From assembly GCA_021413975.1 (NCBI GenBank), contig JAIOPJ010000016.1, positions 62,001 to 126,000 on the forward strand: a stretch of 64,000 bases of DNA, given 5' to 3'. Under the pieces are notes generated by a model, which was not told the origin of the DNA, made no database searches, and saw only the letters and a list, made by a program, of their open reading frames with translations. The stretch is from Gemmatimonadota bacterium. Its GTDB lineage: Bacteria > Gemmatimonadota > Gemmatimonadetes > Gemmatimonadales > Gemmatimonadaceae. This document shows positions 1-64,000 of the stretch, in pieces. Both the position numbers and the translations under genes were made by a program. Position 1 is the stretch's first letter. Every line of letters begins with the position of its first letter.

Positions 1-470
1 AAGATGCGCCCGCCGGGCAGGATGTCCGGCGCGCCGAAGATCGACCAGTTCGCCGTGTAGGCCTCGATGCCGGCGCCCGCGAGCGCCTTGTCGCGGTACT
101 TGAACGCGCCGCTCCAGCGCATCTGCACCCCCACGGCCGCCGCGTTCGGGAGCCGCTGCAGGGTCTCGATCTCCTCCCACGAGACCGACGGGTTCCGCAA
201 CCAGGCGCAGGTGTCCTCGGTGCCGTCGCAGGCCTCGAACGTGATCGGGTACCGGGAGACGAAGAACGTCGTCGGGCCGGTGGACTCGAAGTCCTTCGCC
301 ACGCTCTGGTTGATGCCGTGGATGGCGGCCGAGATCACCACCACCACGAAGACGCCGATCGCGACGCCGAGGATGGTGAGGCCGGCGCGGACCTTGTTGC
401 CGACGATCGCCTCGAGCGCGATCCGGACGCCTTCGGTGAGGTTGTAGAGCCGGGCGGAGAGCCTGTTCAT
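1..470 (-). CDS. MacB-like ABC transporter permease, 5' part only (runs off left edge)
   Basis: Reading the minus strand from ATG at 470 gives about 156 codons open to the window edge. The protein begins MNRLSARLYNLTEGVRIAL, followed by a hydrophobic segment (about residues 30-55, GLTILGVAIGVFVVVVISAA) and a soluble region with two cysteines (EACDGTEDTC). This is the usual layout of the FtsX/MacB permease family: one N-terminal helix, then a large periplasmic domain; the C-terminal three helices would lie outside the window. It starts 10 nt after the stop of a second permease of the same type, so the operon encodes two different permeases that could pair as a heterodimer with the single ATPase at 1798-2598. 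The family call is good; the substrate is unknown. Confidence 0.8.
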   Translation of the reverse strand, partial: MNRLSARLYNLTEGVRIALEAIVGNKVRAGLTILGVAIGVFVVVVISAAIHGINQSVAKDFESTGPTTFFVSRYPITFEACDGTEDTCAWLRNPSVSWEEIETLQRLPNAAAVGVQMRWSGAFKYRDKALAGAGIEAYTANWSIFGAPDILPGGRI

Positions 471-480
471 GGGGTCGGCC

Positions 481-1725
481 TCACTCGGACCGCAGGGCGG
501 CGATCGGGTCGAGCAGGGAGGCACGGCTCGCGGGATACACCCCCGAGACCACGCCCACCACGATGCCGGTGAGCACGCCGACGACGATCGACCAGGGCGC
601 CACGCTCGCCGGCAACGGCGTCACCGCCGCGATCGCCTGCGAGAACCCGATCCCGAGCGCGATCCCGATGATCGCGCCGACGGTGCTCAACGTCGCCGAC
701 TCGATCAGGAACTGCGCGAGGATGTCGCGCCGCTTGGCTCCGAGTGCCTTCCGGATCCCGATCTCGCGCGTGCGCTCGGCGACCGCCACCAGCATGATGT
801 TCATGATCACGATCGCGCCGACGATCAGGCCGATCGCCGGCAGGGCGACGCCGGCCAGCTGCAGCTTCGACTCGATCTTGTTCCAGAACTCGAGCGCGCT
901 GGCGGACGTCTCCATGGAGAAGTTGTCCTTCTGGCTCGGCCGCAGTCCGTGCCGCGTGCGCATGACGGCGCGGACGCGCTCCTGCGCATCGGTCATGCCG
1001 TCGGAGCTCGCGGTCTGCACGATGACGGCGTCGATCATCTGCGGCTCGGGATTGAGCAGCTTGCGCATCGGCGAACGCCAGGGCGCGATCACGAAGTTGT
1101 CGAACGAGATCCCGAAGACGCTGCCGCGCGACTCGGTCACGGCGATCACGCGGTACGGCACGCCACCCACGCGCAGCTCGCGGCCGATCGGATCGAGACC
1201 GCCGAACGCGCGGTCCCGCATGTCCGGACCGACGATGAGCACGTTCTCGCCCTGCGCGAGTTCCTGGTCGGTGAACGGCCGGCCGTCCTTGAGCGCGATG
1301 TTCTTGATCGCGAACCAGTCGCCGTCCACGCCGATCGCGTTGGTGCTCTTGGGCCGCGTGTAGCGGCTGACGACCTGCACGTTCGCCTCCGCCTCGATGG
1401 CCCAGCGCGCCCCCGCGGGGAGCGCCTCGACCACCGGCAGCAGGTCGCTGATGTAGAGGCGCGGCCGGCGGCGGTACTCGTCCCAGACGGATTCGTCGAC
1501 GTCGCCGATGTTGATGTTGGGCCGGCGGCGCAGCTCGAACGAGTTCACGGCGAGCAGCTTGCCGACGAGGTCGTCCTTCATGTACTTGCCCATCCCGTCG
1601 ATGATCGAGACGACGGTGATGAGGAACATCACGCCGATGCAGACGCCCGCGAGGGTGAAGAAGCTCTTGAGCTTCTGGACCCGGAGGGTCTCGAGGGCGA
1701 GCCGGACGGCTTCGAGGAGCGGCAT
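481..1725 (-). CDS. MacB-like ABC transporter permease
   Basis: 414 aa. One N-terminal membrane helix (about residues 20-42, FTLAGVCIGVMFLITVVSII), a periplasmic MacB-type domain of about 230 residues, then three C-terminal helices with the FtsX-family motif GIRKALGAKRRDI between the first two and the ending YPASRASLLDPIAALRSE, typical of MacB permeases. Such permeases do not carry substrate through the inner membrane; they transmit ATP-driven movement to a periplasmic adaptor and TolC-like channel. The gene lies in a minus-strand operon after the ATPase (1798-2598), separated by 72 nt that hold a strong hairpin, and is followed 10 nt later by a second permease. Antibiotic, peptide or lipoprotein export are all possible. 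Confidence 0.9.
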   Translation of the reverse strand: MPLLEAVRLALETLRVQKLKSFFTLAGVCIGVMFLITVVSIIDGMGKYMKDDLVGKLLAVNSFELRRRPNINIGDVDESVWDEYRRRPRLYISDLLPVVEALPAGARWAIEAEANVQVVSRYTRPKSTNAIGVDGDWFAIKNIALKDGRPFTDQELAQGENVLIVGPDMRDRAFGGLDPIGRELRVGGVPYRVIAVTESRGSVFGISFDNFVIAPWRSPMRKLLNPEPQMIDAVIVQTASSDGMTDAQERVRAVMRTRHGLRPSQKDNFSMETSASALEFWNKIESKLQLAGVALPAIGLIVGAIVIMNIMLVAVAERTREIGIRKALGAKRRDILAQFLIESATLSTVGAIIGIALGIGFSQAIAAVTPLPASVAPWSIVVGVLTGIVVGVVSGVYPASRASLLDPIAALRSE

Positions 1726-1767
1726 CGAATGGGGCAGGGAAGCGAAGTCCGGGGGCCGCAGGGGCGC

Positions 1768-1789
1768 GGGGCGGCGCGAGCGCCGCCCC
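1768..1789 (-). other. Perfect 9-bp GC hairpin between ABC ATPase and permease genes
   Basis: GGGGCGGCG (1768-1776) and CGCCGCCCC (1781-1789) form a perfect stem with the four-base loop CGAG. It lies inside the operon between the ATPase stop (1798) and the permease start (1725). There is no T-run, so it is more likely an RNA-stability or partial-attenuation element that lowers permease relative to adaptor and ATPase than a full terminator. The function is inferred. Confidence 0.5.
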
Positions 1790-1797
1790 GCCGCCGG

Positions 1798-2594
<797 letters not shown>

Positions 2595-2598
<4 letters not shown>

Positions 2599-3878
2599 GG
2601 CGTCCCCGGGGCCTTGGTCGCGGCCGGTGTCTGAGGTAGTTCACGGACGAGTTGACCATCCTTCAACTCGCGGATCGCCTGATAGGTGCCAGCCACGATG
2701 CGCTCGCCCGGCTTGAGCCCGTCGAGCACCTCGAAGTACTTCTCGCCGGCGATCCCCACCCTTACGGGGCGGAAGGTCACTTTGTTGTCGGTCCCCACCA
2801 CGAAGACGCCCTCGACGTCGCGCTTGCCCACCTGCACCGCCGACGCCGGCGCCGCGTTCGGCGCGGCCTGGTCGGTGTTCTTGAGCGCCGAGTCCTCGCG
2901 CACGGTGAGCGCGATGATCGGGATCGCCAGCGACTGGCTCCGCGTGTCGGTCACGATCTTCGCCGTCGACGAGAAGTCGGGGCGGGTGTCCGCGGGCGGG
3001 TTCAGGATGCGCACCGTCACCTCGTAGTCGATCGCCTGGTCGGTGGTCGCGGCCGTCGCGCCCTTCACCGAGCTGTTGGAGATCTCGACCACGCGGCCGA
3101 TGAACGTCGTGTCGGGGAAGGCGTCGATCTGGATGACCGCCGAATCGCCGACCTGGATGCGGCTCACGTCGGTCTCGTCCACCTTCACCTTCGTCTCCAG
3201 GATGCTCATGTCGGAGATGGTGAGGAGCGTGGCCGCGTCCTTGTTGAGCGTGCCCATGATCGCCGTCTCGCCGAGCTCGACGTTGAGGCGGGTGATCCGC
3301 CCCGTCATCGGCGCGTAGATCGTCGTGCGGGAGAGCTGGTAGCGCGCGTCCTTGAGCGAGGCGTCGCTCTGCTTGACGTTCTCCTCGGCCGCCGTGACGA
3401 GCGCCTTGTTCACGTCGAGCTGCGTCGTGAGCTGCTCGAGTTCCTGCGCCGAGACGAGCGCCACGTTGACCTTCCGGATCTCCTGCTGGCGCTCGAGGTT
3501 GCGCTGCGCCTGCACGAGGTTCGCGCGCGACTGCGCCAGGCTCGCCCGGGCGTTCGCGAGGGCCGCCTCGGCGCGCAGCACCTGCGCCTCGTACTGCTGG
3601 GGATCGATCTGGAGCAGGAACTGGCCCTGCTTCACGTAATCCCCGTCCTTGACCACCAGGCGCGTGATGCGGCCGGTGATGTCGGCCGAGAGGTCGACCT
3701 TGGTCCGCGGGATCACCTGCCCGCTGGCGGTGACCGAGGCCACGAGGTCCTGCTTCGAGACCTCCTCGATCCGCACCTCGGTGCCCTTCTCCTTCTTGGC
3801 GGCCGAGACCGCGACGAGCGCGCCGATCGCGATCACCACCACGCCGAACACGCCGTACTTCATCTTCTTGCTCATCAT
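2595..3878 (-). CDS. MacA/HlyD-type periplasmic adaptor (membrane fusion protein)
   Basis: 427 aa. An N-terminal membrane anchor (about residues 8-27, [20 protein letters not shown]) precedes a split lipoyl-like barrel ([28 protein letters not shown] and, after the hairpin, [17 protein letters not shown]), a long alpha-helical hairpin rich in Ala, Gln and Arg (about residues 100-190), and beta-barrel and membrane-proximal domains. This order is diagnostic of the RND/MacA adaptor family. The adaptor bridges the MacB-like permease and the TolC-like channel encoded next to it. It starts 8 nt after the TolC-like gene and overlaps the ATPase gene by 4 nt. Confidence 0.93.
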
Positions 3879-3886
3879 CGCCTCAG

Positions 3887-5350
3887 TCAGCGGAGGGTGC
3901 GTCCGACGGCCGCTTCCAGCGCCGCGTACGCCCGGTGGAATTCATAGATCGCATCGATTCGGTCCGTCTCGGCCCGCTCGTACTCGCCGCGCGCGGTGGT
4001 GAGGTCGACGAAGGTGTTCGACCCCACGCGATACCGCTCCTCGGCCAGTTGGAGCGCTTCGCGCGCCGTCGCGGCATTGCGGGCCTGCAACTGCGCCGCC
4101 TCGAACGCCGCCTGCAGCGTCACCCGCGCCGACGTCACGTCGGCGGTGAGGGCCAGCTCCTGGCGCCGCACGCTGTAGCGCGCGTCGGTCTTGCTGGCAT
4201 TCGCTTCCTGCAGCCGCTGCTCGCGACCGAAGCCGTCGAAGAGCGGCAGCGAGATGCCCAACGAGAGGTTGTACGGGTTGCGGGTGAACCCGAACGGGAA
4301 GTCGGTGTTCGCGGCGCGGATCGCGGCTTCCTGCGCCGGCGTGAACTGGATCGCCGCGCACTGGGCGGCGATGCTGTTCAGTCCGGCACCGACGCGGATC
4401 GAGTCGGTGGTGAGGCAGCTGCGCTGCGACGAGAGCGCCTGATTCTGCGCCTGCAGGATCGACGGGCCGATGTCGGACTGCTTCTGCGCGACACCGCCCA
4501 CCGAGGCCGAGAGCGACAGCGACGGCGTGTACTCGCCGCGCGCCGAGCGCACGCTGGCGTCGGCCACGCGCTCGCGGGCCTGCGCCGCACGCAACGTGGG
4601 GTTGGCCGTCCGGGCCATCTCGAGCAGGTCCGCGACCGTGGAGGTGGGAGCGACCACCGGCAGTTCCGCCGAGAGCACGACTTCCGCCGGCATCGGGACG
4701 CCGAGTTGCTGGAAGAGCTGCAGGCGGGCGACCGCCGCCGTGTTGCGGGCGCGGAGGGCCGCGACCTGCTGCGTGCCGAGGCTGACCTCGGCGCGCTTCA
4801 CGTCGAGTGACGTGCCGGAGCCGACGCCGGCGCGGGCCTGGGCGAGCTCCAGCTGGAGCCGCTGCTGGATCACCAGGGTGTCCTGCAGGTTCGCGCGCGC
4901 CTGGGTCTGCAGTGCCAGCAGGAACTGCGCGGTGACACCGCTCCGCAGCTGGTACTGCGCCGCCGCGACATCGGCGTCGGCGGCGTCGAGCGCCGCATTG
5001 GCGCGCCGGATGGTGTAGAGCGTGTTGACGCTCAGGCGCGCGTTCGCCGAGAGGTTCCAGCTCGACGAGATGATGTTCGAGGTCGCGCCGAAGGCGACGC
5101 CGCCGAAGAACTGCGGGCGTCCCTCGCGAAAGCCGGCCGAGAAGCTGGCATCGGCGCTCGGCAGCAGTTGGCCATAGGCCGAGCGGACCGCCGCGGAGGC
5201 GCGCGTGCGCCCGGTGACGGACTGCAGGTACGTCGGGTTGTTCTTGCTGGCGATCTCGAGCGCCTCGGTCAGCGTCAGCGTCGTACGGGTCTGAGCCGCC
5301 GCCGGCATCGCCAGGCCGAGAAGAAGGGTCGCACGCCACAACACACGCAT
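3887..5350 (-). CDS. TolC-like outer membrane efflux channel
   Basis: 487 aa with a signal peptide (RATLLLGLAMPAAAQ, cleavage near residue 20). It has two related halves typical of the outer membrane efflux family: LTLTEALEIASKNNPTYLQS near the N-terminus and LLEMARTANPTLRAAQARER in the middle, each followed by long alpha-helical stretches, and the ending YEFHRAYAALEAAVGRTLR. It should form the outer-membrane trimeric channel of the tripartite exporter. Being first among the exporter genes, 4 nt after the secreted protein gene at 5355-6119, it is part of the same operon. An AGGAA sequence about 10 nt upstream could serve as a weak ribosome binding site. Confidence 0.92.
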   Translation of the reverse strand: MRVLWRATLLLGLAMPAAAQTRTTLTLTEALEIASKNNPTYLQSVTGRTRASAAVRSAYGQLLPSADASFSAGFREGRPQFFGGVAFGATSNIISSSWNLSANARLSVNTLYTIRRANAALDAADADVAAAQYQLRSGVTAQFLLALQTQARANLQDTLVIQQRLQLELAQARAGVGSGTSLDVKRAEVSLGTQQVAALRARNTAAVARLQLFQQLGVPMPAEVVLSAELPVVAPTSTVADLLEMARTANPTLRAAQARERVADASVRSARGEYTPSLSLSASVGGVAQKQSDIGPSILQAQNQALSSQRSCLTTDSIRVGAGLNSIAAQCAAIQFTPAQEAAIRAANTDFPFGFTRNPYNLSLGISLPLFDGFGREQRLQEANASKTDARYSVRRQELALTADVTSARVTLQAAFEAAQLQARNAATAREALQLAEERYRVGSNTFVDLTTARGEYERAETDRIDAIYEFHRAYAALEAAVGRTLR

Positions 5351-5354
5351 TGAT

Positions 5355-6119
5355 TCAGTTTCCTGTTAGGGAGGGTTCCGACTCGTTGTACGCGTGAGCC
5401 GCCTGTCCAGTTTCAGGCAAGGCTTCGTCGCGGACGGCGTCGAGGTCCTGGGCGGGGATCCGGACCCGCAGGAGACGGCCACGGGAGTCGAGCCAGGCCT
5501 CCCGGAGCACCGCGCCGCCCGGGGCTGATCGCAGTGCCCATTTCCGTGCAGGGAATACGTCGCCGGCGATCGAAACGCTGTCGGCTCCCAGGTCCTCCAG
5601 CACGAGATCGCGCAGCGTGAGCGAGCGCGGCACGAGCAGTCGAGCGCCGGCCCGGGCACCGAACCGCACCAGGAACCAGGTCTCATGGATCACGTCGTCG
5701 TCGGCACCCACGACCGGCTCGGGCAGCCGGAACTCGCGTCCGGACTCGCCCGCGGCGCCTACCGCCCGGCCGGACCAGAGACCGCGGCGGAACTCGCCCG
5801 AGACGTTCTCGACCGAGCGGCCCGTGACGAACCGCTCCCACTGGAACCGGAGTGGAGTCCCGAGCGAGTCCGTGTTGAGGGCCACGACCACGCGACTCTC
5901 GCCGCGCAGGATGGTCCCCTGAGCGAGATATCCGCCCTCGAGGGCGGTCGAGCGCCGGATGCTGAAATCCTCGCGCCCGGCACGAACGCCCGCGATGGTG
6001 ACGGTGAACGTCCCCTCGTCCACCACGAGCACTTGGGCCCGGGCGTCGGCCCCGACGAGCGCGAGGGCGACCAGGGCCGGGAGGAGGGCGCGTCCGGCCA
6101 CCGCGAGGTTCGAAGTCAT
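5355..6119 (-). CDS. Secreted protein of unknown function, first gene of the exporter operon
   Basis: 254 aa from ATG at 6119; this start is chosen because a signal peptide (AGRALLPALVALALVGADARAQ) follows at once and a TAGATT box lies 7 nt upstream. The mature part is predicted to be beta-rich and includes GTFTVTIAGVRAGREDFSIR and LDSRGRLLRVRIP, reminiscent of lipoprotein-binding half-barrels such as DUF3108/LolA-like folds, but no family can be named with confidence. It is the first gene of the minus-strand exporter operon and may hand substrate to, or monitor, that exporter. The lipid-carrier idea is inference only. Confidence 0.75.
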   Translation of the reverse strand: MTSNLAVAGRALLPALVALALVGADARAQVLVVDEGTFTVTIAGVRAGREDFSIRRSTALEGGYLAQGTILRGESRVVVALNTDSLGTPLRFQWERFVTGRSVENVSGEFRRGLWSGRAVGAAGESGREFRLPEPVVGADDDVIHETWFLVRFGARAGARLLVPRSLTLRDLVLEDLGADSVSIAGDVFPARKWALRSAPGGAVLREAWLDSRGRLLRVRIPAQDLDAVRDEALPETGQAAHAYNESEPSLTGN

Positions 6120-6126
6120 CGGGAGT

Positions 6127-6132
6127 AATCTA
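6127..6132 (-). promoter_or_regulatory. Leaderless-type -10 box for the exporter operon
   Basis: On the minus strand TAGATT is followed by 7 nt and then the ATG at 6119. A transcript begun 6-8 nt after this box would start at or next to the ATG. No convincing -35 element lies 16-18 bp upstream. It shares a 70-bp divergent region with the promoter of the sensor kinase at 6190. Confidence 0.5.
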
Positions 6133-6177
6133 GCCGACCGACATCTATTGAGTCGCCCAATCGGCGCGGAGCTTGGG

Positions 6178-6183
6178 TATAAT
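6178..6183 (+). promoter_or_regulatory. Consensus -10 box TATAAT for the NtrY-like kinase gene
   Basis: A perfect TATAAT ends 6 nt before the GTG at 6190, so transcription would start on or beside the start codon. A -35-like TTGAGT at 6149-6154 is too far upstream (23 nt) to be a normal partner. This box is the reason for choosing the GTG at 6190; the overlapping ATG at 6188 is followed directly by a stop codon. Confidence 0.6.
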
Positions 6184-6189
6184 CCCGAT

Positions 6190-9100
6190 GTGACCCCCGC
6201 CATCGTCGTCGCCGAGCGCGCCCGCGCCGAGTCCCGTGCACGCTGGGACCCATGGTCGGGGCTCGCCTCGCTGGTCGTGCTGGTGTCGGCGCGCTGGCTC
6301 CAGGTGGCGAGCGCGGCCTCGGCGGCCTTGCTCACGTTGCTGGTGCTCCTGCTCGCCGCCATGACCTGGCGCGCGCGCGCGAGCGCCGTCCGTCGGCGAA
6401 TGGCCTTCGTCGGCGGCGCCGTGCTCTTCGTCGGGGCGGCCGGCGCGCATCACGCCACCCTCGCGCAGCTCGACAAGGGCGGTGGCGACGAGATCGCCCG
6501 GCGTGCGTCCGACGGCACGACGGCGCTCGCGCTCGCGGTGTCGGCCGCCGGAGAGGAGCTCCAGCGCGTCGCGAACACGGCGCTGCAACTGCCCTCCGAC
6601 GTCGACGCGGCCTTCACGAACGCGCAGGGACTCGTCGCCGGCCCCGACGACCGGGCCGTCGTGCTCGCGGAGGCGGGCAGGCCGTTCGCGTGGGCCGGCC
6701 GGCTGGTCGTCCCGGTGGACTCGCTCCCCGGTCCGGTGGGTGTCGTCGCGACGCCGTTCTACATCGTCGCGTACGCCATCGCGACGAGCGGGAATCGCAG
6801 TGCGGTGGCGACCGTGCTCCTGCATGCGGAACCGCCGTCCGACGGTCTCAGCCGACCGCTCGATCTGCGGGTGGCGCGATCGACCGGCGTGACGGGATTC
6901 GCGTACGGCGCCGCCGGTGCGGCGGCCGCCGTGCCGGGCGCCGTCGTCCTGAAGCTCGGCGGCGAGCCGTTCCTCGCCGCGCGCGCCCTCGTCGCGGCCC
7001 CCGAGGCGCTGCGGCACGACGCGCAGGAACGGGCGCTCACGCGCGGGGCCCTGCTGCTCGCCTTCCTCGTGCTCGTGCTCCTCGCGACCGCCTGGCGACG
7101 CGACGCCGGCCTCGCGCCGCGCTTCGCGGTGCTCGGCGTCGCCTACGTCACCGTGCTGCTCGTGCCCCTCAGCGCCCTCTCCAACCGCTGGCCGGTGTTC
7201 GACCCGACCTTCTTCTTCGTCGGCGCCGGCGGACGACTCACCGCGAACGCGGGCGCGCTGGCGATCAGCAGCGGCCTCGCGTTGCTCGGCCTCCTCTCGG
7301 CGCTGCGCGAGGGCGCGCGCCCGCGTTCGCGGCTGCAGGCGTTGATCGGGGTGTTGTTGGTGGCCGGGGTCGGCCCGTTCGTGCTGCGCGAGTTGGCGCG
7401 CGGGATCCAGGTGCCGGTGATCGGTGCCTCGGTCGGACTCTGGCTCGCCTGGCAGGTCACGCTCTTCCTCGCGGCGGTCACGGTCCTGCTGCTCGGCGTC
7501 ACGGCGGGACGAGCGGCGCTCGGTGGCGCACGCCATGGGCTCCCGACCTGGGTCGCACCGGTGGTCGCCGGACTGGCGGCACTGTCCACCCCGATCGTGC
7601 TCGAGGCGCCCGGCCGGCTGCCGGCGCTCCATCCCGCCCTCTGGATCTTCGCGATCGGCGCCTTGGCGTTCACGCGCCGCGCGCGTGCGATCGTCCTGTC
7701 GGTGGCGTTCGTCGCCGCGTGCGGTGCGGTGACGCTCGTCTGGTTCTCGAGCGTGCGCGAGCGGGTGCAACTCGCCGCCGACGACGTGGCTTCGCTCGCG
7801 AGCGCCGACCCGACCGCCCTCACTCTGCTCGACCGATTCGCCGCGACACTCGATCCGGCCACGGCCGCGCGGTCGCGGGTCGAGCTGCTGGCGCGGTACG
7901 CGATCTCCGACCTCGCCGACGCGGAGTACCCGACCGAGGTCGCGACGTGGGCACCCGATGGCACCGCGATCGCCGAACTGCGGGTCGGTCGCGGGCCGGG
8001 GATCACGGCGGGTGTGAATCTGCTGGCGCGCGAGGCGCAGAGCTCGCACCGGCTCATCCTGCGGGAGGCACCGGGCCAGCCGGGCGTGCACGTGGTGCTC
8101 GCGATGCCGCATACCGATGGGACCGTCACGACCGTCGTGCTCGCGCCGCGCAGCGCGCTCGTCGCCCCGGACGCGTTCGGCGCCTTCCTCGGCTTCCCAC
8201 CTCCTCCGGCGCCCGAGCCCCCTTACACGCTGCGTCTCGGAGAGCTCCGGCCCAGCACCGAAGGTCTGACGCCGCGCCTCGGCCGCTGGTCGCGGGAAGG
8301 CAACGAACTGCACGGTGACTGGCTGATCGCCGGTGCGGGCGGCATGGCGCAGCGCGTGCATGGCACGGTCGACCTCCGCAGCTTCGACGCGTTGGTGGCG
8401 CGGGGCGTGCTGCTGGTGCTGCTCGACCTCGCGATGCTGGGGGCCGTCTGGTCGTTGATCCTCTCGGCCGACGGGGCGTTGTGGCGGTGGTGGCGGATGC
8501 GGCGACAGGACGTGGTGCGCAGCTTCCGCGTGCGGCTCTCGGTGGCCCTCTTCGCGTCGTTCGTCGTGCCGTCGGCGATCTTCGGGCTCTGGTCGTTCCA
8601 GCGGGTGCAGGCGGATGATCGGCAGTCGCGCGACCTGCTCGTGCGCGAGACGCTGCGCGGCGTCGCCGTCTCGACCGACTCGGTGCAACTCGCCGCGGCG
8701 AGTGCCCGTTTCGACACGCCGCTCCTGCTCTATGCCGACGGCCTGCTCTCCGAGACGAGCGACCCGCTGCTCGATGCGCTCGCGCCGGTGGGGCGGCTCC
8801 TCCCTCCGGGTGTGGCACGCACCCTCGCCGAAGGGGATGAACCGACCGCCGGCCGCGCCCAGGGCCTCGGCCCCTCGGCGGTGCGCCTCGGCTATCGATC
8901 GGCGATCGACAACGGCATCCAGTTCGTGCTCGCCGCGCCGGCGCGACTCGATGAACGCCTGCTCGACCGCCGGCGGAACGACCTGGCCGTCTTCCTCCTC
9001 TTCGCGCTCGCGCTCGGGGGGCTGGCGGCGCTCTGGACGAGCGGGGCCGGGGCGCGCCAGCTCTCGCGTCCGATCCGCGCGTTGCAGGAGAGCGCGCTGG

Positions 9101-10224
9101 CGATCGCGCGCGGCGCTCCGGCGCCGGCGCTCGAGGAGGACCCTCCGGTGGAGTTCGCGCCGGTGTTCGACGCCTTCAGGACGATGACCGCCGACCTCGC
9201 CGAGAGCCGGGCCGCGCTCGAGACGGCCGAGCGGAGGCTCGCCGCGACGCTGCGGAACGTCGCGAGCGGCGTGGTGGCGATCGACGATGGCGGACGGGTG
9301 ACCTTCTCGAATCCGCGCGCCGAGTCGATCCTCGGTGCGACCCTCGCGATCGGCACCGAGCTCGCCCCGGCGCTGGGGCCGGTCCTCGCGGCGCCGATCG
9401 CGGCCTTCCGCGATGCCGAGGCCGACGATGCCGACTTCGAGGTGGACCGCGACGGCCGACGCCTGCAGGTGCGGGTCGCGCGCCTCGCCCGCAGCGCGCG
9501 CCGCGCGGTCATCACGCTCGATGATGTCACGGACGTGGCACGCGCCGAGCGCGTGCTCGCCTGGGGCGAGATGGCGCGACAGGTCGCGCACGAGATCAAG
9601 AACCCGCTGACGCCGATCCGGCTCGGGATGCAGCACCTGCGACGCGCCCGTCGCGACGGGCGCGTGGACTTCGACGCCGTGCTCGAGGAGAACACCACCC
9701 GTGTCCTCGCGGAGATCGACCGGCTCGACGAGATCGCACGCGCCTTCAGCCGGTATGGCACCGCCCCGCTCGGTGACGAACCCGCGGAGCCGACCGACGT
9801 GGCGCGGGTCGCGCGCGACGTGCTGGAGCTCGAACGGATGGGAGCCGAGGAGATCGAGTGGGTGGCGACGATCCCCGAGATGCCGCTGCTGGCCGCCGGA
9901 CGCGACCGCGAGTTGCGCGAGGTGCTCCTCAACCTGCTGGAGAACGCGCGCCTCGCGCGGGCGCGGCGGATCACGCTCACCGTGCTCGCCTCGGCGGACG
10001 GAGGGGCAGAGATCACCGTCGCCGACGACGGCGACGGGATCCCGGCGCACCTGCTCGACCGGATCTTCGAGCCGCACTTCTCCACCCGCACCAGCGGCAG
10101 CGGGCTCGGACTCGCGATCAGCCGTCGGCTGATCGACGGGTGGGGCGGAGCGATCCACGCCGAGAGTGCGCCAGGGCAAGGCACGCTGCTGCGGGTGCGG
10201 CTGGCTCCCCCCTCGTCACGCTGA
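6190..10224 (+). CDS. Very large NtrY-like membrane sensor histidine kinase
   Basis: 1344 aa from GTG 6190. The first ~530 residues contain many hydrophobic helices interleaved with soluble loops, followed by a periplasmic-type region (about 545-740), a helix near residue 750, another near 800, a second sensor region and a helix near 945-960. Then come HAMP-like (LSRPIRALQESALAIARG) and PAS domains (NVASGVVAIDDGGRVTFSNP), the phosphoacceptor box QVAHEIKNPLTPIR (His near 1134) and an ATPase domain with N box LLNLLENARLA, G1 DDGDGIP and G2 GSGLGLAIS. The HEIKNPLTPI form is typical of NtrY kinases, which are usually about 750 aa; the long multi-pass N-terminus is unusual. The probable partner, an NtrX-like activator, is at 21672-23042, not adjacent. 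Confidence 0.9.
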   Translation: MTPAIVVAERARAESRARWDPWSGLASLVVLVSARWLQVASAASAALLTLLVLLLAAMTWRARASAVRRRMAFVGGAVLFVGAAGAHHATLAQLDKGGGDEIARRASDGTTALALAVSAAGEELQRVANTALQLPSDVDAAFTNAQGLVAGPDDRAVVLAEAGRPFAWAGRLVVPVDSLPGPVGVVATPFYIVAYAIATSGNRSAVATVLLHAEPPSDGLSRPLDLRVARSTGVTGFAYGAAGAAAAVPGAVVLKLGGEPFLAARALVAAPEALRHDAQERALTRGALLLAFLVLVLLATAWRRDAGLAPRFAVLGVAYVTVLLVPLSALSNRWPVFDPTFFFVGAGGRLTANAGALAISSGLALLGLLSALREGARPRSRLQALIGVLLVAGVGPFVLRELARGIQVPVIGASVGLWLAWQVTLFLAAVTVLLLGVTAGRAALGGARHGLPTWVAPVVAGLAALSTPIVLEAPGRLPALHPALWIFAIGALAFTRRARAIVLSVAFVAACGAVTLVWFSSVRERVQLAADDVASLASADPTALTLLDRFAATLDPATAARSRVELLARYAISDLADAEYPTEVATWAPDGTAIAELRVGRGPGITAGVNLLAREAQSSHRLILREAPGQPGVHVVLAMPHTDGTVTTVVLAPRSALVAPDAFGAFLGFPPPPAPEPPYTLRLGELRPSTEGLTPRLGRWSREGNELHGDWLIAGAGGMAQRVHGTVDLRSFDALVARGVLLVLLDLAMLGAVWSLILSADGALWRWWRMRRQDVVRSFRVRLSVALFASFVVPSAIFGLWSFQRVQADDRQSRDLLVRETLRGVAVSTDSVQLAAASARFDTPLLLYADGLLSETSDPLLDALAPVGRLLPPGVARTLAEGDEPTAGRAQGLGPSAVRLGYRSAIDNGIQFVLAAPARLDERLLDRRRNDLAVFLLFALALGGLAALWTSGAGARQLSRPIRALQESALAIARGAPAPALEEDPPVEFAPVFDAFRTMTADLAESRAALETAERRLAATLRNVASGVVAIDDGGRVTFSNPRAESILGATLAIGTELAPALGPVLAAPIAAFRDAEADDADFEVDRDGRRLQVRVARLARSARRAVITLDDVTDVARAERVLAWGEMARQVAHEIKNPLTPIRLGMQHLRRARRDGRVDFDAVLEENTTRVLAEIDRLDEIARAFSRYGTAPLGDEPAEPTDVARVARDVLELERMGAEEIEWVATIPEMPLLAAGRDRELREVLLNLLENARLARARRITLTVLASADGGAEITVADDGDGIPAHLLDRIFEPHFSTRTSGSGLGLAISRRLIDGWGGAIHAESAPGQGTLLRVRLAPPSSR

Positions 10225-10225
10225 G

Positions 10226-10231
10226 TATCTT
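10226..10231 (+). promoter_or_regulatory. Leaderless-type -10 box for the tandem kinase gene
   Basis: TATCTT lies 8 nt before the ATG at 10240 and directly after the stop codon of the sensor kinase gene (10222-10224). No good -35 partner is visible. It may allow separate transcription of the kinase gene in addition to read-through. Confidence 0.4.
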
Positions 10232-10239
10232 CCGCTCCG

Positions 10240-12015
10240 ATGCACAACCCCGAACTCAGCGGCCCGAATCGCCCGTCGACGGGCATCCCTCCGCATCTCG
10301 ACGGATGGTCGCTGCCGCCGGACTGGCGCTGGGGGAGCAGCGGCGTCTACACGCCGTACCGTCATGCGCAGGAGATCCGCGATGCCCTGGGGCGCTCGCT
10401 CGCCCTCGTCACGGCACCGGATCCGGCGCATCATGCGTGGCTCTTCCGCGAGGCCCGTCAACTCGCGCATCGCAGCCACCCGATGATCCCCACGACGTAT
10501 CACTTCTGGCAGCAGCACGTCGGCAGTCCTCGCGGCCCGGGCTACCTGCGTCGCTGGATCACCGGTGAGACGATCGGGGAGCGGCTGCGCCGCAGTGGAG
10601 CGGAGACGGTGCCCTTCACGCTGCGGATCATCCGATCGATCGGATCGGCCCTCGCATACCTGCACGATTCCGGGAGCGTGCATGGCGCGATCGCACCCGA
10701 CACCTCCTACTTCACGCCGACCGGTCGCGTCTGGGTGCTCGGCTGGCAGTGGGCCGTGCCGCGCGACGAGATCCCCACGGGAGTGGCTCCCGACCGGCAC
10801 TGGAAACCGCAGGCCCCCGAGTGGAAGGGTGGTTGGTCGCCGAGCCAGGCCTCGGATCAGTGGCAGCTGGGCGCGATCGCGTACGCGCTGCTGACGGGCG
10901 AACCCCCGAGTGGCGCGGTGCTCCCGCCGATCGGACTCGCGCGTCCGGACTGTCCCAAGTCGGTGGCCGAGCTCGTGGACCGGATGCTGGCGCCGTCGCC
11001 GAACGACCGTTTCACGAGCCTCGCCGGGATGCTCCGCCGCATCGAGCGCATCTCCGGCACGTCGGCGCTGGCGTTCCCCGGGACCGAGCAGGCGAGCGGC
11101 GAGCATATCGCACTCTCCGAGGAGGACCGTCTGCGCTGGGCGACCGGCGACGACTACGAGGTGCTCGCGCCGCTCGGCGCCGGCTCGTACGGCTCGGTCT
11201 GGCGGGTGCGCGACCTCTCGCTCGAGCGCGAGGTCGCGCTGAAGATGCTCCACCCCACGGTCGCGCGGAACGCGACCGCCGTGGGACGTTTCCGGCGCGA
11301 GGCGCAGCTGGCCGCGCAGCTGCAGCACCCGGCGATCGTCCCGATCTTCGCGTGGGACTCGAAGGGGGACGTGAACTGGTACATCATGGAGCTCGAGGAG
11401 GAAGGCTCGGTCGCCGACCTCGTGAAGCGCTCGGGGCCATTGGGGTTCGCCGAGATCGCGCCGCAGGTGGATTCGGTGCTCGACGGGCTCGCGGTCGCCC
11501 ACGCGAACGGGATCATCCATCGCGATCTCAAGCCCGAGAACATCCTGATCGACCGCTACCGGCGCTGGCGCATCGCCGACTTCGGCATCGCGCATGCCCT
11601 GGGTGCTCGGCCCGCGGGGTCGTCGGGGACGCCGGCCTTCGCCTCGCCGGAACAGCTGCTGGGTGAGGAGCAATCGGCGACGACCGACCTCTTCGCGGTC
11701 GGCGCGATCGTCTACTACGCGCTCATGGGCCGCTCGCCGTTCGAGGGCGGGGACGGGCGGGCGATCCTCGCCGCCCAGCTCGCGGGCCGGGTGGACCTCG
11801 GGGAGTTCGCGGAGCCGCTCGCCGGCTGGTTGCGGAGGTCGCTCGCGGCCGATCCGCGCGAGCGCTTCGCCGACGCGTCGGTGATGCGCACTGCGTGGCG
11901 CCAGGTGGTCCGGCAGACCGCCCGTGCCGAGCGACGCAACCGGACGCTGCTCGGTCGCTTCACGCGCCTGATGACCGCGGTGTTGGGGCGCGCGCCGAAG
12001 AAGCGCCGGACCTGA
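10240..12015 (+). CDS. Tandem pseudokinase plus active Ser/Thr protein kinase
   Basis: 591 aa. The C-terminal domain (about residues 305-560) is a complete Hanks-type kinase: glycine loop LGAGSYGSVW (near 311), VALK lysine (near 334), catalytic HRDLKPEN (near 427) and DFG (near 447), then SPEQ. The N-terminal ~280 residues have a kinase-like layout (QLAHRSHPMIPTTYHF, ALAYLHDSGSVHGAIAPDTSYF, then SDQWQLGAIAYALLTGEPP) but HRD is replaced by HGA and DFG by a Gly-Trp-Gln sequence, so it should be catalytically dead. The C-terminal tail is short and basic with no membrane helix or PASTA repeats, so the protein appears cytoplasmic. The pseudokinase may regulate the active domain; this is inferred from the arrangement. 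Confidence 0.9.
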   Translation: MHNPELSGPNRPSTGIPPHLDGWSLPPDWRWGSSGVYTPYRHAQEIRDALGRSLALVTAPDPAHHAWLFREARQLAHRSHPMIPTTYHFWQQHVGSPRGPGYLRRWITGETIGERLRRSGAETVPFTLRIIRSIGSALAYLHDSGSVHGAIAPDTSYFTPTGRVWVLGWQWAVPRDEIPTGVAPDRHWKPQAPEWKGGWSPSQASDQWQLGAIAYALLTGEPPSGAVLPPIGLARPDCPKSVAELVDRMLAPSPNDRFTSLAGMLRRIERISGTSALAFPGTEQASGEHIALSEEDRLRWATGDDYEVLAPLGAGSYGSVWRVRDLSLEREVALKMLHPTVARNATAVGRFRREAQLAAQLQHPAIVPIFAWDSKGDVNWYIMELEEEGSVADLVKRSGPLGFAEIAPQVDSVLDGLAVAHANGIIHRDLKPENILIDRYRRWRIADFGIAHALGARPAGSSGTPAFASPEQLLGEEQSATTDLFAVGAIVYYALMGRSPFEGGDGRAILAAQLAGRVDLGEFAEPLAGWLRRSLAADPRERFADASVMRTAWRQVVRQTARAERRNRTLLGRFTRLMTAVLGRAPKKRRT

Positions 12016-12030
12016 CGGGCGACCGGCGCG

Positions 12031-14334
12031 TCAGTCGGCGTCGAGGAGGGCGCGCACCGTGGCAGCGACCTTCTTGGCCGTGAACGGCTTCTGGAGGAAG
12101 ACGTAGCGCGCGGCCCCGAGGTCGCGGCGCAGATCCTCGTCGTCGGTGTACCCGGACATGAGGATCACGCGCGTGCCCGGCCGGATCGCGAGGACGCGTT
12201 GCACGAGCTCCTTGCCTCCGATGCCGGGCATCATGACGTCGGTGAGCAGCAGGTCGATCGCGCCGGCGGTCTCCTCGGCGAGCCGCAGCGCTTCGCCGCC
12301 GTTGGCGGCCTCGACGACCTGGTATCCTCCCGAGCGCAGCATCCGTGACAGGGCCGACCGGATGGCCGGTTCATCCTCGACGAGCAGGATCGTCTCGCCG
12401 CCCTCCGGCAGCACCGTGCCGCGTGAGGGACTGAGCCGCGATTCGGGTTCCCGCTCGGAGTCGCCCACGCGGGGGAGGATGATGTCGAACACGCTTCCTT
12501 CGTTCTCTGCGCTCCGCACGCGGATCGTCCCGCCGGCGGTCCGCACGATCGCATAACCGGTCGCGAGGCCGAGGCCCGTGCCCTGGCCCGAGGGCTTGGT
12601 GGTGAAGAACGGTTCGAAGAGCAGACGTTGCACCTCGGCCGACATGCCACTGCCGGTGTCGCGCACACTGACGACCACCGCCGGGTGGGTCACGGTCGCC
12701 GCGGCGTCGAGGCGCTCGTCGCCGCCCGAGAGGACGATCGTGAGCAGGCCGCCGCGGGGCATCGCATCGACGGCGTTGATCGAGAGGTTCATGATCACCT
12801 GCTCGAGCTGGCCGGCGTCGCATCGCACGAGCAAGGCCTCGTCGGCGAGCCGGATCTCGAGGTCGACGCCCTGCCTGAGCAGCCGGCGCAGGATGCCCTC
12901 GATGCCGGAGACGACCTCGTTGACGTCGACGACCCGTGGGACCACGACCTCGCGGCGACTGAACGCGAGGAGCTTGCGCGCCAGCGTGGCGGCGCGGTCG
13001 GCCGCACCGCGGATCGCCTCGATCTCCTCGTGCCCCGGCGCGCTCGGATCGAGATTCGCGGCGAGCATCTCGCCGTAACTCTGGATCACCGTGAGGACGT
13101 TGTTGAAGTCGTGTGCGATCCCGCCGGCGAGCCGTCCGACGGCTTCCATCTTCTGGGCCTGCCGGAGCTGCTCCTCCAGCTGGCTGCGCGCCGAGACGTC
13201 CAGGAGCATCACGCCGACGCCCGTCGGCGGCCGCCCGCGCGGGCGCAGCGGATAGCAGGTCACGTTCCAGCGGCGTGGGGTGTTCGGCGATGCGGGCACC
13301 TCCCCGCTGACGACCACGTCCGATTCGGCGACGCCGGTGCGGAGCACGCGCGAGAGGACCGGCTCGAGGCGCGGGCCGAGCACCGGCATCAGGTCCGTCA
13401 ACGTGAGGCCGGGGTGTGCCTCCACGGGGCGCGCGCTCAGGGCGGCGATGGCCGGGTTCACGCGGAGGAGGCGCAGGTCGCTGCCGAGGAAGGCGACGCC
13501 GAACGGTGCGCTCGCCACCGCGGAATCGAGGAAGACGGTCGTCTCCTCCAGCCGCCGGTTGGCCTCGTCGGCGGCGTCGATCCGGTGCTCGAGCTCGGCG
13601 GTCGTCTCCTCGAGCTGGCCGGTCTGCTCCTCCAATACGAGGGCCTGCTGCTGCAGCTCCGCCGACTGCGCTTCGACCTGACGCGCCTGCTCGTGAGCCC
13701 GGCCCACCTCACGCTCGAGCGCCAACGCGACGCCGCGGAAGATCCACGCGGCCACGCCGATCGTGACGAGGATCAGCGCGAAGGCCGACCAGTCCATGCG
13801 CGCCTGGCGCAGGCGGAGCACGCCGCTGCGACTGAACGCGTCGGTGTGGAACGCGTCGAACAGGCGCGAGACCTCGTCGAAGCGATCGGTGGCCGCCACG
13901 GCCACGTCCCTCGTGACGGACCCAGTTACCAGCACCGCGTCGGCGAAGTCGACGTGCCAGGCCGCGACCGCGTCGATGAGCGAATCGACGAGCGGCACCT
14001 GCTCGTGTCCCGCCGCGGCACGCAGCATGCCGAGATGCGTCTCGGCGACCGATCGGGCCGCCCGGGCGCGCGGCGCCGCAGCGGTGTCGCGGCGCAACCC
14101 GAACCCTCGCAATGCGCTCTCCTCGAGCCAGAGCGCCCGCTGCGCTTCCGAGGCGTGCCGGATCACGGTGCCGCTCTGCGCGACGCGCCGCACGGCGGCC
14201 TGGTTCGCGAGGAATCCCGATACGAGGACCACGCTCGTCAGCAGGACCACGGCCGCGAAGACACCCCGCCAGCGGCGGAGGTCCTTGGCGGCCTCGATCG
14301 TGGGCACGCGATCCGGGGGCGTGGTCTCGAACAT
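12031..14334 (-). CDS. Hybrid sensor histidine kinase with C-terminal receiver
   Basis: 767 aa from ATG 14334, chosen because the N-terminal helix (FAAVVLLTSVVLVSGFLA) follows and a TATCTT box is 8 nt upstream. Order: helix (about 25-45), a four-helix-type periplasmic region, second helix (near 215), coiled coil (about 240-285), PAS domain with SAPFGVAFLGSDLRLLRVNP, kinase core with the phosphoacceptor GGIAHDFNNVLTVI, ATPase motifs MNLSINAVDAMPRGG, DTGSGM and GQGTGLGLATGYAI, and a receiver with LLLTDVMMPG (acceptor Asp near 697) and the lysine in FLQKPF. The HDFNN subtype often phosphorylates its own receiver. It is convergent with the kinase gene ending at 12015 (15-nt gap) and has no linked output regulator. 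Confidence 0.93.
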   Translation of the reverse strand: MFETTPPDRVPTIEAAKDLRRWRGVFAAVVLLTSVVLVSGFLANQAAVRRVAQSGTVIRHASEAQRALWLEESALRGFGLRRDTAAAPRARAARSVAETHLGMLRAAAGHEQVPLVDSLIDAVAAWHVDFADAVLVTGSVTRDVAVAATDRFDEVSRLFDAFHTDAFSRSGVLRLRQARMDWSAFALILVTIGVAAWIFRGVALALEREVGRAHEQARQVEAQSAELQQQALVLEEQTGQLEETTAELEHRIDAADEANRRLEETTVFLDSAVASAPFGVAFLGSDLRLLRVNPAIAALSARPVEAHPGLTLTDLMPVLGPRLEPVLSRVLRTGVAESDVVVSGEVPASPNTPRRWNVTCYPLRPRGRPPTGVGVMLLDVSARSQLEEQLRQAQKMEAVGRLAGGIAHDFNNVLTVIQSYGEMLAANLDPSAPGHEEIEAIRGAADRAATLARKLLAFSRREVVVPRVVDVNEVVSGIEGILRRLLRQGVDLEIRLADEALLVRCDAGQLEQVIMNLSINAVDAMPRGGLLTIVLSGGDERLDAAATVTHPAVVVSVRDTGSGMSAEVQRLLFEPFFTTKPSGQGTGLGLATGYAIVRTAGGTIRVRSAENEGSVFDIILPRVGDSEREPESRLSPSRGTVLPEGGETILLVEDEPAIRSALSRMLRSGGYQVVEAANGGEALRLAEETAGAIDLLLTDVMMPGIGGKELVQRVLAIRPGTRVILMSGYTDDEDLRRDLGAARYVFLQKPFTAKKVAATVRALLDAD

Positions 14335-14342
14335 CGCAGGGA

Positions 14343-14348
14343 AAGATA
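14343..14348 (-). promoter_or_regulatory. Leaderless-type -10 box for the hybrid kinase gene
   Basis: On the minus strand TATCTT is followed by 8 nt and the ATG at 14334. It lies in a 115-bp divergent region shared with the TonB-receptor promoter. No clear -35 element is seen. Confidence 0.4.
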
Positions 14349-14438
14349 GCGCGTTCCGCCGGTTCGCCGCCGTCGCGCCGGCAGGGGCGGACCCGCCGTC
14401 CGGCGCGCCGATGCTTTCGCGCCGCACCGCCGGCGGAC

Positions 14439-14444
14439 TATCGT
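14439..14444 (+). promoter_or_regulatory. Leaderless-type -10 box for the TonB receptor gene
   Basis: TATCGT ends 5 nt before the ATG at 14450. The -35 region is unconvincing. No Shine-Dalgarno-like purine run precedes the start. Confidence 0.35.
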
Positions 14445-14449
14445 TGGGC

Positions 14450-16594
14450 ATGCACACCGCCCTCCGCTCGTCGTTGCGACTGCTCATCCTTCACGCGCTC
14501 GTGTGCCAGGCCGCCTCCGCGCAGGCGGGAGCGGACTCCGCGCGCGCGGACAGCAGCCGCATCCTCCGCGCGGTGCGCGTCGAGGCCGCCCGGACCCCCC
14601 AGCCCGCCGACCGGGTCCCGTGGGCCGTCAGCACGCTCGACGCGCGCGCCCTGCGGCGAGGGCAAGCGACGCTCGGCCTCGATGAAGCGGTCTCCGACCT
14701 GCCCGGCGTCGTGGTCTCCAATCGCTACAACTACGCCCTCGACCAGCGGCTCAGCATCCGCGGGGCCGGGAGCCGCGCCAACTTCGGACTGCGAGGGGTG
14801 AAGGTGCTGCTCGACGGCATCCCACAGTCGTTGCCCGACGGCCAGAGCCAGCTCACCAACGTCGATCTCGCATCGATCGGGCGCGTGGAGGTGTTGCGGG
14901 GCGCGGCCTCCTCGCTGCATGGCAACGGGTCGGGCGGCGTCCTCGCGTTCACGACCGATCTCACCGCGCCCGACCGGCTCGGCGCGAGCGTGCGGGCCAC
15001 CACCGGTTCGTTCGGGATGAACAAGCTCCAACTGCGGACCAGCGGGCGGACGGGTCCGTTCATCGGCGCGGTGTCGGCGTCGCGCACGACGGTGGACGGC
15101 TTCCGTCAGTACAGCAGGGCGGACCTGCGGCAACTCGGCGGGGCCGTCGACCAGGCGCTCAATGAGCGCGTCACGTTGTCGTGGCGCGCCGGTGTCGCCG
15201 AGACACCATTGGCGCTCAATCCCGGTGCGCTCACGGCCGCGGAGTACGCGATCAACCCCGACACCGCGGCGCTCAACAACACCCGGCGCGGGGCGCAGCG
15301 CTCGGTCTCGCAACGGTACCTCTCGCTCCGCGCGCACAAGGACGAGGGTCCGGTCACGTGGAGCGCGAGCCTCTTCGGACAGCGACGCTTCATCGACAAC
15401 CCGCTCGCGACCGCGCCGCCGGCGCCGGCGGCCCCGACGAACGGCGTGCGCAACACGATCGACCGTCGTGTCACGGGCCTGCGCCTGGATGCTTCGCGCA
15501 CCGTCGCCGCCGCCTGGGAGCCGCGGCTCTCGGTCGGACTCGACGTGCAGCGCTCGCACGACGTGCGCCGCAACGAGCGCACGACCGGCGGCTGGATCGT
15601 CGCGCCGACCGACACCACCTTCCTGTTCCAGGGGGAGACGGTGGTGAGCGTCGGGCCGTCGGCGCAGTTGCAGCTCTCGCCCGCGCCGAAGGTGGCCCTG
15701 AGCATGGGCGCGCGGTGGGACCGGCTCTCGTTCCGCGTGGAGGACCACTTCACCGGCGACGGCGACGACGACAGCGGCGAGCGCGTGATGACGGCGGCGA
15801 GCGGCCACGTCGGTGCCGTCTGGCAGCTGGCGCCGGCCTTCAGTCCGTACGCGAACATCGGGACGGCGTTCGAGACGCCGACCACGACGGAGCTGAACTC
15901 GCGGCAGGACGGACTGGGGGGATTCAACGACGCCCTCGGCCCCCAGCGCATCGTCTCGGCCGAGGTGGGCGCGCGGGGGAGGGTGGGGGAGCGCGTGACC
16001 TACGAGATGGCGTACTTCGATTCGCGGGCGGGCGATGCGATCGTGCAATACCTCGAGTCGGGCGGTCGCGCCTATTTCCGGAACGCGGGTCGCACGCGCA
16101 GCCGCGGCGTCGAGCTCGGGTTCGCGGCGGTCCTCACGCCCTCGTTCACGCTCCGTGGCGCGTACACGGGGGCGGACCATCGGTTCGTGGAGTATCGCAT
16201 CCCTTCGGCGACGCTCCCCGTGCCGGCGCGCGACACGCTCGACGGCAACAGGCTCGCGGGCATCCCGAAGGAGAACTGGCGCGTCGCACTGCAGTTCGCG
16301 CACGCGGGTCTCGTGGTCGACGCGGAGCAGACCATGCAGGGGGCGGCGTGGGGCGACGACGCGAACAGCGTACGGGTCGCCGATTGGGGACGCGGCCTGC
16401 TCAACCTGCGCACCTCGTGGCGCGGCATGGTGCTGGGGCGTTCCGTGGAGCCGTTCGTGGCGCTGCAGAACGCGCTCGACGAGCGCTATGTCGGGGCGGT
16501 GACGCTCAACGGGTTCGGTGGCCGCGTGCTCGAGCCGGCGCCCGGACGCAACTGGTACCTGGGCATCGAGATCGGGTCGCCGGTCCTGCGGTGA
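14450..16594 (+). CDS. TonB-dependent outer membrane receptor
   Basis: 714 aa with a signal peptide (LRLLILHALVCQAASAQA). A plug domain follows with the conserved string LSIRGAGSRANFGLRGVKVLLDG..PLPDGQ-like region and VEVLRGAASSLHGNGSGG, and then a long beta-barrel with repeated aromatic beta strands such as RVTLSWRAGV and ITYEMAYFDSRAGDAI-like segments. The N-terminal sequence VRVEAARTPQPADRVPWAVSTLDA resembles a weak TonB box. Receptors of this type take up siderophores, cobalamin or oligosaccharides; no ligand can be assigned because no transporter, TonB or regulator gene is beside it. It is divergent from the hybrid kinase and followed by a SET-domain gene. Confidence 0.92.
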   Translation: MHTALRSSLRLLILHALVCQAASAQAGADSARADSSRILRAVRVEAARTPQPADRVPWAVSTLDARALRRGQATLGLDEAVSDLPGVVVSNRYNYALDQRLSIRGAGSRANFGLRGVKVLLDGIPQSLPDGQSQLTNVDLASIGRVEVLRGAASSLHGNGSGGVLAFTTDLTAPDRLGASVRATTGSFGMNKLQLRTSGRTGPFIGAVSASRTTVDGFRQYSRADLRQLGGAVDQALNERVTLSWRAGVAETPLALNPGALTAAEYAINPDTAALNNTRRGAQRSVSQRYLSLRAHKDEGPVTWSASLFGQRRFIDNPLATAPPAPAAPTNGVRNTIDRRVTGLRLDASRTVAAAWEPRLSVGLDVQRSHDVRRNERTTGGWIVAPTDTTFLFQGETVVSVGPSAQLQLSPAPKVALSMGARWDRLSFRVEDHFTGDGDDDSGERVMTAASGHVGAVWQLAPAFSPYANIGTAFETPTTTELNSRQDGLGGFNDALGPQRIVSAEVGARGRVGERVTYEMAYFDSRAGDAIVQYLESGGRAYFRNAGRTRSRGVELGFAAVLTPSFTLRGAYTGADHRFVEYRIPSATLPVPARDTLDGNRLAGIPKENWRVALQFAHAGLVVDAEQTMQGAAWGDDANSVRVADWGRGLLNLRTSWRGMVLGRSVEPFVALQNALDERYVGAVTLNGFGGRVLEPAPGRNWYLGIEIGSPVLR

Positions 16595-16610
16595 TCCGCG
16601 AGGCGGCTCG

Positions 16611-16639
16611 GTGAATCACCGGCCGTGACCCGTTAGATT
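16611..16639 (+). promoter_or_regulatory. Promoter candidate for the SET-domain gene
   Basis: GTGAAT (16611-16616), a 17-bp spacer and TAGATT (16634-16639) lie upstream of ATG 16647, with 7 nt between the box and the ATG. The -10 and spacing are good and the -35 is weak (3 of 6). The same TAGATT plus 7 nt arrangement precedes the gene at 6119. Confidence 0.45.
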
Positions 16640-16646
16640 GCCCTGC

Positions 16647-17240
16647 ATGACCAAGCCACTCGCGTTCGAAGTCCGTGACTCCGCCATCTCCGGCAAGGGG
16701 GCCTTCGCGCTCCGCGCCATCAAGAAGGGGGAACGTCTCATCGAGTACACCGGGGAGCGCATCCCGCACCCCGTCGCCGACGCCCGCTACGACGACGACA
16801 CGATGGACGAGCATCACACCTTCCTCTTCAGTGTCAGCAGCCGCACGGTGATCGACGCCACGCGCGACGGGAACGAATCGCGCTACATCAACCACTCGTG
16901 CGATCCCAACTGCGAGTCCGAGGTCGAGAAGGGGCGCGTGTACATCTTCGCGCTGCGCGACATCAGGAAGGGCGAGGAGCTGCACTACGACTACGCCTAC
17001 GAGCGCTGCGGCGACGAGACGGAGAAGGAGGTGGCGCAGTACCGCTGCCGGTGCGGCACCAAGATCTGTCGCGGCTCGATCATGGAGCCGCGCGCCGACT
17101 ACGAGAAGCGCGTGCGCACGGCGAAGCGGAAGAAGGCGCTCGCGCGCCGCGAGCGTGACAAGCAGAAGGACCGCTACGGGTCGAGCCATTCCACGCGCCG
17201 CTCGGTGAGCAAGGCGAAGAAGAAGGCGAGCCGCCGGTAG
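16647..17240 (+). CDS. SET-domain protein lysine methyltransferase with basic tail
   Basis: 197 aa. The N-terminal part has KGAFALRAIKKGERLIEYTGE, the centre NESRYINHSCDPNCES (about residues 78-91) and GEELHYDYAYE, and a post-SET-like cysteine cluster CRCGTKICRG (about 134-143). These are the S-adenosylmethionine and lysine-channel motifs of SET methyltransferases, including the catalytic tyrosine region. About 50 C-terminal residues are extremely rich in Lys and Arg (RTAKRKKALARRERDKQKDR and onward), resembling a DNA- or nucleoid-binding tail. Bacterial SET proteins may methylate ribosomal or nucleoid proteins; the target here is unknown. It is a single gene between the TonB receptor and a convergent isomerase gene. 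Confidence 0.93.
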   Translation: MTKPLAFEVRDSAISGKGAFALRAIKKGERLIEYTGERIPHPVADARYDDDTMDEHHTFLFSVSSRTVIDATRDGNESRYINHSCDPNCESEVEKGRVYIFALRDIRKGEELHYDYAYERCGDETEKEVAQYRCRCGTKICRGSIMEPRADYEKRVRTAKRKKALARRERDKQKDRYGSSHSTRRSVSKAKKKASRR

Positions 17241-17248
17241 GATGTGGA

Positions 17249-17278
17249 ACGGGCCCGCGTCCCGTGACGCGGGCCCGT
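17249..17278. terminator. Perfect 13-bp hairpin between convergent genes
   Basis: ACGGGCCCGCGTC (17249-17261) pairs perfectly with GACGCGGGCCCGT (17266-17278) around the loop CCGT. It lies between the plus-strand SET gene (stop 17240) and the minus-strand isomerase gene (stop 17298), so it can act as a shared bidirectional terminator. There is no T-run on either side. Confidence 0.75.
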
Positions 17279-17297
17279 GGTGCGTCCGGCGCAGGAC

Positions 17298-18005
17298 TCA
17301 GCGATTCGCCGGGTAGAGCCGCACCACGCGCGCCGTCCGGATCTGGTCGAGCAGCGGGAAGTCCTTCGCCAGGTATGCCTCCCCCTGAGCACCGATCCTT
17401 CCCTGCGACGGCCCCTTGCCCGCGGGCGCCGCCTCGCCGTACTCGGTGTACAGGCCATCCACCACGTCCATCCCCCGCACCACCTCGCCGACCGGTGCGA
17501 AGCGCGTGGCGTCGAGGCGCGCGTTGTCGCGGAGATTCACGAAGAGCTGCACGGTGCGCGTGTTGGCGCCGCCGGCGGCGAAGGTCACGGTGCCGCGGCG
17601 GTTGCTCTCGCGCACCGTGTCGTCGGGGATGCTGCGCGCGCTCCACTGCTTCGAGACGGCGGTGTCGGCGGCGATCCCCCACTGCACGACGAAGCCCCGC
17701 AGCGCACGGAAGAACCGTGCGCCGTCGTAGTAGCCGGCGGCGACCGCCTGGGCGACGCGCGGCGCTCCGTGGGGCGCCCACGAGCGTCGCACCATGACGT
17801 CGATGTCCCCCTTGGTGGTCGCGAACCGCACGAGCACCGAATCGGCCGCGGCGATCGCCGCCGAATCCGGCTGTGGCTGCATCACCGGGGCCTGCACGAT
17901 CGGCGCCGGCTCGGTGGTCGGCGCGACGGCGGGTGCGCACGCGGCTGCGCCGGCGGAGAGCAGGCCGAGCAGGGCGCAGGCGGGGACGGATCGAGGACGG
18001 ATCAC
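17298..18005 (-). CDS. Cyclophilin-type peptidyl-prolyl isomerase, lipoprotein
   Basis: 235 aa from GTG 18005, which overlaps the stop of the preceding gene (GTGA, 18002-18005). The N-terminus is a lipoprotein signal (ALLGLLSAGAAACAP, lipobox ending at Cys). After a Pro-rich linker comes a cyclophilin-like domain: VRFATTKGDIDVMVRRSWAP, GYYDGARFFRALRGFVVQWG and an insertion-rich remainder with RGTVTFAAGGANTRTVQLFVN. The catalytic Arg-Phe pair (ARFFR) and the QWGI and TVQLFVN positions fit periplasmic cyclophilins that help fold envelope proteins. It is likely anchored to a membrane facing the periplasm. Confidence 0.88.
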   Translation of the reverse strand: MIRPRSVPACALLGLLSAGAAACAPAVAPTTEPAPIVQAPVMQPQPDSAAIAAADSVLVRFATTKGDIDVMVRRSWAPHGAPRVAQAVAAGYYDGARFFRALRGFVVQWGIAADTAVSKQWSARSIPDDTVRESNRRGTVTFAAGGANTRTVQLFVNLRDNARLDATRFAPVGEVVRGMDVVDGLYTEYGEAAPAGKGPSQGRIGAQGEAYLAKDFPLLDQIRTARVVRLYPANR

Positions 18006-18481
18006 AGGATGTCGTTCCTGAACTGGAGGCGGAGGACGCGGCGCCGCTGCACGGCGCCGTTGCGATAGTCGAACGGCAGCGAGAGGCGTTGGGCGCCGTC
18101 GATGGTGCCGTTGAGCATGCGCACGCCCCGGGTGTCGCTCGTGGAGTCGGCGATGAAGCGGATCTCCTTGCCCGTCACCTCGTAGCGTCCGGTGACGGTC
18201 ATGGACTGGATCGGTGCGGTCCGGCTGCCGGCGCGCGAGTCGGAGGTGCTGAGCGAGCGCTTGAAGCGCACCGCCGCGCGGAACTTGTTGCCGGAGCGGA
18301 GCGAGAGCACCATGCGCTCGAACTCCACGAGGTACGTGGTGCCGTCGGTGTCGGTGACGCGGTCGGCGAGCGGGAGGGGGGACTCGTCGATCCTGAGCGC
18401 GAGGTAGGAACCGACGGCCTGCGCGTGGGCCGCCGCGGGGACTGCGAAGGCGAGGGCCAGAGCGGCGAGCGGTAGGCGCAT
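18002..18481 (-). CDS. Small secreted protein of unknown function
   Basis: 159 aa with a clear signal peptide (PLAALALAFAVPAAAHAQA). The mature part of about 138 residues alternates short beta strands (GSYLALRIDESPLPL, MTVTGRYEVTGKEIRFIAD, RRVLRLQFRND), suggesting a small beta-barrel or lipocalin-like fold; no cysteines or catalytic motif are seen. It is co-transcribed with, and translationally coupled to, the cyclophilin lipoprotein, so it may act in the periplasm. I do not recognise the family. Confidence 0.75.
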   Translation of the reverse strand: MRLPLAALALAFAVPAAAHAQAVGSYLALRIDESPLPLADRVTDTDGTTYLVEFERMVLSLRSGNKFRAAVRFKRSLSTSDSRAGSRTAPIQSMTVTGRYEVTGKEIRFIADSTSDTRGVRMLNGTIDGAQRLSLPFDYRNGAVQRRRVLRLQFRNDIL

Positions 18482-18594
18482 GCGTCGAAGCTACCGCCGG
18501 CGACGGGGGCGTGGAAGTCTCCGCGCGTCGGATCGATGACGACGGCGGTGCGTGGATTGCGACGACCGCGTGGGGCACGCGCATCATCGCGCCC

Positions 18595-20112
18595 ATGCTC
18601 GCCGCCATCAACGCCGCCGCCGTGCTCGGCATCGAGGCCTTCGCCGTCACCGTCGAGGTCGATGCCGCACCGGGACTCCCGGGATGGACCATGGTCGGCC
18701 TCCCCTCGGGGAGCGTGAAGGAGGCGCGCGAACGGGTCGGCGCGGCCCTCGTGAACGCCGGCTTCGTGCTCCCGCCGCGCCGATGGACCGTGAATCTCTC
18801 GCCTGCCGACGTGCGCAAGGAGGGCACCGCCTTCGACCTGCCGATCGCCATCGGAGTCCTCGTCGCGAGCGGTCAGCTGGAGGCCGCGGCCGTGGCGGAT
18901 CTGCTCTTCGCCGGAGAGCTCGGACTCGACGGCACGGTGCGCCCGATCCGGGGAGCGCTGCCGCTCGCACGCGCGGCACGGGACCGCGGGTCGCGTGCGC
19001 TCGTGCTCCCCGCCGCCAACGCCCCCGAGGCCGCGCTCTTGCGCGACGTCCGGCTCGCGCCCTGTGCATCGCTGCGAGAGCTGGTGGACGATCTTCACGC
19101 CGGCCGACTCCCCGCCGCACCGAGTGTGCCGCCGCCCGCGGACGCGGCCCACGAGGCGGACTTCGCCGAGTTCGTCGGACTGGCGATCGCGACGCGCGCG
19201 CTCGAGATCGCCGCGGCCGGCGGGCACAATCTCTTCCTCACGGGACCGCCAGGGGCGGGGAAGACGATGCTCGCGCGCCGGCTCACCTCGATCCTCCCGC
19301 CGCTCGACGACGATGCCCTGCTGGAGGTCGTCGCCATCCACTCCGTCGGCGGGATCCTGCCCGCCGGCGCGGTCCCCACGCGCACGCCGCCGTTCCGCGC
19401 GCCCCATCACACGATCAGTCTGGCCGGGCTCATCGGCGGCGGGCCGGGACCGCGCCCCGGCGAGGTGAGCCTCGCGCACCGTGGCGTGCTCTTCCTCGAC
19501 GAGATGCTGGAACTGCCGCGCTACGTGCTCGACGCCATGCGGCAGCCGCTCGAGGACGCGCGCGTGGTGATCGCGAGAGCGGCGCATGCGGTCGCCTTTC
19601 CCGCGCGCTTCCTGCTCGTCGGCGCGGCGAACCCCTGTCCCTGCGGATTCGACGGCGATCCCTCGGGGCGGTGTCGCTGTTCGGCCGCCGACATCGCGCG
19701 CTACCGCTCGCGGCTCTCGGGGCCGCTCGCGGACCGGATCGACCTGCATGTGCGCGTGGGGGCGGTGGCCCTGGCCGATCTCGGGCAACTCGGCCGCGAG
19801 GAGTCGAGTGCGGTCATCAGGGACCGTGTCCGGGCCGCCCGTGAGCGCCAGCGCGATCGCTATCGCGTGCTCCCGGGCGTGCGATGCAACGCCGAGGCGC
19901 CGGGGCGCTGGCTGCAGTCGCACGCCGCGCTCTCCGACCCCGCACGCGAACTCCTCGGCACCGCGGCCGAGAAGCTGCGGCTCTCGGCGCGCGCCTATCA
20001 TCGCACGCTGCGCGTCGCGCGCACCGTCGCCGACCTCTCGGGCGAGGAACGGGTGGATCCGGGCGCGCTGGCCGAGGCGTTGATGTTCCGTCCGGCGGTC
20101 GACGCGCCCTGA
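18595..20112 (+). CDS. comM: ComM/YifB-family AAA+ helicase-like ATPase
   Basis: 505 aa from ATG 18595, where homology-like sequence MLAAINAAAVLGIEAFAVTVEVD begins; an upstream in-frame extension has no family features. The N-terminal S5/Lon-like domain (WTMVGLPSGSVKEARERV) is followed by a magnesium-chelatase-type AAA+ module with Walker A GPPGAGKTM (near 217), Walker B GVLFLDEMLE, FRAPHHTIS and ANPCPCGF, and a C-terminal Mg-chelatase domain with RAYHRTLRVARTVADL. ComM is a branch-migration motor that helps integrate DNA during natural transformation. Single gene; a weak CATCAT box is 7 nt upstream. Confidence 0.93.
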   Translation: MLAAINAAAVLGIEAFAVTVEVDAAPGLPGWTMVGLPSGSVKEARERVGAALVNAGFVLPPRRWTVNLSPADVRKEGTAFDLPIAIGVLVASGQLEAAAVADLLFAGELGLDGTVRPIRGALPLARAARDRGSRALVLPAANAPEAALLRDVRLAPCASLRELVDDLHAGRLPAAPSVPPPADAAHEADFAEFVGLAIATRALEIAAAGGHNLFLTGPPGAGKTMLARRLTSILPPLDDDALLEVVAIHSVGGILPAGAVPTRTPPFRAPHHTISLAGLIGGGPGPRPGEVSLAHRGVLFLDEMLELPRYVLDAMRQPLEDARVVIARAAHAVAFPARFLLVGAANPCPCGFDGDPSGRCRCSAADIARYRSRLSGPLADRIDLHVRVGAVALADLGQLGREESSAVIRDRVRAARERQRDRYRVLPGVRCNAEAPGRWLQSHAALSDPARELLGTAAEKLRLSARAYHRTLRVARTVADLSGEERVDPGALAEALMFRPAVDAP

Positions 20113-20137
20113 CACGGTGCGGGGTGGGCAATAGCTT
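20109..20137 (+). promoter_or_regulatory. Sigma-70-like leaderless promoter for larE
   Basis: CTGACA (20109-20114) and TAGCTT (20132-20137) are separated by exactly 17 bp, and only 6 nt separate the -10 box from ATG 20144. The -35 matches TTGACA at five of six positions and overlaps the end of comM. The transcript should begin at or next to the start codon. Confidence 0.65.
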
Positions 20138-20143
20138 TCGCGG

Positions 20144-21019
20144 ATGCCGCCCGCACAGGTTCACTCGCTCGAGGCCGTCGAGCCCGATCCGATCGCCCGC
20201 GAGAAGGAAGCGCGTCTCCTCGACTGGTTCCGGGCGCAGGGCTCCGCGCTCATCGGATTCTCGGGCGGCGTGGACTCGGCCTATCTCGCCTGTGTCGCAC
20301 TCGAGGCCGTGGGCGCGGCGCGCGTGCTCGCGGTGATCGGGCGGAGCGCCTCGTACCCCGAAGCCCAGTGGACGCGCGCCCGCGAGGTGGCGGACCGCTT
20401 CGGCGTCCCCGTGCTCGAGGTGGACACCGACGAACTCAACGACCCGCGCTACGCCGCCAATCCCGCCGACCGCTGCTACTTCTGCAAGCGCGAGCTCTGG
20501 TCGCGCCTCGCGCCGATCGCGGCCGAGCGCGGGCTCGCGGTGGTGGTGGACGGCACGAATGCCGACGACCTGAGTGATCACCGGCCCGGCGGCCGCGCGG
20601 CGCGCGAGCGCGGCGTCGCGTCGCCACTCGCCGGACTGGGGTTCAGCAAGGACGAGATCCGCGCACTCTCGGCGGTCCGCGGCATCCCCACGTGGGACCA
20701 GCCCTCGTCCCCCTGCCTCTCCTCGCGCCTGCCCTACGGCACGGCCGTGACACCGCTGCGGCTGCGCACCGTGGAGCGCGCCGAGGCGTCGCTGCGCGCG
20801 CTCGGGATCGAGGGCGACCTGCGGGTCCGGTACTTCGGCGCGACGGCCCGTGTGGAACTCGACCGGGGGCTCGTGGCGTATTGGAGCGAGGGTGCGGCGC
20901 GCGCGCGTCTCGACGAGGCGGTCCGCGCCGCGGGATTCACCGAAGTGGAGGTCGACCCGCGCGGGTTCCGCTCGGGAGCGCTCAACGTGCTGGCGGGCAT
21001 CACCGCCGGGGAGGCCTGA
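20144..21019 (+). CDS. larE: LarE-type sacrificial sulfur transferase
   Basis: 291 aa. The PP-loop SGGVDSAYLA (near residue 40) activates a carboxylate with ATP; the string PSSPCLSSRLPYGT carries the cysteine (near 191) that LarE sacrifices as sulfur donor when building the nickel-pincer nucleotide cofactor of lactate racemase. YFCKRELW is also typical. LarB and LarC, the other cofactor enzymes, are not beside it, so the cofactor genes may be elsewhere, or this is a LarE-like enzyme with another substrate. It begins a run of genes overlapping by 1-4 nt up to 23485. Confidence 0.92.
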   Translation: MPPAQVHSLEAVEPDPIAREKEARLLDWFRAQGSALIGFSGGVDSAYLACVALEAVGAARVLAVIGRSASYPEAQWTRAREVADRFGVPVLEVDTDELNDPRYAANPADRCYFCKRELWSRLAPIAAERGLAVVVDGTNADDLSDHRPGGRAARERGVASPLAGLGFSKDEIRALSAVRGIPTWDQPSSPCLSSRLPYGTAVTPLRLRTVERAEASLRALGIEGDLRVRYFGATARVELDRGLVAYWSEGAARARLDEAVRAAGFTEVEVDPRGFRSGALNVLAGITAGEA

Positions 21020-21671
21020 TGTTCGGTTGCATGTTCCGGATGGGGTGCGCGATCCTGCTCCTCATCCTCGGCGCGCTCGGCTGGCAGTTCCGTGACAAGT
21101 GGGTGCCGAAGGTCAAGTCGATGGTCACCGCGGAGGCGCCGGCGACATCGGCGGGCTGGGCCCCGATCACGGCGGCCGGCGGCACCAGGGCGAAGGAACG
21201 GATCGCCTCGCTCGGTCGCCGCGGCGGGCCGGCGTACATCACGCTCACGCCCACCGAGTTCGCGTCGTACGTGCTCGGCAGCGCCCTGAGCTCCGTCGCG
21301 GCCGGCGATACCTCCACGCAGGCCGTCGTGCAGGACGGGATGCTCTACATCAGGACGCGGATCCGTCTCGCCGACCTGGGCGGCAAGGACGCGCTCGGTC
21401 CGCTCGCCCGGATGTTCAACGACACCGAACCGCTCATGGTCGCCGGCACGCTCTCGGCGGTGCGCCCCGGGCTCGCGCAGTTCCGGTTGAAGGAAGTGTC
21501 GGTCCGCGAGCTCAAGGTCCCGCGCTCCGCCGTCGGGACGCTCGTGAAGCGTTGGGGGCCGACGCCGCGTCCGGACTCCCTCGCGAGCGACGGACTGCCG
21601 GTCACGCTGCCGAACGACGTGGTGGACCTGCGCCTCGCCGACGGCAGGATCACGCTCTACAAGAAGACGCC

Positions 21672-21675
<4 letters not shown>
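21019..21675 (+). CDS. Membrane-anchored protein of unknown function
   Basis: 218 aa; ATG shares one base with the larE stop (TGATG). A single N-terminal helix (CAILLLILGALGWQF) is followed by a soluble domain of about 170 residues with YITLTPTEFASYVLGSAL and LYIRTRIRLADLGG, which looks like a beta-sheet domain on the outer face of the inner membrane. No known family is recognised. Coupling to larE upstream and to the NtrX-like activator downstream (TTGA overlap) places it in one transcription unit, but the role is unknown. Confidence 0.75.
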
Positions 21676-23038
<1,363 letters not shown>

Positions 23039-23042
<4 letters not shown>

Positions 23043-23485
23043 GCGACAAGAACTGGGACGAGGAGCTCAAGAAGATCGACAAGCAGATGGAGCGCGTGAG
23101 CGACGAGGCGCTGTTCCCGAGCAAGGGGGCCGCGACGCCGGCGGCGAAGGCGCAGGCCGTCGGGATGCAGGCGACGACCTCGACCTTCGGCGTGTTCGCG
23201 CGGCTCTCGCTCGCCGTCGCGCTCGGCGTCGGGATGGTCTTCTGGCCCTACGCGGCGCGCTGCGGGCTCGGGCTGGCGGCGTATCTCGCCGCGGTGCTCG
23301 CGTTGGTCGTCGCCGGCACCTGGTCGAGCATCTGGACGTGGCGGCATCGCGCGGCGAAGGCGCACACGTTGTCGCTGCTGCTCGTGCTCTGGGGCCTGGT
23401 GCTCGGCGCGATCGACGTGCTGCCGCGGACTGGGTATGCGATCCCGTCGGCGGCGCATCCGGTCGGGTGGGCGTGCACGGAATGA
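23039..23485 (+). CDS. Small membrane protein of unknown function
   Basis: 148 aa from GTG 23039, overlapping the regulator stop (GTGA). A charged N-terminal third (NWDEELKKIDKQMERVSDE) precedes three hydrophobic segments at about residues 52-72 (FARLSLAVALGVGMVFWPYA), 75-95 (CGLGLAAYLAAVLALVVAG) and 108-125 (LSLLLVLWGLVLGAIDVL). No catalytic motif is seen. It is the last gene of the larE-regulator unit and might be linked to the regulator, but nothing in the sequence proves that. Confidence 0.75.
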
Positions 23486-23513
23486 GCTGACGGTCCGCCT
23501 CAGGAGGCGCGCG

Positions 23514-23541
23514 TCAGGAACCGCGCCTCAGGAACCGCGCC
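23514..23541. repeat. 14-bp perfect tandem duplication at the 3' end of the acetyltransferase gene
   Basis: TCAGGAACCGCGCC occurs twice head to tail (23514-23527, 23528-23541); a degenerate third relative (CTCAGGAGGCGCGCG) precedes it. The second copy contains the stop codon of the minus-strand gene (TCA at 23528), so the first copy carries a spare stop and lies just outside the gene. It looks like a recent slippage duplication. Confidence 0.8.
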
Positions 23542-24016
23542 GGTCGAGTCGCATCACCAGGCAGTCATCCTCCCCGAACGTGCGGCGCTCGACGGCCCTG
23601 AACCCCAGGCGTTCGTAGAACCTGATCGCCCGCACGTTCGACGCGAGCGGGTCGATCACGATCGCCGTGACGTCGTCAGGTGCGAAGCACTTCGCGATCG
23701 CCTGCCGCATGAGCTCGGTGCCGAGCCCGCGGCCGCGATCACCCGGCGCGCCGATCCAGATGTCGATCGCACGGAGTCCCGGTGGCACCTCGCCCCAGTA
23801 GCCTGACTCCTCGCGGTCCGGATCGATGATGTCGACGAACCCGACCGGCCGGCCATCCTCCTCGCCGATCAGAGGTTCGCGCCAGTCGGGGATCTCCGCG
23901 AGCTCCTCCTCCCAGCGCCAGTCGTCGTTGGGATCGGAGCTGACGACGTCGGGGTCCTCCTCCCAGTGGCGGAGCAGGGGGACGTCGTCGAGGGAGGCGG
24001 GTCGGAGCCGGATCAT
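23528..24016 (-). CDS. GNAT-family acetyltransferase, AAC(6')-like
   Basis: 162 aa. The N-terminal strand-helix IRLRPASLDDVPLLRHWEEDPDVV, the IDIWIGAPGDRGRGLGTELM acetyl-CoA loop (R-G-R-G-L-G) and NVRAIRFYERLGFRAVERR are classical GNAT motifs. The pattern is that of the RimJ/AAC(6')-Ib-like branch, which acetylates amines on proteins or aminoglycosides. No resistance neighbourhood or mobile element is nearby, so a housekeeping or detoxifying role is more likely than drug resistance. It is divergent from the aldehyde dehydrogenase gene, 43 bp away. Confidence 0.88.
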   Translation of the reverse strand: MIRLRPASLDDVPLLRHWEEDPDVVSSDPNDDWRWEEELAEIPDWREPLIGEEDGRPVGFVDIIDPDREESGYWGEVPPGLRAIDIWIGAPGDRGRGLGTELMRQAIAKCFAPDDVTAIVIDPLASNVRAIRFYERLGFRAVERRTFGEDDCLVMRLDRRGS

Positions 24017-24047
24017 GGGTAGGGTTCGCGGGCGGGTCCTCCGGGGC

Positions 24048-24053
24048 TAATTT
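24048..24053 (+). promoter_or_regulatory. Leaderless-type -10 box for the aldehyde dehydrogenase gene
   Basis: TAATTT ends 6 nt before ATG 24060. It is the only AT-rich stretch in the 43-bp divergent region. Read on the other strand, TAAATT at 24050-24055 could serve the acetyltransferase gene. The -35 position holds TTCGCG, a poor match. Confidence 0.45.
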
Positions 24054-24059
24054 AGGCGG

Positions 24060-25541
24060 ATGACCACCTTCCAGAACTTCATCGCCGGCGAGTGGGTCGC
24101 CCCCGCCAGCGGCAACTACTTCGAGAACAGCAACCCGGCCAACACGGCAGACGTGATCGGCCGGTTCCCCAAGTCCAACGCCGCCGATGTCGCGCGTGCG
24201 GTGGAGTCGGCCAAGCGCGGCTTCGAGAAGTGGAAGCGGATGCCTGCCCCCGCGCGCGGCGACATCCTCCGTCGCGCAGGTGAGATCCTCACCGCGCGCA
24301 AGGAGGAGCTCGCCGACCTCATGACCCGCGAGATGGGCAAGCCGCTCGCCGAGACCCGCGGGGACGTGCAGGAGGGCATCGACACCGCCTTCTATGCGGC
24401 CGTCGAGGGGCGCCGACTCTTCGGGCACACGGTGCCCAGCGAGTTGCGCGCCAAGTGGGCCATGAGCTTCCGCCGCCCGATCGGGATCGCCGGCATCATC
24501 ACGCCGTTCAACTTCCCGCTCGCGATCCCCACCTGGAAGATGTTCCCGGCGCTGGTCTGCGGGAACGCCTGCATCTTCAAGCCCGCCGAGGATGTGCCGC
24601 ACACGGGGCACGTGTTCGTGGAGATCCTGCTCGAGGCGGGGCTCCCGCCCGAGGTGATCCAGCTCGTGCACGGCGACGGCGAGGTCGGGGCCGCGATCGT
24701 GGATCATCCCGAGATCCCGCTCCTCTCCTTCACCGGGTCCACCGAGACGGGGAGCAAGGTCGGTGAGATCGCGGGGCGCATGCACAAGCGGCTCTCGCTC
24801 GAGATGGGCGGCAAGAACGCGCAGATCGTGCTCGACGACGCCAAGCTGGACCTGGCGCTCGACGGCGTGCTCTGGGGCGCGTTCGGCACGACCGGCCAGC
24901 GCTGCACCGCGACGAGCCGGCTCATCCTGCAGGACGGCATCCACGATGCGTTCCTCGCCAAGCTCAAGGAGCGCGCGAGCCAGCTCAAGCTCGGCGACGG
25001 CCGCAAGGCCGGCACCGAGGTGGGTCCGGTGATCCACGCCGACTCGATCGCCAAGATCGAGCGCTACGTGGAGATCGGACTCGGCGAAGGCGCCGAGTTG
25101 ACGCTCGGTGGCCAGCGGGCGCACGGCGCCGGACTCGAGAAGGGCTTCTTCTTCCAGCCCACGATCCTCTCCGGCGTGAAGGCCGGCATGCGCGTGGAGC
25201 AGGAGGAGATCTTCGGCCCCGTGCTGAGCGTGGTCCGCGTGAAGGACGCCGACGAGGCGTTCCGCGTGAACAACGGCGTGAAGTACGGGCTCTCGAGTTC
25301 GCTCTACACGCAGGACGTGAACCTCGCGTTCCGCGCGATCAACGAACTCGACAACGGCATCACGTATATCAATGCCCCGACGATCGGCGCCGAGGCGCAC
25401 CTGCCGTTCGGTGGCGTGAAGCAGACCGGCAACGGCCACCGCGAGGGCGGCTGGGAGGTCTACGAGTTCTACTCGGAGACCAAGGTCGCGTACGTGGACT
25501 ACAGCGGGACGTTGCAGCGGGCGCAGATCGACAACTACTAG
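24060..25541 (+). CDS. NAD(P)-dependent aldehyde dehydrogenase
   Basis: 493 aa, full length for the superfamily. Motifs: cofactor region GIAGIITPFNFPLAIPTWK and FKPAED, FTGSTETGSKV, general base in LEMGGKN (Glu near 248), nucleophile in GQRCTATS (Cys near 281), EEIFGPVLSV and LPFGGVKQTGNGHREGG. The last motif and the C-terminus TKVAYVDYSG resemble semialdehyde dehydrogenases of the bacterial ALDH7/piperideine-carboxylate group, but the substrate cannot be fixed from motifs. Single-gene unit with its own promoter and a strong terminator. Confidence 0.92.
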   Translation: MTTFQNFIAGEWVAPASGNYFENSNPANTADVIGRFPKSNAADVARAVESAKRGFEKWKRMPAPARGDILRRAGEILTARKEELADLMTREMGKPLAETRGDVQEGIDTAFYAAVEGRRLFGHTVPSELRAKWAMSFRRPIGIAGIITPFNFPLAIPTWKMFPALVCGNACIFKPAEDVPHTGHVFVEILLEAGLPPEVIQLVHGDGEVGAAIVDHPEIPLLSFTGSTETGSKVGEIAGRMHKRLSLEMGGKNAQIVLDDAKLDLALDGVLWGAFGTTGQRCTATSRLILQDGIHDAFLAKLKERASQLKLGDGRKAGTEVGPVIHADSIAKIERYVEIGLGEGAELTLGGQRAHGAGLEKGFFFQPTILSGVKAGMRVEQEEIFGPVLSVVRVKDADEAFRVNNGVKYGLSSSLYTQDVNLAFRAINELDNGITYINAPTIGAEAHLPFGGVKQTGNGHREGGWEVYEFYSETKVAYVDYSGTLQRAQIDNY

Positions 25542-25570
25542 AAGGGCAGAGGGGAGAGGGCAGAGGTGAG

Positions 25571-25600
25571 GAGGCCGCCCGGACGGGCGGCCTCTTCCTT
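25571..25600 (+). terminator. Rho-independent terminator after the aldehyde dehydrogenase gene
   Basis: GAGGCCGCCC (25571-25580) pairs perfectly with GGGCGGCCTC (25585-25594) around GGAC, followed by TTCCTTT. The interval 25542-25570 between stop codon and hairpin is strongly purine-biased. Confidence 0.88.
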
Positions 25601-25644
25601 TGTCACGACCGCTCCTCCCACTGCCCGGTCCGGCCGATCCGGTG

Positions 25645-25650
25645 TATATC
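25645..25650 (+). promoter_or_regulatory. Leaderless-type -10 box for the signal peptidase gene
   Basis: TATATC (or GTATAT, shifted by one base) lies 5-6 nt before ATG 25656. No Shine-Dalgarno sequence and no good -35 are visible. Confidence 0.4.
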
Positions 25651-25655
25651 CAATC

Positions 25656-26501
25656 ATGGCCATGCCTGCCCCCGAGCAAGACCGAGTCGCGCAGGAACCG
25701 CTGCGGGAGGCCCTGAGCGGCGCTCCTCCGGTCGTGCGGGACGTCGCTCCTGCCGACGCCGCCGACGGAACGGATCAGGCGCCCGCGGCGTCCCCGCCGG
25801 CGGCGCGGCGGCGCCGGCGCCTGCTCCCCCGCGTCTGGGAATGGGCCAAGGCGGTGCAACTCGCGTTCATCATCTTCCTGCTCTCGCGGGCCTTCCTGAT
25901 CGAGATGTTCAAGATCCCGAGCGGATCGATGGAAGGCACGTTGCTCGTGGGCGACTTCCTGATCGTGAACAAGCTGCTCTACGGATCGGAGCTGCCCCTC
26001 ATCGGCACGAGGCTGCCGGCGGTGCGCGCGCCGGCGGCGGGGGACGTGATCGTCTTCCAGTGGCCCGAGGATCCGACCAAGAGCTTCGTGAAGCGCCTCG
26101 TGGGGTTGCCGAGTGACACGGTCGAGATGCGCGAGGGTACGCTCTACCGCAACGGGGCCGCGCAGCGGGAGCAGTACGCCACGCACCGCGACCTCGGGTT
26201 CGACCCCGCGACCGAGGACTTCCGCTGGCAGCGCGATTTCGTCGCTCCCGGGATCGACGTGCGGCGATATCATCCGTCCCGAAATAATTGGGGACCGCTC
26301 GTGGTGCCGCTCCGGCATTACTTCATGCTGGGCGACAATCGTGACAACTCGCTCGACAGCCGCTACTGGGGATTCGTCGCCGATTCCCTCGTGCGCGGCA
26401 GTCCGATCCTGGTCTACTACAGCTACTCGCCCGACAGCAGCGAGGCCTTCGACTGGCTCCGCCGGGTGCGCTGGCAGCGATTGGGTGAACTGATCCGATA
26501 G
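25656..26501 (+). CDS. lepB: Signal peptidase I
   Basis: 281 aa. After about 55 polar residues comes one membrane helix (VQLAFIIFLLSRAFLIEMF), then the catalytic serine motif IPSGSMEGTLLVGDF (Ser near 91), the catalytic lysine in KSFVKRLVGLPSD (near 146) and the conserved LGDNRDNSLDSRYWGF box. It should cleave signal peptides of exported proteins at the periplasmic face of the inner membrane. One clear transmembrane helix is seen instead of the two of E. coli. ATG 25656 is chosen because of the TATATC box; a second ATG is two codons later. It precedes the sigma factor gene. Confidence 0.95.
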   Translation: MAMPAPEQDRVAQEPLREALSGAPPVVRDVAPADAADGTDQAPAASPPAARRRRRLLPRVWEWAKAVQLAFIIFLLSRAFLIEMFKIPSGSMEGTLLVGDFLIVNKLLYGSELPLIGTRLPAVRAPAAGDVIVFQWPEDPTKSFVKRLVGLPSDTVEMREGTLYRNGAAQREQYATHRDLGFDPATEDFRWQRDFVAPGIDVRRYHPSRNNWGPLVVPLRHYFMLGDNRDNSLDSRYWGFVADSLVRGSPILVYYSYSPDSSEAFDWLRRVRWQRLGELIR

Positions 26502-26590
26502 GGTCGGTCGTGCGGGGGGTGCTTCCGCCCCCCGGTACCGGCCTGCACATTCCGCGAGTGGGCGCGAGTCAGCACTTCGGGAGGATGCGA

Positions 26591-27457
26591 GTGAGACGGA
26601 TGGCCGGCGGGCCGCACAAGCGGCACCTGCATGAGGAGGGATCGCTCGACCTGTACCTGCGGGACATCAGCGTCTTCCCGCTGATCTCGCGGGAGGAGGA
26701 GGTGAGCCTCGCGCAGCGGATCCGCCAGGACGACCAGGAGGCACTCGACACGCTGGTGCGCTCCAACCTCCGCTTCGTGGTCTCGGTCGCCAAGAAGTAC
26801 CAGAACCAGGGCGTCTCGCTCTCCGACCTCATCAACGAGGGCAACCTCGGCCTGATCCGCGCGGCCCACAAGTTCGACGAGACCAAGGGGATCAAGTTCA
26901 TCTCCTACGCCGTCTGGTGGATCCGGCAGGCGATCCTCCAGGCCCTCGCCGAGCAGAGCCGGATCGTGCGCGTGCCGCTCAACCGCGCCGGCGCGCTCCA
27001 CCGGATCGGCAAGCGCGCGAACTCGCTGCTGCAGGAACTCGGGCGCGAGGCCACGAACGCCGAGATCGCCGAGGGGATGGAGATCACGGAGGAGGAGGTC
27101 GCGAAGACGATGTCGATCTCGCAGACCCACCTCTCGCTCGACGCACCGATGGCACCCGGCGAGGACAACCGCCTGCTCGACTACCTCCCCGACACGCAGA
27201 GCGCCACGCCCGACGAGGAGACGATCGAGAAGGAACTCACGACCTCGGTGCACGAGGCGCTCGCCGGCCTCAAGGAGCGCGAGTCGAAGATCCTGCGCCT
27301 CTACTTCGGGCTCGACGGGTCGGACCCCATGACGCTCGAACAGATCGGCGCCGTGCTCAACATCACGCGCGAGCGGGTGCGGCAGATCAAGGAGAAGGCG
27401 CTGTCCAGGCTGCGGCACGTCAGTCGGGCGAGAGCGCTGGAGTCGTATCTGGGATGA
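26591..27457 (+). CDS. rpoD: RpoD/SigA-type sigma factor, short form
   Basis: 288 aa from GTG 26591, chosen because GGGAGG (26579-26584) lies exactly 6 nt upstream; ATGs at 26585 and 26600 are worse placed. Region 1.2 (SLDLYLRDISVFPLISREEE), region 2 (NLRFVVSVAKKYQNQG, LINEGNLGLIRAAHKFDETKG, SYAVWWIRQAI), region 3 and region 4 with the -35-binding helix-turn-helix LEQIGAVLNITRERVRQIKEKALSRLR are complete. Region 1.1 and the non-conserved insert are absent, as in the ~287-aa primary sigma factors of Bacteroidota. It is probably the housekeeping sigma factor, which fits the TTGACA/TAnnnT promoters seen here; a group 2 paralogue cannot be excluded. One of the few genes here with a good Shine-Dalgarno. 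Confidence 0.93.
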   Translation: MRRMAGGPHKRHLHEEGSLDLYLRDISVFPLISREEEVSLAQRIRQDDQEALDTLVRSNLRFVVSVAKKYQNQGVSLSDLINEGNLGLIRAAHKFDETKGIKFISYAVWWIRQAILQALAEQSRIVRVPLNRAGALHRIGKRANSLLQELGREATNAEIAEGMEITEEEVAKTMSISQTHLSLDAPMAPGEDNRLLDYLPDTQSATPDEETIEKELTTSVHEALAGLKERESKILRLYFGLDGSDPMTLEQIGAVLNITRERVRQIKEKALSRLRHVSRARALESYLG

Positions 27458-27465
27458 AGGTCGGA

Positions 27466-27605
27466 GGATGAAGGATGAAAGAGGGCGGCGATCGGGGCAT
27501 CCGGTCGCCGCCCTCGTCTTTTCCGTCCTGATGGGTGGCATCGGCCGCGCGGAATGACGAAATTCAGGGTACAGGGAGGCTGAAGCAGGCTTTCATCCTC
27601 CATCC
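27466..27605. repeat. Inverted repeat flanking the sigma-factor terminator
   Basis: GGATGAAGGATGAAAG (27466-27481) recurs inverted as CTTTCATCCTCCATCC (27590-27605), 15 of 16 positions matching. The interval holds the terminator at 27481-27521 and about 70 bp of otherwise featureless sequence. The right arm is also the loop of a second hairpin just before yajQ. It could be a small non-autonomous element, or an RNA structure joining the 3' end of one transcript with the 5' end of the next. Confidence 0.6.
27481..27521 (+). terminator. Rho-independent terminator after the sigma factor gene
   Basis: GAGGGCGGCGA (27481-27491) pairs perfectly with TCGCCGCCCTC (27505-27515) around a 13-nt loop, followed by GTCTTTTCC. 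Confidence 0.88.
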
Positions 27606-27615
27606 TTCAGCCTCC
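27575..27615 (+). repeat. 11-bp hairpin in the 5' region of yajQ
   Basis: GGAGGCTGAAG (27575-27585) and CTTCAGCCTCC (27605-27615) form a perfect stem with a 19-nt pyrimidine-rich loop. It ends 10 nt before the yajQ ATG, so if transcribed it could limit ribosome access. No Shine-Dalgarno lies between stem and start. Confidence 0.6.
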
Positions 27616-27625
27616 ATCCGCAGTC

Positions 27626-28129
27626 ATGGCCAAAGACGCCTCCTTCGACATCACGACCTCCGTGGACCTCCAGGAGGTCGACAACGCCGTCAACCAGGCG
27701 TCCAAGGAGATCCTGCAGCGCTACGACTTCAAGGACGCGGCGCTCGCGACCGTCGAGCTCAATCGCACCGAGGGGCTCATCAAGCTCTCGTCCGACACCG
27801 ACATGCGCCTGCGCGCCATGTGGGACATCCTCCAGTCCAAGCTGATCAAGCGCGGCGTGCCGGTGAAGAACCTCGATGCCGGCGAGCCCACCCCCGGCGG
27901 CGGCGACACCTGGCACCGCGACATCACGCTCAAGCAGGCGCTCGACGGCGAGACCTGCAAGAAGATCGTCGCGGCGATCAAGGCGCAGAAGTTCAAGAAG
28001 ATCCAGGCGTCGATCCAGAGCGACACCGTGCGCGTCGTCTCGCCGAGCAAGGATGAACTGCAGACCGTGATGACGTTCCTGCGTGGCGAGGACTTCGGTG
28101 TCCAGCTCACGTTCGGGAACTATCGGTGA
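27626..28129 (+). CDS. yajQ: YajQ-family nucleotide-binding protein
   Basis: 167 aa, the usual length. The start AKDASFDITTSVDLQEVDNAVNQ, the central YDFKDA and SDTDMRLRAMWDILQSKLIKRGV, and the end VMTFLRGEDFGVQLTFGNYR are hallmarks of YajQ, a two-ferredoxin-fold protein that binds nucleotides and in some bacteria cyclic di-GMP. An HD-GYP protein, a likely c-di-GMP phosphodiesterase, is encoded at 36772-38898, so a c-di-GMP role is possible but unproven. It is coupled to rimO by a GTGA overlap. Confidence 0.95.
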   Translation: MAKDASFDITTSVDLQEVDNAVNQASKEILQRYDFKDAALATVELNRTEGLIKLSSDTDMRLRAMWDILQSKLIKRGVPVKNLDAGEPTPGGGDTWHRDITLKQALDGETCKKIVAAIKAQKFKKIQASIQSDTVRVVSPSKDELQTVMTFLRGEDFGVQLTFGNYR

Positions 28130-29517
28130 GATTCCGCGTCATCACCCTGGGCTGCGACAAGAACACCGTCGACTCCGAACGCTACCTCGCGCAGCTCGTC
28201 GATCATGGCGGCGTGCAGGTGGACGACGCCGCCGACGCCGAGTTGATCATCGTCAACACCTGCGGCTTCATCGACGCCGCGAAGGCCGAGTCGATCGACG
28301 CGATCGTCGCCGCCGGGCGCATGAAGTCCGAGGGGAGCGCCACCGCCGTGGTCGCCGTGGGCTGCATGGTCGAGCGCCACAAGGCGGAGCTCGCCGATGC
28401 CCTCCCCGAGGTCGATTTCTTCCTCGGCGCCTCGGAGTCGGAGCGCCTGATCCCCATGCTCCATGAGCGCGGGCTGATCGGCGACCCGGTCACGCAGCAT
28501 CCGGGGGTGCGCGTCTATGCCGGGGACACGCCGTTCGTGCGCTACCTGAAGGTGAGCGAGGGGTGCGACCACGGCTGCGCCTTCTGTGCGATCCCGCTCA
28601 TGCGCGGCAAGCATCGCTCGTTCTCGCTCGACGACATCGTGCGCGAGGCCCAGCTCCTCGAGCTCCAGGGCGCCCGCGAGGTGAACCTCGTGGCACAGGA
28701 CCTGGCACACTACGGCCGCGACCGCCGCGAAGGGGCGCGACTGCCGGAACTGCTCGAGGCCCTGTTGCGCGAGACCTCGATCCCCTGGTTCCGCAACATG
28801 TATCTCTACTCGGCCGGCATCACGCCGCGGCTGCTGGAGATCATCGCCAACGAACCGCGCATCCTCGGCTACCTCGACATGCCGATCCAGCACGCGTCCG
28901 ACGCGGTGCTCGGGCGGATGCGCCGGCCGGAGCGCCAGCACACCATCCGCGAGAAGGTCGCGCGCTTCCGCGAGGCCGTCCCCGGGGTCGCCATCCGTAC
29001 CACCTGCATCGTCGGGTTCCCGGGCGAGACCGAGGCGGACTTCGTGCAGCTCACCGAGTTCCTGCGCGAGATCCAGTTCGAGCGCGTCGGGGTCTTCACG
29101 TATTCGCCGCAGGAGGGCACGCGCGGCGCCGAGATGCAGGACGACGTCCCCGAGGACGTGAAGCGTCAGCGGCTCGAGACGGTGCAGGAGCTCCAGCGGC
29201 ACATCACGGCCGAGCGGTACGAGTCGCGCATCGGCACGCGGGCGACGGCGCTCGTCGTCGAGGCCGCGGGACCGGACGGCGTCGCGATCGCCCGGCTGCC
29301 CTGGCAGGCGGACGACATCGATGGGGTGACGCGCGTCGTGACCGATGCGGCGCCGGGGAGCCTGATCGAGGTCGAGGTCACCGAGGTCGTGGACGACTAC
29401 GACTTCGAGGCGACGGCGGTCCGACTGGTCTCGGCGCCGCCGGCCCGCGAGACAGCGCCGCGGAGCAGCCGGAGCCTCCCCATGGCCGGGGCGTCGATGG
29501 GGAGCTTCGGTCGGTGA
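28126..29517 (+). CDS. rimO: Ribosomal protein S12 methylthiotransferase RimO
   Basis: 463 aa from GTG 28126, overlapping the yajQ stop. N-terminal UPF0004 domain with three cluster cysteines (GCDKNT, NTCGF, VGCM), radical-SAM motif CDHGCAFC (cysteines near 147, 151, 154), and a C-terminal TRAM domain. The GCDKN and EGCDHGCAFCAIPLMRG forms point to RimO rather than MiaB. It methylthiolates an aspartate of ribosomal protein S12. The last ~25 residues (PPARETAPRSSRSLPMAG onward) are an extra disordered tail beyond the TRAM domain. Confidence 0.95.
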   Translation: MRFRVITLGCDKNTVDSERYLAQLVDHGGVQVDDAADAELIIVNTCGFIDAAKAESIDAIVAAGRMKSEGSATAVVAVGCMVERHKAELADALPEVDFFLGASESERLIPMLHERGLIGDPVTQHPGVRVYAGDTPFVRYLKVSEGCDHGCAFCAIPLMRGKHRSFSLDDIVREAQLLELQGAREVNLVAQDLAHYGRDRREGARLPELLEALLRETSIPWFRNMYLYSAGITPRLLEIIANEPRILGYLDMPIQHASDAVLGRMRRPERQHTIREKVARFREAVPGVAIRTTCIVGFPGETEADFVQLTEFLREIQFERVGVFTYSPQEGTRGAEMQDDVPEDVKRQRLETVQELQRHITAERYESRIGTRATALVVEAAGPDGVAIARLPWQADDIDGVTRVVTDAAPGSLIEVEVTEVVDDYDFEATAVRLVSAPPARETAPRSSRSLPMAGASMGSFGR

Positions 29518-30908
29518 GGCGGCGCCGCGTGCGTCGTCGCGCGCTCGCACTCCTGCTGCTCCTCCCGGTCGTCGGATCCTGCTTCTCGCGTCCGACGGAG
29601 TCGCGCGGCACGCCCTTCCCCGTGCGCGCCGAACCGCGGCGCTCGCTCCCGCAGGACACCATCGGGCCGCCGCCCGCCGAACCGATGCCGCGCGACGCGG
29701 CGCCGGAGGGGCCGAACGCCGGCTACGGGCCGCTCGTCCGCGTCGCGCTCCGCGTGGCGCGCGACACGGCCGCGCTCGACGCGACCGGCCCCTGGCGCCT
29801 GCTCGACGCGCCCGGCGGCGTGCTCGTGCGTTCGCGTGCGACCGAGGGCTGGCGCATCGAACGGCGCGGGCGGCAGTTGCGCGCGGTCCGCGGCGACGGC
29901 ACCGCGACCGGTTGGCAGGCGGGGATGCTGGCGCAGTTCCCCGACGAGGGCGGCGCGGCGCGATCGGCCGGCAAGGCCTATCGCGGTGCGCTCGTCTTCG
30001 TCGCGACCGACACCGGGATCCTCGTGGTGAACCACCTGCCGCTCGAGGATTACGTGCGCGGCGTGGTGCCGCTCGAGATCGGCGAGCGGGCGCCGTCCGA
30101 ACGCGCGGCGGTCGAGGCACAGGCGATCGCCGCGCGCTCGTACACCGTCACCCGGCTCGCGGCGGCGCGCGGCGGTTCGGGCCGGAGTACCGACTTCGAC
30201 CTCGTGGCGTCGGTGAGCGACCAGGTCTACGGCGGCCGCGACGCCGAGCGGCCCTTCGCCGACGCGGCGGTGACCGCGTCGCTGGGCCTGGTGCTCCGGA
30301 TCGGCGATCGCGTGGTGAATGCGCCCTTCTTCTCCGCCTGCGGGGGCGAGACGGCGGCGGCGGACGAGGTCTGGCGGACGGCAGGGGAGCCGCACCTGCG
30401 CCGCGTGAGTGACCGGATCCCCGGGAGCGATCGCTACTACTGCGACATCGCGCCGCGTTTCGCCTGGACGCGCGCCTACACCGCCGCCGAGCTCGACGCC
30501 GTCGTCCGGCGCTACGTCGCGGCGTACGCGGCCGTGGGCAGCGGCGGACCCGGCAAGGTCACCGATCTCGAGGTCGACGGCCGCACCGCCAGTGGCCGCG
30601 TGGCGAACCTCATCATCCGCACCGATCGCGGCAGCTACAAGGTCCGCGGCAACGATTCACGCTCCGTGCTGCGATCGCCCGGTGGCGAGTTGTTGAACAG
30701 CGCCTATTTTTCGGTCACGATGGAGCGGTCCGGCGATCGGTTGGTCCGGGCGCTGATCCGCGGCAATGGCTACGGACACGGCGTCGGGATGTGCCAGTGG
30801 GGTGCGATCGGTCGCGCCCGGGCGGGTCAGGACACTCGCACGATCCTGAGGACCTACTATCCGGGCACGACCGTCGGTCCGATCCCCGCAGGGCTGCTCA
30901 CCCCGTAG
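29514..30908 (+). CDS. SpoIID/LytB-domain lipoprotein
   Basis: 464 aa from GTG 29514 (GTGA overlap with rimO). The start RRRRVRRRALALLLLLPVVGSC is a lipoprotein signal with lipobox VGSC. The SpoIID/LytB domain follows: DYVRGVVPLEIGERAPSERA, VEAQAIAARSYTVTR, FFSACGGETAAADEVW and, near the end, GNGYGHGVGMCQWGAIGRARAG. These include the conserved Glu (PLEIG) that cuts denuded peptidoglycan glycan strands in SpoIID. In non-sporulating Gram-negatives such proteins act in cell-wall remodelling. The operon with YajQ and RimO gives no further clue. Confidence 0.9.
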   Translation: MRRRRVRRRALALLLLLPVVGSCFSRPTESRGTPFPVRAEPRRSLPQDTIGPPPAEPMPRDAAPEGPNAGYGPLVRVALRVARDTAALDATGPWRLLDAPGGVLVRSRATEGWRIERRGRQLRAVRGDGTATGWQAGMLAQFPDEGGAARSAGKAYRGALVFVATDTGILVVNHLPLEDYVRGVVPLEIGERAPSERAAVEAQAIAARSYTVTRLAAARGGSGRSTDFDLVASVSDQVYGGRDAERPFADAAVTASLGLVLRIGDRVVNAPFFSACGGETAAADEVWRTAGEPHLRRVSDRIPGSDRYYCDIAPRFAWTRAYTAAELDAVVRRYVAAYAAVGSGGPGKVTDLEVDGRTASGRVANLIIRTDRGSYKVRGNDSRSVLRSPGGELLNSAYFSVTMERSGDRLVRALIRGNGYGHGVGMCQWGAIGRARAGQDTRTILRTYYPGTTVGPIPAGLLTP

Positions 30909-30917
30909 GAGACGCAC

Positions 30918-31949
30918 GTGGTCACGACCCCCCCGGCAGGCATCCCGCGCGGTCCGCTCCGGATCGGCGTCCTCGGACTCGGCGCGATCGCGCAGACGGC
31001 GCACCTGCCGGTGCTCGCCAAGATGCGCGGCGTGCAGATCGCGGCGCTCTGCGACAACGACGGCGCCAAGGCCCGCTCGCTCGCGCAGCGTTTCGCCGTG
31101 CACGACGTCTGCACCGACGTCGAGGAGTTGCTCGAGTTGCGCGACCTCGACGCCGTGATCGTCTCCACGCCGAACCACCTGCATGAGGTGCATGTGCTGT
31201 CGGCGTTGCGGGCGAAGAAGCACGTGATGTGCGAGCGGCCGCTGGGACTCAATGCGCGCGCGGTCGAGCGGATCCTCGCCGCGGCGGAGAAGGCCAAGCG
31301 GGTCGTGATGGTCGCGAACAACCATCGATTCCGGCACGATGCGCAGGCGCTCGATGCGTTCGTGCGCAGCGGCGAGCTCGGCAAGGTGCGATCGGTGCGC
31401 GCGGGCGCGTACCGTCGCCGGGTGCAGCAGGCCCCGTGGCGTCTCCGCCGCGGCGAGTCCGGGGGCGGTGCGTTCCTGGAGCTGGGCCTGCCGCTCCTCG
31501 ACCTCGCCGGATGGTTGCTCGACTTCCCGCGGGTCGAGCGGGTGAGCGCGTCGATCGAACGCGCCAAGGGCGCGAACGCGGTGGAGGATTCCGCGATCGC
31601 GTTCATCGAATGCCTCGGCGGGTTCACCGTCACCATCGACGTGCACTCCAACTACATCGGCGAGGACCAGCGCTGGTGGTTCGAGCTCGTCGGCACCAAG
31701 GGCTCGGCGCGGCTCAATCCGCTGCGCCTGATCAAGGAGATCAACGGCGTCCCCGTCGACGTGTCGCCGAGCGGCGCGCAGACGCGGGACACCGCGTTCA
31801 TCCAGAGCTATCGGTCCGAGCTCGCGCACTTCGTCGCGGTGGTGCGCGAGGACACGCCGTACGAGCCGCCGCGCGACCAGGTCCGCGTGTACAAGCTCCT
31901 CGAGCTGATCTACAAGGCCGCCGAAGACGCGAAGGAACTGCGCCCGTGA
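30918..31949 (+). CDS. Gfo/Idh/MocA-family oxidoreductase
   Basis: 343 aa from GTG 30918, with GGAG 6 nt upstream. Rossmann motif IGVLGLGAIAQTAHLPVLAK, then VSTPNHLHEVHVLSAL. The usual catalytic EKP motif appears as CERPLGL, so the lysine normally used in hydride transfer is an arginine. The C-terminal domain has SGGGAFLELGLPLLDLAGWLL, where GG.L.D.G-H is usual: the catalytic histidine position holds Leu/Ala. These changes suggest altered or lost dehydrogenase activity. Sugar or inositol oxidoreduction is the family norm; the substrate is unknown. Confidence 0.88.
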   Translation: MVTTPPAGIPRGPLRIGVLGLGAIAQTAHLPVLAKMRGVQIAALCDNDGAKARSLAQRFAVHDVCTDVEELLELRDLDAVIVSTPNHLHEVHVLSALRAKKHVMCERPLGLNARAVERILAAAEKAKRVVMVANNHRFRHDAQALDAFVRSGELGKVRSVRAGAYRRRVQQAPWRLRRGESGGGAFLELGLPLLDLAGWLLDFPRVERVSASIERAKGANAVEDSAIAFIECLGGFTVTIDVHSNYIGEDQRWWFELVGTKGSARLNPLRLIKEINGVPVDVSPSGAQTRDTAFIQSYRSELAHFVAVVREDTPYEPPRDQVRVYKLLELIYKAAEDAKELRP

Positions 31950-31970
31950 GCACGCGATCGTGAGGCCGCG

Positions 31971-33269
31971 GTGAGGATCCTGTGCGCGATCCTGCTGGCG
32001 CTGTCCGTGCGCGCCGCCGGGGCCCAGGGGCGCGGCATGCCGGCCGACCCGTTCCCGTTCGGCGGCGAGGGCCTGCGCGTCTCGGTGCTCACCTTCGGGC
32101 CCGGTGACGAGGTCTTCGAGCGGTTCGGCCACAACGCGCTCCGCATCGTGGACGCGAACACCGGCATGGACCTCGCATACAACTGGGGCATGTTCTCGTT
32201 CGAGGATCCCGATTTCCTGCTGCGTTTCTTCACCGGCGACACCCGGTACTGGGTGGAGGCCTTCCCGGGGAGCTGGCTGATCGAGGTCTACATCGCCAAG
32301 GACCGCGAGGTGCACGAGCAGGTGCTCGCGCTGACGGTCGCCCAGCGGACCGCACTGGCGGCGCTCGTCACGCGCAATGCCCTGCCGGCCGACAAGTACT
32401 ATCGCTACGACTACTTCCTCGACAACTGCTCCACCCGCGTGCGCGACGCGCTCGACTCGGTGCTCGGCGGCTCGCTCCGACGGCGCTTCTCGGTGCTCCC
32501 CACGCAGTGGACGTTCCGCTCCGAGTCCATCCGCCTCCTCTCGCCGGCGGGTCTCGCGCAGGCCGGCGGCGACATCGCGCTCGGGCCCAAGGCCGACGTC
32601 CCGATCACCGCCTGGGAGTCGATGTTCATCCCGATGCGGCTGCGCGACTTCCTGCGCGACGTGACGGTCCCCGGGGCCGACGGGACCCCGGTGCCGCTCG
32701 TGGTGAGCGAGGAACTCGTGTACAAGGCCAAGCGCGCGCCCGAGCCCCCTGAGCGCCGCGGACTCACGATCGGCGCGTGGGGGCCGATCCTCGGCGCCTG
32801 GATGCTGCTGCTCGCTCCGCTGAGCATCGCGGCGCGCCGGCGCACGCGGGTCCCCGCCGCCGTCATGGCCGCGGCGTGGTACGGCCTCACCGGATTGATC
32901 GGACTGATCCTCGTGGTGATGTGGTTCGGTTCCGGACATCAATTCTGGTATCGCAACCTGAACCTGCTGCTCCTCTCGCCGATCGGACTCGTCGCCGCCG
33001 TGCCGGTCGCGCGCGCGATCCTGCGCGGGACGCTCTCGCCGCTCGCCCGCGGGCTCGTGATGGCGATCCTCGCGCAGTGCGTCCTGGCGCTCGTCCTGCT
33101 CCTCACGGGGCCGCAACGGCTCGCCGGTCCGATGCTGCTCACGCTCCCCGCGCACCTCGGACTCGCGGCCGCGCTCTGGCAGCACCTGCGCATCGCCGGG
33201 TCGTCATCCGCTCCGGGTGCACCGGGTGCACCGGGCGCACCACTCGCACCGCGCGTGGAGTCCACCTGA
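31971..33269 (+). CDS. DUF4105 membrane protein
   Basis: 432 aa from GTG 31971 with a signal peptide (RILCAILLALSVRAAGAQG). The DUF4105 domain includes FGPGDEVFERFGHNALRI, YNWGMFSFEDPDFLLRF and YRYDYFLDNCSTRVRDALD; the Cys and His arrangement suggests a papain-like fold in the periplasm. The C-terminal third has about five hydrophobic helices (for example GPILGAWMLLLAPLSIA and YGLTGLIGLILVVMWF). The end (SSSAPGAPGAPGAPLAP) is encoded by 9-bp tandem repeats. The function is unknown; the family occurs widely in Bacteroidota and Proteobacteria. Confidence 0.88.
   Translation: MRILCAILLALSVRAAGAQGRGMPADPFPFGGEGLRVSVLTFGPGDEVFERFGHNALRIVDANTGMDLAYNWGMFSFEDPDFLLRFFTGDTRYWVEAFPGSWLIEVYIAKDREVHEQVLALTVAQRTALAALVTRNALPADKYYRYDYFLDNCSTRVRDALDSVLGGSLRRRFSVLPTQWTFRSESIRLLSPAGLAQAGGDIALGPKADVPITAWESMFIPMRLRDFLRDVTVPGADGTPVPLVVSEELVYKAKRAPEPPERRGLTIGAWGPILGAWMLLLAPLSIAARRRTRVPAAVMAAAWYGLTGLIGLILVVMWFGSGHQFWYRNLNLLLLSPIGLVAAVPVARAILRGTLSPLARGLVMAILAQCVLALVLLLTGPQRLAGPMLLTLPAHLGLAAALWQHLRIAGSSSAPGAPGAPGAPLAPRVEST
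33215..33250 (+). repeat. 9-bp tandem repeats at the 3' end of the DUF4105 gene
   Basis: GGGTGCACC occurs at 33215-33223 and 33224-33232, then GGGCGCACC at 33233-33241 and a decayed ACTCGCACC at 33242-33250. In frame they encode Gly-Ala-Pro repeats. Copy number could vary by slippage without a frameshift. Confidence 0.8.
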
Positions 33270-35203
33270 CCGCGCCGGGTCTCGCGGCGGGAGTCGACGT
33301 CGGCGGCACCTTCACCGACTGCGCCGCGATCTCGCCCGACGGCGTCGTGCATGCGCGCAAGGTGCTGAGCACGCCTGAGGATCAGGGGGTCGGCGTGGTC
33401 GCCGCGCTCGAGGCGCTAGGGTCGTCACTCGGGCCGGTGACACGTCTCGTGCATGGCACGACGGTCGTGACCAACCTCCTGCTCGAGCGCACCGGCGCGC
33501 GCGTCGTGCTCTGCGCCACCGCGGGCGCCACCGACCTGCTCGAGCTGCGGCGCCAGGATCGCGCATCGCTCTACGATCTGTCGGTGCAGCATCCGGCCCC
33601 CCTGGTGGCCGCGGCCGATGTGATCGCGGTCGACGAGCGACGCGGCGTGCGGGGCGTGGAGCGCGCGCTCACCGACGCGCAGGTCGAGCTCGTGATGCGT
33701 GCCGTGCTGGCGCTGCGGCCGGAGGTCGTCGTGATCTCGTTCCTGCACGCCTACGCGGACGACGCGCACGAACGCCGGCTGGCGCAGGCGCTGCGCGAGG
33801 CCTCGCCCGATCTCACGGTGGTCGTCGCCACCGCCGTGCTTCCCGAGATCCGCGAGTACGAGCGCACGGCGACCGCGGTCGCCGAGGGATACGCGCGTCC
33901 CGGCGTCGGGCGCTATCTCGATCGGCTCGGAGAGCGGCTGCGTCGCGCCGGCTTCCCGGCGCCGGCGGTGATGACTTCGGGTGGCGGGATGCGCAACGCC
34001 GCGGATGCGGCGCAACATGCGGCCTCGCTCGCGCTCTCCGGCCCCGCAGGTGGCGTGGTCGGTGCGGCGGCCGTGCTGCGCGCCGCCGGGATCGCCGACG
34101 CGCTCACGATCGACATCGGCGGCACCAGCGCCGACGCGGGGCTGATCCTCGCCGGCGAACCGCTGGTCGAGCCGGGCGGCAGCGTCGCCGGCGTGCCCAT
34201 CGCACTGCCGCGCGTGTTGGTCGAGACCGTCTCGGCGGGCGGAGGCAGCATCGCATGGGTCGACGAGGGCGGCGCGCTCCGCGTGGGTCCACGCAGCGCC
34301 GGTGCGCGCCCCGGCCCCGTCGCATTCGGTCGGGGCGGCACCGAGCCGACCGTGACCGATGCGCAGGTCGTGCTGGGTCGCATCGGCTCGGGCGGGTGGA
34401 GTGGCGGCGTCGCGCTCGACCGCGAGGCCGCGCACGCCGCCGTCGCGCGCCTCGCCGCGCGGCTCGGGGCGACCGTCGAACGCACCGCCGCCGCGGTCGT
34501 GCGCGCGGCCGACGCCGAGATGGCGCGGGCGCTGCGCCGCGTGAGCGTCGACCGTGGAGTCGATCCGCGCGACTGTGCGCTCGTCGGTTTCGGTGGTGGC
34601 GGTCCGCTGCATGCCTGCGCGCTGGCGGACGCGCTCGCCATGCGCACCGTGCTCGTGCCTCCGTTCGCCGGCGTGCTCAGCGCCGTGGGGCTCGCGATCG
34701 CGCCTGAACGGCGCGAGGCCGCGGCGAGCCTGCTCGTGCGCACCGCGGCGCTCGATTCCCACGCCTTCCGCGCGGCGTGCGACGCGCTCGCCGCCCGGGT
34801 GAGCGGACATGAGCGTCGCTGGCAGGTCCGCGTCCGCTACGAGGGGCAGGGGCACGAGCTCGAGGTCGCGGCGGCCCCCGGAGATTCGGGGCGCGAGATC
34901 GCCGACCGATTCGAGCAGACGCACCGCACGCTGTACGGCTTCACGCTCCCGCGCGCGGTGGAATGCGTCGCACTGCGCCATGTGGCCAGCGACCCCGGCG
35001 CGCGCGCGGCGTTCCGTCGCGATCCGCTCGGTCCGCCCTTCGACGCGCGCGGTCTCGTCGATCGCGGCGGTCCGGCTCCGGGCGACGTCCTGCGCGGCCC
35101 CCTCGCCGTGACCCTGCCCGATGCGACGCTCTGGGTCGCCGAGGGATGGACCGCCCGGGCGCTCGCGATCGGTGGCTGGCGTCTCGACCGGGACACGCCA
35201 TGA
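33266..35203 (+). CDS. hyuA: Hydantoinase/5-oxoprolinase subunit A (HyuA family), apparent CTG start
   Basis: 645 aa if read from CTG 33266, which overlaps the DUF4105 stop as CTGA. No in-frame ATG, GTG or TTG lies close upstream, and the next downstream GTG would remove the essential ATP-binding motif GVDVGGTFTD (residues 8-17). Other family motifs: LVHGTTVVTNLLLERTGARV, TSGGGMRNA, LALSGPAGGVVGA, TIDIGGTSADAG and VGFGGGGPLHACALADAL. HyuA-type subunits phosphorylate the carbonyl of cyclic amides so that the B subunit can hydrolyse them. Oxoproline, N-methylhydantoin or ketone substrates are possible. Confidence 0.9.
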   Translation: MTAPGLAAGVDVGGTFTDCAAISPDGVVHARKVLSTPEDQGVGVVAALEALGSSLGPVTRLVHGTTVVTNLLLERTGARVVLCATAGATDLLELRRQDRASLYDLSVQHPAPLVAAADVIAVDERRGVRGVERALTDAQVELVMRAVLALRPEVVVISFLHAYADDAHERRLAQALREASPDLTVVVATAVLPEIREYERTATAVAEGYARPGVGRYLDRLGERLRRAGFPAPAVMTSGGGMRNAADAAQHAASLALSGPAGGVVGAAAVLRAAGIADALTIDIGGTSADAGLILAGEPLVEPGGSVAGVPIALPRVLVETVSAGGGSIAWVDEGGALRVGPRSAGARPGPVAFGRGGTEPTVTDAQVVLGRIGSGGWSGGVALDREAAHAAVARLAARLGATVERTAAAVVRAADAEMARALRRVSVDRGVDPRDCALVGFGGGGPLHACALADALAMRTVLVPPFAGVLSAVGLAIAPERREAAASLLVRTAALDSHAFRAACDALAARVSGHERRWQVRVRYEGQGHELEVAAAPGDSGREIADRFEQTHRTLYGFTLPRAVECVALRHVASDPGARAAFRRDPLGPPFDARGLVDRGGPAPGDVLRGPLAVTLPDATLWVAEGWTARALAIGGWRLDRDTP

Positions 35204-36747
35204 GCCGACACGACCTCGACCCCCTCGAGCTCTCCGTCTGGTCGTCGCTCGTCGCGATGATCGCCGAGGAGATGGGCTCCGTCCTCACGCGCGGTGCGCT
35301 CTCGCCGAACATCCGCGAGCGGCGCGATGCGTCCTGTGCGCTCTTCGACTCAGGCGGGCGGATGGTCGCGCAGGCCGCGCACATCCCCGTGCACCTGGGC
35401 GCGCTCCCCGAGGCGGTGCGCGCGGTCCGCGGGTCGACGCCGCGTGCGGGGGACGTCTTCCTCCTCAACTCCCCGTGGCAGGGCGGATCGCATCTCCCCG
35501 ACCTCACCATGATCGAGGCGATCTCCGACGGGGCGGGGGGCATCGCCGGGTATGCGGTCGTGCGTGCTCACCACGCCGACGTGGGCGGCATGAGCCCGGG
35601 GTCCATGCCCCAGGGCGCGACCGAGCTCGTGCAGGAAGGACTCGTGCTCCCCCCGGTGCGGCTCGAGCGCGTGGGCGTGCCCGATCCCGAACTCCTCGCG
35701 CTCATCCTCGCGAACGTCCGCACACCCGATGAGCGCCGCGGCGACCTCGCCGCGCAGCGTGCGGCCTGCGAGGTCGGCGCGCGTGGCTGGCGTGCGTTGC
35801 TCGCGCAGCATGGTGCCGCACGGCTCGCGGAGGTCACCGATGGGTTGCTCGACTACGCCGAGCGCCGCGCGCGGGCGCGCCTGACGGCCCTGGAGGGGGC
35901 GACCGGGACCGCCGAGGACGCGCTCGAGGGCGATGGGGTATCCGAGCAGGACGTTCCGCTAAGCGTGGCGCTCTCGGTGCGTTCGGGTGCGCTGCACCTC
36001 GACTTCACCGGCACGTCACCGATGGTGCGCGGCAACGTGAACTGTCCGATCCAGGTGACCCGTGCCGCCGCGCTCTTCGTCCTCCGGTCGCTGCTGCCGG
36101 AGGATGTCCCGACCAACGAAGGGATCGCGCGTCCGATCCACATCAGCGCGCCGGACGACTGCTGTCTCGCGGCGCGCGCGCCCGCGGCGGTGGCAGCGGG
36201 CAACGTGGAGATGAGCCAGCGCATCACCGACCTGCTGTTCGCGGCCTTCGCCGCGGCCGGCGTGGACGTGCCGGCGCAGGGGCAGGGCACCATGAACAAC
36301 ATCACGTTCGGCGGCGCCGGCTGGACCTTCTACGAGACGTTGGGCGGCGGCCAGGGCGCGAGCGCGAAGGGCCCGGGCCCGGACGCGGTGCACGTGGGGA
36401 TGAGCAACACGCGCAACACGCCGATCGAGTCGCTCGAGCGCGCCTATCCGCTCGTGATCGAACGGTACGCCGTGCGGCGCGGGTCAGGCGGCGCGGGGCG
36501 GCACCGCGGCGGCGACGGCGTGGTGCGCGCGTATCGTGTGCTCGAACCGTGCACGGTCACGTTGCTCACGGAGCGGCGTCGCCGCGCGCCACGCGGCGCC
36601 GCGGGCGGCGGCGACGGGGCGTGCGGTGAGAACCTGCTCAACGGCGAGCCGCTGCCGGCCAAGTGCCGCCGCGAGTTGCAGCCCGGGGATGTGGTCGAGC
36701 TGCGGACGCCCGGCGGTGGCGGCTGGGGCGTGCCGGCGCGTGCGTAG
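35200..36747 (+). CDS. hyuB: Hydantoinase/5-oxoprolinase subunit B (HyuB family)
   Basis: 515 aa from ATG 35200, overlapping the hyuA stop (ATGA). Motifs: NIRERRDASCALFDSGGRMVAQ, HIPVHLGALPEAV, FLLNSPWQGGSHLPDLT, HHADVGGMSPGSMP and the end region GGAGRHRGGDGVVRAYRVLE and GGWGVP. It should be the partner of HyuA in an ATP-dependent ring-opening hydrolase with a cytoplasmic A2B2-like complex. No transporter or regulator for a hydantoin pathway is adjacent, so a housekeeping oxoprolinase-like role is as likely as a catabolic one. Confidence 0.92.
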   Translation: MSRHDLDPLELSVWSSLVAMIAEEMGSVLTRGALSPNIRERRDASCALFDSGGRMVAQAAHIPVHLGALPEAVRAVRGSTPRAGDVFLLNSPWQGGSHLPDLTMIEAISDGAGGIAGYAVVRAHHADVGGMSPGSMPQGATELVQEGLVLPPVRLERVGVPDPELLALILANVRTPDERRGDLAAQRAACEVGARGWRALLAQHGAARLAEVTDGLLDYAERRARARLTALEGATGTAEDALEGDGVSEQDVPLSVALSVRSGALHLDFTGTSPMVRGNVNCPIQVTRAAALFVLRSLLPEDVPTNEGIARPIHISAPDDCCLAARAPAAVAAGNVEMSQRITDLLFAAFAAAGVDVPAQGQGTMNNITFGGAGWTFYETLGGGQGASAKGPGPDAVHVGMSNTRNTPIESLERAYPLVIERYAVRRGSGGAGRHRGGDGVVRAYRVLEPCTVTLLTERRRRAPRGAAGGGDGACGENLLNGEPLPAKCRRELQPGDVVELRTPGGGGWGVPARA

Positions 36748-36771
36748 TTCCGGGACGCTCGTCGCCGACCG

Positions 36772-38898
36772 CTAGTCGCGACGCGGATCGTCCGACGGCG
36801 TGGACGTCGGCGTGGCCGAGGGCGAGGGTCGCGGCGAGGGCTGCGGCGTCGCCGGCGGGGTGGTGCGCAGAGTGGACTGCGGCGTCGGTGGCGCGGCGCG
36901 GGACGCCATCGACGAGCGCAACGATCCCGTGGACCGCCGCTTGGTCCCCTCCGACGGCGCGATCTTCGTGAAGACCTGCGCCTGGATGAACGTCGTGAGC
37001 AGGTCGCGGTCGATGTGCCCGTCCTTCGCCTCGAAGCCCAGGATGTCGAGCGCGCGCTCGGCCGTCACCGCGCGCTTGTACGGGCGGTCGGTCGCCGTGA
37101 GCGCGTCATAGATGTCGGCGATCGTCATCATGCGCGTCTGCACGGGGATGTCCTGTTCGCCGATGCCGCGCGGATACCCCGTGCCGTCGAGCTTCTCGTG
37201 GTGCCCGAAGGCGATCCTCGGGATCCCGCTCAGCTCCCGCGTCCAGGGGATCTGCTCGAGGAACCGATACGTGTGCGTGACGTGCGACTCGATCTCGCGC
37301 CGCTCGCGGGGGTCGAGGTTGCCTTTGTTGATCATGAGGAAGCGGAGCTCGTCCTCGGCGAGCAACGGCCGCTCCACGCCGTCGAAATCGGTGAACGTCT
37401 GCCGGCCGATCTCCTCGAGTTCCTCGAACGTCCCCTCGGGCATGATGGTCGGTTCGTTCGCGCGCACGATCGAATCGAGCCAGCGCGACAGCTCGTCGCG
37501 CCGCTCTCGACGCATGAGCTCGAGCCGCTGGACCACTTCGCGGTAGTCCGACGGGCCGTGGTCGAGCAGGTGCTCGGCGCGCTCGCGCTCGAACTCGAGG
37601 TCGGCCTGCTGCAGCAGCGAGTGGAACCGGTGCCGCAGGATCGTGAGGTCATGGCCGTAGAGCTTCTTCTGCTTCACCAGCACCTGCTCGCGCACGCCCA
37701 CCTTGCCGAAGTCGTGCAGGAGTCCCGCGTAGCGGATCTCGCGGATCTGCTCGCGCGTGAAGGTGAGCCCCCGGTACGGGCCCTCGCCCGCCTTGTCGAC
37801 CGCCTCGGCGAGCCCGGTGGTGAAGGTCGCGACGCGGAACGAATGGCCCGACGTCGTCGGGTCGCGCGCCTCGATCGCGGTGACGGCCGCGGTCACGAAG
37901 CCCTCGAAGAGGCGCTCGATGTCCTCGTACAGCCGGCTGTTCTCGATCGCGACCGCGGCCTGCGCCGCGAGCGCGGCGACGAGATCCGCCGAGCGCTGGT
38001 CGAACGGCAGCACCTGCCGACCGACGACGTCGGACGAGGTCAGGCGCACGTCCGCGTCGCGCTTGCGGTTGATGAGCTGCAGCACGCCGATGATCTCGTC
38101 GCGATGCGTCCGCATGGGGAGCACGAGCATCGACTTGGTGCGGTAGCCGAACTTCTCGTCGAACGACCGGTTGAGCCGGTACGTCACCTGCTCGGGGAGC
38201 AGGTACACGTCGGCGATCTGCAACGGGTCGCCGGTCGACGCGACGTATCCGGCGATGCTCGTGTGGTCGATCGGGATGGAGAACTCGGTGAACGGGATCT
38301 CGGGCAGCGTGATGTTGCGCGAGAGCTTGAAGCGCAGCGTGCTCGGCTTGCCCGCCGCATCACGCTCCATCAGGTAGAGCGAGCCGGCGTCGGACGACGA
38401 GAGCTTGAGCGCCTGCGAGAGGATCATCCCCAGCAGCGTGTCGAGGTTGCGCTCGGTCGAGAGCGCCGCTCCCACACGCGAGAGTTCGCGCAGGTCGAGG
38501 GCGCTCGACTGCTCGAGCCGCGCGGCCCGGTACGCTTCGATCAGGGAGCTCGCGTGGCGCAACGCGCCCTGCAGCGCGGTCGTGCCGACGCCCCGGCCCG
38601 CGTCCGCGGGGAGCCAACTCGTGAGCGCGAGCGAACGCATGATCTCCGACGGTTCCTGTTCGCCAGGCTCCCCGAGCCCGATGAAGGCCGCGAACTGGGC
38701 GAGGGAGCCGAGCGTCGCCGCGCCCCCGGAGCGTTCGGCGAGGGCCGCATCGACGAACACGACGGTGGGACGTTCGGGATCGAGCTCCTCCCCGCGCGGC
38801 AGGGCGGTCACGCGCTGCACGTCGAGCGCGTCGCCCGCGCCCAGGTGCGGGAGGGCGGCGATCGCGCGACCGGCCGGGGTGAGGATGAGTGGCTGCAC
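36772..38898 (-). CDS. GAF and HD-GYP domain phosphodiesterase
   Basis: 708 aa from GTG 38898. The first ~110 residues (VQPLILTPAGRAIAALPHLG onward) are not recognised but include VVFVDAALAERSGG, resembling a degenerate receiver. A GAF domain follows (about 155-330, with ERNLDTLLGMILSQALKL and SMLVLPMRTHRDEIIGVLQL), then an HD-GYP domain with TSGHSFRVA, LLHDFGKVG, and HHEKLDGTGYPRG. A ~75-residue insertion separates HD and GYP parts. Such proteins hydrolyse cyclic di-GMP. The C-terminal ~65 residues are Ser/Thr/Pro repeats (TPPATPQPSPRPSPSATPTS), probably disordered. Confidence 0.92.
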   Translation of the reverse strand: MQPLILTPAGRAIAALPHLGAGDALDVQRVTALPRGEELDPERPTVVFVDAALAERSGGAATLGSLAQFAAFIGLGEPGEQEPSEIMRSLALTSWLPADAGRGVGTTALQGALRHASSLIEAYRAARLEQSSALDLRELSRVGAALSTERNLDTLLGMILSQALKLSSSDAGSLYLMERDAAGKPSTLRFKLSRNITLPEIPFTEFSIPIDHTSIAGYVASTGDPLQIADVYLLPEQVTYRLNRSFDEKFGYRTKSMLVLPMRTHRDEIIGVLQLINRKRDADVRLTSSDVVGRQVLPFDQRSADLVAALAAQAAVAIENSRLYEDIERLFEGFVTAAVTAIEARDPTTSGHSFRVATFTTGLAEAVDKAGEGPYRGLTFTREQIREIRYAGLLHDFGKVGVREQVLVKQKKLYGHDLTILRHRFHSLLQQADLEFERERAEHLLDHGPSDYREVVQRLELMRRERRDELSRWLDSIVRANEPTIMPEGTFEELEEIGRQTFTDFDGVERPLLAEDELRFLMINKGNLDPRERREIESHVTHTYRFLEQIPWTRELSGIPRIAFGHHEKLDGTGYPRGIGEQDIPVQTRMMTIADIYDALTATDRPYKRAVTAERALDILGFEAKDGHIDRDLLTTFIQAQVFTKIAPSEGTKRRSTGSLRSSMASRAAPPTPQSTLRTTPPATPQPSPRPSPSATPTSTPSDDPRRD

Positions 38899-38916
38899 GG
38901 TGGGGGGCGAATGAAG

Positions 38917-38955
38917 GAACCGCCGGGATCCACGATGCGTGGACCCCGGCGGTTC
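38917..38955 (-). terminator. Long hairpin terminator after the CsgG-like gene
   Basis: GAACCGCCGGG (38917-38927) pairs with CCCGGCGGTTC (38945-38955); inside it TCCACG (38929-38934) pairs with CGTGGA (38938-38943) around a 3-nt loop. On the minus strand it follows the stop at 38996 and is trailed by TTCCTTCATT, a modest T-rich tail. Confidence 0.75.
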
Positions 38956-38995
38956 GAAGCTTACGGGCGGCGGGCCATGGCCCGCCAGTCGCGCG

Positions 38996-39706
38996 TCACT
39001 GGCCGCCTTCGAGCTTGGCCTTGGCCGCCTTGGCGTCGGCGAAGTTCGGGAAGGCCGTGATCGCCTGACTGAACAGGTCGATCGCCTGCGCCCGGTTGCC
39101 CGCATCCTGCGCGCTGATCGCACGCGAGTAGAGCATCACGGCCTGGAAGGGCACGCGGCGCTGCTGCTCGGTACGGACCTCGCCGGTCTGGCGGGCGGCC
39201 GCCGGGATCGCCGGGAGCTTGAGGCCGGCGTTCGCCGCCGCGCCCACGCGCGAGACGAGATCGAGGAACTCCTCCGTCTTGCCGTCGCCGCGGTGCGTCC
39301 ACTCGATGCGGCCGGTCTCGGTGTCGATCGACTTGACCGTCACCACCATCTTGCCCGAGCGGTCGGTGATGAACGAACCCGTCATCATGTGCTTCGCGCC
39401 GAGCAGCTTGCCGATGCGCGCCGCGGTGGCGTCGTCCACCCGTCCGTCCCGCCCGAGGTTCTGCTCCTCGAGGATCTTCAGGATGTTCTCGCGCTCCACG
39501 AGACGGATCCCGGGATTCTGTGCGAGCTCGGTGAGGAGGAGTTCGGCGATGCCCTTCGAGAGCGGCTGCAGCTCCGCGTTCGCCGCGCCGATCGCGCTGT
39601 TCACGAACGGCAGGACGGCGAGCGTCGGCCGCATGTCGTCCTGCGCGAGCGCAGGAGCGGCCGCGAGGGCCAGCAGGGCGGTGACACGGGCGATGGGCTT
39701 GAACAT
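38996..39706 (-). CDS. Secreted CsgG-like protein with C-terminal TPR-like region
   Basis: 236 aa from ATG 39706, with a strong AGGAGG 4 nt upstream. Signal peptide (ARVTALLALAAAPALAQ), then a CsgG/LpoB-type alpha-beta domain: MRPTLAVLPFVNSAIG, LLLTELAQNPGIRLVERENILKILEEQNLG, IGKLLGAKHMMTGSFI and VVTVKSIDTETG. The last ~50 residues (FQAVMLYSRAISAQDAGNRA onward) form one or two TPR-like helices. There is no lipobox cysteine, unlike CsgG and LpoB. It may be a periplasmic scaffold acting on peptidoglycan synthesis or secretion; this is inferred from the fold. Confidence 0.85.
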   Translation of the reverse strand: MFKPIARVTALLALAAAPALAQDDMRPTLAVLPFVNSAIGAANAELQPLSKGIAELLLTELAQNPGIRLVERENILKILEEQNLGRDGRVDDATAARIGKLLGAKHMMTGSFITDRSGKMVVTVKSIDTETGRIEWTHRGDGKTEEFLDLVSRVGAAANAGLKLPAIPAAARQTGEVRTEQQRRVPFQAVMLYSRAISAQDAGNRAQAIDLFSQAITAFPNFADAKAAKAKLEGGQ

Positions 39707-39723
39707 CAATCCTCCTGGGAGGG

Positions 39724-40599
39724 TCAGAGAGTCAGCGACAGTCCTTCTGCGGCGGCCACGACCTGCAGCGCACCGCCCTGCGTCTTCACGAACGCCCTGC
39801 ATTCGGCGAGTTGCGTGTCCAACTGGTCGTCGGTGCGGCGCGGTTCGTGGTGGAAGAGCACCAGCGTCCCCACCTCCGCTTCCAGCGCCAGCTCCACCGC
39901 ATCGCGGAAGGTCGAGTGCCCCCAGCCGCGATGATGATCGTATTCCTCGGTCGTGTAGGTCGCGTCGTGGATCAGGACCTGCGCGCCCCGCACGAACTCC
40001 ACCATCTGTTCCTTCCAATCGCTCGGCGACCCGTACCGCTCGTGCGCCGCCAACTCGTTGTCCGACACATACACCAGGCCGCCGTTCGGATCGCCCGGCT
40101 CGGTGAATCGATATCCCAGCGCCCCGCCCGGATGCTGCACGGCGAAGGCCGTCACCTCATACCCCGTACCCTCGGTCCTGGTGCCCTCCACCAGATCGCG
40201 GAAGTCGATCGTCGCGTCGAGCTCCTCGAACGTCACGGGGAAGACGACCGGAGACATCTGGTCGCGCAACACCCGGTCCACTCCCCGCTCCAGCGACTGC
40301 GATCCCCAGATCCTGAAGTGATTCCCGCGCCCGAAGATCGGCGCGAAGAACGGGATCCCCTGGATGTGGTCCCAGTGGGAGTGGGTCAGGAAGATGTCCC
40401 CCCTGATCGGCGCCCCATTGGACCGTTGCAGCAGGTCACGTCCCAGCTCACGGATCCCGGTCCCGGCGTCGAGGATGATCAGCCATCCGTCATCGGTCCG
40501 GACCTCCGTGCACGGGGTGTTCCCCCCATACCGCACCGTCGATGCTCCCGGGGTCGGGATCGATCCGCGCGTCCCCCAGAAGCGGACACGCAAGCTCAT
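39724..40599 (-). CDS. Metallo-beta-lactamase-fold hydrolase
   Basis: 291 aa; GGGGGAG lies 3 nt before the ATG. The metal-binding motif HSHWDHIQG (near residues 73-81) deviates slightly from HxHxDH by Ser and Trp fillers but keeps all ligands; further ligands are in QHPGG, IHDATYT and LFHHEP. The opening RVRFWGTRGSIPTPG is typical of a group of cytoplasmic MBL phosphodiesterase-like hydrolases. The substrate is unknown; cyclic nucleotide or RNA phosphodiesters are possible. A Crp-like palindrome lies 74-89 nt upstream, next to the Crp/Fnr gene, suggesting regulation by that neighbour. Confidence 0.9.
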   Translation of the reverse strand: MSLRVRFWGTRGSIPTPGASTVRYGGNTPCTEVRTDDGWLIILDAGTGIRELGRDLLQRSNGAPIRGDIFLTHSHWDHIQGIPFFAPIFGRGNHFRIWGSQSLERGVDRVLRDQMSPVVFPVTFEELDATIDFRDLVEGTRTEGTGYEVTAFAVQHPGGALGYRFTEPGDPNGGLVYVSDNELAAHERYGSPSDWKEQMVEFVRGAQVLIHDATYTTEEYDHHRGWGHSTFRDAVELALEAEVGTLVLFHHEPRRTDDQLDTQLAECRAFVKTQGGALQVVAAAEGLSLTL

Positions 40600-40672
40600 T
40601 CGCTCCCCCTGTCCACACCGAATGATCGCGCGGCGGAGGCCCTGACACCAAGGCGAGCGGTCACGGCTGGGA

Positions 40673-40688
40673 CGTGATGTTGGTCACG
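40673..40688. promoter_or_regulatory. Crp/Fnr-type palindromic operator candidate
   Basis: CGTGA-TGTTGG-TCACG is a perfect palindrome in its arms with the N6 spacing of Crp sites (TGTGA-N6-TCACA). Extra half-sites TCACG are at 40661-40665 and 40694-40698. It lies in the 111-bp gap between the Crp/Fnr gene (stop 40711) and the hydrolase start (40599). Confidence 0.55.
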
Positions 40689-40710
40689 AAGCGTCACGAA
40701 GACCCGGGGC

Positions 40711-41391
40711 TCAGAGTCGCTGCTGCGAGCGCTTCTCGAGCGCTGCGCGGTCGGTGATGCGGATACGGCGACGTTCGGTCGAGATCCAGCCGGCTTCCAC
40801 GAACTCGCGCATGGCGCGCGAGACCGTCTCGCGGCTCGCGCCGATCACGTGCGCGATCGTCTGGTGCGTGAGCGGCTTCTCGATCGATTCGCTGCCGCCC
40901 TCGGTGGCCGCGTCGAGGATCATGCGGGCGATGCGGCCCGGCACGTCGAGCAGGACCAGCGACCCGATCTTCTCGTCGGCGCGGCGCAACCGGCGCGACA
41001 GCTCGATCAGGAGCGCCCACGCCACCGCGGGATTCTGTTCCACGCGGCGCCGGAAGTCCTCGCGACGCAAGACCAGCAACGTCGACTCCTCCATGGCGAC
41101 CACGTGCGCCGACCGGGGTTGGTCGTCGATCAACGAGAGCTCGCCGAAGTGCTCGCCCACGCCGAGGATGCCCAGGATCACCTCGCGGCCGTCCTCGGAC
41201 ACGAGTACCACCTTCACGCGTCCGGCGCGCACCACGAACAGCGAATCGCCGGGGTCGTCCTCGAACAGGATGACGCTGCCCTTGGGATAGCTCTTCTCGC
41301 GCACCAGCTGCGAGAAGGCCACCACCTCGGTCTGCGCGAGGGAGCGGAAGAGCGGGACGGTCGCGAGGAAGTCGACGGTGGAGGCTGGCAT
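40711..41391 (-). CDS. Crp/Fnr-family transcription regulator
   Basis: 226 aa. The cyclic-nucleotide-binding domain has FSQLVREKSYPKGSVILFE, GVGEHFGELSLIDDQPRSAHVVA; the sequence FGELSLIDDQPRSA corresponds to the phosphate-binding cassette (Gly-Glu and Arg-Ser-Ala in Crp), so cAMP or a similar nucleotide may bind. A long helix and the HTH (LTHQTIAHVIGASRETVSRAMREFVEAGWI) follow. There are no FNR-type cluster cysteines. Its promoter at 41431-41459 is near-consensus, implying steady expression. The palindrome at 40673-40688 is a plausible own target. Confidence 0.93.
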   Translation of the reverse strand: MPASTVDFLATVPLFRSLAQTEVVAFSQLVREKSYPKGSVILFEDDPGDSLFVVRAGRVKVVLVSEDGREVILGILGVGEHFGELSLIDDQPRSAHVVAMEESTLLVLRREDFRRRVEQNPAVAWALLIELSRRLRRADEKIGSLVLLDVPGRIARMILDAATEGGSESIEKPLTHQTIAHVIGASRETVSRAMREFVEAGWISTERRRIRITDRAALEKRSQQRL

Positions 41392-41430
41392 GTGATTGGT
41401 CGAGCGGCTGACAGGGGGGCTCTCGTCGCG

Positions 41431-41459
41431 AAGTTAGGGCGCGGCCCAAGGGCTGTCAA
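41431..41459 (-). promoter_or_regulatory. Near-consensus sigma-70 promoter of the Crp/Fnr gene
   Basis: On the minus strand a perfect TTGACA (41454-41459), a 17-bp spacer and TAACTT (41431-41436) stand upstream of ATG 41391. Transcription should start near 41424, giving a leader of about 33 nt. This is the best -35 match in the window. Confidence 0.8.
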
Positions 41460-41631
41460 ACGGCCAAACCACGACACGGACGGGGGTTAGCCGTCAGGAA
41501 CCTCCGGCGGATGACGCGACGGCACCGCGATGAGCCGGCGCCAAGGGGCCGACCGCGGGCCACGAGCGACGTCCTGCCCCCACCGGGAACCGTACGCGGG
41601 CCATCTGACTTGGTGCGGCGGGAAAGGTCGC

Positions 41632-41661
41632 TTGCGTGGAAGTCCTTGTCCCGATTATTCT
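41632..41661 (+). promoter_or_regulatory. Promoter candidate for rpmE-prfA-prmC
   Basis: TTGCGT (41632-41637), 18 bp, TATTCT (41656-41661). The start would be near 41668, about 27 nt before the rpmE ATG. TAGGCT at 41664-41669 is an alternative -10. Confidence 0.5.
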
Positions 41662-41694
41662 TCTAGGCTGTCCAAGCCCCAACCCGAGGCACCA

Positions 41695-41904
41695 ATGAAG
41701 CCCGAAATCCACCCGACCTACGCGTCCGCGACCGTCTCCTGCGCCTGCGGCAACAAGTTCGTCACGCGCAGCACGCACGCCGACATCCATACCGACATCT
41801 GCGCCGCTTGCCACCCGTTCTTCACCGGCAAGCAGAAGCTCATCGACACCGCCGGCCGCGTCGAGCGCTTCCGCCAGAAGTACAACAAGGCGGCGACCGC
41901 CTGA
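41695..41904 (+). CDS. rpmE: Ribosomal protein L31 (bL31), zinc-ribbon form
   Basis: 69 aa. [27 protein letters not shown] and [28 protein letters not shown] match bL31; the cysteines in CACG and CAACH form the zinc site of the C+ type, so this is the zinc-replete copy rather than a zinc-free paralogue. GAGG lies about 6 nt upstream of the ATG. It is the first gene of rpmE-prfA-prmC, a common bacterial order. Confidence 0.96.
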
Positions 41905-42977
41905 GCGTCCGCGACCGGCTCGCCGACGCGCTGAGGCGCGCCGTCGAGGTCGAGCGCGACCTACTCGATCCCAAGACCGTCAAGGACGCCAGGTTGATGG
42001 CGTCCCTCGGTCGGGAGAACCAGCGCCTCGGCCAGGTGGTCGTGCGCGCCCAGGAACTCGAGAAGATGGACCTGGAGCTCGCGCAGGCGCGCGAGCTCTT
42101 GTCGTTCGACGACGCCGAGATGGCCGCCGAGGCCCGCGCCGAGGTCGCGCGCATCGAGGCGGCCATCCCGCTGGCGGAGGAAGCGCTCAAGCCGCTGCTC
42201 CTGCCGCCCGATCCGCTCCACGACCGCAATGCCATCGTCGAGATCCGCGCCGGGACCGGCGGCGACGAGGCCGCGATCTTCGCCGCCGACCTGCACCGCA
42301 TGTACACCCGCTACATCGAGCGGCACGGCGGCTGGAGGATCGAGACGATCTCGCATTCGGACGGCACCCTGGGTGGCATCAAGGAGTCGATCTTCAAGGT
42401 CTCCGGCCACGAGGCCTTCGGGGCGTTGCGCTTCGAGTCCGGCGTGCACCGCGTGCAGCGCGTGCCGGCCACCGAGGCCGCCGGCCGCATCCACACCTCG
42501 GCCGCGACCGTCGCCGTGCTCCCCGAGGCCGAGGAGGTCGACGTGCGGATCGAGGACAAGGATCTCCGCATCGACGTCTTCCGTTCCTCGGGGCCGGGCG
42601 GCCAGAGCGTGAACACCACCGACTCGGCCGTGCGCATCACCCACATGCCGAGCGGACTCGTGGTCAGCCAGCAGGACCAGAAGTCGCAGCTGCAGAACAA
42701 GATCAGGGCCATGGAGGTGCTGCGCTCCCGCCTGCTCGACATGCGCGTCGCCGAACAGGAGGCCGAACGCTCCCGCATGCGCCGCAGCCAGGTCTCGACC
42801 GGTGACCGCTCGGCGAAGATCCGCACCTACAACTATCCGCAGAGCCGCGTGACCGACCATCGGATCGGCTACACCACCCACGACCTGACGGGCATCATGG
42901 ACGGCAAGCTGGACGAACTCATGGAAGCGCTCCGCCTCGCCGACATCGAGGAGAAGCTCTCCGGCGACGCCGGCTGA
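41901..42977 (+). CDS. prfA: Peptide chain release factor 1, apparent CTG start
   Basis: 358 aa if read from CTG 41901, which overlaps the rpmE stop as CTGA; E. coli RF1 has 360 aa, so this length is right. No in-frame ATG, GTG or TTG is found nearby; the first downstream ATG (41998) would remove about 32 residues of the N-terminal coiled coil. RF1 hallmarks: stop-codon reading motif PAT in [18 protein letters not shown], and the GGQ loop in [12 protein letters not shown]. It terminates translation at UAA and UAG. PrmC, which methylates the GGQ glutamine, is encoded next. Confidence 0.94.
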
Positions 42978-42993
42978 GCGCCGGCGCGCGCAA

Positions 42994-43018
42994 GTGATCC
43001 GCCCTTCGTGATCCGCCC
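42994..43018 (+). repeat. 11-bp direct repeat just before prmC
   Basis: GTGATCCGCCC occurs at 42994-43004 and 43008-43018, separated by TTC; the second copy abuts the prmC ATG (43019). The repeat sits where a ribosome binding site would be and contains none. It may be a slippage duplication. Confidence 0.75.
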
Positions 43019-43879
43019 ATGACGACGATCGGTGACCTGCTCGACGCCCTGTCGCAGGAACTGGCGGCCCCGGGCGTGCCTCCCTCGCGCACCGAGGCAC
43101 GCGACCTCATCGCCGGCGTGCTCGACCAGCCGCGCTTCTGGCCGAGCGCGCATCGCGACGACCCGCTCGATGCCGCCACCGAGGAGGCGATCCGCGCCGC
43201 GGCCGCCCGCCGCGCCGAGGGGATGCCGATCCAGTACGCGATCGGGCGCGCGACTTTCCGGCATCTGACCCTCAACGTCGACCCGCGGGTGCTCATCCCG
43301 CGTCCCGAGACGGAGCTGCTCGTCGATCTCGTGCTCGCCGCCCAGCGCGGCGGGAAGGGGCGCGTGGTCGACGTCGGGACGGGCTCGGGGGCGATCGCCC
43401 TCGCCCTCGCCGCCGAGGGGTCGTTCGACGAGGTCCACGCGATCGATCTCTCGCCCGGCGCGCTCGAGCTCGCCCGCGAGAATGCCGCCGTGGTGCCCGA
43501 GGAGAAGCGTTCACGGCTCCGGTTCCACGAGGGCTCGCTGCTCGAGCCGGTCATGGGAACCCTCTTCGACACCGTCGTGTCGAACCCCCCGTATATTGCG
43601 ATGTCGGAACGGGCGGAGCTGCCCGCGCTGGTCCGCGAGTGGGAGCCCTCGATGGCGCTCTTCGCTGGGGACGGCGGCATGTGGGCGATCCGCAACCTCG
43701 TGCCGCAGGCCGCCGAGGTGCTGGTGCCGGGTGGACTGCTGGCGTTGGAAGTGGATTCGCGGCGCGCCGACCTCGCGGTGGCCGCGGTGCGGGACGATGG
43801 CCGGTTCACGGACATCGAGACACGACTCGACTTGACCGGCCGCCCGCGCTTCGTGGTGGCCCGACGACAGGAGCGGTGA
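43019..43879 (+). CDS. prmC: Release factor glutamine methyltransferase
   Basis: 286 aa. The N-terminal helical domain (PPSRTEARDLIAGVLDQPRF) that recognises release factors is followed by the linker YAIGRATFRHLTLNVDPRVLIPRPETELLV, SAM-binding VVDVGTGSGAIALALA, and the catalytic NPPYIAMSE motif, which holds the target glutamine amide. It modifies the GGQ glutamine of RF1 and RF2. Adjacent to prfA, and shares one base with the next gene (TGATG). Confidence 0.95.
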   Translation: MTTIGDLLDALSQELAAPGVPPSRTEARDLIAGVLDQPRFWPSAHRDDPLDAATEEAIRAAAARRAEGMPIQYAIGRATFRHLTLNVDPRVLIPRPETELLVDLVLAAQRGGKGRVVDVGTGSGAIALALAAEGSFDEVHAIDLSPGALELARENAAVVPEEKRSRLRFHEGSLLEPVMGTLFDTVVSNPPYIAMSERAELPALVREWEPSMALFAGDGGMWAIRNLVPQAAEVLVPGGLLALEVDSRRADLAVAAVRDDGRFTDIETRLDLTGRPRFVVARRQER

Positions 43880-44232
43880 TGCTGAGCGAAAGGGCGGTGG
43901 AACTCGGGCGGTTGATCGGCCAGAGTGCGGAGTATCAGGCGGTGAAGCGCGCCAACGAGGCGCTCAACGAGGACCGCGAGGTCGTCGCGGCGCTGCAGCG
44001 CATGGACACCCTGCGCAACGACGCGCAGCAGATGATCGAGAAGGGCCAGCAACCCACGGCCGAGATGGAGCAGGAGCTCGACACGCTGCTCACCAAGGTG
44101 CAGGGGAGCACGATCTACCAGCGCGTCATCGTGACGAACGAGAACTTCGACAAGGTGATGATGCAGGTGAATCAGTGGATCCTCGAGGGCATCAAGAAGG
44201 GCGCGACGAGCTCGATCATCACGCTCGGCTAG
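43879..44232 (+). CDS. YlbF/YmcA-family protein
   Basis: 117 aa, almost wholly alpha-helical: SERAVELGRLIGQSAEYQAVKRANEAL, MDTLRNDAQQMIEKGQQP and YQRVIVTNENFDKVMMQVNQWILEGI. The pattern fits the YlbF family (DUF964). In Bacillus, YlbF and YmcA form a complex with YaaT that guides RNase Y; whether this applies in a diderm is unknown. It sits in the rpmE-prfA-prmC-tmk unit, overlapping prmC by one base. Confidence 0.85.
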   Translation: MLSERAVELGRLIGQSAEYQAVKRANEALNEDREVVAALQRMDTLRNDAQQMIEKGQQPTAEMEQELDTLLTKVQGSTIYQRVIVTNENFDKVMMQVNQWILEGIKKGATSSIITLG

Positions 44233-44237
44233 CGGCG

Positions 44238-44906
44238 ATGGCGCGCGGGCGGCTCGTCGTGTTCGAAGGGGGCGAGGGGGCGGGGAAGTCGACCCAGCTC
44301 CGCCGCCTCGCCGCGTCGCTCACCGCGGCCGGGGTCGCGCACCGCGTCTTCCGCGAGCCGGGCGGCACCCCCGCCGGCGATCGGATCCGCGACCTGCTGC
44401 TGCACAGCCACGAGCCGCTCGCACCGCGCACCGAGGCGGCACTGTTCATCGCCTCGCGCGCGCAGCTCGTCGCGGCGGAGATCGTCCCGGCGCTCGAGCG
44501 CGGCGAGCAGGTGCTGCTCGACCGCTTCCTGCTCTCGACCTACGCCTACCAGGTCCATGGGCGGGGCCTGAGCGAGTCCGAGGTGCGTGCGGCCAATCGG
44601 CTCGCCACGGCCGGACTCGTGCCTGACCTCACGCTCCTGCTCGCGCTCCCGCCGGGCGAGGGGCTCGCGCGCGCCGGTGCGCGCGGTGGCGCGGACCGCA
44701 TCGAGCGCGCCGAGGTGGCCTTCCATGAGCGGGTCGCGGCGGCCTTCCTGCGCTTCTCGGCGAGCGAGTGGCAGCAGGAGCACCCGGAGTGCGGCCCGAT
44801 CGTCGCGGTCGACGCGGCGGGAACCGAGGAGGAGGTCGAGTCGCGACTGCGCGCGGTCGTCGCCGCACGCCTGCCCGGCCTTCTCGCCATGGCGGTGCGC
44901 CCATGA
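44238..44906 (+). CDS. tmk: Thymidylate kinase
   Basis: 222 aa. P-loop FEGGEGAGKSTQLRRL, REPGGTPAGDRIRDLLL, the DRFLLSTYAYQVHGRGL motif (DRY/F-type) and a lid region ARGGADRIE. It phosphorylates dTMP to dTDP for DNA synthesis. The stop overlaps the next gene (ATGA). The protein is slightly longer than E. coli Tmk because of an alanine-rich C-terminus. Confidence 0.95.
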   Translation: MARGRLVVFEGGEGAGKSTQLRRLAASLTAAGVAHRVFREPGGTPAGDRIRDLLLHSHEPLAPRTEAALFIASRAQLVAAEIVPALERGEQVLLDRFLLSTYAYQVHGRGLSESEVRAANRLATAGLVPDLTLLLALPPGEGLARAGARGGADRIERAEVAFHERVAAAFLRFSASEWQQEHPECGPIVAVDAAGTEEEVESRLRAVVAARLPGLLAMAVRP

Positions 44907-46462
44907 AGCGTGCTCGCGTCATCGGCTCCGCCGCGCTGATGCTCGCCGCGGCCTGGTCGGGCGTCTGGCTCATCCAGCGCGCGGTGCGGGGCGGTGATCG
45001 GTCGACGGCGGACGGCGCCCGCCTGCTCGAGAGCGTGATGGTCCGCGTGCGGGACAACTACGTGGAGCCGGTCGACGCCGATCGGATGTGGGAGCTCGCC
45101 GCGGTCGGCATGCTCGACGAGCTCGGCGACCCCAACTCGGCCTACCTCACGCCGGAGCGGCTCGAGCGGTTGGAGCGCACCGCGAGCAACTCGTACGTGG
45201 GTGTCGGTCTCCAGGTGGACGTGCGCGACGGCTGGGTGACGGTCACGCAGCCGCGCGTGGGCTCTCCCGCCGAGCGGGCGGGACTGCTGGCGGGTGACAG
45301 GCTCGTCGAGGTGGATGGCCGGGCCATGCGCGGGTGGACGGTCGAGGAGGCGCGCGTCGCGTTCCGGGGTCCGCCGGGGTCGAAGCTGGCGCTCGTGGTC
45401 GAGCGAGGGAACGGGGCGGGCACGCGGATCCCGGTCTCCCTCGAGCGGGCGGCGATCCTGGTCAGCGCGGTCGCGCGCGCCACGGTGCTCGACGGCGGGG
45501 TGGGATACTTCGCCGTGACGACCTTCAGCGACTCCACCGAGGTCGAGCTCGTGCGGACCGTGGATTCGCTGCGTGCGGCCGGGGCGCGCTCGATCGTGCT
45601 CGACCTGCGAGGGAATCCCGGCGGCCTGCTCGCGCAGGGCGTGCATGTCGCCGACCTCTTCCTGGCGCCGGGGCAACGGATCGTGAGCACGCGCGGACGC
45701 GTCGCCGCCGCCAACGCCATCTACGCCGATTCCACGCCCGAGCGGTGGCCGGACCTGCCGGTGGTGGTCCTCGTGAACCACCTCACGGCGAGCGCGGCCG
45801 AGATCGTCGCCGGGGCGCTGCAGGACAACGACCGCGCACTCGTGATCGGGCGCGCCACCTACGGGAAGGGGAGTGCGCAGGCGATCTACCGCCTCGAGAA
45901 CGGTGCCGCGGTCTCGCTGACGAATGCGCGCTGGGTCACGCCGCTGGGACGGAGCATCGAGTATCCGCTCCCGGGCGAGCAGCCGCTCGCCGACGCCGAC
46001 ACCACGCGACCGCGCTTCAGGACCGCGATGGGGCGCACGGTCTACGGCGGAGGCGGCATCGTCCCTGACGAGGTGGCCGGGGACAGTGCGGCCGACCTGG
46101 CCGAGCGGAGATTCTACGCGGAGCTGGGGAAGGATCTCGACGCCTGGCGCCGGATCTCACGCGAGTTCGCGACGGCGCGCGTGCGCGAGGGGGCGGTGCG
46201 GGACACGCTGTTCACGGTACCCAGGACGTGGCGCGACCAGCTGTACACGCAGCTCGATCGCGCCGGCGTGGCCCTGAGCGTCGTCACCTACGGCGAGGCG
46301 CATGCCCTCGTCGACCGGGTCCTCGGCAACGAGGCGATCCGCCAGGCGTTCGGCGCCGCGTACCTGCAGCGACGCGTGGTGCGGGACGACGCGACGGTGC
46401 AGCGCGCGGCCGCGGTGCTGCGCAAGTCGCGCTCGGCGCGCGCGGTCTTCGCCGGCGAGTAG
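44903..46462 (+). CDS. C-terminal processing peptidase (S41 family)
   Basis: 519 aa with an N-terminal membrane anchor (RVIGSAALMLAAAWSGVWLI). PDZ domain GSPAERAGLLAGDRLVEVDG, protease core with GGVGYFAVTTFSDSTEVEL and IVLDLRGNPGGLL, catalytic serine in NHLTASAAEIVAGAL (near 296) and lysine in TYGKGSAQ (near 322). It should be a periplasmic processing protease of the CtpA/Prc type. The C-terminal ~130 residues (DTLFTVPRTWRDQLYTQLDR onward) form a helical extension as in many Gram-negative Ctp proteins. Confidence 0.94.
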   Translation: MKRARVIGSAALMLAAAWSGVWLIQRAVRGGDRSTADGARLLESVMVRVRDNYVEPVDADRMWELAAVGMLDELGDPNSAYLTPERLERLERTASNSYVGVGLQVDVRDGWVTVTQPRVGSPAERAGLLAGDRLVEVDGRAMRGWTVEEARVAFRGPPGSKLALVVERGNGAGTRIPVSLERAAILVSAVARATVLDGGVGYFAVTTFSDSTEVELVRTVDSLRAAGARSIVLDLRGNPGGLLAQGVHVADLFLAPGQRIVSTRGRVAAANAIYADSTPERWPDLPVVVLVNHLTASAAEIVAGALQDNDRALVIGRATYGKGSAQAIYRLENGAAVSLTNARWVTPLGRSIEYPLPGEQPLADADTTRPRFRTAMGRTVYGGGGIVPDEVAGDSAADLAERRFYAELGKDLDAWRRISREFATARVREGAVRDTLFTVPRTWRDQLYTQLDRAGVALSVVTYGEAHALVDRVLGNEAIRQAFGAAYLQRRVVRDDATVQRAAAVLRKSRSARAVFAGE

Positions 46463-46469
46463 GGCGCGG

Positions 46470-48209
46470 CTACGGCCGGACGCTGCCGCTGAGCATCGCG
46501 GCCTGGTCGATCACCCGCACGCCTTCGGGCGGTGTGAACGTGAACACGCCGCGGGGGAGCGCCGAGCCGGTGCGGATGCCCGTGAACGTCACGGTGCGCA
46601 CCAGGCCGCTCGCCTCGGTGAAGCTCGCGCGCCGCACGAGGGCGTTCTCGGTGTCGAGCCAGAGCGTGGCGCGCATGAACGGCGCGTTCGGGGAGCGCGG
46701 CACGAGGAGCATGCCGCGCACCGGACGTCCGTCGAGCAGCGTGTCGCCGGCGGCGGTCACGATGTAGCGCCTGGCCGGCTCCGTCAGCACCGACGACGCG
46801 AGGTCGAGTCCGGCCCCGGCGGCGCGCGGCATCTTGAACACCTGTCCGGGCGCCGTGCTCGGTGAATAGAGCCAGAGCACCTGGCCGTCGGAGACGATGC
46901 GGTCCTCGGCCGGCGCACTGAACCTGAACGAGAAGAGCTGTGCGCCCTTCTGGAAGAACTCCCCGGAGCTGCGGAGGTTGGTCCGCGTGCGCGGATTCAC
47001 GAGCTCCTGAGTGAATGCGGCTCGCAGCGTGCGTGCGCCCTTGTAGGCCTTGCCGGCACGCTCGAGCAGCGCGAGGGACGCCGAGTCGCTGCGCGGGGCC
47101 GTGGCGGCGGGGGCCCTGAGGTCGGACTGCGCCTGAAGGGGCCGCGCCGGGAGCACCGCCATCGCGGCGAGGAGCACGCCGAGCGCCGCGCCGGTGATGC
47201 TCCGCCCGATGGCATCGGCCACGCGCCGCAACTGCCGCATGGTCTCGGTGAACTGGTCGGGCGTCTGCGACTGCGCGCCGTCGCTCATCGCCTTCTCGGG
47301 CTGCGGGTGCACCTCGATGATCACGCCGTCGGCGCCGGCGGCCACGGCCGCGCGCGCCATCGGCAGGACCTTGTCGCGGCGCCCGGTGCCATGGCTCGGG
47401 TCGGCGACGATCGGGAGGTGCGAGAGCTGCTGCACGATCGGGATCGCCGTGAGGTCGAAGAGGTTGCGCGAGGCCGTGTCGAAGCTGCGCAGGCCGCGTT
47501 CGCAGAGGATCACCTGCGTGTTCCCCTCGGCGAGGATGTACTCGGCCGAGAGCAGCAGGTCCTGGATGGTGGCGGCCATGCCGCGCTTCAGGAGCACCGG
47601 CTTGCCGATCCTGCCGACGGTCTTGAGCAGCGAGTAGTTCTGCATGTTGCGGGCGCCGATCTGCAGGCAGTCGGCGAACTCGGCCACGAGGTGCGCGCCC
47701 TCGTCGTCCATCGCCTCGGTGACGATCGCGAGCCCCGTCTCGCGCTTGGCGAGGGCGAGGAGTTCGAGTCCCTTCTTGCCGAGCCCCTGGAAGGAGTAGG
47801 GCGACGAGCGCGGCTTGAAGGCGCCGCCGCGCAGCGCGACCGCACCGGCCGCCTTGACGGCGCGCGCCGACGCGACGATCTGGGCCTCGTTCTCCACCGA
47901 GCAGGGGCCGGCGATGACGGGCACGTCGCGGCCGCCGAACACCACCCCCGGCGCGATGGTCACGAGCGTGTTCTCGGGCTTCCACTCGCGCGAGACCTGC
48001 TTGTACGGGTTCGAGACGTAGATGACCTCGGCGACGCCCACCATGTCCTCGAGCGGGGAGCCGTCCACGCGGCCGTCGTTGCCCACGAGGCCGATCGCCG
48101 TGCGCTGGGCGCCCGGCATCGGCTGCGGCGTGTAGCCCCGCTCCCGGATCCAGTCGCAGACGCGGGCGATCTCGGCCTCGGTCGCGGACTGCTTCATCAC
48201 CACCAGCAT
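46470..48209 (-). CDS. DAHP synthase fused in frame to a LolA-like lipoprotein carrier
   Basis: 579 aa in one uninterrupted frame. Residues 1 to ~335 are a type I-beta 3-deoxy-7-phosphoheptulonate synthase, the first shikimate enzyme, with N-terminal regulatory ACT-like domain, [44 protein letters not shown] and [12 protein letters not shown]. This family normally ends just after HP.PEKA.SDG..Q and [14 protein letters not shown]. Here no stop follows: residues ~337-361 form a signal-peptide-like segment ([21 protein letters not shown]), then a LolA-like domain ([45 protein letters not shown]). An in-frame GTG at 47222 begins a perfect signal peptide, so LolA could also be made separately from an internal start. 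A stop-codon loss, true bifunctional membrane protein, or sequencing error are the alternatives. Confidence 0.85.
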
Positions 48210-48219
48210 CGTCGGCGCC

Positions 48220-51200
48220 TCAGGCGGTGGCGGGAGTCGACTCTTCGGCGAGCATGCCGGCGAGTTGCTCGCCGTCGTCGACCGCGCGGCCGTTCATCCG
48301 GACGCTCACGAGCGACGACACCCCGGGCTCCTGCATGGTGACGCCATAGACCGCGTCCGCGGCCTCGGTCGTCGTGCGCGGGTTGTGCGTGATCACGATG
48401 AACTGCGTGTTCTTCTTGAACTGGTTGAGCATCTTCACGAACCGGCCGATGTTCTGGTCGTCGAGCGGCGCGTCGACTTCGTCGAGCAGGCAGAACGGGC
48501 TCGGCTTGGTGAGGAAGATGCCGAAGAGCAGCGAGAGGGCCACGAGCGCGCGCTCGCCGCTCGAGAGCAGGTGGATGCGCTGCGTCCGCTTGCCGCGCGG
48601 GCTCGCGTGGATCTCGATGTCGCAGTCGAGCGGAGCATCGGGGTTCTCGAGGCGCAGGTCGCACTCGCCGCCGCCGAACAACGTCATGAAGATCTCGCGG
48701 AAGTGCGCCCGCACCTGCGCGAACGTCGCGAGGAAGAGGTCGCGCGCGGTGATGTCGATCTCCTTGATCGCCGCGTGCAGCTTGACCTGCGCCTCCGAGA
48801 GGTCGGCGCGCTGGGTCGTGAGGAACTCGAGGCGCTTGGTCTCCTCCTCGTGCTCCTCGATCGCCAGCGGATTCACCGGACCCAGCTGCTCGATCTGCTT
48901 GCGCAGCTCCTCGGCCTCGGTCCGCAGCGCGTCCTCCTCGGCCTCCACGACCGTGTAGCCGGTCATCAGTTCGTCGAGCGGACGACGCCATTCGGCCTCG
49001 AGGCGCTCCTTCACCGCGGCCCGCTTGCCCGAGAGTTCGGCGAACCGGAGCTCGGCGGTGTGCAGACCCTGGGCTCCCTCGTCGGCCGAGCGGCGCGACG
49101 CATCGAGGGCGTGGTCGGCCTCGGTGAGCGCGCCATCGGCGGCACGCACCCCCTCCTCGGCGAGCGCGAGCGCCTGATCGGCCTCGGCCTGCGTGGCGCG
49201 CCGGGCGGCGATCTCCTGCTGCCAGACGGACATCTGCTCCTCGAGGTGCCCGTCCTGCTCGGCGAGCGTGGCGAGCTCCTTCTCGAGCGCGGCGAGCCGG
49301 CTCAGCGCCGATTCGCGTTCGCGGTCGAGGCGCTCGCGGCGTTCGGTCGCGACCTGCCGTCGTGCCTCGGCCTGCGCGTGCGCCACCTGGTGCGCGGCAC
49401 GCGCCTCGCGCGCCTCGTCCTGCATCCGGTCGGCGGCGACCAGGAGCGCGCGGGCACCGTTGGCGGCGTCGTCGGCGTCGGCGAGCTGCTGCGTCGTCTG
49501 CTCCTGCGCGGCGATGCTCGCCGTCACTCGCTCGCCGAGCTCGTTGTGCCGGCCCGCGAGACGCTCACGCAGCGCGACGGCGTCGGCGAGTTCGCGTGCG
49601 GCGCGATCGCGGACACGATCGCGCTCGTTGCGCACCTGTGCGGCCTGTGCCGCGGCCTGCTGCGCGGTCGCCGTCTCGTCCGCCGCCTGCGAGGCCGCGG
49701 TCTCGGCGCGCACCACTTCGTCGTGCACCTGCTGCGCGGCGGCCTGCACGGCCGCGCGACGCACCTCGATCGTGCCGAGCAGCAGTCGCAGCTCCTCGAG
49801 CTCGGCGCGGCGCCGCAGCGGGCCTGCGCCGGCCTCGCGCGCCGGGAGCCAGACGGCGCCCCGCGCGTCGACGAAACCGTTGCCGTCGCTCGTGGCGTGC
49901 ACGCGACCGAGCAGGGCGCGCACCCAGCCGCCCGCCGCGCCGTCGGCGCGCACGCGCGCGCCGAGTCCGTCGGCGTCGCCCGAGACGCCATTGCCGCTCA
50001 CCGCGTCGAGCGGGAGGAGCAGCAGCGCGCCGGGGTTCGCCTCGGCATGCCAGGCGCGCACGGCGTCGGCCGCCGCGCGGTCACGCACCACGACGGCGTG
50101 CACCGTGGCCCCGAGGAAGCGCTCCACCTGCGAGGCGATCGCGGTGTCGGCGCCGATGAAGTCGGAGAGCGGGCCGAGCACGGCCTCGCTGCCGAAGCGC
50201 TCGCGTTCGCGCAACAGGCGCGCGGCCGCGGGAGCGAGGCCCACACGTTCGCGCTCGAGACCCTCGAGCGCGGCGAGCTTGCCCTGGGTCGCGGTGTGCT
50301 CCTCTTCGACGCGGCGCACGTCGGCGCGCGCCGCCGCCTCGGCGTCGCGCGCCGCGCGCGCGGCAGCCCGGGCCTGGTCGAGCGCGTTCTCGGCAGCGGC
50401 CGCCATCTCGCGGGCCATCGCGAGGGACTCGTCGGCGCCGCCCAGCTCGCGCTCGGCGAGCGAGAGTCGCGAGGCGAGGGCCTCATGCTCGGTGAGCAGC
50501 GCTTCGGTGCGTTGCGCGACCTCGGCGAGTTCACGCTCGGCGTTCTCGCGATCGAGCTCCAGGCGTCGCACGCGGTCGCGCAGCTCGCGCACCACGCGGT
50601 CGGCATCGTCGGCGGCGGTGCGGGCACTCATCACGGAGCCGCGCGCGACGTCCTCGGCGCCGACCTTCTCGGCCAGCGCGTTCGCCGCCGACTCGAGGGC
50701 GAACGCGCACTGCTGCTCGTCCTGCTGGGCGGTCTCGAACTCGGTCCGAACACGGTCGCCGAAGGCCGCGCCCTCGGCGCGCTCCTGGGCCGCACGCTCG
50801 CGGCGCGTGAGCGCGTTGCGATGGCGCTCCTCGGCCACCGCGAGCTGCTGCTGGAGCTCGAGCACGGCCTGTCGTGCGGTCGCCGCGACGGCGGCACGCT
50901 CATGCCGCGCGGTCTCGGCGGCGGCGCGGGCCGCATGCGACGCATCGCGCGCGGCCTCGGCGTCGCGCACCGCCTGCTGCGCGGCGGGGAGCGCCTCGCG
51001 CAGGGTGCCGAGCTTCTCCTCCAGTCCGGTCAGTTCCTCATGCCACGAGGCCATCTCGCGCGACGCGAGCGTGAGCTCCACCGCGAAGCGGCGCGTGGTG
51101 ATCTCGGCATGCCGTTCGGCGCGGCGGCGCTGGCGCAGGAGCGAACGCACCTGCGTCTGCACCTCCGACGTGAGGTCGTCGATGCGCAGCAGGTCGGCAC

Positions 51201-51753
51201 GCGTGGCCTCGAGCTGGCGCTCGGTGCTGCGGCGACGATCGCGGTAGAGACCCACGCCGGCGGCCTCCTCGAAGAGCTCGCGACGGTCGTCGGGGCGGTC
51301 CGAGAGGAGCGCGTCGATCATGCGGCTCTCGATCACCACGCCCGAGTCGGCGCCCAGGCCGGTGCCGCGCACGAGATCGTGGATGTCGCGCAGGCGGCAG
51401 GGCGCCCGGTTGAGGAAGTACTCGCTCTCACCCGAGCGCGAGAGCCGGCGGGTGATGACGACCTCCTTGAACGGCACCGGGAGGGAACCGTCCTCGTTCT
51501 CGAAGTGCAGCGACACCTCGGCGATGTTCACCGCGCGGCGCGCCGACGACCCCTGGAAGATGACCTCCTCCATCTTCGCGCCGCGCAGCAGCCGCGCGCG
51601 CTGCTCACCGAGCACCCAGCGCACCGCGTCCGAGACGTTGGACTTGCCGCAGCCGTTCGGGCCCACGATCGCCGTCACCCCGGGCTCGAAGGTGAGGAAG
51701 GTCGGGTCCGCGAACGACTTGAATCCATGCAATTCGAGCTTGGTCAACCGCAC
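48220..51753 (-). CDS. smc: Chromosome segregation ATPase SMC
   Basis: 1177 aa, full length. Head: Walker [21 protein letters not shown] (near 32-40) and [13 protein letters not shown]; two long coiled coils (Glu/Ala/Arg rich) flank a hinge near residues 510-640 ([25 protein letters not shown]); the C-terminal head has signature [19 protein letters not shown] and Walker [17 protein letters not shown]. It condenses and segregates chromosomes with ScpA and ScpB, which are not in the window. GTG 51753 directly follows the TAA stop of the preceding gene. Confidence 0.96.
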
Positions 51754-53094
51754 TTAGAACATTCTCCCGGTTCGGAAGGCCAGCACGGGCGCGACGCCGA
51801 TGTCGCGGAGCGACAAGGCAACGAGCACGGACTGGCCGGGGGTCTCGAAGGCGCCCGCGAAGAGGCTGGCGCGTCCATCGTCCTGCAGCAATGCGTACGC
51901 GGAGATGCCGCGGGCCTCCCACTGTGCGATCGCCGCGGTCACCTGCGCCGACGGCATGCCCTCCACGAGTCGGAGCGCGTACGGCGCGCGCAGCACCCGT
52001 CCCACATCGTCCCGCACGAGCCCGCGTTCCCGCAGTGTCGCGAGGAACGACTCGGCCTCAGAGCGCGCATGCCACGCGCCGGTGAGGGCGCGGTACCACG
52101 GCCGTCCGTCCGCGCCGAGCAGGACAGGGGTCAGGGTCGGCGCGGGCAGATCCACCCCGCGCATTGCCAACCCTGAATTTGCACCCGCGAGGGTATTCGC
52201 CGCTACGAGTTCGACGGTGAATCCCGTGGCATTCGTCGAGTCATCGGGGTTGACAACGGACCCGAGGGTGATCGTGTCGGTGATGCCGGCCAGCGAGTCG
52301 ACGGCTCGCACGCCTTGCGCGGGCGTCCCAGTGCCGCCGAGCGCCGGGCCGCCTCGGCCTGTCGCGCCTGTCGCGTCGGCCGGGGGCTGCGCGCCGGCGC
52401 GTGCGCGCGCTCGCCACTCGAGCAGTCCGAGACCGCCGGCCGCGATCAGCGCGAGGGCGGCGAGCACCCACGCCCACCGGCGCCCACGTGCGCGCCGAGG
52501 CGGCCGATCCGGGAGCGGCCGCACCGGAAGCAGTTCCGGCTCGGGCCGGTCGACGGTCGCCAGCAACGGGAAGGTCCGCGCCAGCACCGGTGGCAGATCG
52601 ACCGCGATCACGCCATCGACCGCGCCGAGCAGCGTCGGGAGGCCCGGCGCGTTCGCCGCGACCACGAGGAGGAGCAGGGCGTCGACCTCGCGGAAGCCGG
52701 CCACGAGCCGCGGCCAGCGCGCACTCTCGAGGACGAGTCGCTCCCCCACACCCGGACCACCGGACGGGAGGATGAAGATCCTGCCGTCCTCGCAGAGCGG
52801 GCGGGCGATCTCCGACACCGGCAGTCCGTCGCGGATGCAGTCGAGGAGCCCCGGTGGCGGCGCACCGTCCGCACCGACCGGTGGCGAACCGCCGAGCGCG
52901 CCGAGGTCGCCCACGAGGTCGGCCACCGCGACACGTCGGTCGCCACGTTGCGCGCGCGCGATCGCGATGGCGACGAGGGCGGCGATGGCGGGGTCGGCGC
53001 CGATCACGAGCGCCGCCGCGACCTCCTCGAGCGCTCCCGCCGTCCGCGCGCCCTCGGCCGCCCAGCTCTCGGGCGGCACGGGGGCGTGGATCAT
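51754..53094 (-). CDS. Membrane protein with degenerate ATPase-like N-domain and C-terminal SPOR-like domain
   Basis: 446 aa. The first ~195 residues resemble a MinD/ParA-like Rossmann domain (LVIGADPAIAALVAIAIARAQRGDRRVAVADLVGDLGALGG, IAVDLPP) with no intact Walker A lysine motif. A cationic stretch (PPRRARGRRW) leads into a single helix near residues 227-247 (AWVLAALALIAAGGLGLLEW), a disordered linker, and a C-terminal domain with FTVELVAANTLAG, ARSEAESFLATLRERGLV and YALLQDDGRASLFAGAFE, the pattern of SPOR peptidoglycan-binding modules. ATG 53094 overlaps the preceding stop. Role inferred: inner-membrane protein linking cytoplasm to septal wall. Confidence 0.75.
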   Translation of the reverse strand: MIHAPVPPESWAAEGARTAGALEEVAAALVIGADPAIAALVAIAIARAQRGDRRVAVADLVGDLGALGGSPPVGADGAPPPGLLDCIRDGLPVSEIARPLCEDGRIFILPSGGPGVGERLVLESARWPRLVAGFREVDALLLLVVAANAPGLPTLLGAVDGVIAVDLPPVLARTFPLLATVDRPEPELLPVRPLPDRPPRRARGRRWAWVLAALALIAAGGLGLLEWRARARAGAQPPADATGATGRGGPALGGTGTPAQGVRAVDSLAGITDTITLGSVVNPDDSTNATGFTVELVAANTLAGANSGLAMRGVDLPAPTLTPVLLGADGRPWYRALTGAWHARSEAESFLATLRERGLVRDDVGRVLRAPYALRLVEGMPSAQVTAAIAQWEARGISAYALLQDDGRASLFAGAFETPGQSVLVALSLRDIGVAPVLAFRTGRMF

Positions 53095-54578
53095 GGCGCG
53101 CCCTCGAAGACCCAGTACGGGAGGCGGGACGCGATGCCCGCGCGCTCGGCGTCATCGCGATTGTCGTACGGCCCCATCACCACGCGCCAGATCGCGATGC
53201 CGTCGCGCGACCCGGCGATCACGCGCGCCGCGCGGCCATCGACGCGGATGCGCTCGGCCATCTCGCGCGCCCGATCCTCGGCGAGGAGTGTCGCGAAGGA
53301 GACGGTCCAGACCTCGCCCTGTCGTCCGCCCGAGGGCAGGGGCGCACGCGGCTTCTCCTCGACCGGCGGGGGCGCGAGCGGCTGACTCGTGACGTCGCCA
53401 TAGCGCGCGGCCATCATCGCCGCGAGGGCGCTGTCGGCGGCGGCGGAGTCGGCCACGTATTCCTCGAACGCCACCGGCTTGTCGAGTCCGGCCGCGCGAG
53501 GGCGGAAGCCGTTCCAGCGCACCTGCAACCAGACATCGGCCGCGCCACCACTGTAGCGCAGGCGCTCGCGGCCGGTCTCTGCGTCGACGTGGATCACGTC
53601 GTCGCCGCGCGCCACGAGCACGCGGCCGTCGGGGGTCACCACCGGCAGGTCCTCGCGCCAGGCGCCGGCGATGCTGGTGATCACGCGCGAGGTGCCGATC
53701 GAGACGACATGGATCGAGTCGGAGTCGGCGACGCGGACCAGCAGGTAGCGGCCATCGGGATCCATGCGCATCGCGAGCGCCGGCGCCGGCAGCGGGATCC
53801 GGCCGATCTCGCGTTCCGCGAACCGGTCGATCACGCGGAGCGAGGGCTTGTGCGTCGCGAGGAAGAGGCGGTCGCCGCTCGGCGTCGCCTCCATGGCCGC
53901 GATCGGGTCGGCGATGCGCACCACGAGCGCGCGCGTGAGGTCGCGCGTGCGCACGGCGATGAGGCCGCTGTCGGTCACGAACCAGAGGCGGTCACCGATC
54001 GAGGTGCGCAGCACGGCGTCGCTCGTCGGCAACTCCGTCGAGTCGGTCAGGCGCGCTTCCGGCGGGATGAGCCGGCTCACCCGCGTCCGTCCGTTCCCGT
54101 TCTGCACGATGATCAGCGCACCGTCGGGCGTCGGCACCATCTCGTCGGCGCGATGCGGCGGCTTCCAGTTCCAGGTCCCGACCGAGGTCAGGCGAAGGAT
54201 GTTGCCCTGGGGATCCAGCCCGAAGACCGAGCCCCCCTCCGTCCTCACGACGCCGGCGAGGACCGACTTGCCGAGTGCCTGCACGGCCCCGAGGCGCAGG
54301 TCGACCGCGAACGCATGTCCGTCCGCGCCGCGACCCAGCACGACACTCTGGAAATCATCGAAGCCGATGAGCGCGGCGGTCGCGGGGGCGGCACCGCTCG
54401 ACGTCCAGAGGACGCTGTCGCGCCCGGCGCGGTAAGCACGTACGACGCCTCCCTCGCGCGGCACGCGCAGGAGGATGGCGTCGGGTCCGACGCCGGTCGG
54501 GACGGAGGTGGCCGTGAGACGCGTCTCGCCGCAGGCCGCGACGGCGAGAGCGAGGAGCAGGAGGCGGGTGGCGCGCAC
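53091..54578 (-). CDS. Lipoprotein with beta-propeller-like domain and SPOR domain
   Basis: 495 aa from GTG 54578. Lipoprotein signal RLLLLALAVAACGE. About 370 residues of repeated beta blades with phrases such as MRMDPDGRYLLVRVADSDSIHVVSIG and VVTPDGRVLVARGDDVIHVDAETG, like a WD40/YVTN propeller. The last ~75 residues (GEVWTVSFATLLAEDRAREMAERI and WRVVMGPYDNRDDAERAG) are a SPOR domain that binds septal peptidoglycan. With the next gene and smc this forms a cluster coupling envelope and chromosome functions. A TAAGTT box 6 nt upstream suggests a leaderless start. Confidence 0.85.
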   Translation of the reverse strand: MRATRLLLLALAVAACGETRLTATSVPTGVGPDAILLRVPREGGVVRAYRAGRDSVLWTSSGAAPATAALIGFDDFQSVVLGRGADGHAFAVDLRLGAVQALGKSVLAGVVRTEGGSVFGLDPQGNILRLTSVGTWNWKPPHRADEMVPTPDGALIIVQNGNGRTRVSRLIPPEARLTDSTELPTSDAVLRTSIGDRLWFVTDSGLIAVRTRDLTRALVVRIADPIAAMEATPSGDRLFLATHKPSLRVIDRFAEREIGRIPLPAPALAMRMDPDGRYLLVRVADSDSIHVVSIGTSRVITSIAGAWREDLPVVTPDGRVLVARGDDVIHVDAETGRERLRYSGGAADVWLQVRWNGFRPRAAGLDKPVAFEEYVADSAAADSALAAMMAARYGDVTSQPLAPPPVEEKPRAPLPSGGRQGEVWTVSFATLLAEDRAREMAERIRVDGRAARVIAGSRDGIAIWRVVMGPYDNRDDAERAGIASRLPYWVFEGAP

Positions 54579-54584
54579 CCGTGC

Positions 54585-54590
54585 AACTTA
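54585..54590 (-). promoter_or_regulatory. Leaderless-type -10 box for the SPOR lipoprotein-smc unit
   Basis: On the minus strand TAAGTT is followed by 6 nt and GTG 54578. It is placed just after the stop of the barrel protein gene (54605). No good -35 is seen. Confidence 0.4.
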
Positions 54591-54604
54591 GCGGATCGGG
54601 CGCA

Positions 54605-57600
54605 TCAGAACGACTGCCCGAGGGTCCAGAACCAGTAGCCGCGGTTGAGCGAACCGTCGCGCGGGATCGAGTAGTCCCAGCGCAGGAGCGCGATGTTGAA
54701 CAGGTTGAGCCGGATCCCGAAGCCGTAGCTGCGCAGCGGGTAGCGCTGCTGGTTGAAGTCATAGTTGTCCGGCCGCGTGAGCGAGAGCTGTTGTCCCGCC
54801 GACCAGGCCACGCCGAAGTCGTAGAAGAAGAGTCCGTCCACCGGCGGCAGCGAGATCGGCAGGACGCCCAGGTCGAAGCGCCGCACGAGCGGGAAACGCA
54901 GCTCGAGGTTGGCGAACGCGACGCGGCTGCCGAGGAGCTGGCCGGCACCGCACGCGGTGGGATCGGCCGCCGACGTGCCGCAGTCGCCGGCGTAGTACTC
55001 TCGGTCATAGCCGCGGATGAAGTCGGGCCGCCCGATGTACTTGGGGAACTCGCTCTCGTCCCGGCCGACCGAGACGTTCGCCGAGACGCGGGTGGCGAGG
55101 GTCAGGAAGTTGAAGAGGATCGCGTCGTAGCGGCGGTAGTCGGCCGTGTACGCGGTCCACTCGACGTTGCCCATGATGCGTTCGATCCCGAACCGGTAGC
55201 GCTGGCCGTAGATGCCGCCCGTCGCGCCGAAGAGCGCGTTGTCCTTCACGTAGGCCACGAACGGCGACGCGTAGTTGAGCGACGCCTGGTTGACGATCGA
55301 GTCGAGGTAGAAACCCGTGGCGAAGCCGGCGTTGTAGTCCACGCCCTGGCTGATGTACATGAAGGCGCGGTCGATGTTGTTGAACGACGCGCCGTACTCG
55401 AACCGGGCGAAGCGGTTGAGCGGGTAGATCCCGCTCGCGAAGACGTTGCGCACGATGTAGCGCGCGAGCACCTGCGACTGCAGGAACTGGCCGCCGCTCC
55501 CGGTCTGTGTGCCGCCGGCGTAGAAGAACAGGGGCTGCTGGCCGAGCCCCGCCTGATACTGCAGCCGCCCGCCGAGGTTGGTGTACTCGGCGTACAACTG
55601 GGCCTCGCTCACGCGGCCGTTGATGCCGCCCGCGAGCGCGAGGCGCTTGTTGCCGACCATGTCGGCGAGCACGATTGCCGTGCCGCCGTAGACGCCGCGG
55701 CCGAAGTTGTCCTGTGCGTAGCCGACCGCCGGTCGTGCCACGTACTCCGGCTTCAGCGAGCCGCTGTACGGCACCGACGTGAAGGTCGCGGGATCGGGGA
55801 GCGCGAGATTCGCGCTGTCGAGCAGCGCCGCCACCGAGAGGCCGGAGGACTCGCTGCTCGGCAACACCCCCGAGAAGCGGAGCCCGTCGCCGGCGCGGTA
55901 GACCGACCGCGATCGCGGGTTCGCCGCGGCCGCCGCCAGCGCCTTCGCGGCGGCGATGCTGTCGGACATGGTGCGGGCCAGTTCGGTGATCGCGGCGCCG
56001 GCGCGTGCGGCGTCGCTCACGCCGGAGGGTGCGACCGGTGTGCCCGGCAGCGCGTCGCCCGCGGCGACCACGGCCGCCGTGCGGAACGGCTCCTTCTTGA
56101 GCTGGCGCGGATTGACCACGCTCCAGATGGTGAAGTCGCCGGCATCATGGTACGTGAACGCGAGCTTGTCGGCCTCGCGCGCCCACGACATGACCGGGCT
56201 GCTCTCGGTCACCGAGAGCACGCCGCCGATGAACTTGGTGAGCTGGTAGTGTTCGCGGTCGGCGAGGTCGTAGAGGAAGATCTGCGGGATCCCGGTGCGG
56301 TCGGAGATGAAGGCCAATGACTGGCCATCGGGCGCCCACATCGGATTCAGGTTCTTGCCGTCCTGCCCGGGAATGACCGTCGCCTCACCCTTCTCGAGGT
56401 CGTAGAGGCTCACGCGCCACTCGCCGAGGTTCAGCGTGGCGAGGTCGGTCTGCGGGCCGCGCTCGCTCACGAACGCGATCTGCCGTCCGTCCGGTGACCA
56501 CTGCGGCATGAGGTCGCCGTAGGGGTCGTTGGTCAGCCGCGTGAGGTTCTTGCCGTCGCTGTCGACGATGTAGAGGTCGGAGAGCCCGCCCTGGGCGCCG
56601 CTGAAGACGATCTTGCGCCCGTCCGGCGAGAAGCTCGGGCCGACCATCGCCTGCAGCGGCGTGTCGATCCGGCCCGTCACGCGCTTGCGGCGCAGGTCGT
56701 AGATGTACAGCACGTCCTTCCCCTTCCGCTGCGCCGTGAACGCGAATTGACGGCCGTCCGGCGAGAAGGCTCCCTGTGAATACAGGTAGCGGAGTTCCTC
56801 GAACTCGGGGTCGAGGGTGCTCTTGGTCAGGCGCGCGAGGCGCTTGCCGGTGGTCGCGTCGGCCAGGTAGAGATCGAGGAAGACCTCCGCCCGCAGCAGC
56901 GATCCGGTGGAGATGTAGGCGATCCGCTTGCCGTCGGGCGAGAGCGAGGGCGCGACGTAGATCGGGATGATGCCGCCGGTGCGGCGCTCGTTCAGCAGCG
57001 GGCCGGCGACGCGACGCGGGCGCTCGAGCGTCGCGACCTGCGGGAGGTAGCGCGTCTGCACGTCCTCCTTCCACTCCTCGCTGAGGTCCTCGAGGTCCAT
57101 GCCGGTGAAGCGCCGGAAGGCACGGTCCACACCGAGGCTCGGCGTGGCCTGCATGATCTCGCCGATCACCTCGTCCCCCCAGCGCCGGCCGACGTACTGC
57201 CAGAGCGCCTCGCCGAACCGGTAGGGGAAGTAGGAGTCGGGGCGATCGGTCATCTCCTCGATCGTCGGGATGTCGCCGTTGAGCGCCGCGTCCCGCATGA
57301 TCGCGTCGGTGTACGGATGCCGGGGACCGATCGAGAGGTACTCGGCCATGCCTTCGGCGAACCAGAGCGGCGGCGCGACGGCGGAGAGCTGCTGCATCCC
57401 GTTGCCGGCACGGCCCTGCGCGAAGATGTCGTACTGGAAGACGTGCACCATCTCGTGCGCGAGCACGTGCTCCGCCTCGCCCAGGTCGCCGGCGAAGAAG
57501 AACATGTTGCGCTGCCGGAGCGCGTCGGTGACGCCGCCCGTGCCCTCGCCGAGGTCACCGGTGACGTTGTTCTGCGCGAACTCGGTGCGCGAACCGTAGA

Positions 57601-57871
57601 TGAGGATCGGCTTGCGCTCCTTGAACTCATGACTCAGCAGGCGGCTCAGCCGCGCGTACGTTCGCTCGGCCATCATGCCGGTGTAGCGCGCGGCGTCCGC
57701 GAGTTCCGGGTAGTAGTGGACGTCGAAGTGCTCGGTCTTGAGCACCTGCCACTTGAACTGCCGGAACTGGACCTGGTTCTGCCCGAAGTACGTGCCCTGC
57801 GCAGCGAGTGGCTCCGCGAGCGGCGCGGACGCGAGGGCGAAGAGGGCGAGCAGACGGGCGACTCGGCGCAT
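54605..57871 (-). CDS. Giant outer-membrane protein: gluzincin protease, TolB-like propeller and BamA-like barrel
   Basis: 1088 aa with signal peptide (RLLALFALASAPLAEPLAAQ). Residues ~30-290 form a peptidase-MA-like metalloprotease domain with VLAHEMVHVFQYD (HExxH near 138) and downstream glutamate motif PLWFAEGMAEYLS. Residues ~300-600 carry PD40/TolB-type blades (SLSPDGKRIAYIST, AFSPDGRQFAFTA, SFSPDGRKIVFSG, QWSPDGRQIAFVS, MWAPDGQSLAFIS). The C-terminal ~350 residues are a beta-barrel of the BamA/Omp85 type (LELRFPLVRRFDLGVL, RSYGFGIRLNLFNI) ending in Phe, the usual outer-membrane signature. GGGAG-like GGGAGTCCGC precedes the ATG. The role is unknown; a surface-anchored or periplasmic protease. 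Confidence 0.88.
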   Translation of the reverse strand: MRRVARLLALFALASAPLAEPLAAQGTYFGQNQVQFRQFKWQVLKTEHFDVHYYPELADAARYTGMMAERTYARLSRLLSHEFKERKPILIYGSRTEFAQNNVTGDLGEGTGGVTDALRQRNMFFFAGDLGEAEHVLAHEMVHVFQYDIFAQGRAGNGMQQLSAVAPPLWFAEGMAEYLSIGPRHPYTDAIMRDAALNGDIPTIEEMTDRPDSYFPYRFGEALWQYVGRRWGDEVIGEIMQATPSLGVDRAFRRFTGMDLEDLSEEWKEDVQTRYLPQVATLERPRRVAGPLLNERRTGGIIPIYVAPSLSPDGKRIAYISTGSLLRAEVFLDLYLADATTGKRLARLTKSTLDPEFEELRYLYSQGAFSPDGRQFAFTAQRKGKDVLYIYDLRRKRVTGRIDTPLQAMVGPSFSPDGRKIVFSGAQGGLSDLYIVDSDGKNLTRLTNDPYGDLMPQWSPDGRQIAFVSERGPQTDLATLNLGEWRVSLYDLEKGEATVIPGQDGKNLNPMWAPDGQSLAFISDRTGIPQIFLYDLADREHYQLTKFIGGVLSVTESSPVMSWAREADKLAFTYHDAGDFTIWSVVNPRQLKKEPFRTAAVVAAGDALPGTPVAPSGVSDAARAGAAITELARTMSDSIAAAKALAAAAANPRSRSVYRAGDGLRFSGVLPSSESSGLSVAALLDSANLALPDPATFTSVPYSGSLKPEYVARPAVGYAQDNFGRGVYGGTAIVLADMVGNKRLALAGGINGRVSEAQLYAEYTNLGGRLQYQAGLGQQPLFFYAGGTQTGSGGQFLQSQVLARYIVRNVFASGIYPLNRFARFEYGASFNNIDRAFMYISQGVDYNAGFATGFYLDSIVNQASLNYASPFVAYVKDNALFGATGGIYGQRYRFGIERIMGNVEWTAYTADYRRYDAILFNFLTLATRVSANVSVGRDESEFPKYIGRPDFIRGYDREYYAGDCGTSAADPTACGAGQLLGSRVAFANLELRFPLVRRFDLGVLPISLPPVDGLFFYDFGVAWSAGQQLSLTRPDNYDFNQQRYPLRSYGFGIRLNLFNIALLRWDYSIPRDGSLNRGYWFWTLGQSF

Positions 57872-57880
57872 GCGGACTCC

Positions 57881-58240
57881 CTAGGCGGAAACGGCCACGG
57901 CCTGGGCATCGCCCCAGAGCCGTTCGAGCTGATAGAACGAACGCAACGCCGGATGGAACACGTGCACCACGAAATCGACGTAGTCCAGCAGCACCCAGCG
58001 CCCGCTCTCGAACCCTTCGACCGACTGGACGGTCATCCCTTCCTTCCGCAGTTCCTCGATCACGTGCTGCGCCGTGGCGCGCACGTGCGTGTCCGAGGTC
58101 CCGCTGGCCATGATGAAGTAGTCGGCCATGTCGGTCACCTCGCGGAGATCGAGCATGACCACGTCGTTGGCCTTGCTGTCCACGAGGACCTGGGCGGCAT
58201 GTCGCGCGGAACGGAGCACTTCGGCAGGAGCGGTGACCAT
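57881..58240 (-). CDS. rsfS: Ribosomal silencing factor RsfS
   Basis: 119 aa. SKANDVVMLDLREVTDMADYFIMASGTSDTHVRATAQHVIEEL and GRWVLLDYVDFVVHVFHPALRSFYQLERLWGDA are the RsfS (Iojap) signature. It binds L14 and prevents subunit joining when nutrients are low. The gene is 9 nt upstream of the 1088-aa protein gene. A TAACAT sequence at 58255-58260 is a possible -10 box. Confidence 0.96.
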   Translation of the reverse strand: MVTAPAEVLRSARHAAQVLVDSKANDVVMLDLREVTDMADYFIMASGTSDTHVRATAQHVIEELRKEGMTVQSVEGFESGRWVLLDYVDFVVHVFHPALRSFYQLERLWGDAQAVAVSA

Positions 58241-58367
58241 CGATTCTGTGCAGGATGTTAAGGGAGCGAACCCGTCCGACGCCGAAAGGTTCCGGAGTGC
58301 CCTCCCCAGCGCAAGTTTCAGCGGGTCGGCCGGGCATTGGACGCCGCGGTGACGCCGGTGTGAACGA

Positions 58368-58399
58368 CGAAGGCGGCCCCCCGCGGGGAGCCGCCTTCG
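58368..58399 (-). terminator. Hairpin terminator after rplI
   Basis: CGAAGGCGGC (58368-58377) pairs perfectly with GCCGCCTTCG (58390-58399), with further C/G pairs inside the loop. It follows the rplI stop (58421) on the minus strand; the T-tail is weak (TCGTTC). Confidence 0.72.
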
Positions 58400-58420
58400 C
58401 GTGTCGCGAGCCGACCGCGA

Positions 58421-58867
58421 TCAGGCCTTGATGACCCAGACCTTGATCTCGGGCTTCACGTCGGCGTGGAGCCGGATCGCCACCTTGTAGACGCCGAGCG
58501 CCTTGATGGGCTCGTGCAGGTCGATCATGCGCTTCTCGACCTCCGTGAACCCCTGCGCCTCGAGCTGGTGGGCGATGTCCGCCGTCGTCACCGACCCGAA
58601 GAGCTTGCCTTCCTCGCCGACCTTGGCCGAGAAGGTCAGCGAGACCTCTTCGAGGCGCTTGGCGATCTGCGAGGCCGCGTCGCGGCGCGCGTTCTCGGCG
58701 GCCTCGAGGCGTCCCTTCTCCTGCGCGATACGCTTCTTGTTCCCCGGGGTCGCCTCGTAGGCGATGCCGCGCGGGAGCAGGAAGTTGCGGGCGAAGCCGG
58801 ACGAGACGTCCACGATGTCACCGGGATGTCCGAGATTGTCCACAGCCTGCCGAAGGATCACTTCCAT
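58421..58867 (-). CDS. rplI: Ribosomal protein L9 (bL9)
   Basis: 148 aa. MEVILRQAVDNLGHPGDIV, SGFARNFLLPRGIAYEAT, a long connecting helix and a C-terminal domain with GEEGKLFGSVTTADIAHQLE are diagnostic. The C-terminal domain is complete. It is the last gene of the minus-strand rpsF-rpsR-DUF2232-rplI operon, 3 nt after the DUF2232 gene. Confidence 0.97.
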   Translation of the reverse strand: MEVILRQAVDNLGHPGDIVDVSSGFARNFLLPRGIAYEATPGNKKRIAQEKGRLEAAENARRDAASQIAKRLEEVSLTFSAKVGEEGKLFGSVTTADIAHQLEAQGFTEVEKRMIDLHEPIKALGVYKVAIRLHADVKPEIKVWVIKA

Positions 58868-58870
58868 TGT

Positions 58871-59902
58871 TCACTCCGAACGTTGGGATCGTTGCCGCGA
58901 CGCGCGGCGCCAATCGAACCAGGTATCGCCGAGACCCAACCCGGCGGACACGAGCACGACGACCGGCCAGAAGATGACGGAGAACACGAACAGGACCACC
59001 GTCATCATCCGACCGGGCGCAAGGAACCAGACCAGCACGCCCAGTCCGCGCAACGCGAACAGGACGCCGAAGAACAACAGGAGGTTGAGCCCTGCGTCGC
59101 GCACCGATCCGGGGAACGGCAGCGCCACCAGCGTCAACCCGGCCACCACGCCCCAGACCAGCAGCTCGTTGAACCGCAACTCGCGGAGTCTCGAGAGGGG
59201 CGGTCCCAGTCGGGCCCGACCCACGCGGTGGTAGACCGCCCAACCGATCGCCAGCACCGCCAGCGACTGCAATGCGAACAGGGCAGGGTAGTACCGGAGC
59301 GCGATGCGTGGCAGCTCCGCGAGCTGCTTCTCCACCGTCTCGGAGTAGACCCCCCAACCGGGCGACTCTCGGACCAGGTCGGTCCATTCGGGCGTTCCGG
59401 TCAGTTCCTGCCATTCCCGCGTCGCCTCGATCGCGCGACGTCCCACCTCACCTCGCACCAGCTCGGCCGCGCCCGCAAGGCCGCCGGGCACCACCACGAG
59501 CGTCGCGACCCCCAGCAGCAGGGCCGCGGCCAGCGCGATCAGCGCCTTGGAGAGGAAACCCTCGCCCACTCCCGAGGCCGCCGTCACACCGAATGCGAGC
59601 GCCAGCAGGACAGCCCATCCGCGGGCGAAGTCGAGGAAGAGCCCGGGAGGACCCGGAGCCCGCCACACCACCCAGACCGCGAAGGTCGTCCAGAGGACGG
59701 CGAGCGGGAGCTTCCCCCCGGTCCGCCACCCGGCCACCGCGCACGCCGCCGTCACCGGGGCGAGCAGGAGCAGGGCATCCTCCACCGGCATCACGATCCG
59801 CACCGCGGAGAGCGTGGACACCAGCACCAGCAAGAGCACCGCGAGGATCGGACCCCACCATCCCCGCTCGTGCGCGGGGGCCGCTCCCTCGACCTCGGTC
59901 AC
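58871..59902 (-). CDS. DUF2232 (YybS-like) multi-pass membrane protein
   Basis: 343 aa with about eight hydrophobic helices (for example GPILAVLLLVLVSTLSAVRI, LAVLAIGWAVYHRVG, LLLFFGVLFALRGLGVLVWF, FVFSVIFWPVVVLVSAGLGL). FNELLVWGVVAGL resembles the conserved DUF2232 core. Members commonly sit between rpsR and rplI in diverse bacteria, as here, but their function is unknown; ECF-transporter-like S-component and cell-envelope roles have been suggested. The N-terminal 20 residues are acidic. Confidence 0.82.
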   Translation of the reverse strand: MTEVEGAAPAHERGWWGPILAVLLLVLVSTLSAVRIVMPVEDALLLLAPVTAACAVAGWRTGGKLPLAVLWTTFAVWVVWRAPGPPGLFLDFARGWAVLLALAFGVTAASGVGEGFLSKALIALAAALLLGVATLVVVPGGLAGAAELVRGEVGRRAIEATREWQELTGTPEWTDLVRESPGWGVYSETVEKQLAELPRIALRYYPALFALQSLAVLAIGWAVYHRVGRARLGPPLSRLRELRFNELLVWGVVAGLTLVALPFPGSVRDAGLNLLLFFGVLFALRGLGVLVWFLAPGRMMTVVLFVFSVIFWPVVVLVSAGLGLGDTWFDWRRASRQRSQRSE

Positions 59903-59909
59903 GCCGTCC

Positions 59910-60134
59910 TTACTGCGCCGACTGGCTGCGCGTGTACGGGATGAGCGCGAGGTAACGCGCCTTCTTGATCGCCTTGGCCAGCTGACGCTGGTGACGGGCG
60001 TCCACGCCGGACAGACGGCTCGGGAGGATCTTCCCGGTGTCCGTCACGAAGCGGCTCAGGAAGCGCTCGTCCTTGTAATCGATGAAACGGATCCCCGCCT
60101 CGGTCACCGGGCAGGTCTTCTTGGGTCGGCGCAT
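59910..60134 (-). CDS. rpsR: Ribosomal protein S18 (bS18)
   Basis: 74 aa. [40 protein letters not shown] and [19 protein letters not shown] are typical of bS18. One cysteine (KTCP) remains, short of a full zinc-ribbon set. It binds S6 on the 30S platform. It lies 3 nt after rpsF. Confidence 0.97.
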
Positions 60135-60137
60135 GGT

Positions 60138-60503
60138 CTAGTCCTCGTCGTCGTCGTCGTCGCCATCACGCGCGCGGCGCGCAGCGAGCTGCTCTTCGGT
60201 CATCGGGGGCGCGCCGAGCTCGTGCTCGTGCACCGAGATGAGATAACGGATCACGCTGTCGTCGAGCTTGAGCGAACGCTCGAACTCCGGCAGGGCCTTC
60301 CCCTCGGCCGAGAACCGCGCGACCACATAGTAGCCGGTGTCCTTGGAGCCGATCTTGTAGGCGAGCTGGCGGCGACCCCAGATGTCGAGCGTGACGGGGT
60401 CCTTGGTGCCGAGAAGGGCGTGGTGCTTCTCCAGCTTCTCAGCGATGGCGGTGTCTTCGAGTACGGAATCGAAGATGTACACCGCCTCGTATGCACGAGA
60501 CAA
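60138..60503 (-). CDS. rpsF: Ribosomal protein S6 (bS6) with acidic tail, TTG start
   Basis: 121 aa from TTG 60503, with GGAGG 8 nt upstream. RAYEAVYIFDSVLEDTAIAEKLEKHHALL, VTLDIWGRRQLAYKIGSKDTGYYVVARF and LDDSVIRYLI match bS6. The C-terminus ends in nine acidic residues of ten (DGDDDDDED), recalling the glutamate tail added to E. coli S6 by RimK, here gene-encoded. It partners S18. The operon has a strong promoter about 115 nt upstream and a structured leader. Confidence 0.95.
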   Translation of the reverse strand: MSRAYEAVYIFDSVLEDTAIAEKLEKHHALLGTKDPVTLDIWGRRQLAYKIGSKDTGYYVVARFSAEGKALPEFERSLKLDDSVIRYLISVHEHELGAPPMTEEQLAARRARDGDDDDDED

Positions 60504-60576
60504 TGCGGCAATCCTCCCTTTGGTCGTGATCGCCCCCTGCGGGTTGCCTACGCAGGAGGAGAGTGGCGTTCGGAGA

Positions 60577-60597
60577 TGTCGGCCTCGGTGCCGGACA
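60577..60597 (-). promoter_or_regulatory. Hairpin in the rpsF leader, possible S6:S18 binding site
   Basis: The minus-strand RNA at 60597-60577 folds as TGTC-(C bulge)-GGC, loop ACCGAG, GCC-GACA. Known S6:S18 autoregulatory leaders present a CCG trinucleotide next to a stem; a CCG is exposed in this loop. The match is by eye and partial, so the assignment is a suggestion. Confidence 0.3.
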
Positions 60598-60625
60598 CGG
60601 GAACGCCATATGTGGAAAGCCCCGC

Positions 60626-60654
60626 AAGCTACTGCCTTTTCAGGGCTTAGTCAA
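60626..60654 (-). promoter_or_regulatory. Strong sigma-70 promoter of the rpsF operon
   Basis: On the minus strand TTGACT (60649-60654), a 17-bp spacer and TAGCTT (60626-60631) overlap the end of the TPR gene (stop 60640-60642). Transcription should start near 60619, giving a leader of about 115 nt before the rpsF TTG. Confidence 0.75.
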
Positions 60655-61500
60655 CCGGGCCAGCGCCTGTTCCGCCGCGATGTAGCCGAAGCTCGCCGAG
60701 GGGCCGGTGGCGAGCACTTTCTCCCATGCCGCCCGTGCTTCCGCGGTCCGCCCATGGGCGGCATGCCACTGGCCGACGCCGTTGCCGATCGTCTGCCGTT
60801 CCAGCGCCGACGCGCCCGCGGGCAGGAGCGCGGATTCCGCCAGGTCGCCCCTCATCCAGAGCAGCAATCGGAGATAGCTGCCGTTCTCGATCACGTCCCA
60901 CTCCGCCTTCACCGGGGCGAGCGCCGCGGCGACCGCCTGCTCCCGCCGGAGGTGCGCGAGCGTGAGCACGAGCCAGTAGGTCGACGCGACGTGCGTGTCG
61001 ATGTTGCTGGCGAGGCGGACATCCTCCTCCCAGATCGGGAGCGCCTGAGTGTACGCCCCGGTGACGAAGTACGTCAGCGCCAGATGATAGCGGATGTTGG
61101 AGTGCAGCGTGCTCGTTGGGATGCCGCGGGCATTGGGCTGGCCGTCGGGTTCGACCTGGTCGGGTTCGATCAGCACCACGGCGCGCGCCTGCTCGAGGTC
61201 GGCGATCGCCCACGGGAATCGCCGCAGCGAGATGTAGCGGTGGCCCCGATGGCGGAGCAGTCGCGGCTCGTAGGGATGGAGGAGCAGCCCGGCGGTGTAG
61301 ACGTCGATCGCCTCCTGGAAGGCGCCGGTGTACCCCAGCCTGCGGCCGTACCAGATGATCGAGTCGACGTCCTCGGGGTTGCGCTCCCAGGCGGCGCGGG
61401 CGGCGGCGAGCGCCGTGGGTTCCGGCGTCTGGGCGCCGAGTGCGCCCGGTGCGCCCAGCGCGCAGGCGAGCCCGGTCACGAGTAGCGGGCGAAGGAACAT
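60640..61500 (-). CDS. Secreted TPR-type protein of unknown function
   Basis: 286 aa from ATG 61500, chosen because a signal peptide (RPLLVTGLACALGAPGALGAQ) begins there; an upstream in-frame extension has none. Helical repeats follow: AARAAWERNPEDVDSIIWYG, AIDVYTAGLLLHPYEPRLLR, HLALTYFVTGAYTQALPIWEE and WHAAHGRTAEARAAWEKVLAT, typical of TPR motifs used for protein binding in the periplasm. It is divergent from the lasso-peptide cluster (98-bp gap) and probably unrelated to it, though shared regulation is possible. Partner unknown. Confidence 0.8.
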   Translation of the reverse strand: MFLRPLLVTGLACALGAPGALGAQTPEPTALAAARAAWERNPEDVDSIIWYGRRLGYTGAFQEAIDVYTAGLLLHPYEPRLLRHRGHRYISLRRFPWAIADLEQARAVVLIEPDQVEPDGQPNARGIPTSTLHSNIRYHLALTYFVTGAYTQALPIWEEDVRLASNIDTHVASTYWLVLTLAHLRREQAVAAALAPVKAEWDVIENGSYLRLLLWMRGDLAESALLPAGASALERQTIGNGVGQWHAAHGRTAEARAAWEKVLATGPSASFGYIAAEQALARLTKP

Positions 61501-61511
61501 CGCGACTCCAT

Positions 61512-61541
61512 TTGCGAGAGGTGGCGCGCCGAATGTAGACT
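61512..61541 (+). promoter_or_regulatory. Promoter candidate of the lasso-peptide cluster
   Basis: TTGCGA (61512-61517), 18 bp, TAGACT (61536-61541), then 7 nt to ATG 61549. The -10 and spacing to an ATG match other leaderless-type promoters in the window. The promoter overlaps the divergent TPR gene start region. Confidence 0.55.
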
Positions 61542-61548
61542 GCCCCCG

Positions 61549-61602
61549 ATGACCCACGCCAGCACGCTCTCCGTCGCGCGGTCGCGCGCGCCCCGCCGGT
61601 GA
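61549..61602 (+). CDS. 17-residue micro-ORF coupled to the PqqD-like gene (tentative)
   Basis: ATG 61549 opens the frame MTHASTLSVARSRAPRR and its TGA (61600-61602) overlaps the GTG of the PqqD-like gene (GTGA). The -10 box 7 nt upstream would put the transcript start on this ATG. It may be a translated leader that delivers ribosomes to the next gene, rather than a functional peptide. No homologue is known to me. Confidence 0.35.
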   Translation: MTHASTLSVARSRAPRR

Positions 61603-61904
61603 GTGCCGTCGCCCTCACGCGCGCGACGCCGATCGTGGCGTCGGACGACCAGGCGTCGGCCGAACTCAGTTCGGAGGTGGTGATCCTCTCCATGCGCGAG
61701 GGCGTCTACTTCGGACTCGACGGCGTCGGGGCACGGATCTGGTCGCTCGTGCAGCAGCCGACCACCCTCGGCGAGGTCACGGCGACGATCGTCTCCGAAT
61801 TCGAGGTCGAGGAGGAGCGGGCGTTCGCCGACCTGTGCGCGCTCGCCGGCGAGATGGCCGGGCACGGACTCGTGCGACTCGGGGGCGAGACCGGCACGAC
61901 GTGA
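61599..61904 (+). CDS. PqqD-like RiPP recognition element, lasso protein B1
   Basis: 101 aa from GTG 61599. The core has SSEVVILSMREGVYFGLDGVGARIWSLVQQPTTLGEVTATIVSEFEVE and ends LAGEMAGHGLVRLG, the standard winged-helix PqqD-family pattern. In lasso clusters this stand-alone domain (B1) grips the leader peptide through its YxxPxL motif and delivers it to the leader peptidase (B2). Two precursors with that motif follow at 62021 and 62291. B2 is not fused to it and is not seen in the window. Confidence 0.9.
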   Translation: MSAVALTRATPIVASDDQASAELSSEVVILSMREGVYFGLDGVGARIWSLVQQPTTLGEVTATIVSEFEVEEERAFADLCALAGEMAGHGLVRLGGETGTT

Positions 61905-62020
61905 TACCCCTGACTGCGCCGCGGTCGGCGTTCCGACAGCTTTCGCGCACGGCCCGGTGCCATTCGTGCTCGGTCGGACCATCCCACTCCCGAGCGGAGC
62001 GGACAACACGCGGATCGCCG

Positions 62021-62176
62021 ATGCAGGCGCTGCTGGCACGACCCATCCGGGCCCCGATCAAGAAGCTCGTCTATCGACCTCCGCGGCTGGTGACGTTCGG
62101 ACGCGCGTCCGGTCTCACCGAGCGGAACTCGAACCGCGGGAGAAGGGACGGACTGAACAACCGGCGGACGGGCTGA
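62021..62176 (+). CDS. Lasso peptide precursor A1
   Basis: 51 aa from ATG 62021. The leader (residues 1-34) contains YRPPRLVTFGRASGLT, an exact fit to the lasso leader pattern YxxPxLxxxGxxxxxT, with Thr33 at the expected second-last leader position. The predicted core, residues 35-51, is RNSNRGRRDGLNNRRTG, with Asp at position 9 for a nine-residue macrolactam ring to the N-terminus. Arg as first core residue is unusual. A GTG at 61901, overlapping the PqqD-like stop, would give a 91-aa form with a long leader; this is less likely by length. No Shine-Dalgarno is seen. Confidence 0.82.
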   Translation: MQALLARPIRAPIKKLVYRPPRLVTFGRASGLTERNSNRGRRDGLNNRRTG

Positions 62177-62192
62177 GCAGGACGCTCGGCGG

Positions 62193-62222
62193 TTGACGCT
62201 CACGTCGTCGGGCGGGCAGATT
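62193..62222 (+). promoter_or_regulatory. Promoter candidate ahead of precursor A2
   Basis: TTGACG (62193-62198), 18 bp, CAGATT (62217-62222), in the 114-bp gap between the two precursor genes. The -35 is 5 of 6. It would let A2 and the downstream genes be transcribed separately from the PqqD-like gene. Confidence 0.4.
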
Positions 62223-62290
62223 GTGGTCACGTTGCTCGTGCCGCGCATCGCGGCCGATGATTGGCAGGTTCCCGCCGCCGGATGCGCCCC

Positions 62291-62458
62291 ATGAACGATC
62301 GTACCGAAGGGCCACCAGCGTACTCGCCGGTCTCCTCACCGAAGCGCGCACCATACCTGCCGCCGCGCCTCGGACGGTTCGGCGTGGTCACGACGCTTAC
62401 CGCCACGGTCTCCATGAAGGGACTGATGGACAACTTCATGGGCCGACGGACGGGCTGA
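62291..62458 (+). CDS. Lasso peptide precursor A2
   Basis: 55 aa from ATG 62291; ATG 62282 (three residues longer) and TTG 62261 are alternatives. The leader contains YLPPRLGRFGVVTTLT, again exactly YxxPxLxxxGxxxxxT, with Thr37 second-last. The predicted core, residues 39-55, is TVSMKGLMDNFMGRRTG with Asp9 as ring acceptor. Compared with A1, core positions Ser3, Gly6, Asp9 and the tail RRTG are identical and the length is the same. The TGA stop is followed at once by the GTG of the methyltransferase gene. Confidence 0.87.
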   Translation: MNDRTEGPPAYSPVSSPKRAPYLPPRLGRFGVVTTLTATVSMKGLMDNFMGRRTG

Positions 62459-63613
62459 GTGTACGCGCTGTCGGACTACCTGGCGATGATCGACGATCAC
62501 CGCCGTACGTCCGCCTACACGCGAGCGCTCCGGGCGGCGATCCGCCCGGGCGACGTGGTGCTCGAACTCGGCGCCGGCTTCGGCTACTTCTCCGTCGAGG
62601 CCGCCCGGATGGGAGCGGCCCACGTCTATGCGGTCGAGCCGAACGACGCGATCGATCTCGGCCCCGCGCTCGCGGCGCGGCACGGCGTCGCCGACCGGAT
62701 CACCTTCCTCCAGTGCCGCGCCTCGGAGGTCGAGCTGCCGGTGCGCGCCGATCTCCTGCTCGAGGACCTGCGCGGATGCTCGCCACTGCTGGGCGGGAGA
62801 CTCGGCATCCTGCGCGATGCCCGGGTGCGGCTCCTCAAGCCCGACGCGCGCTTCGTCGCGCGACACGACCGGCTGATGGTGGCGCCGGCGGCGCTGCGCG
62901 CGACGGGTGGCGGGGACGCTCCCGTCACCGTGGGGGAGCCCACGGAAGCGCTCTCGCTCGATGACGTGCGTACGCGCGCCGGGCGCGGCTGGCGCCGCAT
63001 CGATGCGGATGGTTTCGATCCGCTCGCGCCGGCGGCCTGCTGGGCGTCGATCGACCTCACCGCCGTGGACGGACTCGATGTCGACGGGCGCGCTGCCTTC
63101 GTGATCGAGCGCGATGGCGTGCTCGAGGGATGGGCGAGCTGGTTCGAGGCGGAACTCGCCGGCGGCGCCCTGATCTCGAGCGGGCCGGAGTCCGGCGGGT
63201 CGGTGTACGCCTGTGGCTGGTATCCGCTCGAGTGCAGCGAACCGGTGCGCGCTGGTGACGGTGTGGCGGTGCGCCTCCGCGCCACGCACGACGGCACCGA
63301 CTACGTCTGGCTCTGGGAGACGACGATCACGCCGGCCGACGGGAGGGCGCCGCGCCGCTCCCGGCAGTCGAGTCTCGGCACGAGCCTCTTGTCCGCTGCT
63401 CGACGCGCACGGCGCGCGGCGGCGCATGTGCCCGGCGTCGGCGAGGCACTCGCCGTGCAGCGCGATCTCCTCGACGCCGTCGACGGCGCGCGGACGCTCG
63501 AGGAGATCGCGGCGCTGCTGCGGGTGCGCCACCCCGCCCGCTTCGTCGACGCCCGCACGGCGCTCGCCTGGACCGCAGCCGAACTCGCGCGCCTCGACGA
63601 ACCGCCCGCGTGA
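62459..63613 (+). CDS. Arginine-methyltransferase-like enzyme with PqqD-like C-terminal tail
   Basis: 384 aa from GTG 62459, directly after the A2 stop. The N-terminal half follows the PRMT layout: YLAMIDDHRRTSAYTRAL (as in PRMT region ML.D..R..aY..Ai), SAM motif VVLELGAGFGYFSVEAA, VYAVEPN, then LLLEDLRGCSPLLGGRL at the place of the double-E loop. The first glutamate is kept and the second appears replaced by glycine. A beta-rich middle domain as in PRMTs follows (FVIERDGVLEGWASWFEAEL). The last ~60 residues (LLDAVDGARTLEEIAALL and onward) look like a PqqD-like winged helix, which could hold the leader. Likely role: tailoring of the lasso peptide, perhaps arginine N-methylation; this is inferred. 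Confidence 0.82.
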   Translation: MYALSDYLAMIDDHRRTSAYTRALRAAIRPGDVVLELGAGFGYFSVEAARMGAAHVYAVEPNDAIDLGPALAARHGVADRITFLQCRASEVELPVRADLLLEDLRGCSPLLGGRLGILRDARVRLLKPDARFVARHDRLMVAPAALRATGGGDAPVTVGEPTEALSLDDVRTRAGRGWRRIDADGFDPLAPAACWASIDLTAVDGLDVDGRAAFVIERDGVLEGWASWFEAELAGGALISSGPESGGSVYACGWYPLECSEPVRAGDGVAVRLRATHDGTDYVWLWETTITPADGRAPRRSRQSSLGTSLLSAARRARRAAAHVPGVGEALAVQRDLLDAVDGARTLEEIAALLRVRHPARFVDARTALAWTAAELARLDEPPA

Positions 63614-63640
63614 CGGGGCCCGGATGACAGGGTCCGCGCC

Positions 63641-64000
63641 GTGAGCGGCTTCCTCCTCTGCTGGCATCGCGCCGGCGGTGCGCTCGCGCCGGCGGTGCTC
63701 GATCGCGTGCGCGCGCGCCTCGCGATGCGCGGTCCCGAGGGCGGCGCGACGATCCACGCCACCGATGCCGTCGCCCTGCACACGGCCTTCACCGACGCGA
63801 TCGGCGCCGAGGAGGATCTGCCGTTGCGCGTCGGCGACCTCATGATCGCGGCGGACCTGCGGCTCGACGATCGCACGCGGCTGCGCGCGCACCTCCGGGA
63901 CGTCGGGGACGATCCGCCGGCCGACGCGACCGATGCACGCCTCCTCGCCTCGGCGATGCGCTGCTGGGGCGATGGTGCGGCGTCGCGGCTGCTCGGCGAC
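63641..64000 (+). CDS. Lasso cyclase (asparagine-synthetase-like), N-terminal part only
   Basis: 120 codons from GTG 63641 to the window edge. The protein starts MSGFLLCWHRAGGALAP and has VGDLMIAADLRLDDRTRLRAHL and the pattern TDARLLASAMRCWGDGAASRLLGD, which is the glutamine-amidotransferase-like N-domain found in lasso cyclases (protein C). The nucleophilic Cys2 of true asparagine synthetase is absent, as in other lasso cyclases, where ATP activates the ring Asp/Glu of the core instead. The synthetase domain lies outside the window. Confidence 0.85.
   Translation, partial: MSGFLLCWHRAGGALAPAVLDRVRARLAMRGPEGGATIHATDAVALHTAFTDAIGAEEDLPLRVGDLMIAADLRLDDRTRLRAHLRDVGDDPPADATDARLLASAMRCWGDGAASRLLGD

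Follow-up and report, generated by a model that had tools for sequence, protein, structure and literature searches.

The right end of the analysed stretch of Gemmatimonadota bacterium DNA (64,000 nucleotides, here called the window) carries the start of a lasso-peptide type gene cluster that continues on the downstream contig in the order B1-A1-A2-M-C-K-A3-N. On balance, it is best explained as a functional-looking cluster that belongs to a common Gemmatimonadota type and has lost both its B2 leader peptidase and its exporter. The peptidase would come from elsewhere, most likely from a B2 acting in trans, and the products would have rings of 9 residues (A1 and A2) and 10 residues (A3). The genes of the cluster, in window numbering, are as follows.

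B1, 61599..61904, plus strand: PqqD-like RiPP recognition element, 101 aa
A1 precursor, 62021..62176, plus strand: ATG at 62021, stop codon ending at 62176; leader ...YRPPRLVTFGRASGLTE, predicted core RNSNRGRRDGLNNRRTG, Asp at T+10
A2 precursor, 62282..62458, plus strand: ATG at 62282 or 62291, stop codon ending at 62458; leader ...YLPPRLGRFGVVTTLTA, predicted core TVSMKGLMDNFMGRRTG, Asp at T+10
M, 62459..63613, plus strand: PRMT-fold SAM methyltransferase, 384 aa
C, 63641..64000 in the window and on to 65431, plus strand: AsnB-like lasso cyclase, N-terminal part in the window, 596 aa in total
K, 65424-66398, outside the window: HPr-type kinase
A3, 66483-66677, outside the window: third precursor
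N, 66646-67848, outside the window: PF14907 protein

Gene-by-gene reading confirmed the row of B1, two precursors, tailoring enzyme and cyclase start that an earlier note had described in the window; the two precursors it counted are both there, and A3 adds a third beyond the window. Its observation that the leaders of A1 and A2 fit YxxPxLxxxGxxxxxT also holds, with YRPPRLVTFGRASGLT in A1 and YLPPRLGRFGVVTTLT in A2. The six-frame translation of the window contains two occurrences of the pattern Y..P.L...G.....T followed by an 8-45-residue tail; in 60 dinucleotide shuffles of the window the mean is 0.017 and the maximum 1. A1 and A2 match no Pfam or NCBIfam model at E<=1. The A2 stop codon directly adjoins the GTG start of M. 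Three precursors with the YxxPxL...G...T arrangement lie near B1 and C.

B1 matches PF05402 above the cut-off (E 1.9e-15) and the lasso-specific models below theirs, including lasso_PqqD_Bac (E 1.1e-13, 51 bits; model cut-off 80). The cyclase is complete and AsnB-like (PF00733, E 2.4e-31), scoring 170 bits with NF033535 against a cut-off of 525; the cyclase of the second lasso cluster in a congener, G087, likewise stays below that cut-off. C has the ATP-site motif, SGGLDS, at 263, and with its start VSGFLL it has no N-terminal catalytic Cys. K matches HprK_rel_A (E 2.6e-8) and PF07475 (E 2.6e-7), both below their cut-offs, and retains His127, Lys148, Asp165 and Asp166, with the motifs ALHAS, GTGKST and TDDIL. 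These residues match the His-Lys-Asp-Asp motif that the accessible text of PMC9266682 describes for lasso kinases; K is an HPr-kinase-like sequence of the PadeK/PsmK type. Both K and the PF14907 protein are conserved in the clusters of relatives, and the assignment to the lasso type stands on B1, the precursors and C together with these two proteins.

M is an open frame without internal stops in all six genus genomes, at 48-55% identity. A profile built from 20 M homologues matches PRMT6, PRMT2, PRMT1 and CARM1 (best E 6.2e-43) over about 265 positions, barrel included. Moreover, the AlphaFold model of M (pLDDT 89.6, pTM 0.79) has PRMT2 8bva as its top Foldseek match (E 1.7e-23), and M shows the Rossmann domain plus beta-barrel of the PRMT fold. 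In PRMTs, the two Glu of the double-E loop bind the guanidinium. M shares the barrel with PRMT1, PRMT2 and PRMT6, but this Glu pair is not kept: the first position is D in 20/20 homologues and the second Glu is present in 1/20, while a wider set (n=23) has D in 19, E in 3 and V in 1 at the first position and the second Glu in 3/23. Arginine is also doubtful as the general target of M because 12 of the 35 related cores contain no Arg. M would thus probably methylate the precursor or the product at a position other than arginine, and any more precise target is a guess. A PRMT-fold enzyme adjoins lasso genes in several phyla; the set from other phyla comprises 19 loci chosen by hand, with L103, L127 and L156 (precursor-like frame) left out.

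The comparison with relatives started from 58 matches spread over 54 of 395 genomes. Reading covered 37 of them, the window's own included; one more falls within a stretch that was read, and the remaining 20, in 17 of the genomes, were left aside. In 27 of the 37 loci read, M stands with another clear cluster gene. Twenty-nine related loci were searched for precursors; 24 of them yielded the 35 precursors counted, and none was found in the other five (L049, L050, L054, L057 and L064). Near-copies occur among the rows (L059 and L061; L046 and L056), no B1 is in view in L056, L058, L061, L064 and L074, and the contigs of L045 and L183 stop short of the right side of the cluster.

The earlier note had placed B2 and an ABC exporter beyond 64000. 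The cyclase C-domain is indeed found there, but neither a B2 nor an exporter gene is present through N, which ends the cluster at 67848 next to a ychF-like gene on the opposite strand, and the earlier interpretation as a whole is partly supported. This arrangement recurs in the genus. B1 occupies the identical place in all six genus clusters, own included, and in none of them does B2 lie beside it, whereas B2 adjoins B1 in 14/14 other family clusters with B1 in view. All five other genus clusters have a TPR gene on their left, and the three of them whose contig extends far enough (3/3) have the ychF-like gene on their right. The six genus rows form one clade in the M tree (support 100/97). Mapped on that tree, the B2-lacking label requires 3 changes when it is also given to L055, L058 and L064, three third-family loci with B1 out of view.

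Four of the six genus genomes keep one B2, within a second lasso cluster, and the window's genome shows neither. NF033537 gives exactly one above-cut-off match in each of G087, G126, G183 and G396, at that second cluster, and finds B2 in 4/4 sister-genus control genomes; it has no match at E<=1 in the window's genome (G000) or in G398. None of three B2 profiles found a B2 in the window's assembly, which is 92.7% complete. The B2 of G087 was found with PF13471 and missed by an alignment-based B2 profile, and none was found in G376, whose assembly is 81% complete with B1 not in view. Two B2 candidates in the window's genome were rejected, with the genes named by eye: the one on contig 6 lies within a large transglutaminase-like protein ahead of an ABC ATPase gene, and the one on contig 23 is antisense to other genes. 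An NF033535 match on contig 5 was rejected as a second cyclase: the protein is of the AsnB type and starts with MCGLAG.

Since the window's genome shows neither a second lasso cyclase nor, with three profiles, a B2, supply in trans is tentative for this genome and may not take place in it. The chance that the species does possess a B2 that is missing from the present assembly falls only a little short of even. The incomplete assembly favours it, as does the failure to find two neighbour genes of the congeners' second cluster, one of these searches having no positive control. Such a B2 would still act in trans, however, since none lies beside B1 in any of the six genomes.

The spacing between leader and ring-closing residue also sets this cluster type apart. 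The distance from the leader Thr to Asp is 10, 11 or 12 in 16, 17 and 2 of the 35 precursors, respectively, whereas it is 9 in 16/16 precursors from lasso clusters without M (a control of 10 loci with remote lasso clusters, L177, L179 and L184 left out as having no precursor). Under the usual Thr(-2) cut, positions 7-9 lack an acidic residue in 19 of the 35 precursors, and rings of 9 to 11 residues are predicted for this cluster type. The prediction rests on the Thr(-2) rule. Thr(-2) is present in 9/9 genus precursors, where the search pattern required Thr and a looser one (T, I, V or S) gave the identical nine. According to the available text of PMC10368454, all earlier reported lasso precursors had it, with one exception, Ile. 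For ring-closed, unmodified products the Thr(-2) cut predicts monoisotopic masses of 1980.03 (A1), 1881.90 (A2) and 2255.12 (A3), whereas A3 cut one residue later would have 2099.02. If the cut fell 1 or 2 residues later in the T+11 and T+12 precursors, all rings would have 9 residues. We regard this shift in register as possible but not probable. The accessible parts of two sources give characterised lasso peptides rings of 7-9 residues only (PMC13352647, PMC8498205), and Gly would be residue 1 of a 9-residue ring in both T+12 precursors. Against this stand the near-constancy of Thr(-2) and the fact that A1 and A3 both have RN after T-x, yet their Asp lies at a distance of 10 and 11, respectively, as expected if a single cut site yields two sizes of ring. 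Additionally, PMC8498205 describes a 10-residue ring analogue made in vitro by the fuscanodin/fusilassin enzymes.

Leader removal must come from elsewhere, as the cluster has no B2 of its own. A housekeeping protease could remove the leader, or the cyclase could work without B2, as reported for pseudomycoidin, whose synthesis without leader and leader peptidase is stated in a paper's title. The lack of a detectable B2 in G000 and G398 agrees with this, but the leader motif and Thr(-2) persist in the genus precursors and B2 is kept elsewhere in 4/6 genus genomes, and we consider it rather unlikely. A C39-type peptidase is no substitute, since none occurs in 6/6 genus genomes at E<=0.01. Decay of the pathway, with no product made, is improbable: although two functions have been lost in the genus, and L067, a relative outside it, has M split over two frames and the end of B2 cut short, M is open in all six genus genomes, the other genes each come out as one long BLAST piece wherever the contig includes them, and cores and RTG tails recur (A2-like cores ...MxGxMDG...RTG in G087, G126, G183 and G396).

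In the favoured scheme, with a B2 acting in trans, B1 would bind the YxxPxL leader, and K would phosphorylate the conserved C-terminal Thr (tail ...RRTG), as PsmK does. N would then extend the phosphate with a further group, like PsmN, and M would add its methyl group. The B2 of a second lasso cluster would be the most likely agent of leader cleavage, and C would couple the core N-terminus to Asp. The tails are consistent with such a kinase step: Ser/Thr lies within the last 4 residues in 35/35 cores, and K/R stands immediately ahead of a Ser/Thr within the last 5 in 33/35.

The closest known systems are the phosphorylated clusters of the pseudomycoidin/paeninodin type, which, in the accessible text of PMC9266682 and PMC8498205, share B1, C, the HPr-type kinase, a Ser/Thr near the C-terminus and, in some, the nucleotidyltransferase-like N. 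The present cluster differs in having no B2 or exporter gene, an added PRMT-fold M, longer Thr-Asp spacing, three precursors, and a Thr in the second-to-last position where those clusters have a C-terminal Ser. The bsf cluster of Bradymonas sediminis (A, B1, B2, C, D, K, N) shares separate B1, K and N, but has B2, an ABC transporter, Ile(-2) and a Gly1-Asp8 ring, with no M among the genes listed in the available part of PMC10368454. Its kinase phosphorylates Ser3 and not the C-terminus according to the same text, an observation that speaks against C-terminal phosphorylation. SAM methyltransferases tailor lasso peptides elsewhere too: in the portion of PMC9266682 at hand, the lassomycin-type StspM is a C-terminal carboxyl O-methyltransferase and the lihuanodin/cellulonodin enzymes are PIMT homologues, whereas M belongs to the PRMT family by profile and fold.

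More tentatively, this may be a lineage in which one cyclase makes natural 10- and 11-residue macrolactams beside 9-residue rings, a PRMT-derived M acts off arginine, and the genus has no cognate peptidase, borrowing one from a second lasso pathway or not needing it. Lasso biosynthesis is regarded as nearly constant in ring size and in having its own leader peptidase. A genus that lacks the cluster B2 yet keeps the leader and Thr(-2) is a natural setting for testing whether a single B2 suffices for two pathways. A cluster type in which positions 7-9 carry no acidic residue under the usual cut in 19 of 35 precursors would extend what is known of threaded-peptide chemistry. Among lasso tailoring enzymes, the PRMT-fold M would represent a new kind, one that occurs next to lasso genes in several phyla.

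The lasso cluster is real and is of a known kind. As the earlier note had proposed, genes for the PqqD-like leader recognition protein B1, two leader-bearing precursors, a tailoring enzyme and the start of a cyclase stand in a row, and past the window the cyclase gene proves complete, ending at 65431. The window covers bases 62001-126000 of contig 7 in an assembly (genome G000) of 3.08 Mb and 56 contigs that is 92.7% complete.

Genes of the cluster and its neighbours, in window numbering continued past 64000.
Upstream of the cluster: ribosomal protein genes, named by eye
Upstream of the cluster: TPR protein (PF07719)
61599-61904, + strand: B1, PqqD family
62021-62176, + strand: A1, precursor
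62282-62458, + strand: A2, precursor
62459-63613, + strand: M, methyltransferase
63641-65431, + strand: C, AsnB-like lasso cyclase (NF033535, 170 bits; cut-off 525)
65424-66398, + strand: K, HPr-kinase-like
66483-66677, + strand: A3, precursor; lasso-leader matches below cut-off
66646-67848, + strand: N (PF14907, E 1.9e-40)
Directly after N, opposite strand: ychF-like gene, by look

Because A2 and M, C and K, and A3 and N abut or overlap, the genes from B1 to N are suggested to form one operon. The window holds two copies of the strict leader pattern with its short tail, whereas 60 dinucleotide shuffles average 0.017. Congener clusters have similar precursors in the B1-M or the K-N interval; their cores include ETVSMRGNMDGFMGRRTG and KRNWFAPGRVDGGFWWRRTG, and Thr(-2), the leader threonine two residues before the predicted cut, is present in all nine genus precursors, also with a looser pattern.

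The leader peptidase B2 and an ABC exporter had been expected beyond 64000. Neither is in the cluster: no B2 was found from B1 to N, and N is followed by the ychF-like gene. Across the G000 assembly, NF033537 gave no match at E<=1, the same search being positive over cut-off in 4/4 sister-genus controls, and a profile built from the B2 of 15 relatives gave none at E<=0.01. PF13471 gave two matches at E<=1, none over cut-off, and both were rejected as B2. Weak PF13471 matches within large frames turned up in each of the six genus genomes searched; contig 6 of G000 (L004) carries a large transglutaminase-like protein immediately before an ABC ATPase-like gene.

M is present in 6/17 genus genomes, and in these six clusters the gene next to B1 is a precursor or M, never B2; two of the contigs end early, in G183 inside K and in G398 after M. 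B2 adjoins B1 in 14/14 other same-family clusters with B1 in view, and likewise at L053 from another family; at L067 the end of B2 is truncated, though it lies beside B1. Two third-family loci with B1 in view, L062 and L063, also have no B2 adjoining it, and their genomes hold weaker B2 matches elsewhere, in G311 within a separate lasso cluster. Since all six rows of the genus group together as a single clade in the midpoint-rooted tree of M (support 100/97), a single loss of B2 within the genus would suffice. The L063 cluster (11300-15800) places two cyclase genes and two precursors side by side, with B1 but no B2 beside it.

For the exporter, L047 has an ABC gene (PF00005, PF00664) between N and the ychF-like gene, and exporter-like frames were seen by eye at a like position in L046, L049, L050, L054, L059 and L066. 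N adjoins the ychF-like gene in 4/4 genus clusters in view (our own, G087, G126, G396), and likewise in L051 and L052.

A second lasso cluster is a possible source of B2 in G087, G126, G183 and G396, each of which has one, and only one, B2 that scores above the NF033537 cut-off, located in that cluster. Its B1, C, K and N were matched by tblastn in G126, G183 and G396; in G087, C was matched by profile and the other genes were read by eye. For two genomes, G087 and G396, its ABC parts could be confirmed. No B2 was found in G000 or G398 (77% complete). The four genomes with the second cluster also hold its deacetylase-like neighbour, which was not found in G000 or G398; an imuB-like neighbour was not found in G000 by a search without positive control, and 6/6 genus genomes gave no C39 peptidase. 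This second lasso cluster type of the genus, seen at L170, L171, L172, L185 and L186 (G126, G183, G004, G396 and G087, respectively), has long-tailed, Cys-bearing cores such as ...GLASASDGGSIFG...; its B1, B2, C and K were matched in G126, G183, G004 and G396, and N in three of these four. The third family also has M-less lasso clusters (L173, L174, L176, L178) with up to three precursors, e.g., ...ELINFRPG..., beside B1, B2-like and C frames.

In single-sequence Pfam scans, M (METHYLTRANSFERASE) matched methyltransferases only, plus a very weak PRMT5_C match, and PRMT_C matches 11/20 of its relatives. A 20-row M profile aligns with PRMTs of solved structure (lowest E 6.2e-43, over positions 3-267), and the AlphaFold model (pLDDT 89.6, pTM 0.79) matches PRMT2, PRMT6 and yeast Hmt1. 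The double-Glu loop is the arginine-binding part of PRMTs. In M its first position is D in 20/20 rows and its second E in 1/20; in a wider set of 23, the first is D in 19, E in 3 and V in 1, and the second E in 3. Because this loop is altered and 12/35 cores have no Arg, M likely acts on a target other than arginine. The C-terminal helices at residues 313-380 (DGxRTxxEIAxxL...) resemble, by eye, the helical half of the PqqD domain, a likeness read in the window's M alone since the relatives' rows end at BLAST match limits. A scan of named genomes gave at least 79 M-like loci, at least 32 with another lasso-gene match in the DNA examined, including in Planctomycetota, Chloroflexota and Acidobacteriota, and at least 47 with M alone. 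PRMT-like genes also lie beside lasso genes in other-phyla MAGs (L100, L110, L122, L123, L124, L137), whose precursor frames end in CL instead of K/R-T. Among the literature matches listed, none reports a lasso peptide with an arginine methyltransferase or PRMT.

For 35 precursors from 24/29 loci of the M-bearing type in the phylum, residues were counted from the leader Thr to the first acidic one 7-13 positions further on. This distance is 10 in 16, 11 in 17 and 12 in two; the residue is always Asp, the sole acidic core residue in 31/35. M-less clusters in the phylum give 9 in 16/16 precursors from 10 loci, several being near-copies, and M-bearing loci of other phyla give 8, 9 and 10 in 1, 13 and 6 of 20 precursors (19 hand-picked loci), so that 11 and 12 are seen only in the Gemmatimonadota type. 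Given the usual Thr(-2) cut, these distances would mean rings of 9, 10 and 11 residues; core positions 7-9 are free of acidic residues in all 19 precursors with a distance of 11 or 12. The main alternative to larger rings is a shifted leader cut. For comparison with the predicted larger rings, two sources put lasso peptides known so far at rings of 7-9 (PMC13352647, PMC8498205), one recording a ten-residue ring obtained in vitro (PMC8498205); a natural 10-residue ring is absent among the literature matches listed.

All 35 cores have Ser or Thr within the last four residues, and in 33/35 K/R immediately precedes Ser/Thr in the last five. PadeK and PsmK are described as phosphorylating the C-terminus, and hexoses are added with PsmN (PMC9266682, PMC8498205). 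The core tails would suit such phosphorylation and hexose addition near the C-terminus, which we infer by analogy only, since the kinase of the Bradymonas sediminis (bsf) cluster acts on Ser3 instead (PMC10368454). As read from sequence, then, this otherwise familiar cluster departs from its kind in three respects, namely the apparent loss of B2 and the exporter from the cluster across the genus sample, the long Thr-Asp spacing and a tailoring enzyme of predicted PRMT fold.
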